In this document: positions 1 to 36,689 of the stretch, piece by piece
How positions within the stretch are numbered: the stretch's first letter is position 1
Layout of the letters: each line of letters starts with the position of its first letter
Program-made: the position numbers and the translations under genes
The notes under the pieces: model-generated
What the model was told of the DNA's origin: nothing
The model's input: only the letters and a program-made list of their open reading frames with translations
Databases searched by the model: none
Origin: Bacteroidota bacterium
GTDB taxonomy: Bacteria; Bacteroidota; Bacteroidia; Bacteroidales; M50B96
Assembly (NCBI GenBank): GCA_024762835.1
Contig: JANTGP010000009.1
Coordinates: 1-36,689, forward strand
DNA: 36,689 nucleotides
Direction: 5' to 3'

Positions 1-127
1 CGCTCTATGAGCGGCTCTTGTTCTTTACATAAATTATTATAAAAATACTTAATTTTTTCAATCCTTTTACGTTTAATCAAAGCTTTATTAGAAATTGATT
101 ACTTTTGTTCATTCTAAAAATATTTCG

Positions 128-859
128 ATGTTTGTATTATTTAAAAAAGAAACGAGGTCATTTTTTAATTCTCTGATAGGATATATCGTCATCTTTGTTT
201 TCCTATTGATTAACAGTCTGTTTTTATGGGTTTTCCCCGGAAACTTTAATGTACTCGATAGTGGATATGCCAACCTTGAGACCCTGTTTATTTTATCGCC
301 ATGGGTATTTCTATTTCTTGTTCCGGCTGTTACAATGCGTTTATTTTCAGAAGAGAAACGAACAGGCACTATCGAACTTATTGTAACGCGTCCAATTACT
401 GAACTACAAATTGTTCTTGCTAAATATTTTGCCGGATTATCCTTGGTCTTATTTTCCCTTTTGCCCTCATTAATTTATTTTTATACTGTTTATCATCTGG
501 GAAATCCTCCCGGAAATATGGATACCGGTGGAACATGGGGCTCATATATTGCCTTGTTTTTTCTTGCAGCCGTTTACACTGCAATAGGAATATTTTCATC
601 ATCAATAAGTGATAACCAAATTGTTTCTTTCATTCTTGCATTGCTCTTGTCCTTTGTTTTCTTTATTGGATTTGAAACCTTAAGCTCATTAGAAATATTT
701 AAACCTATCGGAAACTTATTAATAAATATGGGGATAAACGAGCATTATCATTCCATGAGTAGAGGTGTACTTGACTCAAGGGATATTATTTATTTCTTGT
801 GTGTTATTGCAATATTTATTTTTGGAACAAAAACAGTTTTAGAAAGTAGAAAATGGTAA
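128..859 (+). CDS. gldF: Gliding motility-associated ABC transporter permease GldF
   Basis: Multi-TM permease (FKKETRSFFNSLIGYIVI, FSEEKRTGTIELIVTRPITELQIVLAKY) followed by GldG. The ORF track starts at TTG 95; ATG 128 is preferred because a TACTTTTG -7-like motif lies at 100-107. Confidence 0.9.
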   Translation: MFVLFKKETRSFFNSLIGYIVIFVFLLINSLFLWVFPGNFNVLDSGYANLETLFILSPWVFLFLVPAVTMRLFSEEKRTGTIELIVTRPITELQIVLAKYFAGLSLVLFSLLPSLIYFYTVYHLGNPPGNMDTGGTWGSYIALFFLAAVYTAIGIFSSSISDNQIVSFILALLLSFVFFIGFETLSSLEIFKPIGNLLINMGINEHYHSMSRGVLDSRDIIYFLCVIAIFIFGTKTVLESRKW

Positions 860-912
860 TTAAACAGCATGAATTTATTCCCTTAAAAAGAGTTTTTTAA
901 ACATATTAGAAC

Positions 913-2622
913 GTGAAAAGAAAAGAAGTTAAAAAACAAAATATAATCCAACTGATACTTGTTTTAGCAATTATCGGACTGATAAGTTTTATTTCGAGTT
1001 TTGTATTTGTACGCCTTGACCTAACTGCAGAGAAACGATATACACTTGCAGAATCAACTGTTGAGTTTCTGAAAAATCTTGATGATGTTGCATATTTTAA
1101 AATATATTTAAGCGGGGAAGATTTACCCTATGGATTTAAAAGACTGCAAAACTCAACAAAGGAAATGCTTGACGAGTTTCGTTCATATGCAGGCGATAAT
1201 ATTCAATATGAATTTGTTGACCCATTTGAAAGTCCGGATTTAAAAACAAGAGGCGAAATAGGCAGACAGCTTATGAAAAAAGGCCTTGTACCAACTAGTA
1301 TTGAACAAAGAGATGAGAAAGGCGGTGTAAGCGAGAAACTAATTTTCTCGGGAGCTATTCTCACTTACCGTGATAAAGAATCGCCACTAGAACTATTAAA
1401 AAACAATATAGGATTAAGCGGTGAAGAGAACCTGAATAACTCAATACAAAGTTTGGAATATGAATTGGTTAATGCAATAAATAAGCTTGAAACAGTTGAG
1501 AAACTTAAAATAGCTTTTATTCATGGGCATGGAGAATTAGAAGGATACGAATTAGCTGATATTACAGATGCTTTAAGCGAATTTTATTCGGTTGATACAG
1601 TTACCATAAACGAGAATTTACATGCACTCGACCCTTATTCATGTATCATCATTGCAAAGCCTGACACTTTGTTTACAGAAAAAGACAAATTTATCATCGA
1701 CCAGTTTATAATGAAAGGAGGTAAATCACTATGGTTTATAGATGGTGTAAAAGCCTCAATGCAAAGTTTATCATATCAAAGTACGTCTATTGCTTTGGTT
1801 GAACAAACAAATATTGAAGACCAACTTTTTAAGTATGGTGCACGAGTTAACTCAAATATTATTCAGGATATGCAATGTGGAGCTCTTAAAATAAAAACTT
1901 CACCCCAAGGTGCTACATTAAAATTTAATCTTTTCCCATGGGTTTATTTCCCGCTGCTTACAGCAAATGACCAGCATCCGATTACTAAAAACATAGATTT
2001 GGTTCGTACCGAATTTGTAAGTGTTATTGACACTGTCAGCTTTAATCCTGATGTAAAAAAAACTTACTTGTTATTTAGCTCAAACAGAAGTAGAACGATT
2101 AATGCACCTGTACAATTTAGCCTAAACCAAATAAACGAGCCACTTGAAGAAAGATATTTTCCAAAATCATATCTGCCCGCTGCCGTTCTCATGGAAGGAA
2201 TATTTCCTTCTGATTTTAATAATAGAATTCCAATGGCTCTATTGAATAACAAGGATTTTAAATTTAAAGCAAAAAGTAAGCAAACAGCAATGATAATTGT
2301 TGGCGACGGTGATATTATTAAAAATCAGGCGCATGTTGTTAATGGCGAAATTATTCCATACGAGCTTGGTTACGACAGGCACACAGACATGACATTTGCC
2401 GGAAATAAAACTTTTGTTTTAAACTCTGTAAACTATCTTCTTGATGATTCAGGGCTTATGGGAGTACGTTCAAGAGAGCTTAAACTTCGATTGCTTGATA
2501 GTGCTCTCATACAAGATGAACGAACAAAATGGCAACTAATAAATACCATAGCACCATTATTATTTATTATTTTATTTGGTTTGGTTTTAGCTTTCTACCG
2601 AAAAAGAAAATATTCTAAATAA
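913..2622 (+). CDS. gldG: Gliding motility-associated ABC transporter substrate-binding protein GldG (GTG start)
   Basis: N-terminal TM, RLDLTAEKRYTLAESTVEFLKNL, C-terminal TM; directly downstream of gldF. Confidence 0.9.
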   Translation: MKRKEVKKQNIIQLILVLAIIGLISFISSFVFVRLDLTAEKRYTLAESTVEFLKNLDDVAYFKIYLSGEDLPYGFKRLQNSTKEMLDEFRSYAGDNIQYEFVDPFESPDLKTRGEIGRQLMKKGLVPTSIEQRDEKGGVSEKLIFSGAILTYRDKESPLELLKNNIGLSGEENLNNSIQSLEYELVNAINKLETVEKLKIAFIHGHGELEGYELADITDALSEFYSVDTVTINENLHALDPYSCIIIAKPDTLFTEKDKFIIDQFIMKGGKSLWFIDGVKASMQSLSYQSTSIALVEQTNIEDQLFKYGARVNSNIIQDMQCGALKIKTSPQGATLKFNLFPWVYFPLLTANDQHPITKNIDLVRTEFVSVIDTVSFNPDVKKTYLLFSSNRSRTINAPVQFSLNQINEPLEERYFPKSYLPAAVLMEGIFPSDFNNRIPMALLNNKDFKFKAKSKQTAMIIVGDGDIIKNQAHVVNGEIIPYELGYDRHTDMTFAGNKTFVLNSVNYLLDDSGLMGVRSRELKLRLLDSALIQDERTKWQLINTIAPLLFIILFGLVLAFYRKRKYSK

Positions 2623-2672
2623 ATAAGTGTTTGAACTATTAATATTGTATTACAATTTTACACATACATCGA

Positions 2673-3680
2673 ATGAAAAAAAATAAAATATATCTTATAC
2701 TTTTTATATTACTAATTGCATTGGCTGCATGGTTTTATTTTACTGATAAAAAAAGCACCATAAAACGCAAACTGCGTGATTTCGCTATTGAAGACACAGC
2801 TTCCGTTTCAAAAATTTTCATGGTAAATAAAAACAATAAATCTATTTTACTCGAACGACTTGATAAAAGCACATGGCAGGTAAACGGTAAATACATTGCC
2901 CGTAAAGATGCAGTAGATTTAATTCTAAAGACATTAAAACGCATAGACATCAAATCACCGGTGTCTAAAGCCTCTTTTGAGAATGTTGTAAGAAATCTTG
3001 CGGCAACTAATACTAAAGTTGATATTTTCATTAATGGTGAAGATGAAGCCTTTAAAACTTTTTATATAGGTGGGCCAACTCAAGACCAGTACGGAACATA
3101 CATGATGCTCGAAAATTCATCAACCCCTTTTATCACCTATATCCCGGGTTTCTCCGGATATTTGTCTTCCCGTTTCTTTTTAGATGAATATGCCTGGCGT
3201 GATACAAAAATTTTCAAATATGCTTTTAATCAAATTAAGGAAGTAAGTCTTGAAATATACAATAAACCCGAAAAATCATATCGGGCTGTAAACAACGGTG
3301 ATAATAGTTTCTCCTTATTTCATTTAACCGATAATTCAGTTGTGCAGAATTTCGACACCTTAGTTGTAAAGCAATATCTTTCATTGTTTAAGAAAGTTAA
3401 TTTCGAACGTATTGCAAATGAAGTAAGTGACAGTAAGCGTGATTCGATTTTTAAAGCTAAGCCTCTTTTTATTCTAAATCTAAAAGATAATGAGGATAAA
3501 ATAACAACAATTACATCATATAAAAGAAACCTAACAGCTAATAGAGATAGTGTAAGACTTACAGAATTCGACCCTGAAAGGATGTATGCCAGAATTAACA
3601 ATGACAATGAGCTTGTAATAATTCAATACTTTATTTTTGACCCCTTGACCTTGGATATTGATTACTTTATCAAGAAATAA
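2673..3680 (+). CDS. DUF4340 domain-containing protein
   Basis: N-terminal TM, then a beta-rich protein typical of the DUF4340 neighbour of gldG. Confidence 0.75.
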   Translation: MKKNKIYLILFILLIALAAWFYFTDKKSTIKRKLRDFAIEDTASVSKIFMVNKNNKSILLERLDKSTWQVNGKYIARKDAVDLILKTLKRIDIKSPVSKASFENVVRNLAATNTKVDIFINGEDEAFKTFYIGGPTQDQYGTYMMLENSSTPFITYIPGFSGYLSSRFFLDEYAWRDTKIFKYAFNQIKEVSLEIYNKPEKSYRAVNNGDNSFSLFHLTDNSVVQNFDTLVVKQYLSLFKKVNFERIANEVSDSKRDSIFKAKPLFILNLKDNEDKITTITSYKRNLTANRDSVRLTEFDPERMYARINNDNELVIIQYFIFDPLTLDIDYFIKK

Positions 3681-3768
3681 TACCAATTGTATTTCAAACC
3701 CGATACTTATCGGGTGAGCCTTATGTCATCCGATAGGCATCGGGTTCATTTACTAATCGGTATATATT
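3681..3768. repeat. Nested palindromic intergenic element (REP/MITE-like)
   Basis: ACCCGATA-CT-TATCGGGT (3698-3715), CCGAT-aggc-ATCGG (3730-3743); AACCCGATACTTATCGG and CCGATAGGCATCGGGTT are inverted near-copies; imperfect outer ends taccaattg / ctaatcggta. Lies between two convergent genes. Confidence 0.7.
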
Positions 3769-3769
3769 A

Positions 3770-6631
3770 TTATCTTTCTATCAACAACTTACGGCTGGCA
3801 TAATAATCCTCAGATGAAAGTTTTATTAAATACAAAGCATCAGGCATTGAAGATAAATCAAAGCTTTTAACCAAATCACCTGTAAAATTATTAATCGATT
3901 CAGATAAAACAACATTACCTAGAACATCAACAATAGTAATATCTAAATGATTAACGGCATGTGATGAGAATTGCAGATTGAATATACCATTTGCCGGATT
4001 AGGATAAATATTGAAGGTATATATATTATCATATTGTTCTGATATTGTAATCAAAATAGTTATTGTCTCAGAATCACTGGAAGAGCCACAAGCATTACTT
4101 GCATTTAACGAAACAGTATAAATTCCTGATGCAGTGTAAGTATGAGAAGGATTTTCTTCATTTGAAGTATTCCCATCGCCAAAATACCAGTAATATAACT
4201 CACCGTAACTACTTGTATTTGTAAACTCAACTGTACCTAAACTTTGTGTATATGAAAAACTAGCAATGGCTGAGTTATTAGAAACAACTGCACTTATCTT
4301 TGTACGTGCACTAATACATGATTCTTCCTGAACTGTCCAGTCGTAAAAATAATAGTAATAACCAGTTGGATTTGAGTTTGCACTACTGTGTTTTACAGAA
4401 AGCACACCGGCAAGTTCATAAGGATAATTTAAACCTGCATTATTTCTGTATAAGTCAGGTGCAGGTGGACCGGCAAGTTCAAAATCACTTCCAACCGGAA
4501 CATCAAAATTTAAGGTTATTGTTTGCTCACCTGCACTAATAAAAATATTCTCAGAAGCAATAACATTTCCTCCATTATCTCTAAGTTGAATTAATCTGCT
4601 TCCCGAACTGTTGGCATAAACCTTAACAGTTTTTATTGTGAGAGGCACAAAGCAATCGAAAACCAAATAGTGAGCCGTGTTTGAGGTATAATAGCTACCA
4701 CCTCCGCTATTATCGGGTTTTGCTGCCGACTGTGTTGCAGGCTCAATAACATTTTCGGCATAATAATCGGTGGTTGATGTTAATACCGGACTTGTAAATG
4801 TAGTACCTGTTGCAATAGAGGCACCTCCTAAACTATCAGTGTACCAATTAATAATTCCTGATGCACTAGCTGTCAATATTGCTATTCCCGAATTACAAAT
4901 ACTATCACCAATACCTACAGGTGAGTCGGGCAAGTTAATACTTATTAGAGCTGTTTCGGTATGTGTAACACTTCCTAAGCCGTTTGTAACAGTTAAACTC
5001 ACATCAAATACTCCATTGCTTGTATAATAATGTACAGGATTAATCTCAGAAGAGATTGTACTATCGCCAAAATCCCATAAATATGTTGAGCCGGATGTTG
5101 TACTACTTTGGTCGGTAAATTCAATAACTCCTGTGCAAGAGCTTGTTATATCAGCCGAAAAATTAACAACCGGTAAAGCAGGACTAAGCTGAACATCAAG
5201 TATTGTTGCCGATTCGTTGCTAATGCTTACACCATTTATTGTTTTACTGTTGTATCCGGGAGCTGAGTATGTAATATTGTATGTTCCGGCATAAATCAGT
5301 CGATAATAATCACCAAAAGGTAATATTGAGTAAACGTCGGTATTATCAATATCATGCCCCGAAATAAACACATTAGCTTCGAGAGCCGCACCTGTAATCG
5401 AATCTGTTATTATTCCTCTTACACCATAAAGAGCCTGATTTATATAATTTAATAAAGAACGATAATTGCTATCCCAAAATGAAGGAAGTTCATTAGCCGG
5501 AGGATTCTTAACATTTGAAAGTTCAACTGTAAGCTCTTTGCAATGATGATAATAATTCATATAATCCTGACGTCCGCCATTTATTGTGTACCATGCATAG
5601 CCATTTGTTATTCCGTCGTTAAGAAAAGTAAGGTATCCGGCTGGTCCATATGTGTGAGTTGTATCTGCCCACTGACGAGTAACATATTGCCACCAATTAT
5701 CATCTGCATTTAGGTCGGGCTTGGTATCCCATGGATAATTTAAAACTTCTGAACCTGTATGGAAATTTGCAGACATCACAAAAGAAATTGAATCGGCCAG
5801 ATTCATCATTAGAATATTTTCTGGTTGCCATGCATTACCATCTGGGTGTGGACCGTCAACAAAATCAGGATAGTTACGGTTTAAATCAATATTGTTTGCA
5901 TTATATCTTACCGCTCCGCTTACGCTATTATTACCACCATGGAATGTTCCATCAGGGTTTGAAAGAGGATTTATCCATATTTCCATTCCATTTACAAGGT
6001 TTGTTACTTGTGCATCACTATTATAATTTGTTAAGAGATAGTCAATTAAACGAAGCATCAAAATATATCCAACAGTCTCATCGCCGTGCATTGTTGAGGT
6101 ATAATCAAAACGTGGCTCAGCTTCGACAGTATTTACATTATCCGAGATTTTAGCATAAAGAATGTCTCTACCTTGAATCGACTGTCCTAAGTTTACTATT
6201 TTACAAAGATTAGGATAATCTGTTTCAAATTGATACATCATGGCAACATATGCCGAGTATGTAGGATAATAATCCCATGAATTTATATCTCGCTGTGTAA
6301 TATCATCTAACATTGTCGGATTTTTATTCAAACTACCCGGATGAGGCAATACTTCATAATTGATATTATGTTCTTTGAATTTGATTAGCTCATTTTTATT
6401 TGCGTAAGCAAATACTGTAAAACCATTTCCTGCAATAATATTATCAATTGAAATTATCTTACTTAGAGAATTAACTTCCTGCTTTGTTTTTAAATGAAAA
6501 GAAAAATAAACCTCGCCGTAACGACTGAATTCAATATACTCATTAGTCTTCAGGCTTTTATTTTGTGCAGAGATTTGTGAAGAAAAAAATATTATCAGTG
6601 CAAAAAGCTTAACGATTTTAAAAATTTTCAT
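3770..6631 (-). CDS. Secreted M14 zinc carboxypeptidase with carboxypeptidase-regulatory-like, PKD and Ig-like domains and a T9SS type A C-terminal sorting domain
   Basis: Signal peptide; zinc ligands in STMHGDET and SANFHTGSE; catalytic Glu region CKELTVELS; PKD motifs YLWDFGDST and YYWYFGDGN; C-term NIYPNPANGIFNL...LYLIKLSSEDYYASRKLLIER. Confidence 0.9.
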   Translation of the reverse strand: MKIFKIVKLFALIIFFSSQISAQNKSLKTNEYIEFSRYGEVYFSFHLKTKQEVNSLSKIISIDNIIAGNGFTVFAYANKNELIKFKEHNINYEVLPHPGSLNKNPTMLDDITQRDINSWDYYPTYSAYVAMMYQFETDYPNLCKIVNLGQSIQGRDILYAKISDNVNTVEAEPRFDYTSTMHGDETVGYILMLRLIDYLLTNYNSDAQVTNLVNGMEIWINPLSNPDGTFHGGNNSVSGAVRYNANNIDLNRNYPDFVDGPHPDGNAWQPENILMMNLADSISFVMSANFHTGSEVLNYPWDTKPDLNADDNWWQYVTRQWADTTHTYGPAGYLTFLNDGITNGYAWYTINGGRQDYMNYYHHCKELTVELSNVKNPPANELPSFWDSNYRSLLNYINQALYGVRGIITDSITGAALEANVFISGHDIDNTDVYSILPFGDYYRLIYAGTYNITYSAPGYNSKTINGVSISNESATILDVQLSPALPVVNFSADITSSCTGVIEFTDQSSTTSGSTYLWDFGDSTISSEINPVHYYTSNGVFDVSLTVTNGLGSVTHTETALISINLPDSPVGIGDSICNSGIAILTASASGIINWYTDSLGGASIATGTTFTSPVLTSTTDYYAENVIEPATQSAAKPDNSGGGSYYTSNTAHYLVFDCFVPLTIKTVKVYANSSGSRLIQLRDNGGNVIASENIFISAGEQTITLNFDVPVGSDFELAGPPAPDLYRNNAGLNYPYELAGVLSVKHSSANSNPTGYYYYFYDWTVQEESCISARTKISAVVSNNSAIASFSYTQSLGTVEFTNTSSYGELYYWYFGDGNTSNEENPSHTYTASGIYTVSLNASNACGSSSDSETITILITISEQYDNIYTFNIYPNPANGIFNLQFSSHAVNHLDITIVDVLGNVVLSESINNFTGDLVKSFDLSSMPDALYLIKLSSEDYYASRKLLIER

Positions 6632-6798
6632 GTAACTAATATATTATAAATGAGAGTTCAAAAATAAAAATATATTGTTTCATTCGTACTTAAAACAACA
6701 TTTTTCTTTTATCAATTAATAAAGAAACAATAAAATAGCTTTATTGGTTGCATTAGTGATAATAAAAATCATTTAGAAAGTATTTTCAGAATTTATTC

Positions 6799-6806
6799 TA
6801 CTTTTG
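6799..6806 (+). promoter_or_regulatory. Bacteroidota -7 promoter element (TACTTTTG)
   Basis: Matches TAnnTTTG, 63 nt upstream of the ATG at 6870; no strong -33 element seen. Confidence 0.4.
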
Positions 6807-6869
6807 TTTTTCAATGTCTTTCTGCAAATTTTCAAAACAGAAAGTTCGCAATTGTATTAATTTGCATTC

Positions 6870-8141
6870 ATGAAAAGATTCTTATTAAATATTTCTTTTG
6901 TATCAGCTTTGTTTTTAAGCTTTTTTCCTTCATCGGGTTTGTGGGGGCAGATTCCGATAGACCAGGAATTAACAGATTCACTAAGAGAAAGAGGATATCG
7001 CAATATTAGTGTTGTTGCTGTTAATCCCGAATTAGTAGTATGGATTGAGAATGATGTTTACCGGTTCGAGCCCGATGCAATATCATCAGCCTTAAAGATT
7101 ATATTCCCTTATGCAAAACACTTTACACATATAGTACTAATTGTCCAAAAACAAAGAGTACCTGTAATTTCCATAAAGATTGAATCAAAAAACATTACAG
7201 ATTATTTAGGGAAAGCGATAACGGAGGAAGAATTTAGTAAAAGAGTTAATGTCAGTTATGAGCTTTCAAAATATAAAAGTTTAAAGAAGAAAACAAAAAC
7301 TTATAATAAGAATACACTTGTCACGAATCTTGAGATTGAGCCTGATATTGGTCTTCAGCTTGGAAACTACGACAGCCCCTTTAGGTTTAAGTTTGGACTG
7401 ATGCCGACTTTTAAAAGCTCTTTTTACAAAGGACAATTATTTACGGCTAAGTTTTATTTACCCCTTGTTTCACATAAGTATATCGACAAATTTAATTATT
7501 TACGCATTGAATTAGTTGACTACAGCCAAACATTTAACATACATAATTCTTTGTTCTCAAAACTATCAGCAGGCTGGTTTACTCAACAGCGATACGGAAT
7601 AAATATGGAGTTGATTAAGTACATGTTTAATGGTAAACTTTGGTTGAAAGGAGATATCTCATACACCGGTTACATTGCATATTTAAAAAATGGGGTAAAA
7701 GGTATTAATTTTACAAGCTATCCTGAGCCAACTATTGAGATAGCCAATGTAAATTACTTGCAGTACTATGGCGAAATTGCTTACAGAATACCAAAATATG
7801 ATTTGATTATGAATGTCGGATATGGCAAATATTTATATCATAACTTTGCATGGAAAGTAGATTTATTACGCAATTTTAACGAATATATTTTTGGCTTTGT
7901 AGCCTATAAAAGTAAAACAGGTTACAACTACGGATTTAAGCTTTATGTACCTTTAATACCCGCTAAATATAAAATTAACAAGAAGTTTAGAATACACAGC
8001 TCAAAGTATCTAAATTACGAGTATCTTGCCGCTTCGGATTATGTAAGAACATTCAGTACGGCTACAAGTATTAGTAATGACTTTTGGGAACTTAATCCTC
8101 AGTTTATTAAGCGATATTTATTTAATAATTTGGCAAAATAA
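6870..8141 (+). CDS. YjbH-like outer membrane beta-barrel protein
   Basis: Signal peptide; LSAGWFTQQRYGINMELIKYMFNGKLWLKGDISYTGY and DLLRNFNEYIFGFVAYKSKTGYNYGFKLYVPL resemble YjbH/YmcA-type barrel repeats. Confidence 0.55.
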   Translation: MKRFLLNISFVSALFLSFFPSSGLWGQIPIDQELTDSLRERGYRNISVVAVNPELVVWIENDVYRFEPDAISSALKIIFPYAKHFTHIVLIVQKQRVPVISIKIESKNITDYLGKAITEEEFSKRVNVSYELSKYKSLKKKTKTYNKNTLVTNLEIEPDIGLQLGNYDSPFRFKFGLMPTFKSSFYKGQLFTAKFYLPLVSHKYIDKFNYLRIELVDYSQTFNIHNSLFSKLSAGWFTQQRYGINMELIKYMFNGKLWLKGDISYTGYIAYLKNGVKGINFTSYPEPTIEIANVNYLQYYGEIAYRIPKYDLIMNVGYGKYLYHNFAWKVDLLRNFNEYIFGFVAYKSKTGYNYGFKLYVPLIPAKYKINKKFRIHSSKYLNYEYLAASDYVRTFSTATSISNDFWELNPQFIKRYLFNNLAK

Positions 8142-8149
8142 TAATTTTG
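8142..8149 (+). promoter_or_regulatory. Bacteroidota -7 promoter element (TAATTTTG)
   Basis: TAnnTTTG immediately after the upstream stop codon, 44 nt before the preferred ATG at 8194. Confidence 0.4.
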
Positions 8150-8193
8150 CAATTGATGTCAGCAAGTCTGAGTTATACGTGATACCTATAAAT

Positions 8194-9489
8194 ATGGACA
8201 GAAAAAAACAACCGGAATTTAAGAAATTTGAGACAATAAATTTCGTAAAAACAATAAAGAGCAACTTACAAAATGGTATTGAGGTTTACTCAATTAAGGC
8301 AGGCTCTGAAGAAGTCATTAAACTTGATTTGATTTTTAATGCCGGAGTATGGTATCAAAATGCCCCCTTAGTAGCTTCTTTTACAAATACCCTTTTGCGT
8401 GAAGGAAGCAAGAATTTTAGCTCAGCCGAGATCTCAGAGCGATTGGATTTTTATGGTGCATATCTTCAGGCATATACCGAGAAAGATTTAGCATGTGTTA
8501 GTTTATATTGCCAAAATAAACATTTTGAGAGCACAATAAAGATTTTGGCCGATATAATTAAATATCCTCTTTTTGCTGAAGATGAGTTTAATATTAATCT
8601 TAATAAGAGAAAGGAGCAATTTCTTGTTGATTCTGAAAAGGTTAATGTAATTGCAAGTAAGAAGTTTCAGGAAATAATTTTTGGAAAATCGCACCCATAT
8701 GGCAAACATGCAGAAATTGAGGATTTTGATGCTTTAAAACGAAATATGCTAATTGATTTTTATAATGACTATTATACCCCTGAAAATTGTAAAATAATCA
8801 TTAGCGGCTATGTTGAAGAAAATATTCTTAAATTATTAGATGAGTATCTTGGCAGTAAAGATTGGGATAGAAAGAGTAATATTATTCGGAACGATGCTAA
8901 AGTTTCCGGTTTATCAAAACAAATGCATTTGATTGAAAAAGAAGATTCCGTACAATCAGCAATTCGTGTTGGTAAATTTCTTTTTAATAAAACTCATCCC
9001 GATTATATGGGAATGAATTTGTTAAATATGATTTTAGGGGGTTACTTTGGTTCACGCTTGATGTCAAATATTAGAGAAGATAAAGGATATACATACGGTA
9101 TAGGCTCTTTTATTGTGTCGCTTAAACATGCCGGCTATTTTGCAATTAGTACCGAAACAGGCTCTGAATACACAAGCCGGACAATTGAAGAAATAGAAAA
9201 AGAAATTAAAAAACTTCAGACCAAAGCAATTGGAAATGCTGAGTTAAGCAGAGTAAAAAATCATTTTCTGGGTAGCTTAGTTCGCAATTTTGACGGGCCA
9301 TTTGAAATGTCAGACAGTTTTAAATCTTTGCTTGAGTATAAGCTTGATTATGACTATATAAACAAGATGATTGAGACAATAAAAACAACTACCCCAAATG
9401 ACTTACTTGAATTGTCAAATAAGTATTTAGATTTTGATACTATGAAGGTGGTAGTTGCAGGAAAACTTAATCAGAATTCTAATAATTAA
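8194..9489 (+). CDS. M16 family (insulinase-like) protein lacking the HxxEH zinc motif
   Basis: M16 fold (LIFNAGVWYQNAPLVASFTNTLLREGSKNFSSAEISERLDFYGAYL; RLMSNIREDKGYTYGIGSF). ORF track start 8077 overlaps the upstream CDS; ATG 8194 preferred. Confidence 0.85.
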   Translation: MDRKKQPEFKKFETINFVKTIKSNLQNGIEVYSIKAGSEEVIKLDLIFNAGVWYQNAPLVASFTNTLLREGSKNFSSAEISERLDFYGAYLQAYTEKDLACVSLYCQNKHFESTIKILADIIKYPLFAEDEFNINLNKRKEQFLVDSEKVNVIASKKFQEIIFGKSHPYGKHAEIEDFDALKRNMLIDFYNDYYTPENCKIIISGYVEENILKLLDEYLGSKDWDRKSNIIRNDAKVSGLSKQMHLIEKEDSVQSAIRVGKFLFNKTHPDYMGMNLLNMILGGYFGSRLMSNIREDKGYTYGIGSFIVSLKHAGYFAISTETGSEYTSRTIEEIEKEIKKLQTKAIGNAELSRVKNHFLGSLVRNFDGPFEMSDSFKSLLEYKLDYDYINKMIETIKTTTPNDLLELSNKYLDFDTMKVVVAGKLNQNSNN

Positions 9490-10178
9490 TCTCTAAGGTC
9501 AATAAGTTCGACATCAGGAAATTTTGTTTTATCAAAAGTAAATTCAGAATCCGGAATATCTTTGTTTGTAATGAACTTTGAGAAACTCACTGTATAAATA
9601 TTTCCATTCTTGCTGTAATATGAAATCTCAACTATTCGGTTTGTTCTCAAATCAATAAGTAAAACAACCATCGACAGGTCAGAATCATCAGAAACTTTGT
9701 CAGGTTGTAATCCTTGAGCAAGGTTTTCAGGATATAACTCTATTTTTGTTAGAGGACCTTCATCAGTTTTTATTTCACCCTTATAGCTATACTTATAGCC
9801 TTTCTTATACATTGTAAAAACTCTCGAAGGGTTATTCATAAACGAATCATCAGTAGTATCTCTGTTAGTAATATTTACCTCATCAGCTTCAACCATATGA
9901 GTCCATATTGTTTTACCGTTGGAATAAGTTTCTGTTCCCATGAGCGACAAATGATATTTATCTCCTTTTATCATTATCTTACCGTCATAGTCTTCTGAGA
10001 TATCTTCTTGCTGATTCACCATTTTAAAATTAAAGTCGGTTGTAATGGTTTTATATGATTGAAACTCTTTTGATACTTTGTCAAGAACCGTCTTTGCTTT
10101 TTCCTTGTTTACATCATCTTGTGAATAACTAATTCCGTAAACCGAGATTAGAATAAATATACTTATTAAAGTCTTCAT
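9486..10178 (-). CDS. LolA-like outer membrane lipoprotein carrier protein
   Basis: Signal peptide; LDKVSKEFQSYKTITTDFNFKM, IMIKGDKYHLSLMGTETYSNGKTIWTHM; adjacent to ftsK. Confidence 0.85.
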   Translation of the reverse strand: MKTLISIFILISVYGISYSQDDVNKEKAKTVLDKVSKEFQSYKTITTDFNFKMVNQQEDISEDYDGKIMIKGDKYHLSLMGTETYSNGKTIWTHMVEADEVNITNRDTTDDSFMNNPSRVFTMYKKGYKYSYKGEIKTDEGPLTKIELYPENLAQGLQPDKVSDDSDLSMVVLLIDLRTNRIVEISYYSKNGNIYTVSFSKFITNKDIPDSEFTFDKTKFPDVELIDLRD

Positions 10179-10214
10179 ATTTAATTGATAGTTTAATTTT
10201 AGCTGTAAAATGTT

Positions 10215-12677
10215 TTAAAGTGTCTTCAAATATTGCTCCAAAGAATACTCATCGGGGTAAAGAACCTGGCGAGCTTTGCTTCCTTCGTATGGTCCAACTA
10301 TACCGGCAGCTTCAAGTTGATCAATAATCCTACCCGCCCTATTATAACCTATTGAGAATTTGCGTTGAATCAAAGATGTAGAACCTTGTTGATGAATAAC
10401 AACCAAACGAGCGGCATCATCAAACATATCATCTCTTTTTGTTAAATCAACACTTAGGGCTTCACTAGTTCCTTCCTCAATATATTCAGGCAAATAAAAA
10501 GGTGTAGGATATGATTGTTGCTTCTCAATATGCTCTGTAATCCTTTCTATTTCCGGAGTATCAATAAATGCACATTGAATTCTTAACATGTCTGCTCCCA
10601 TTGATATAAGCATATCACCCCGGCCAATTAATTGATTAGCTCCCGGTGAATCAAGAATTGTACGTGAGTCAACCATAGCAGTAACTCTAAATGCAATACG
10701 GGCAGGGAAATTGGCCTTTATCAGTCCCGTAATTATATTTGTTGAAGGACGTTGAGTTGCAATAATGAGATGTAAACCTACTGCACGAGCTAATTGAGCT
10801 ATACGTGCAATTGGAGCTTCTACCTCTTTACCTGCAGTCATAATTAAATCGGCAAACTCATCAATTACAACTACAATATATGGGAAAAATCTATGGCCGT
10901 TCTCAGGGTTCAATTTTCGGGCAATAAATTTTGAATTATATTCTTTAATATTTCTAGCCTGAGCTTTTTTCAACAAGTTATATCGTTGGTCCATCTCAAT
11001 AGTAAGCGAGTGCAAAGTATTTACAACAACCTTAGTATCAGTAATAATTGCATCTTCGCCATCAGGCAGCATTGCTAAAAAATGTTTCTCTATTTTGTTA
11101 TAAAGAGTCAATTCAACTTTTTTAGGGTCGATTAAAACAAATTTAACCTGAGCAGGATGCTTTTTATAAAGCAAAGAAGCAATTATTGCATTTAGTCCAA
11201 CTGATTTTCCTTGTCCGGTTGCACCTGCAACAAGAAGATGAGGTGCTTTAGCCAAATCAAAGACAAAAGTGTCATTTGAAATTGTTTTTCCAATAGCAAC
11301 GGGTAAATCAAATTTTGAATCCTGAAATTTATGAGAAGCCAGAATTGTCCGCATAGATACAATCTCCGGATTACGATTTGGCACTTCGATACCTATTGTA
11401 CCTTTGCCCGGGATAGGAGCAATTATCCTAATACCCAGTGCGGCAAGACTAAGAGCAATATCATCTTCAAGATTTTTTATTTTTGAAATACGAACACCGG
11501 CTGCCGGTACAATTTCATATAAAGTAATTGTAGGACCAATAGTAGCTTTTATCTTTTCTATCTTAATTTTGTAATTGCTTAAGGTCTCAACAATCTTATT
11601 CTTATTTGAGATAAGCTCCTCTTTACTTACCTCAGAATTATTTTGTTGGTGGTCATCCAGCAAAGAAAGGTCAGGAAAAACATATGAAGACAAATCAAGT
11701 GTAGGGTCATATTCGCCAAATTCTTCCAAAGGGTCTTTCTTTTCAGATTCATCTATTTCCTCCTCTTCGGTTTTTTCTTTAACACTTAGCTTGACATCAT
11801 CTGCATCTGATTTTGCCTTTTCAACAATGGACTCATCTGTTTCATTTTCTATTTCAAATGAATCATCGTTTAAAGACAGAGCTTTATCTTTGTCTGCAAC
11901 AGAGCTTTGTGAATCAGCATCAACAAGCTCATCATCGGCTATCTCGATTGACAGGGGTGTTTCTTCAGCAATGATATTCATTTTTTCTTCTTTGTTATCC
12001 TGAGTCTTAGGCTTTTTGCTTTTTGTACTTGAAACAGGAATATTCGCTTTCTTTAACGAAGAAGCTTTTCCCGGAAGGGTCTTAAGAAAAGGGATAAAAC
12101 TATCGAAAGTAAATACAAGAAAGACAAAGAGACTAATAAAAAGTAAAAAGAAAGTTCCAATTTTTCCTATAATTGTATTAAGCCATTTTACTAAGAAAAT
12201 GCCATTTGCTCCACCCGGGCCAAACTGAAGATATCCGCCGGCATCACCAAATAAATAAGCCAGAAATATTGAGAACCAGATAGTAGCCAGCAAGGCGTAA
12301 CGAATAGATTTACCAACAGGCAGCAATTTTATTTTCAACAAGCGTAATCCAAGAATTAAGAAAATAAATGGAAAAGAAAAAGAAGCAAGACCAAACCATC
12401 TGCTTATAAACTGGTTAGACAAAATTGCACCCAGCTTTGCCGCCCAATTCTCTGCTTGCCCATCACCTGAGAATAAATTCGACCATGTAAATTCATTATC
12501 GATTTTCCATGTAAATAAATATGAAAAGAAAGACAAAAGCAATATTAGAGCAAATATAATAAGGAAAATACCAAGGCTTAGTTTAAATCTATGGTCGCTA
12601 AACAATTTCTTTAAACTAAATGATGAATTCTTTTTAGATTTACTTGTCTTTGTGCTGCTTACTTTCTTTTTTGCCAT
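10215..12677 (-). CDS. ftsK: DNA translocase FtsK/SpoIIIE
   Basis: N-terminal TM domain, acidic linker, Walker A VAGATGQGKSVGLN, IVVVIDEFADLI, LHLIIATQRPSTNIITGLIKANFPARIAF, C-terminal gamma domain. Confidence 0.96.
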   Translation of the reverse strand: MAKKKVSSTKTSKSKKNSSFSLKKLFSDHRFKLSLGIFLIIFALILLLSFFSYLFTWKIDNEFTWSNLFSGDGQAENWAAKLGAILSNQFISRWFGLASFSFPFIFLILGLRLLKIKLLPVGKSIRYALLATIWFSIFLAYLFGDAGGYLQFGPGGANGIFLVKWLNTIIGKIGTFFLLFISLFVFLVFTFDSFIPFLKTLPGKASSLKKANIPVSSTKSKKPKTQDNKEEKMNIIAEETPLSIEIADDELVDADSQSSVADKDKALSLNDDSFEIENETDESIVEKAKSDADDVKLSVKEKTEEEEIDESEKKDPLEEFGEYDPTLDLSSYVFPDLSLLDDHQQNNSEVSKEELISNKNKIVETLSNYKIKIEKIKATIGPTITLYEIVPAAGVRISKIKNLEDDIALSLAALGIRIIAPIPGKGTIGIEVPNRNPEIVSMRTILASHKFQDSKFDLPVAIGKTISNDTFVFDLAKAPHLLVAGATGQGKSVGLNAIIASLLYKKHPAQVKFVLIDPKKVELTLYNKIEKHFLAMLPDGEDAIITDTKVVVNTLHSLTIEMDQRYNLLKKAQARNIKEYNSKFIARKLNPENGHRFFPYIVVVIDEFADLIMTAGKEVEAPIARIAQLARAVGLHLIIATQRPSTNIITGLIKANFPARIAFRVTAMVDSRTILDSPGANQLIGRGDMLISMGADMLRIQCAFIDTPEIERITEHIEKQQSYPTPFYLPEYIEEGTSEALSVDLTKRDDMFDDAARLVVIHQQGSTSLIQRKFSIGYNRAGRIIDQLEAAGIVGPYEGSKARQVLYPDEYSLEQYLKTL

Positions 12678-12897
12678 TTACAAGTTGTGATATTAAAATA
12701 TATTTATAGATGTTTTAAGTAAAAAAACAGATTCTACATTTCGTGCAAATTTCAGAAAATTATAAAGAATCTGCAAATAAGCTATTTCAGCTTAAATCTG
12801 CATTTATGTTTTACACCAAAAGCCAATTAAACTTTTTTGTGGATAAATACTCTATATTCTCTCAGAATATGGTTAAGAATTTAATATTTCAATATAA

Positions 12898-12929
12898 AAC
12901 CGGCTTGTGATTAATTCACAGAACCGGTT
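12898..12929 (-). terminator. Intrinsic-terminator-like hairpin downstream of the 12956..13645 gene
   Basis: AACCGG...GTGA-ttaat-TCAC...CCGGTT stem; on the minus strand it is followed by TTTTATATTG. Confidence 0.65.
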
Positions 12930-12955
12930 AATACTGCCTTATTTAATTATAAAAT

Positions 12956-13645
12956 TTATCCGCCCATCAAGGCTTTTAATTCCTCAAAGCTCATTACTTT
13001 CACATCTGCCGGTATAGCAAATTCTTTAGCTTTAACTCTTTTTTTCTTTTTTACTGTTGTAGCAATTACATGAATAGAAGCATCTTCTTTGCCCGGAAAA
13101 GGAATAATATATTCCATGATAAGTCCATTTATTCCTTCAAATTGATCATCTTGCATAAAATCTTCCAATACATATTTTGGATCGTAATATACTTCCACAA
13201 CATTCTCGCCATCAACAATTTCAGCTTTTTTGCATTTATGACCGACAATATCTTTTGTTTCTTCTATAAAATTAATTTCAGGTTTTTCTTCGGTTGAATC
13301 TTTTTTAGCATCACTTTCAGCTTTCATAGATTCAGCTTCTTCTTTTGTCATTCTAAAAGCATACTGCTGTCCCATTTGGTCAATAATCATTATTAAAGAA
13401 TCCTTATAAATAATCTTGGTTTGGGAAAACATCATTGTTGTTGTCTCTTCTTTATAAACACCATTTCCATATATGGAGTTTACTTTACCTTCAACCTGTG
13501 CCTTTTCAGCTTCACTAAGATTTCCTTCAGCACTCATCTTATAATTAATAGTACCATGGAACTCAGTTGCATCCTGTGCATTTACATTAAACGTGAAAAT
13601 AACAGCTAGAACTATTATGCCAATGTATTGAAATAGATTTTTCAT
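12956..13645 (-). CDS. Secreted DUF4412/GLPGLI-like protein
   Basis: Signal peptide; FHGTINYKMSAEGNLSEAEK, KDIVGHKCKKAEIVDGENVVEVYYDPKY. Confidence 0.6.
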   Translation of the reverse strand: MKNLFQYIGIIVLAVIFTFNVNAQDATEFHGTINYKMSAEGNLSEAEKAQVEGKVNSIYGNGVYKEETTTMMFSQTKIIYKDSLIMIIDQMGQQYAFRMTKEEAESMKAESDAKKDSTEEKPEINFIEETKDIVGHKCKKAEIVDGENVVEVYYDPKYVLEDFMQDDQFEGINGLIMEYIIPFPGKEDASIHVIATTVKKKKRVKAKEFAIPADVKVMSFEELKALMGG

Positions 13646-13684
13646 AAAATAATATGTTTAAAATTCATGTTAATTTGATATTTG

Positions 13685-13692
13685 CAAAAGTA
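13685..13692 (-). promoter_or_regulatory. Bacteroidota -7 promoter element (TACTTTTG)
   Basis: CAAAAGTA on the plus strand; 39 nt upstream of the ATG at 13645. Confidence 0.5.
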
Positions 13693-13789
13693 GTTTTTTA
13701 TCTAATAAAATAAATAAAAAAATAAAAGTAAAGATCTTAAGTTAAAAATTAGAAGATTCCATATATACTCTTTTAATTGAGTACAAATA

Positions 13790-15475
13790 TTAAGTGGACT
13801 TTAGGTTACTAAAATAAGCCTTTAATATTTCAGCACTCTTTTCAGAAGGGGTTTTAATTTCTAAAACAGACATGGTGTGTGTTTCAGAATAAAATCTACT
13901 AACTATTTGTTCCAAGTCTGCCATGTTATCACAATAATAATGTTGGATTCCATGAGCTTCAACAAGTTTCTTATAATCTACCTTAGGCTCTGTAACAAAA
14001 AACTCTTCAAGTTCAGCAATAGATGATGAGCCATCGAGAAAACGAAAAATATTACCTCCCGAGTTGTTAATTACAATTATTCGCAAATTATCAGAAAGAT
14101 GATTATTCCATAAAGCATTTGAATCGTACAAGAAACTTATGTCGCCTGTAATTAAAGTGGTTGGTTTTTTACTAACAAATGCTGCACCTGCTGCAGTTGA
14201 ACTGCAACCATCAATTCCGCTGGTACCCCTGTTTGAGTTATATGTAAAATTCTTTTTAGGTTTAAAAAGCTGAGCATATCTAACAACCGTACTGTTTCCA
14301 AGTTGCAGATTACTGTTTTCAGGTATTAGTGAAAGTAGTTTATCGTAAAGTTTTAAATCACTAAATTCAATATTCTTTATAAACGTCTGATGTTTGTTCT
14401 CGCAAATTATTTCCTTTTGTTTCCACAAATCCCAATAACTTCCTTCAGTTGAAGTGTTTTTTTGTGGTATTTGCCCCAGAAAAACCTTAGGAGATAAACT
14501 TATTACTTCGGTAAGTGACTGAAAAGTATCAATTGATTTCCCACTTATGTCAATATGCCAATGCTCTGTTGCTTTATTATTTCTTAAAAATGCCTTTATC
14601 ATTTTCGAAATAATATTTTCTCCTATTGTAATAAGCAGTTCCGGTTTAAAATCCTTTGTTTCGTTGGGTTTAATAGCTGTTACAAGCTTATCAATACATG
14701 TAAAAATACCTTTGGCATGCAGGTTTGAGATTGTTTCGGTAAGAATAACCGTATTCTTATCTTGTGCTAAATTATTAATCACATTATTTAGCTCATTGTC
14801 CGGCTTAAGAGAACCACAAAGAATCATTCTTTTATTATATTTCTTCCATTTTTCTGAAAAAACCTTCAAGTCAACATACTTAAGTTTCGATGAAAGTTCA
14901 GGCTGTTTGATAAGCTTAACTGACAACTTTGATTCGCCAATGAGATTATAGAGTGGTTCGCGTAAAGGGATATTTATATGAACAGGACCATGTGTTCCGT
15001 ACGTTGCAAGATTAACAGCTTCATTTATTAATCTATCACTCAACCGCAGTTCTTCATCATTTTTGGGTTCAACAGGCAATTCAAAGCTTCCTTTAATAAA
15101 ATTTGAATAAATATTGTTTTGCCTTATTGCCTGACCAACACCCTGGTCAATCCATTCGGGTGGACGATCGGCAGTGAGAATGATTAAAGGAATTTGCTGG
15201 TAATATGCCTCGGCAATAGCCGGAGCATAGTTTAAGACAGCAGTTCCCGAAGTAGATATTATTCCAACCGCCTTGTTTGTCTGCTGAGCAATACCAAGAG
15301 CAAAAAAAGCAGCACTTCTCTCATCAACAATGCTAATACAATTAATTTTGGTGTGCCTGTTAAATGCAATAATGAGAGGAGCATTCCTGCTTCCGGGTGA
15401 TATTACCACATGTTCAATTCCTTTTTGATAAAGAATCTCTGCCAAATGCCGGATACCGGGTTTATCTGTTGTCAT
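13790..15475 (-). CDS. menD: 2-succinyl-5-enolpyruvyl-6-hydroxy-3-cyclohexene-1-carboxylate synthase
   Basis: ThDP enzyme: HVVISPGSRNAPLIIAF, SIVDERSAAFFALGIAQQ, SNRGTSGIDGCSSTAAGAA; downstream of isochorismate synthase. Confidence 0.96.
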   Translation of the reverse strand: MTTDKPGIRHLAEILYQKGIEHVVISPGSRNAPLIIAFNRHTKINCISIVDERSAAFFALGIAQQTNKAVGIISTSGTAVLNYAPAIAEAYYQQIPLIILTADRPPEWIDQGVGQAIRQNNIYSNFIKGSFELPVEPKNDEELRLSDRLINEAVNLATYGTHGPVHINIPLREPLYNLIGESKLSVKLIKQPELSSKLKYVDLKVFSEKWKKYNKRMILCGSLKPDNELNNVINNLAQDKNTVILTETISNLHAKGIFTCIDKLVTAIKPNETKDFKPELLITIGENIISKMIKAFLRNNKATEHWHIDISGKSIDTFQSLTEVISLSPKVFLGQIPQKNTSTEGSYWDLWKQKEIICENKHQTFIKNIEFSDLKLYDKLLSLIPENSNLQLGNSTVVRYAQLFKPKKNFTYNSNRGTSGIDGCSSTAAGAAFVSKKPTTLITGDISFLYDSNALWNNHLSDNLRIIVINNSGGNIFRFLDGSSSIAELEEFFVTEPKVDYKKLVEAHGIQHYYCDNMADLEQIVSRFYSETHTMSVLEIKTPSEKSAEILKAYFSNLKST

Positions 15476-15479
15476 AGTA

Positions 15480-16619
15480 TTATTTTCCTGCGAAGGTCTG
15501 AATTTTTTCTATAACTGACAATAATGTCCGTGCTTTATGACGAGTTTCTTCCCATTCCATTGCCGGCTGCGAAGCTGAGGTTATCCCACCACCGACATAT
15601 AAAACAGCAGCATTGTCAACAAACTGCAAACATCTTAAGTTTACAAACAAATGACCCTCATTATCTTTATTTAACACACCGAGAAATCCGGAATAATATT
15701 CCCTGTCGTAATTTTCAGTTTCATTAATTAAACTCAAAGCAACATCTTTGGGTAATCCGCAAACCGCCGGTGTTGCATGAAGGCTTTTAAGAAAGTGGCC
15801 GGTTTTACCTTTGATTAATTTTAAAGGAAAAACGAATTCTGTTTTAAGATGAAATAAGTTACCAGCCGTAGCACAAAAAGGACCATTCTTTTTATATTCG
15901 CTTATTCCATTCCTGCTTAGCACATCTTCAAGATATTCACTTACAAGTGCTTGTTCGACTTTTTCTTTTACAGTCCATTTAATATCTTCTTGCCCTGTAT
16001 TTTGAATTGTAGCAGCTAAAGCTACTGTTTTGCAATAGTCATTTTCTCGCTTAAAAAACAATTCGGGACTAGCACCAAGCCATGAACATTGATAAGGAAT
16101 ATGTAGAAAATATACAAATGCACTTTTGTAAGTCTTTTCAAGATTTTCATATATTTGCCCTGCTTTATCAATAGTAATATCAGTATTAATCTCAGCTCTG
16201 GAAAGAACAACTTTTTTGAGTTTTTCATCGCGAAGCTGCTTTATCATTTTATTTATTTGCCTAAAATAATCATCTCTTGATGTTGATAATATCTTCTGTT
16301 CTTTGTTCTTATCTTCATTGTTTTTAAATGAAAAAGCTAAAACACTATCTTTAATAAAGCTTAACTTATCTTTTGAGCAAAACTGATACTTTGGTTTTAA
16401 CAACAAAGCCCGGCTATCCTTATTTATGTCGAAAGGATGAAAAACAAAACCGCTAAAATTATCTAATTCGTTATAATCCTGCAAGATATGAATATTGTTT
16501 TCGGGAAAAACATAAATTGATGTATCCTGATCTTCGGGCTTACGAAAGCAAACAAATGCAATATTATTATCAAGAAGCATTGTGATGATATTGCTTATAT
16601 TTTCCGGAATATTATTCAA
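15480..16619 (-). CDS. menF: Isochorismate synthase (chorismate-binding)
   Basis: KVVLSRAEIN, WLGASPELFFKR, LHATPAVCGLP, YYSGFLGVLN, VGGGITSASQP; 4 nt from menD. Confidence 0.93.
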   Translation of the reverse strand: MNNIPENISNIITMLLDNNIAFVCFRKPEDQDTSIYVFPENNIHILQDYNELDNFSGFVFHPFDINKDSRALLLKPKYQFCSKDKLSFIKDSVLAFSFKNNEDKNKEQKILSTSRDDYFRQINKMIKQLRDEKLKKVVLSRAEINTDITIDKAGQIYENLEKTYKSAFVYFLHIPYQCSWLGASPELFFKRENDYCKTVALAATIQNTGQEDIKWTVKEKVEQALVSEYLEDVLSRNGISEYKKNGPFCATAGNLFHLKTEFVFPLKLIKGKTGHFLKSLHATPAVCGLPKDVALSLINETENYDREYYSGFLGVLNKDNEGHLFVNLRCLQFVDNAAVLYVGGGITSASQPAMEWEETRHKARTLLSVIEKIQTFAGK

Positions 16620-16631
16620 GACAGAATAGTT

Positions 16632-17057
16632 TTATTGTTTTGTTTTTTTCAAAATCAGGTTTGTCATTCGGCATACCGAGATTAATACATTGTTTTCGTT
16701 CCTTATGGAAATATCAAGTACATGAGTTTTTGTTCCGAGATGAATAGGAGTGCAATTAGCTGTTAATAATCCCTTACGCACAGGATTCAAGTGAGTAGCT
16801 TGTAAATTATGGCCAACAACATTAAACTTTTCAGCATCAACAAGCAGATATGAATATGCACTTCCAAGAGATTCGGCCAATGCCAAACTCGACCCACCAT
16901 GCAAAATGCCCATTGGTTGCAGATGCTTTTTAGTAACCGGCATTACAGCATAAAGATTGTCATTATTGTCAACTTTAAACTCAATTTGCAAATGATTAAT
17001 TAAGGTATCCTTGCAAATATTATTAATCATATTGATATCAATTTTACTCTCATTCAT
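16632..17057 (-). CDS. menI: Hotdog-fold PaaI/YdiI-type thioesterase, probably 1,4-dihydroxy-2-naphthoyl-CoA thioesterase
   Basis: MPVTKKHLQPMGILHGGSSLALAESLGS; first gene of the men cluster. Confidence 0.8.
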   Translation of the reverse strand: MNESKIDINMINNICKDTLINHLQIEFKVDNNDNLYAVMPVTKKHLQPMGILHGGSSLALAESLGSAYSYLLVDAEKFNVVGHNLQATHLNPVRKGLLTANCTPIHLGTKTHVLDISIRNENNVLISVCRMTNLILKKTKQ

Positions 17058-17306
17058 TTTGCAAAATTAAGATTTGTTAAAAGATAGCTGCATAAAATTA
17101 CTTAAATTTATGGTAAAAATAATTTAGTCCTACATATTGACTTACAAAATGCCGTATTAATTCCCATTTTAAAAGCCTGCGTTAACAGCATTTAACTTTT
17201 ATTATAAATTTATTGGAGAATAATAGAACACTTTTTTCTATTTTTACATCGTTTTATAATTCTGTTGCTAACAACAATAAGCAATAGATAAACTAGTTAT
17301 AAATCT

Positions 17307-18773
17307 TTGAAACTAAAACATATAGAAATGAAAAGAATAGTATATTTTATTTTTACTCTTGGTCTTTTTCTTATGGCAAGCGGGAATATTTTTTCTCAAG
17401 GTTATAAAATAACAGTTACACTGAAAGGTATGGAGAAAAAGCCATTATATCTGGGACATTATTATGCAGATAAAACCTACGTAAAAGACACTGTAATAGC
17501 AGATGCTAATGGTGTAGCTGTTTTTAAAGGACCGGAAAAGATTGAGGGCGGTATTTACTTTATTGTTTTACCGACGAAGTCAATTGCGTGGGAATTTCTA
17601 TTAACTGATGATCAGGTTTTTTCGATGAGCACTGACACCAGCGATTATTTGGGTCATCTGGTAATTAAAGGATCGCATGAAAATGATTTATATCTTGACT
17701 ATAGCAAGTATATGCAAGGTAATAATTTAAAGATGAATAAGCTTCAACAAGCAATGAAAGAAGCTGGTGACGATAAAGCGAAACAGAAGAAAGTCAGAAA
17801 AGAGATTCAAGAATTGCAGGAAGAGGTAAAAACAAAATGGGAGAAATATGTTGCTGATAACCCAAATACATTTTTTGCAAATATCATTAAAGCTCAAATG
17901 TATCCTGAAGTTCCGGACTTTAAAGTACCTGATAATGTAGCAAATAAAGATTCTTTTTTACAAGTAAAAGCTTACTATTACAACAAAAAGCACTTTTTCG
18001 ATAATATCGATTTTTCTGATGGTAAAATGCTTAGGACAGCTTATCTGAACAACCGTCTTAAAACATATTTCACAAAAATGGTTTTCAATCCTGATACAAT
18101 TATTAAGGATGGTGACGAATTGATAAAGCGAGCAGAGGCTAATGAAGATGTTTACCGTTTTGTGGTTGAATACATGCTAAACTTAAAATACGAAACCAAC
18201 AGGATGGGAATGGATAAGGTGCTTGTACATGTCGGTGAGAAATATTACTTATCAGGTAGAGCAACATGGGTAGATTCAACCCGAATGGAGAAAATTAAGG
18301 ATAGAATCTTCAAAACACGTCCAAATATAATTGGCGAGAAAGCCAAAGACATGAAGATGATTACCAATGACGACAAGATTGTTAGTTTATATCAGATTCC
18401 GTCTGATTATACGATTATTGCTTTTTGGGAACCTAACTGCGGCCACTGTAAAAAGAAGATTCCTGAGTTACATGAAATATACACTCACCTTCGTTGGGAG
18501 TTAGATTGGAATATTGAAGTTTTGGCAATATTTACACAAGTTAAAGATAAAGACAAGTGGCTTGGTTTTATTGACGAACATGGCTTAGAAGATTGGATTA
18601 ATGCCTACGACCCCTATGGTTGGTCGCATTTTAGAGATAATTATGATATTTACAGCACGCCTACAATTTATATTCTTAACAAGAAAAAAGAAATTATTGC
18701 CAAGCGACTTGATATTGAAAAAATTGAAGAGTTTATAAAAAATTACGAAAAGTATAATAAAGAGAAGAAGTAG
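17307..18773 (+). CDS. TlpA-like thioredoxin protein with DUF4369/DUF5106-type N-terminal region (likely start ATG 17328)
   Basis: Signal peptide MKRIVYFIFTLGLFLMASGNIFSQ; ITVTLKGMEKKPLYLGHYY; IIAFWEPNCGHCKKKIPEL. Confidence 0.85.
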   Translation: MKLKHIEMKRIVYFIFTLGLFLMASGNIFSQGYKITVTLKGMEKKPLYLGHYYADKTYVKDTVIADANGVAVFKGPEKIEGGIYFIVLPTKSIAWEFLLTDDQVFSMSTDTSDYLGHLVIKGSHENDLYLDYSKYMQGNNLKMNKLQQAMKEAGDDKAKQKKVRKEIQELQEEVKTKWEKYVADNPNTFFANIIKAQMYPEVPDFKVPDNVANKDSFLQVKAYYYNKKHFFDNIDFSDGKMLRTAYLNNRLKTYFTKMVFNPDTIIKDGDELIKRAEANEDVYRFVVEYMLNLKYETNRMGMDKVLVHVGEKYYLSGRATWVDSTRMEKIKDRIFKTRPNIIGEKAKDMKMITNDDKIVSLYQIPSDYTIIAFWEPNCGHCKKKIPELHEIYTHLRWELDWNIEVLAIFTQVKDKDKWLGFIDEHGLEDWINAYDPYGWSHFRDNYDIYSTPTIYILNKKKEIIAKRLDIEKIEEFIKNYEKYNKEKK

Positions 18774-18795
18774 TTTTCAATTTATAATTTCTCCT

Positions 18796-18830
18796 AATAT
18801 CCGGGCTTTCACAAGGTCCGGATATTTTTT
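18796..18830 (+). terminator. Intrinsic terminator
   Basis: AATATCCGG...CCGGATATT stem followed by TTTTT (18796-18804 / 18818-18826), 23 nt after the stop codon. Confidence 0.85.
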
Positions 18831-19042
18831 TATACAAGTTTTTTGCTCTTCACTCTTAATTCAGCATTCAATTTTCTATTTTTGAAAACAATTAAAAATA
18901 CATTGAGATATTTTTAAACAGCAAATCCAGATTAAAACCGGTATAGTGTTTTGTGATAAGAACATAAAGAATTAAGCTATAAGGGTTTTACTAATTATGC
19001 GAAATATCTGCTGATTGTTTTTAATTAAGTCTTATATATATT

Positions 19043-19055
19043 GGGCTTAAAGCCC
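19043..19055. repeat. Short perfect palindrome GGGCTTAAAGCCC
   Basis: GGGCTT-A-AAGCCC upstream of the 19109 CDS. Confidence 0.5.
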
Positions 19056-19108
19056 TGAATGGGATAATTTTATAACTCACAAATGATTTTTAAAGCTAAA
19101 TCGGTAAT

Positions 19109-22084
19109 ATGGATAATATACAAATAGATAAAAAGCACCCCAGCAAATATTATTTTGCAGAAACATCATTTAACCAATTGATGAAGAATCGAATAAATCA
19201 GGTGTTATTGGTTTGTAGCACATACGATGCTTTTACAATTGAAGAAGACGGCCGGATCGATGAGCAGATTTTCATGGAATATGTTTCGCTAAATCTTCGG
19301 TATCCACCTCACTTCATTCATGTTGCATCAGCAAAGTCCGCATTTGAGATTATTAAGGAAGAGCAAATAGACCTTGTAATAACCATGCTTAGCATACCCG
19401 ATATGGATAGCATTGAGTTTGCTGCAATTCTTAAAAAGAAACATCCCTCAATCCCAATAGTGTTGTTAACAGCATTCTCTCGTGAAGTAACATTGCGATT
19501 ACAGAAATATGACCATAATTTTATTGATTATGTATTCTCGTGGATGGGAAATGCCGATATTTTATTAGCTATTATAAAGCTAATAGAAGATAAAATGAAT
19601 GTTGAGCATGACGTATTTGATGTTGGTGTCCAAACAATTATTCTGGTTGAGGACTCAATAAAATTCTACTCAAGCTATTTGCCAAATATTTATAAGATAA
19701 TATTTAAGCAATCGAAAATGTTTATGCGTGAAGGTCTTAATGAGCATAAGCAAATGTTAAGGATGAGAGGACGACCAAAGATACTTCTTGCAACAAACTA
19801 CGAAGAGGCAATTGAACTCTACGAGAAATTCAAATCTAATCTTTTAGGTGTAATCTCAGATATCTCATATTACAGAAATGAAAAAAGAGATAAGAAAGCC
19901 GGTTTTAGATTATGCAAGAAAATAAAGGAAGATAATCCGTATATGCCTTTGTTGCTGCAATCTACCGACATGAATAACAGAAAAGAAGCTAAGAAATTAA
20001 GAGTAGGGTTTATCCATAAACTTTCAAAAACCTTACCTCTTGAGCTTAGAGATTTTATTACCGAATATTTTGCATTTGGTGATTTTAAATTTATTGACCC
20101 CAAAAGCTCAAAAGTACTTTTTAGGGTTTCGGATATGAAATCATTGCAAGCTGTGATTTATAAAATACCCGACGATTCTCTTATGTATCATTTTGAAAGA
20201 AATCACTTCTCAAAATGGCTGAATGCACGAGCCCTTTTCCCTATTGCAGAAGTATTCAAATACCTGCAAACTTCCGACTTCAGCAACCTTGATCAAATTA
20301 GAAGATTCCTTTTTGAAACAATCTCTAACTTTAGAACAAATAAAGGAAGGGGAATAATCTCAAAGTTTTATCACGAACGCTATGACGAATATCAAATTTT
20401 TTCGAGAATAGGCGAAGGACAACTTGGTGGCAAAGCAAGAGGTTTGGCATTTGTCGACTCGCTAATTAAGAGAAACTGGCTGCTTGACAAATATGATGAT
20501 ATTCATATTACAATTCCGCGTACAGTTGTGCTAAGCACTGATGTATTTGATGAATTTATGGAAGAAAATGATTTATACGGAATTGCTTTGTCAGACATAT
20601 CCGATGAGGAAATTTTAAGCCATTTTCTAAAAGCAAGATTAAATTCTCAATTGCATAAAGACTTTTTCTCGTTTATCCGTATTGTAGACGGGCCAATTGC
20701 CATCAGATCCTCAAGTCTACTTGAAGATTCACACTATCAACCCTTTGCGGGAATTTATTCCACGTATATGATTCCGGTTGATAAATCGAGTGAATATTTA
20801 ATGTTGGAAATGCTAACCGATGCAATAAAATCTGTTTACGCTTCGGTTTTTTATAAAGACAGTAAAGCCTATATGAATGCTACTTCAAATGTTATTTCAG
20901 AAGAAAAAATGGCAATCGTTCTTCAACAAGTATGCGGAAAGCAATATGACAATTATTTTTATCCGGTAATTTCAGGTGTAGCACGATCTGTAAATTTTTA
21001 TCCTATTGAACCCGAAAAGGCAGAAGATGGAATTGTTAATCTTGCCTTTGGATTGGGTAAGCATGTAGTTGAAGGTGATACAACTTTGCGGTTTTCACCT
21101 AAATATCCTAAAAAGATTCTTCAACTCTCAACACCCGATATGGCATTAAGAGAATCTCAAAAAAAATTCTATGCTCTCGATATCTGCAATAATAGCTTTG
21201 TTCCATCAACAGATGACGGGATAAATTTGAAGCATCTCAGAATAAAAGAAGCAGAGAAACACAATAGCCTAAAATATGTTGCTTCAACATACGATTACCA
21301 AAATAATATTATTCGTGACGGGATTAATTACGAAGGCAAAAAGATAATAACTTTTGCCAATATACTTAAATATAACAGTTTCCCTCTTGCCGAGATTCTT
21401 TCTGATTTGCTTGAAATAGGTCAACGCGAAATGAATAATCCCGTTGAAATTGAATTTGCTGTTCATCTCGATGTTCCAACAGGAAAACCAAAGATTTTTA
21501 ATGTGCTTCAAATACGACCAATAGTTGATAATCAGGAAAGCATTAAAGATAATTTGAAGGATATAGACACGAAGGACACAATAATATATTCAAACTCAGC
21601 TTTGGGCAATGGAATAATCAACGATGTGTATGACTTTGTATATGTAAAACCCGAAAGTTTCGATGCCTCACGTACAAACGAGATTGCAAATATTATTGGA
21701 GATATAAACAGCAGGTTTATTGAAAATGACAAGAATTATATTTTAATTGCACCTGGCAGGTGGGGCTCAAGCGACCCATGGTTGGGTATTCCTGTTAACT
21801 GGTCGCAAATATCGGCAGTTAGAGTCCTAATAGAATCAGGCTTAAACAATTACAGAATTGACCCAAGTCAAGGCACACACTTTTTTCAAAACCTGACATC
21901 ATTTGGTGTAGGCTTTTTTACAATTAATCCATATATGGATGATGGTTTTTATGACTTGGAATATTTGAATAAGCAAGAAGCTGTTTACGAAGATGAGTTT
22001 GTAAGACATATTAAGTTCGAGAAACCATTGGTGATTAAAATTGACGGAAAAAAGAATATAGGTGTTGTAATGAAAAGCAAATAA
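19109..22084 (+). CDS. Response-regulator / PEP-synthase-type ATP-grasp (PPDK_N) fusion protein
   Basis: Degenerate REC (DLVITMLSIPDMDSIEF); second REC (TIILVEDS ... GVISDISY ... LLLQSTD ... FIHKLSK); PPDK_N (RIGEGQLGGKARGLAFVDSL, PIAIRSSSLLEDSHYQPFAGIYSTY, VLQIRPIV); C-terminal GRWGSSDPWLGIPVNWSQISAVRVLIESG. Confidence 0.85.
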   Translation: MDNIQIDKKHPSKYYFAETSFNQLMKNRINQVLLVCSTYDAFTIEEDGRIDEQIFMEYVSLNLRYPPHFIHVASAKSAFEIIKEEQIDLVITMLSIPDMDSIEFAAILKKKHPSIPIVLLTAFSREVTLRLQKYDHNFIDYVFSWMGNADILLAIIKLIEDKMNVEHDVFDVGVQTIILVEDSIKFYSSYLPNIYKIIFKQSKMFMREGLNEHKQMLRMRGRPKILLATNYEEAIELYEKFKSNLLGVISDISYYRNEKRDKKAGFRLCKKIKEDNPYMPLLLQSTDMNNRKEAKKLRVGFIHKLSKTLPLELRDFITEYFAFGDFKFIDPKSSKVLFRVSDMKSLQAVIYKIPDDSLMYHFERNHFSKWLNARALFPIAEVFKYLQTSDFSNLDQIRRFLFETISNFRTNKGRGIISKFYHERYDEYQIFSRIGEGQLGGKARGLAFVDSLIKRNWLLDKYDDIHITIPRTVVLSTDVFDEFMEENDLYGIALSDISDEEILSHFLKARLNSQLHKDFFSFIRIVDGPIAIRSSSLLEDSHYQPFAGIYSTYMIPVDKSSEYLMLEMLTDAIKSVYASVFYKDSKAYMNATSNVISEEKMAIVLQQVCGKQYDNYFYPVISGVARSVNFYPIEPEKAEDGIVNLAFGLGKHVVEGDTTLRFSPKYPKKILQLSTPDMALRESQKKFYALDICNNSFVPSTDDGINLKHLRIKEAEKHNSLKYVASTYDYQNNIIRDGINYEGKKIITFANILKYNSFPLAEILSDLLEIGQREMNNPVEIEFAVHLDVPTGKPKIFNVLQIRPIVDNQESIKDNLKDIDTKDTIIYSNSALGNGIINDVYDFVYVKPESFDASRTNEIANIIGDINSRFIENDKNYILIAPGRWGSSDPWLGIPVNWSQISAVRVLIESGLNNYRIDPSQGTHFFQNLTSFGVGFFTINPYMDDGFYDLEYLNKQEAVYEDEFVRHIKFEKPLVIKIDGKKNIGVVMKSK

Positions 22085-22087
22085 GAT

Positions 22088-22432
22088 ATGGCAAAAAAGA
22101 ATAAGAAAATAAAAGGTGTGGTTTATTCAACAAACCCTGATTATAATTACGATTTTGACGAAGAACAGGCTGAAGTAACATTAGCACCACAACAACAAAA
22201 CTTAAAAGTTTTATTAGACCGTAAACAACGTAAAGGAAAATCAGTAACTCTCATTAGTGGTTTTACCGGTTCGTCTGAAGATTTAAAAGACTTAGGAAAA
22301 ATACTAAAAACAAAATGCGGTGTTGGCGGCTCGGTAAAGAATAGCGAGATACTTATTCAGGGTGATTTTCGAGATAAGATAATTGAAATCCTGGGTGCTA
22401 TGGGATATAAAGTTAAAAAAGGTGGCGGCTAA
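22088..22432 (+). CDS. SUI1/eIF1-like translation factor (YciH family)
   Basis: [61 protein letters not shown]. Confidence 0.93.
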
Positions 22433-22567
22433 AATTAATTTTTAATATTTTTGTTAGAAGAAATGTTTTATTCTATAAACCATAGCACTAAATTAATGAA
22501 AACATGGCCTAAAACTATTTCTTACAATAAATAAGCAAATAAAATGTTATTTTAATAAACTAATATC

Positions 22568-23272
22568 ATGAAAAATAAATCAATCTTAATCTTATCTTTA
22601 TTTATTTTACTACCCTTTATGCTTTTATCGCAAAATAAAAGCAGAGGAGGTATTCATGGCTCGTATATTGGCAATTACAATCCATTTGTTTTACATGTAA
22701 GCGAAAATATAGGCTCAACAAATCTTAGCTATGTATTAAGTTCACCTGATATTTTTCCCACTCCCGAGCAGTCGTTAAAAGCTTATCAATTTGGTTTTCT
22801 TAATGCAAAAAAGGATTGGCACGATTTCCGTTTTTCGTTTATTTATATGCCGGAAACCACTAAAAGCTATTCGAAAATTAAATATGCAAACGGCAACTGG
22901 CTCGATCTTGCAGGTACCGAAATAGTAAGCAAGAACATGGAACTATATCAAATGAATATGAGCCATATTTATAAACTGAATTTAATGTTACATCGTATTT
23001 ATTTATTAGCTGGTTTCGGAGGTGGCGGCGGTGTTATCAGATGGCCCTCATATAACAGCGAAGGAAGTGATTTGTATTTCTTAACATACTATGCATATCC
23101 AATTGCCGGAATTGAAATAAAACTATTGAAAAGGCTGGCTTTAACAGGTGAATATCATTATCAATACGGCGAAACAAATACACAAACTGTTTCGGTTACA
23201 GGTGGTAAAACTATTTATAATTATGAAATCGAAGGTCATGAACTTTCTGTAGGCGTAAATATTTATTTTTAA
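22568..23272 (+). CDS. Putative outer membrane beta-barrel / secreted protein, unknown function
   Basis: Signal peptide; alternating beta pattern, terminal GHELSVGVNIYF. Confidence 0.6.
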   Translation: MKNKSILILSLFILLPFMLLSQNKSRGGIHGSYIGNYNPFVLHVSENIGSTNLSYVLSSPDIFPTPEQSLKAYQFGFLNAKKDWHDFRFSFIYMPETTKSYSKIKYANGNWLDLAGTEIVSKNMELYQMNMSHIYKLNLMLHRIYLLAGFGGGGGVIRWPSYNSEGSDLYFLTYYAYPIAGIEIKLLKRLALTGEYHYQYGETNTQTVSVTGGKTIYNYEIEGHELSVGVNIYF

Positions 23273-25239
23273 TCAGATACTTGTTCTCTGCCCAGATTCT
23301 TTATTCCCGAAAATATTACTGATAAATCATTAATCAGATTATAGTCTTTGCTGTAAATGAGATTCAACTTTTCTATCTGTTTATTTGTCAGGGTTTTATT
23401 ATAATGATTATCAAGCAGCGAAAGAACAGGTGTTTTTAGCTTCGGAAGGTGTTTTATTTCAATCTCTTTTGATGAGAAATAACCAACCCAAGTTTTAAAT
23501 CCAAACAACACTTTAAAAATATTCTTAAACAATCCTGCTTTGTCATTCTCAAAAAATACAAAGACAGGACTAGCGATTAAAATTAGTACACTTACGATAA
23601 TATCAAACAATCTCTTTTTACGCACATTTACCGCCTTTGAGATAGTGTTATTATCAAGCACATATAAATCACCGGCTGTTTCTATCGAATTACTACCAAT
23701 AACCGAAAAACTTTCAGGAGGAGCTATCTTATATTCAACACTACTTCCCGACAGTTGATGCATATTTCGTATTATCTGCCCCGAAGAAATATCTTTAGAT
23801 GAAAAAACGAGCTCATCAATATTATTAATCACAACAATATCGTAAAGCTGAGAGATATGTCCAAGGCAATTACTATAATCACCTATTTCGTTCGGACTTA
23901 CAAAACCAACAATATTTGTATCAAAAGAAAGCTGATTTAATAGTGTTGATATTCTTGAATACTCTTTAGGACTTCCAACAATAACAATCTTTTTTCGCTG
24001 TCCGAGATTTAATTTAAATTTAATAAAGGGTAGAAAATGAAATATTAAACGGTAAATGATAAGAGAAAATAGCGACCATACAAAACCAAAAAGAATTAAA
24101 GCTCTTGAAAACCTCAGATTTTCATTTAATAAGCTATAAATCACAAGTATTATTATTGTACCTATGCTTAGCCCTTTAATTATGCTTTTTAGTTTAACAC
24201 CTTTCTCGTACGCACCTGAGAAATATAATGAAAGTAACCAAATAACAATATATGATGGAACAGCATACATTAAAAACTCATCGGGATAAGTGCTATCGCC
24301 AAATTTGTAATGCTCCCACAAGGCTTTAATAACAACAAAACCAAAGAAAATTATAAGTGCATCAATAAGAGGAAAAATGATTCTTTTTATAAATCTGTCC
24401 AAAATCGACAAAGCAGCTCTGAAATAAATAGAAATGTTGATTAACAAAGTAAATAAAGAAGCACGCTTTCCGCTAAAATGCTTATTTGCAAAAATTATCA
24501 TTGCATTATAAAACATCAGAACATAATTCAGACTTCCTTTTTTGGTGCTTTCACCCTTATAATGAATTATAGTTGTTCCTGGGAAATAATAATTCTTATA
24601 CCCACCTTTAATAATACGGTAAGATAAATCAATATCTTCGCCATACATAAAAAAACTCTCATCCAACATTCCAACTTTATCAATGGCTTCTTTGCGTAAA
24701 AGCATAAACGCACCGGACAAAATCTCTACTTCATTTATTTTATCTTTGTCGAGATGCCCTAAATGATATTTTGCAAAGCGTTTTGAATGGGGGAATATAC
24801 TTGATAAGCCAAACATTTTATAAAATGCAATTATTGGTGTAGGCAATGCCCGTTTCGATTCAGGCAGGAAATGCCCTTTACCGTCAATCATCTTCACACC
24901 TACTCCACCTGCATCAGGATGAGAATCGGCAAAAGCGAGTAGCTTTGTAAAGCTGTCTTCCTCAACAACAGTATCAGGATTAAGCAAAAGCACGTATTCC
25001 CCTTGTGCAATTTTAATTGCCTGATTATTTGCAACCGAGAAACCTGTATTCTTTTTGTTTTCAATTAAGCTTACCTCCGGAAACTTCTCACTTATCATTG
25101 CACAAGAGCCATCAAGCGAATTGTTATCAACAACAATAATCTCAGCTTCGATATGCCTGATTGCATTAATAACCGAATGCAGACATTGCTCGATAAAATA
25201 TTTTACATTGTAGTTTACTATTACAATACTTAGCTTCAT
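23269..25239 (-). CDS. GT2 glycosyltransferase fused to a polyprenyl glycosylphosphotransferase-like membrane region with truncated catalytic core
   Basis: GT2: SIVIVNYNVKYFIEQCLHSV, IIVVDNNSLDGS, YVLLLNPDTVVEEDS. C-term: TM helices, Rossmann-like RKKIVIVGSPKEY, RKKRLFDIIVSVLILIASPVFVFF, KVLFGFKTWVGYF. Confidence 0.85.
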   Translation of the reverse strand: MKLSIVIVNYNVKYFIEQCLHSVINAIRHIEAEIIVVDNNSLDGSCAMISEKFPEVSLIENKKNTGFSVANNQAIKIAQGEYVLLLNPDTVVEEDSFTKLLAFADSHPDAGGVGVKMIDGKGHFLPESKRALPTPIIAFYKMFGLSSIFPHSKRFAKYHLGHLDKDKINEVEILSGAFMLLRKEAIDKVGMLDESFFMYGEDIDLSYRIIKGGYKNYYFPGTTIIHYKGESTKKGSLNYVLMFYNAMIIFANKHFSGKRASLFTLLINISIYFRAALSILDRFIKRIIFPLIDALIIFFGFVVIKALWEHYKFGDSTYPDEFLMYAVPSYIVIWLLSLYFSGAYEKGVKLKSIIKGLSIGTIIILVIYSLLNENLRFSRALILFGFVWSLFSLIIYRLIFHFLPFIKFKLNLGQRKKIVIVGSPKEYSRISTLLNQLSFDTNIVGFVSPNEIGDYSNCLGHISQLYDIVVINNIDELVFSSKDISSGQIIRNMHQLSGSSVEYKIAPPESFSVIGSNSIETAGDLYVLDNNTISKAVNVRKKRLFDIIVSVLILIASPVFVFFENDKAGLFKNIFKVLFGFKTWVGYFSSKEIEIKHLPKLKTPVLSLLDNHYNKTLTNKQIEKLNLIYSKDYNLINDLSVIFSGIKNLGREQVSD

Positions 25240-25246
25240 TATTGCA

Positions 25247-25254
25247 CAAAGTTA
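25247..25254 (-). promoter_or_regulatory. Bacteroidota -7 promoter element (TAACTTTG) very close to the start codon
   Basis: CAAAGTTA on the plus strand; G of the motif lies 7 nt from the ATG at 25239. Confidence 0.35.
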
Positions 25255-25278
25255 TTCTATTTACACGGATATCAAGGA

Positions 25279-25905
25279 CTATTTACTAAATACATCCGAG
25301 AATTCCGACCTGTTAACTATAGACCTGCCCAGAGTAATCTCATCAGCATACTCAAGTTCATCGCCAATTGAAACACCTCTGGCAATGATAGATATTTTTA
25401 CCGGCAAATTATTAAGTTTACGATAAATATAAAAATTTGTTGTGTCACCCTCCATAGTGGTGCTTAGAGCAAAAATAATCTCATCTACTTTATCCTGCTT
25501 AACTTTCTCGAGGAGACTATTAATATTCAAATCGCTCGGGCCAATTCCATCCATAGGTGAGATGATACCTCCTAATACATGATATACGCCATTATACTGT
25601 CTTGTAGCCTCAATAGCCATTATATCCTTTATGTTCTCAACAATACAAATCGTGCGGTGGTCTCTATATGTGTCTGAACAAATAGAGCAAATATCGGTTT
25701 CTGAAATATTATGGCAAATTGTACAATGCTTTATTTCTTTCCTCAGTTTAATTATTGTATTACCAAATATTTCAACATCTTCTTCCTCTTGTCGAAGTAA
25801 ATGAAGCACAAGTCGTAAAGCTGTCTTTTTACCAATGCCGGGTAGTTTTGAAAACTCATTTACAGCATTTTCCAATAATTTAGAAGAATAATTACCAATA
25901 TCCAT
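25279..25905 (-). CDS. recR: Recombination protein RecR
   Basis: [27 protein letters not shown], zinc finger [16 protein letters not shown], Toprim segment. ATG at 25905 preferred over TTG 25926, which lies inside a -7 promoter motif. Confidence 0.96.
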
Positions 25906-25923
25906 TTCGTGAAAGTTTACCTG

Positions 25924-25931
25924 CAAAAGTA
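25924..25931 (-). promoter_or_regulatory. Bacteroidota -7 promoter element (TACTTTTG) for recR
   Basis: CAAAAGTA on the plus strand, 18 nt upstream of ATG 25905. Confidence 0.5.
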
Positions 25932-26109
25932 ATATATTTTATTATTTGTGCCTGATAAAACATTTTTCTTTCCGGCTAAAACCTGATAATTTAATACTTT
26001 ATGTTTTAGTTTAGCACTCGCAAAATACTATTCCGGTTTTTACCGTATAAATGACTAAAAATGTATAGTCCTGAAATAGCTTGACTGTATTTCAAATCCC
26101 CCTTGTATT

Positions 26110-26143
26110 CCCCCTTCCGACAACTGTACGGAATCTAAGGGGG
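26110..26143. repeat. Intergenic hairpin CCCCCTT-CCG...CGG-...AAGGGGG
   Basis: Inverted repeat CCCCCTT (26110-26116) / AAGGGGG (26137-26143), with inner CCG/CGG, in a ~400-nt non-coding gap. Confidence 0.6.
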
Positions 26144-26334
26144 ACAGTACGAACGAGGATTTTTGAGGACCGAAATTTATTGTCCGCAAGATGATTATTA
26201 CTTAGTTGCTTAAAATGAAGCGTTCTGAAAAAGCTTAAGTGTTTTTACCGGACATTAGTGATATCGCTCTGAATGACAATGTAAATATTGAAATTGGGAT
26301 GTGGTATTCTTACATTCAGTCAACTTAGTTCTTT

Positions 26335-27120
26335 CTAAAATATTAAGTTGAAACCATTATCCTTAGACCTAAATTTTTCTATTTCAGCTTTATAAAACTT
26401 TATCTGCTGACGACAAACAAAATCTCTAAATATTGAAATATCCTTAAGTTCTTCGGTTTTATTTAATGCATCAATATACTCAGCTCTATCCTCAGTAAAG
26501 ATTTTAATTAAAGGTTCTTGATGATACATTTGGATGTAATTCATCATTAATCTTGATGCACGACCATTTCCGTCACCAAAGGGATGTATACTCACCAGAT
26601 TGTAATGTATATCAGCCGATAGTTTTAATATTTCATTACCGGAAACATTATCAAGTCTTTGGTTGACAGAGTTAATAAGATGAATCATTAAGTTTTCGAC
26701 TTTAGAAAAATCAGGAAAATATTTTTTATCTACATAGACTTGTGCTTTACGAAAATCACCCAATGATGAATCAAATGTACCTGACATTGTATTTATCAAT
26801 CCACCGGTATTTTTCATTACAAGTGCGGCAACTTGTTTTATTAGATCAATACTTATCTTTTGTTTCTGCTTAGCTTCTTCTTTAAGAAACAAAAATGCAA
26901 AATAATGATCCTTAACCATCAAATGGTCAATCAAGGGTTTCCCTTTTGCTGTAATATCATTCTCCAACAATAATTTAGTATCATTCTCAGATAATGAACA
27001 GCCTTCAATCTTGGTAGAATTATATACAATAGAAATCATTGAAAATTTTTCATAATCAATAGCTTCTGACAACTCCAGATCAATATATTCTTTCCTTAAT
27101 ATTTCTAATTCACTCCACAT
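26335..27120 (-). CDS. Fic family protein (class II, N-terminal inhibitory helix)
   Basis: Inhibitory motif NSTKIEG; complete Fic core HPFGDGNGRASRLMM. Confidence 0.94.
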   Translation of the reverse strand: MWSELEILRKEYIDLELSEAIDYEKFSMISIVYNSTKIEGCSLSENDTKLLLENDITAKGKPLIDHLMVKDHYFAFLFLKEEAKQKQKISIDLIKQVAALVMKNTGGLINTMSGTFDSSLGDFRKAQVYVDKKYFPDFSKVENLMIHLINSVNQRLDNVSGNEILKLSADIHYNLVSIHPFGDGNGRASRLMMNYIQMYHQEPLIKIFTEDRAEYIDALNKTEELKDISIFRDFVCRQQIKFYKAEIEKFRSKDNGFNLIF

Positions 27121-27128
27121 AATGCTTA

Positions 27129-27136
27129 CAAAGATA
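27129..27136 (-). promoter_or_regulatory. Bacteroidota -7 promoter element (TATCTTTG) upstream of fic
   Basis: CAAAGATA on the plus strand; 8 nt from the ATG at 27120. Confidence 0.4.
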
Positions 27137-27337
27137 ACTTATTTTTTTCATCGAAGCTTAGTTGGTTTATTCATATATGCATTTTATTTAACCATAGGCC
27201 TGCCAAAATCAACTGATTAACTTTTCCATATATCTTTATTGCTAAATTACAGGAGGGTTTCTTTAGGTTTTTGCATACATTAATAAACATTGATAAATAA
27301 AATATCCTGCCCCTAATTTTCTTTAATGGAAAATCAC

Positions 27338-27345
27338 TATCTTTG
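27338..27345 (+). promoter_or_regulatory. Bacteroidota -7 promoter element (TATCTTTG) for the queCDEF operon
   Basis: TAnnTTTG ~19 nt upstream of the preQ1 aptamer. Confidence 0.55.
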
Positions 27346-27363
27346 CAGTCGCAAATTAGAGAA

Positions 27364-27405
27364 AGACAGTTCGTAACCATCCTGTCTCTAAAAAAAACTA
27401 GGAAA
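27364..27405 (+). ncRNA. preQ1-I riboswitch aptamer
   Basis: AGACAG-TTCGTAACCATC-CTGTCT-CTAAAAAAAACTAGGAAA: 6-bp P1, preQ1-I-like loop (GTAACC) and A-rich tail ending CTAGGA, upstream of queCDEF. Confidence 0.85.
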
Positions 27406-27494
27406 GCAATTATTCACATTTGCAATATGTGCTGTTCGGCATATTAATTATCCTTCTTTTTTATTTTTGGTTACGGCTTAAATATTTAGATATT

Positions 27495-28157
27495 ATGAAA
27501 GCAATAGTATTATTATCAGGAGGATTAGATTCTGCCACTGTATTATACATGGCTAAGCAAGCCGGTTATGAATTACATGCCTTGTCTTTTAATTACGGAC
27601 AAAAGCACAGCAGAGAGTTGGAATCAGCTAAAGAAATTGGGAAGAAAGCAGGTGTAAAATCACACAAGGTGGTTACACTGTCACTTGATTTATGGGGAGG
27701 CTCATCTCTTACTGATTCAGGCATGGATGTAAAAGACGGTGAATTAAATTCTGCTGACATACCGGACACTTATGTACCTGCCAGAAATATGGTTTTTCTT
27801 TCGGTAGCCGCTTCCTTTGCTGAAGCAATTGGTGCACAGAATATCTTTATTGGTGTGAGCCAGATGGATTATTCCGGTTATGTCGATTGCCGGCAAGAAT
27901 TTATTGAATCAATGGAAGCTGCAATTAATCTTGGCACTGTTGCGGCAGTTGAGAATAATCAGAAAATAAAGATTCATACCCCATTAATTAATATGACTAA
28001 AGCTGAGGAAATAAAAGCAGGTTTGGACTTAGGTGTTGATTACTCTCTCACATGGTCGTGCTACCGTGGTGGTGAAAAACCCTGCGGCACCTGCGATAGC
28101 TGCTTGCTTCGTGCCAAAGCTTTTGAGGAAGTGGGTGTGAAAGACCCTGCATTATAA
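27495..28157 (+). CDS. queC: 7-cyano-7-deazaguanine synthase QueC
   Basis: MKAIVLLSGGLDSATVLYMA, SLTDSG, YVPARNMVFLS, SCYRGGEKPCGTCDSCLLRAKAF. Start corrected from TTG 27420. Confidence 0.96.
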   Translation: MKAIVLLSGGLDSATVLYMAKQAGYELHALSFNYGQKHSRELESAKEIGKKAGVKSHKVVTLSLDLWGGSSLTDSGMDVKDGELNSADIPDTYVPARNMVFLSVAASFAEAIGAQNIFIGVSQMDYSGYVDCRQEFIESMEAAINLGTVAAVENNQKIKIHTPLINMTKAEEIKAGLDLGVDYSLTWSCYRGGEKPCGTCDSCLLRAKAFEEVGVKDPAL

Positions 28158-28182
28158 AAATTTAATAGTAAAAAAGAATATA

Positions 28183-28761
28183 ATGAAGATAAGAAAATTA
28201 TTTAAGTTTGAAGGTGCACACATCGTTCGTAACTGCTCTTCGGAAAGATGTAAATATAACATTCATGGCCACTCATATGTGGTTGAGGTTTTTATCTCAT
28301 CAAACAAGCTGGACAAAGGTTTTATGGTAATTGATTTTATTTTGCTCGACATAGTAAAAGAATTTATTGATAGTTTCGACCATAGCTATTCTTTATGGAA
28401 TAAAGAAAGTGATGAGTTTAAAGATTTTATTTACAAGTATAATAGCAGAGTTGCAGAAATTCCTGTTTCGCCCAGTGCCGAAGGATATTCCCTGATGTTT
28501 TATCTTGTTATTGATAAGATTTTGAAGAATATGATTCTTAAAAACGGGGAGGGAAAAATAAGCCTTGATGCTATTAGAGTTCATGAAACAGCAACAGGAT
28601 ATGCTGAAGTCTCTGAAGAAGATAGACATTTGATGGATTTCGGTTTGCAGGATATTATATTTAGCGAAGGCATTGGATTAGAGTGGAAAAATAAGGATTG
28701 GTGGAATATGCTAAAGCAGGAAAAGAAATTTGAAAGCCCTGAAGTTATTCAAAACCTTTAA
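28183..28761 (+). CDS. queD: 6-carboxytetrahydropterin synthase QueD (C-x4-HGH variant)
   Basis: FKFEGAHIVRNCSSERCKYNIHGHSYVVEVFI, FMVIDF, SFDHSYSL; between queC and queE. Confidence 0.92.
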   Translation: MKIRKLFKFEGAHIVRNCSSERCKYNIHGHSYVVEVFISSNKLDKGFMVIDFILLDIVKEFIDSFDHSYSLWNKESDEFKDFIYKYNSRVAEIPVSPSAEGYSLMFYLVIDKILKNMILKNGEGKISLDAIRVHETATGYAEVSEEDRHLMDFGLQDIIFSEGIGLEWKNKDWWNMLKQEKKFESPEVIQNL

Positions 28762-28813
28762 CTTAAAAATGTAATGATGTGATGCTGAATGCTACAAATA
28801 AGATTTATTATAT

Positions 28814-29674
28814 ATGCAAAAAATGAGACTCGTGAAAGATGGGATATTTCCCATAACGAAAGATGAAAATGGCAATCTGTTTAACAAAAAGCTTAATACA
28901 GGTTTTGATATTTCCGGGACAATTCAGGGTGAAGGTGTTTTAGCCGGAATTCCTGTTTTGTTTATTCGTACAGCAGGATGTAATTTACGATGTATCTGGA
29001 CTCTTCCTAATGGTAAAGCCTCCGCTTGTGATACTCCTTATTCTTCATTCAATGTCCATGAGTCAACGAATGTATCTGTTACGAAAATTGTTAATACCAT
29101 AAAAAATAATCTTGGGAATATTAAGCATGTTGTTATTTCAGGCGGCGAACCAATGTTGCAAAAAAATGCCTTAATAGAATTATGTACAGAGCTAAAAAAT
29201 CAACTTGGCGTACACATTACCATTGAAACAAACGGGACAATCTTTATTAAAGAACTGGCTGACATAGTGAATTTATTCAGCATTTCACCTAAGCTATCTA
29301 ATTCAAACCCCAACATTGAAAAATTGGAAGAACTGAATTTGCTTTCGCAGTCGGACTTTATTGAAACCCACACAAAGAACAGAATTAACACAGAAGCACT
29401 TCAAAATTTCATAAATTTAAGAAAATCAAATAACAGGCTTTCATTACAGTTTAAATTTGTTGTTGCTTTGGCTGATGATGAAAATGAAATTCATGACTTA
29501 CTTATGTCCTTAAATGGCCTGAAAAATGAAGATATTATCCTGATGCAAGCCGGAGCTGATATTGCTGAATTAAGACAAAGTGATAAAGCAATACTTCAAA
29601 TGGCAATAAAAAACGGCTGGCGTTATACGCCTCGTCTTCATATTGAGTTATTTGGAAAAACAGAAAACGTATAA
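28814..29674 (+). CDS. queE: 7-carboxy-7-deazaguanine synthase QueE (radical SAM, atypical cysteine spacing)
   Basis: SGTIQGEGVLAGIPVLFIRTAGCNLRCIWTLPNGKASACDTPYSSF; VVISGGEPMLQ; IETNGT; SPKLSNSN. Confidence 0.93.
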   Translation: MQKMRLVKDGIFPITKDENGNLFNKKLNTGFDISGTIQGEGVLAGIPVLFIRTAGCNLRCIWTLPNGKASACDTPYSSFNVHESTNVSVTKIVNTIKNNLGNIKHVVISGGEPMLQKNALIELCTELKNQLGVHITIETNGTIFIKELADIVNLFSISPKLSNSNPNIEKLEELNLLSQSDFIETHTKNRINTEALQNFINLRKSNNRLSLQFKFVVALADDENEIHDLLMSLNGLKNEDIILMQAGADIAELRQSDKAILQMAIKNGWRYTPRLHIELFGKTENV

Positions 29675-29682
29675 TTTTTATC

Positions 29683-30558
29683 ATGAGTAATCCCGAATCA
29701 AAATATCTTGGGAAAAAAGCTGAAATTCCTACAAATTACGATCCTTCAGTCTTAGTACCAATACCTCGAATTGAGAACAGAAAGCAATACGGTATATGCG
29801 AGAAGCCTGAAATCTTCTCAGGCTATGACGTATGGCATGCTTATGAATTTAGCTTTTTAACCGAAAAAGGACTGCCCATTGTTGGATTGTTAAAAATTAT
29901 TTATCCTTCGTCGAATTTATTTCTTGTAGAAAGCAAATCACTTAAACTTTACTTGAACTCTTTTAATATGAGTCGCTTTGGCAATTCAAAAACTAATGGA
30001 TTAAAAGCTGTTTTGTCGATAATAAAAGCTGATTTACAAGAAATTTTAGAATGTAATGTTAAAGTTTCATTCTTTGATAATGAGGCAAGCTCAACAAATG
30101 ACTTTAAAGATTACAATAAATTAGAAGATATTGTTGACACTAGCTTAATTGAGTTTGACAGCTTTAAAGAATCACCTGACCTACTACAGCAAGAATCGGA
30201 AAATGGAAATGAGATAAAAGTTTATAGCGACTTGCTAAGAAGTAATTGCAAGGTTACTCATCAGCCCGACTGGGGAAGTGTTTTTATTCATCTAAAAAGT
30301 AAAGTAAGGATTGATAAGTCATCGCTTTTAAAATATCTGGTTTCCTTTCGTAACGAGAATCATTTCCACGAAGAAGTATGTGAGATGATTTACAAACGAT
30401 TGTGGGATAAATTCTCCCCCGATATTTTAATGGTAACATGTATTTACACTCGTCGTGGGGGAATTGATATATGCCCTGTTCGTTCGAATATACCCGAAGT
30501 AATTCCCAAAGCTTTAACAGACAGTACTAAATTAAGCTTTAAGTTATACAGGCAGTAA
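29683..30558 (+). CDS. queF: NADPH-dependent 7-cyano-7-deazaguanine reductase QueF (long, bimodular form)
   Basis: LVESKSLKLYLNSFNMSRF; RSNCKVTHQPDWGSVFIHL; FHEEVCEMIYKRLW; YTRRGGIDICPVRSN. Confidence 0.95.
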   Translation: MSNPESKYLGKKAEIPTNYDPSVLVPIPRIENRKQYGICEKPEIFSGYDVWHAYEFSFLTEKGLPIVGLLKIIYPSSNLFLVESKSLKLYLNSFNMSRFGNSKTNGLKAVLSIIKADLQEILECNVKVSFFDNEASSTNDFKDYNKLEDIVDTSLIEFDSFKESPDLLQQESENGNEIKVYSDLLRSNCKVTHQPDWGSVFIHLKSKVRIDKSSLLKYLVSFRNENHFHEEVCEMIYKRLWDKFSPDILMVTCIYTRRGGIDICPVRSNIPEVIPKALTDSTKLSFKLYRQ

Positions 30559-30561
30559 AGC

Positions 30562-31881
30562 CTACAAAAGATCGCTTGCTAACTCAGCAAGATAGCTTCT
30601 TTCGCCTTTTACAAGGTGCACATGTCCGAAGATATTCTGGTCTTTCATCTTATCAGTCAGGTATGTCAGTCCATTCGATTTACTATCGAGATAAGGTGTA
30701 TCTATTTGTTGCACATCACCGGTAAAAACCATTTTTGTGCCTTCACCGGCACGGGTAATAATTGTTTTTATCTCGTGTGGTGTCAGGTTCTGAGCTTCAT
30801 CAATAATAAAAAACACATCCGATAAGCTACGACCACGAATATATGCCAATGGTGTTATTACAAGTTTCTCAAGCCGCAGCATCTCTTCAATATTCTGAAA
30901 CTCCCTTGTTTGTGGACTAAACTGGTGCTTTATCACCGAAAGATTATCAAACAATGGATTCATATAAGGGCTTATCTTTTCATCAACATCACCGGGCAGG
31001 TAACCTAAATCGCGATTTGAAAGAGGAACAATCGGACGTGCAAGAAAAACTTGCTTAAATTGTCGGCGTTGATGTAAAGCGGCAGCCAAAGCCAACAGAG
31101 TCTTACCTGTTCCAGCCTTTCCTGTTAAAGCAACTAACTGGATACTCTCGTTAAGCAATGCATCAATCGAAAAAGCCTGCTCTGCATTCCGGGGTTTAAT
31201 TCCGTAAACTGTTTGTTTCTCAACCCTGCTAATAGTTTTCCTTTCGGGATTAAACCGTGCAAGTGCACTTGTATTATTTGCTTTCAGAATAAAGAACTTC
31301 TGTCCGCTAGGCTCTTCCTCTAGATTAAAGTTTTCAATTTCTTGTTCAGCATGTGAGTTGTACATTCCGTTTACGAGCTCATCACTTATATTTTCAAGCA
31401 CAATTGCCGAATGATAAAGATCTTCGAGATTGTGCACCTTGCCTGTTTCGTAATCTTCCGATTGAATACCCAATGACTTTGCCTTCATTCTTAGGTTAAT
31501 ATCTTTGGTAACCAGAATAATATGTTTATGTTTCTTTTGTTTCCTGAGATAATCTGTTATTGCAAGTATTCTATGGTCAGGAGTATTTTCCGGGAATGAA
31601 GCTTTCATCTCAGGCGAAAACTCTTTACCTGTTTCAATAAATAACTTACCTAATCCCTCACCAAGAGAAATACCGGCAGAAAACAGCTTGTCGCCTGCTA
31701 ACTTATCAAGTTCACGGGTAAACTCACGTGCATGAAAATTAATTAAATCATTTCCTTTTTTAAATTTGTCTAATTCTTCTAAAACTACAATGGGTATAAT
31801 TATATCGTTTTCTTCAAAGTTATAAATGCTTAAAAAATCGTGAAGTAATACATTAGTGTCAATTACAAAGGTCTTTTTCAT
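30562..31881 (-). CDS. PIN-domain / PhoH ATPase fusion (PhoH2/YlaK type)
   Basis: MKKTFVIDTNVLLHD, TPDHRILAI, VALTGKAGTGKTLLALAAAL, VFFIIDEAQNLTPHEIKTIITRAGEGTKMVFTGD. Confidence 0.94.
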   Translation of the reverse strand: MKKTFVIDTNVLLHDFLSIYNFEENDIIIPIVVLEELDKFKKGNDLINFHAREFTRELDKLAGDKLFSAGISLGEGLGKLFIETGKEFSPEMKASFPENTPDHRILAITDYLRKQKKHKHIILVTKDINLRMKAKSLGIQSEDYETGKVHNLEDLYHSAIVLENISDELVNGMYNSHAEQEIENFNLEEEPSGQKFFILKANNTSALARFNPERKTISRVEKQTVYGIKPRNAEQAFSIDALLNESIQLVALTGKAGTGKTLLALAAALHQRRQFKQVFLARPIVPLSNRDLGYLPGDVDEKISPYMNPLFDNLSVIKHQFSPQTREFQNIEEMLRLEKLVITPLAYIRGRSLSDVFFIIDEAQNLTPHEIKTIITRAGEGTKMVFTGDVQQIDTPYLDSKSNGLTYLTDKMKDQNIFGHVHLVKGERSYLAELASDLL

Positions 31882-31982
31882 AATTCAATTAGTTATATAA
31901 ATTACAAATAATATTTTTTTTGAAGATACACACTTTATTAAATATATCCAATGCATAAATTCGCAAATTTTTAAACAAATGC

Positions 31983-31998
31983 CACAGATTCACAGATT
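31983..31998. repeat. Tandem octamer CACAGATT x2 in non-coding gap
   Basis: cacagattcacagatt read directly. Confidence 0.6.
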
Positions 31999-32290
31999 GT
32001 AGAAAACTTAATATGCACAGAAAAGTAAACAAAATTTCAATATAGCATTTTAAGACGTATATGTCTTATGTATTGAGACTTATAGCGTTCCTACAAGCTG
32101 AGATATTTTTGACTTTCAGCCAAATCCGTATGAATTGAGTGCCTGAATGGTATTGGCAACTAAGCATGATGCAATGCCCTATGGAATAATAATGGCACAA
32201 AAACAAATGCTCTGAAAGAGCAAAAAATCATTATACATTAATCAATCAACAATAATCAATAGACATTAATCATTTCAGAAAAAAGAATAA

Positions 32291-32320
32291 AAAAAGGGGC
32301 AACCATTTGGCAGCCCCTTT
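32291..32320 (-). terminator. Intrinsic terminator of gdhA
   Basis: On the minus strand: AAAGGGGC-TGCCAAATGGTT-GCCCCTTT followed by TT, ~22 nt after the gdhA stop. Confidence 0.85.
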
Positions 32321-32342
32321 CTGTTATATCAAGCTAATTTAC

Positions 32343-33707
<1,365 letters not shown>

Positions 33708-33924
33708 TTAAGTGAATAATTTTTACTCTTCAAGTATATATAATTATCACCGTACAATTGTTGAAATTACAAATGATTTTACCCTGTTTTGAAAAAAATA
33801 CGTGAATCACTTAGATTCATTTGGGGGTATCTCCTAATAGAGAAAAGAAAGAAAAACGGGGATTATTTTTTCAACATGATAACATATACATTAACGAGTT
33901 ATTTTATTGTATCCATATTTTAAC

Positions 33925-33932
33925 TATATTTG
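33925..33932 (+). promoter_or_regulatory. Bacteroidota -7 promoter element (TATATTTG)
   Basis: TAnnTTTG 39 nt before ATG 33972; TTG at 33907-33909 as possible -33. Confidence 0.45.
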
Positions 33933-33971
33933 TAAATATTATTATTTTATTTATTAATTAAACTTATCGTT

Positions 33972-35455
33972 ATGAAAACATTAAATACTTTAATATTATT
34001 AGTATTATTTCTTGGCGGTGACTTAGTCTCTCAAACACAGCTAGTTGAGACAAATACGGGGGGGCAAATACTGACCTCGTAGATATGTGCCGCAGCCATA
34101 CAACAAACAGTTTATTTGCAGTTAGCAATTATGCTGTTGTTAAACTAAACTGGTATAATAATGGTTATGCCGGCTGGACAACCGAAACATTTAATTCAAA
34201 TGGGTTGGCCACACACTGTATTACTATTTCAGACAATAGAGGCGAGGTAGTTGTAGGAGGTGATAACTCAACTATTTATATACGAAATGGCAATCCTCCT
34301 AATGTTTATTACACCCCTTTTCAGGCTGTGCAAAGTGGAGAACCAATTTATTGTCTTGATGCATATGATAATATTATTATAGGTGGAGGTGAAAATGGAT
34401 TGCTCTTTACAGCTGTTTGGGATAATATTGGAAATTCATGGATATTCACCGATTGGTCAACCATTACTAATCTTCATATTTACTCAGTAGCAATAGCACC
34501 AACAGCAACCGGTTACCTTGTTGGAGCTTTTGGCGAAGATGGTTTTAATTATATTTCCGATGACCTTTTTGCAACTCAATTTACAGCACCATTTACTTTT
34601 ACAGGTAATATTAATGGCTCTTATTTTTGTAGTGATGGAACAAATGTAAGCATTGTATTGGGCGGAAATAATGCAGATATATACCAAAGTTTTGATAATG
34701 GCATTACATTTAATCCCGTTACATTTGGAACTTTTGATATACAGAATATTTTAAATAAAGAAACAGACGAAATATTTGTTTGTGGATATAATGCAAACGA
34801 GGTTTATAAAACTGAAAATAATGGTACTACTTGGACACAGATAAATGTGCTAAACACCGAAATTGTAAACGACATAGACTATAATAATGTTTGTAACATT
34901 GTTGGTGTAGGTAATAATAACTGGGCTTATGCAGGTGGATATACACAAACTATTGATTTGCACCAATACTGGAATCGAATGTCAACATATATTCATCCAC
35001 AGTTACCTAATTGTTGGGATGTGTTTGCCCCCTTAGGTACTAATTTAAAAATAGTATATAATGATGATCAACTTGAATTTGATCCAATTAGTGGAACAAA
35101 TACAATAGGTGCAATTGTTGACGGAGAAGGTTATCTGTTATATATTTATAATAATGATGTATTAACAATAAGCGGTGAATTTGTTCCTAATCCTATAATT
35201 GAATTAGACCAACAAGATAATTTCATTGCATATTTACGTACCTATCCAACGCCGGCAGAAGATATATTTGATCAGCTTGGTACAAATTTATTGCAAGCAA
35301 CAGACGAAAATGGAAATGTTTATTATCCCGCATGGATAACTGGTGGAGCAATTTATAACACAATTGGTGATTTGAAACCGGGGAAAGGTTATAATGTTAA
35401 AATAATTAATTTTCCTGACTATATTGATTATTCTGTGCCTTGTGGATGTAACTAA
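33972..35455 (+). CDS. Secreted BNR/YCF48 propeller-like protein with two C-terminal NTIG-type repeats; reading frame interrupted at a G7 tract (34058-34064)
   Basis: ATG 33972 encodes MKTLNTLILLVLFLGGDLVSQTQLVETNTGGQILTS*. Adding one G would join it to ANTDLVDMCRSHTTNSLFAVSNYAVVKL... (ORF 34085-35455). Repeats: DVFAPLGTNLKIV...TNTIGAIVDGEGYLL and DIFDQLGTNLLQA...YNTIGDLKPGKGYNVKI. Confidence 0.75.
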
Positions 35456-35466
35456 AAGCGAATATT

Positions 35467-36645
35467 ATGAAAAATATTATTATTATAATTAGTTTGGTAT
35501 TTGTTTTTATTAATACAAATGCACAACCACCATGGTCTCTTCAGTTTGGTGGCAGTTCATCTAATTTTGCAAGCTATAAAATTCCATTAAACCCAATTAT
35601 GATGGCAACAATAGATGGTTGTATTCTTGATTTCGATACAACTGACTATATGGGTTGTTTTATTGATTCATTGGGCACCGGTAATTTTGTATGTGTAGGA
35701 TATCTAAGATATTATGTTAATAGCGGATTTTCAGTACCTGTTTATGGTAATTATCAAAATCCTTATGGTCAGGATTTTTTCGGACCTTTAAATGGCGATA
35801 CTTTATATTGGCGAATATGGGATGGCTCAGAGCAGAAAGAACATCGTCTTGAAATAGATTCAATTATTTCTTTGATAACTGGTAATCCATATAATGGATA
35901 TTTTTATAATGCCGGACAATCATATGGATTTGTCACAGTTTACATCGAAGGTTTACCCATACCGGATTACACCTTATCACTAGATTGCTATTCTCTTCAT
36001 ATTGATGATAAATCGCTTGAAGGTGCAGAGGTAGAATACTTTTTTGGCGATGGCTTTAGCACATTTGATATCGACCCTTTGCATGATTACACTGCAAACG
36101 GCACTTACGATATAACAATGAGCTACACAAACGAGTGCGGTACGGTTGATACAACTTATCAGGTTGTAATAGATGCTTTTCCTGTTGCAGATTTTAGTTA
36201 TCAGCAAAACAATAGTAATATAGACTTTACTAACCTCTCGGAATGTGGTGAGAGCTATTTGTGGGAGTTTGGCGATACCGATACTTCATCGCTTTTTAAT
36301 GCTAGCCATAATTATTCGACAGGGGTATATTATGTTACCCTAACAACAACAAGCCCCATAGGGCAAGATAACCATGTTGATACTGTTACTATTGTTAATG
36401 GCATTGCCGAGATTGGCTTTGGTCAGAGGATTTATCCCAATCCGGCAAAGGATTTTGTATATATTGAGGGATTAGAGCATAACTCAATTGTCAGATTATT
36501 AGACTGTACAGGAAAGGTTTTACAAGTATTTGATACAGTAGCAGATAAAATTAAAATAGATTTACAGAATTATCCTTCAGGTTTGTATTTTATTGAGATT
36601 GAACGAACTTCGATAGTACAAAAAGTAATATTACTGAAGGAGTAA
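35467..36645 (+). CDS. Secreted PKD-domain protein with T9SS type A C-terminal sorting domain
   Basis: Signal peptide MKNIIIIISLVFVFINTNA; PKD-like VEYFFGDGFSTFDIDPLHDYTANGTYDI and YLWEFGDTDTSSLFNASHNYS; C-term QRIYPNPAKDFVYIEG...YPSGLYFIEIERTSIVQKVILLKE. Confidence 0.9.
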   Translation: MKNIIIIISLVFVFINTNAQPPWSLQFGGSSSNFASYKIPLNPIMMATIDGCILDFDTTDYMGCFIDSLGTGNFVCVGYLRYYVNSGFSVPVYGNYQNPYGQDFFGPLNGDTLYWRIWDGSEQKEHRLEIDSIISLITGNPYNGYFYNAGQSYGFVTVYIEGLPIPDYTLSLDCYSLHIDDKSLEGAEVEYFFGDGFSTFDIDPLHDYTANGTYDITMSYTNECGTVDTTYQVVIDAFPVADFSYQQNNSNIDFTNLSECGESYLWEFGDTDTSSLFNASHNYSTGVYYVTLTTTSPIGQDNHVDTVTIVNGIAEIGFGQRIYPNPAKDFVYIEGLEHNSIVRLLDCTGKVLQVFDTVADKIKIDLQNYPSGLYFIEIERTSIVQKVILLKE

Positions 36646-36663
36646 TGAATATTTGAAGAATAT

Positions 36664-36689
36664 TTAAAATAATTAATTTTCCTGACTAT
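36664..36689 (+). repeat. 26-nt exact direct repeat of 35397-35422, truncated by the window end
   Basis: ttaaaataattaattttcctgactat at both positions. Confidence 0.85.

Follow-up and report, generated by a model that had tools for sequence, protein, structure and literature searches.

A gene for a predicted exported, propeller-like protein of a Bacteroidales genome is split at a G7 run, probably by ordinary slippage

The window analysed here is the entire 36,689-nucleotide contig C9 of a 3.28 Mb draft genome (317 contigs) from a Bacteroidota bacterium; it carries a signal-peptide ORF and a 456-aa ORF which, by sequence comparison, are strongly supported as one gene broken at a run of seven G. 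The break is probably a single-base slippage indel, and the gene, which appears to be dispensable, would encode a secreted, propeller-like protein. The evidence base consists of a single assembly of the lineage and one distant homologue, from the genome designated G087.

A single gene broken at a G run

The signal-peptide ORF (33972..34082, forward strand) is a 36-codon frame running from ATG 33972 to the stop TAG 34080-34082, and is recognised from the sequence, from signal-peptide and coding scores and from the homologue alignment. It encodes the signal peptide MKTLNTLILLVLFLGGDLVSQTQ, with the likely cleavage between LVS and QTQ. The octamer TATATTTG (33925..33932, forward strand), read from the sequence 40 bases 5' of this ATG, is a candidate Bacteroidota −7 promoter element; it matches TANNTTTG, which we take to be the form of that element, and is a prediction. 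The body ORF (34085..35455, forward strand) comprises 456 codons from ATG 34085 and is supported by its translation and by homology. The body frame is closed upstream by TGA 34046-34048 and the signal frame is closed by its TAG; the stop positions thus define a 31-base overlap (34049..34079, forward strand) that is the sole stretch in which both frames are open, so the frame break falls within it. The G7 run (34058..34064, forward strand; phased ACG GGG GGG C in the signal frame) is located inside this overlap, placing a repeat tract at the break as in slipped-strand loci. The original prediction named the promoter-like motif, the start codon, the signal peptide and the G7 run, all of which check out on the sequence at these positions; it also held that one additional G, or two fewer, would join the halves, and this arithmetic is correct according to the stop positions.

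The pairing of the two ORFs is not considered to be due to chance, because a signal-peptide-like score this high is reached by 0.6% of 2,173 random short-ORF ATGs, and an out-of-frame signal peptide overlapping the start of an ORF occurs for this gene alone among 93 long ORFs examined (a set which counts the split gene twice, as the window and as L014). Coding scores change frame at the same place; the signal frame is best over 33972-34057, and the body frame is best over 34049-34084 and beyond. Homologues were searched among 393 genomes of the order, with none from the same genus among the relatives, and the sole clear homologue of the N-terminal part of the body belongs to another family (G087, L084; E 3e-67), with 43% identity to the window gene. 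This homologue contains signal peptide and body in a single frame, MKKLCIFLLFSILSLGMYSQNQYLETNTGSTSVDIVDI, and both halves of the window gene align with it: the signal halves show 47% in the alignment, including SQxQ and ETNTG, and the alignment of the body halves resumes within the next few residues. At the tract, SQNQYLETNTGS followed by TSVDIVDI in G087 aligns with SQTQLVETNTGG followed by ANTDLVDM in the window, the junction being at TNTG; since the two halves align on either side, the frame break of the window gene is placed at the tract. The corresponding site of the homologue reads ACAGGAAGCACTAGT and has no G run. Two scans of contig collections found no relatives. The proposal that a single gene, divided at the G run, encodes both signal peptide and body is therefore backed by the homologue and by the coding statistics, and the lack of a signal of its own in the downstream ORF, also proposed at the outset, is borne out as part of this strongly supported structure.

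The encoded protein and its module family

The protein is predicted to be exported. The N-terminal ~280 aa of the body are BNR/propeller-like; matches to Sortilin/BNR-type models are weak and below cut-off, and together with the sequence pattern they suggest a β-propeller-like part. Structure prediction of the body, made without relatives, gave a pLDDT of 33, which is too poor for use, and a search of solved structures with the body returned no match. The C-terminal ~155 aa form a two-repeat module at 34941-35452 (GWSxISTYIxP ... GWSxxGYLRxxP ... VYWPxxxxNxIGxMxPGxGYQ) that matches no Pfam or NCBIfam model. The module recurs at more than 25 further sites of the same genome (G000), and many copies are present in three related genomes of the family; it is strongly expanded across genomes of the family. 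Where the start of a member can be read, a signal peptide is recognised by eye, and many paralogues extend ~225 residues further to a T9SS-type tail while others stop after the module. The module family thus resembles T9SS cargo proteins of Bacteroidota in having signal peptides and, in most members, a type A-like sorting tail, as does the protein of the next gene; the 456-aa ORF is unlike such cargo in that it ends after the repeat module, with no Por_Secre_tail or other sorting domain, as do a member on contig C23 and several in G002. The T9SS-type tails encoded by the window and by its paralogues would put the genome within Bacteroidota or close to it. Truncation of the 456-aa ORF at its 3' end was considered and dropped, as there are other members of the family with the same end point.

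The next gene (35467..36645, forward strand) begins 11 bases past the stop of the first and encodes a 392 aa protein with its own signal peptide, PKD domains, and a T9SS type A sorting tail. This second gene is flanked by short direct repeats, because the end of the first gene recurs after it; the contig also ends at this point. The repeated stretch, the final 50 bases of the first gene (35397-35446), is found again just past the second gene with 92% identity (L013:52-101, contig C20); there are four differences before the variable end, all synonymous. The start of this second copy is contained in the window (36664..36689, forward strand; identical to 35397-35422) and continues in contig C20.

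G and C tracts across the genome

Pattern search of the genome located 23 G/C runs of at least 7 bases in 3.28 Mb; 23.4 are expected for independent bases and ~64 under a first-order model, the latter expectation being biased upwards as its composition was taken from a tract-enriched sample. The G7 run had initially been said to stand out, a view that does not hold with the genome-wide count at about the chance number. The other 22 runs include 16 in frame within intact ORFs and 6 that are intergenic; none of the 22 is a second gene-breaking run. An in-frame G8 is present near the start of a LeuC/aconitase-like ORF, and two more in-frame G8 runs fall in the motif VDVGGGSTEI, presumably Ppx/GppA-like, and in the motif GGAFGG, which we take to be molybdenum-dehydrogenase-like. 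In an intact 602-aa ORF (TTG start), one further in-frame G8 comes after a lipoprotein-like signal; this is the sole other run placed like the G7 run. A home-made frame HMM was tried as a frameshift background, however it flags mostly normal gene borders and gives no usable rate.

An intergenic repeat of ~130-190 bases has up to 8 matches in the genome (L044:2940-3130, L040, L047, L035, L062, L063, L066), and its G run varies from 6 to 9 between copies (AAATAGATTTAGGGGGGGTAATTTT...GGGCTTTTTGTTATA); the copies are often near contig ends, and the repeat has no match in Rfam. A GTAT tetranucleotide repeat of ~10 units adjoins one copy (L044 about 2840, contig C101, intergenic). G/C runs in G087 reach 11, longer than in the genome of the window, and an intergenic run of nine C precedes the homologous gene by ~170 bases (G087:C181:7967-7975; L084 about 1188-1196).

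Origin of the frame break

A plain frameshifted gene, initially listed as an alternative, fits best, given the open frame of the homologue, the chance number of tracts and the apparent dispensability of the gene. A G run of chance origin would have undergone one-base slippage, leaving the body out of frame with the signal peptide in the sequenced lineage; we infer both the presence of the indel in the DNA itself and its origin by slippage. The consensus gene would be non-functional as a secreted protein, with translation ending at TAG 34080; re-initiation at ATG 34085 could at most supply some body, which would stay in the cytoplasm. The gene appears to be dispensable in a second lineage as well, because the G087 homologue is cut by an insertion-sequence-like repeat: it runs into a 136-base sequence that is present in identical copies (six full, one partial), several of them at contig ends. 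This repeat is probably an insertion-sequence end or another inserted element, the interruption lying at a contig end and resting on the assembly. Strain-level frameshifted genes (homopolymer-indel pseudogenes) likewise have a one-base break at a run in an ORF that is otherwise intact, with an open homologue and an apparently dispensable gene; the window gene differs in showing no further decay. As no stop has yet arisen in the 456 downstream codons, the change is considered to be recent or polymorphic; an undecayed body is, however, also predicted by a reversible switch or by a consensus error.

The same break could represent a phase-variable locus, with secretion turned on and off through slipped-strand mispairing in the G tract and the OFF state captured in the assembly; this is considered unlikely. 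The locus has the expected layout, with the run just past the signal peptide of an exported protein, exactly at the break, and ahead of an undecayed body; as in the poly-G contingency loci of Campylobacter jejuni and Neisseria, the G run is in the 5' part of the gene and the frame is off by one. Unlike those loci, the tract of the window is a single case of length 7, with no variation of length observed in the one assembly compared, the tract number at chance, the other 22 runs breaking no gene, and the relative having no tract at the corresponding site; furthermore, in-frame tracts of equal or greater length occur in metabolic genes of the same genome, such as the G8 of the LeuC/aconitase-like ORF. 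A length of 7 is also short of the usual switching range for G/C (~8 or more), although such ranges come from other species and serve as a guide only. In C. jejuni the switching tracts are mainly G9-G10 (PMC8355987), and for N. meningitidis it is homopolymers of at least 8 that were found to vary in most genomes (PMC5084427). On these grounds the slipped-strand ON/OFF switch originally put forward is unsupported, and a lone phase switch toggling export of the propeller-like protein, with its OFF form assembled, is rather doubtful.

Less probable still is an error of the consensus or the assembly at the G run, with the real gene intact. Homopolymers are a classic site of indel error, and both the undecayed body and the one-base discrepancy are consistent with such an origin; against it, comparison of contig ends shows that contigs C9 and C20 overlap by exactly 77 bases (the last 77 of C9 are the first 77 of C20), and from this one overlap we infer short reads and a de Bruijn assembler with k = 77. 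Homopolymer indels are rare in short-read de Bruijn assemblies. An error is made less likely by these short-read signs together with the 16 other coding G7-G8 tracts of the assembly, all of which are in frame.

Recoding, either by a −1 ribosomal slip on G_GGG_GGG or by RNA polymerase slippage, would yield some secreted protein from unchanged DNA and is highly improbable; the body occupies the −1 frame, and the phase of the run is exactly that of a −1 slippery heptamer (X_XXY_YYZ), as in genes with programmed −1 frameshifting (dnaX, insertion sequences, tail-assembly genes), but unlike in those genes the break comes directly after a signal peptide, no unusual downstream structure is found that could act as a stimulator (folding z = −0.66 over 34065-34140 and z = −0.15 over 34040-34130), and the site is not conserved, as the homologue reads through without it.

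Significance

The split gene is a calibration case: it has the look of a textbook phase switch, yet the genome-wide tract count and one open-frame relative favour an ordinary frameshift. Mixed tract lengths in the reads would instead make the locus a case of phase-variable protein export in an uncultured lineage distant from the pathogens on which most work on such switches has been done.
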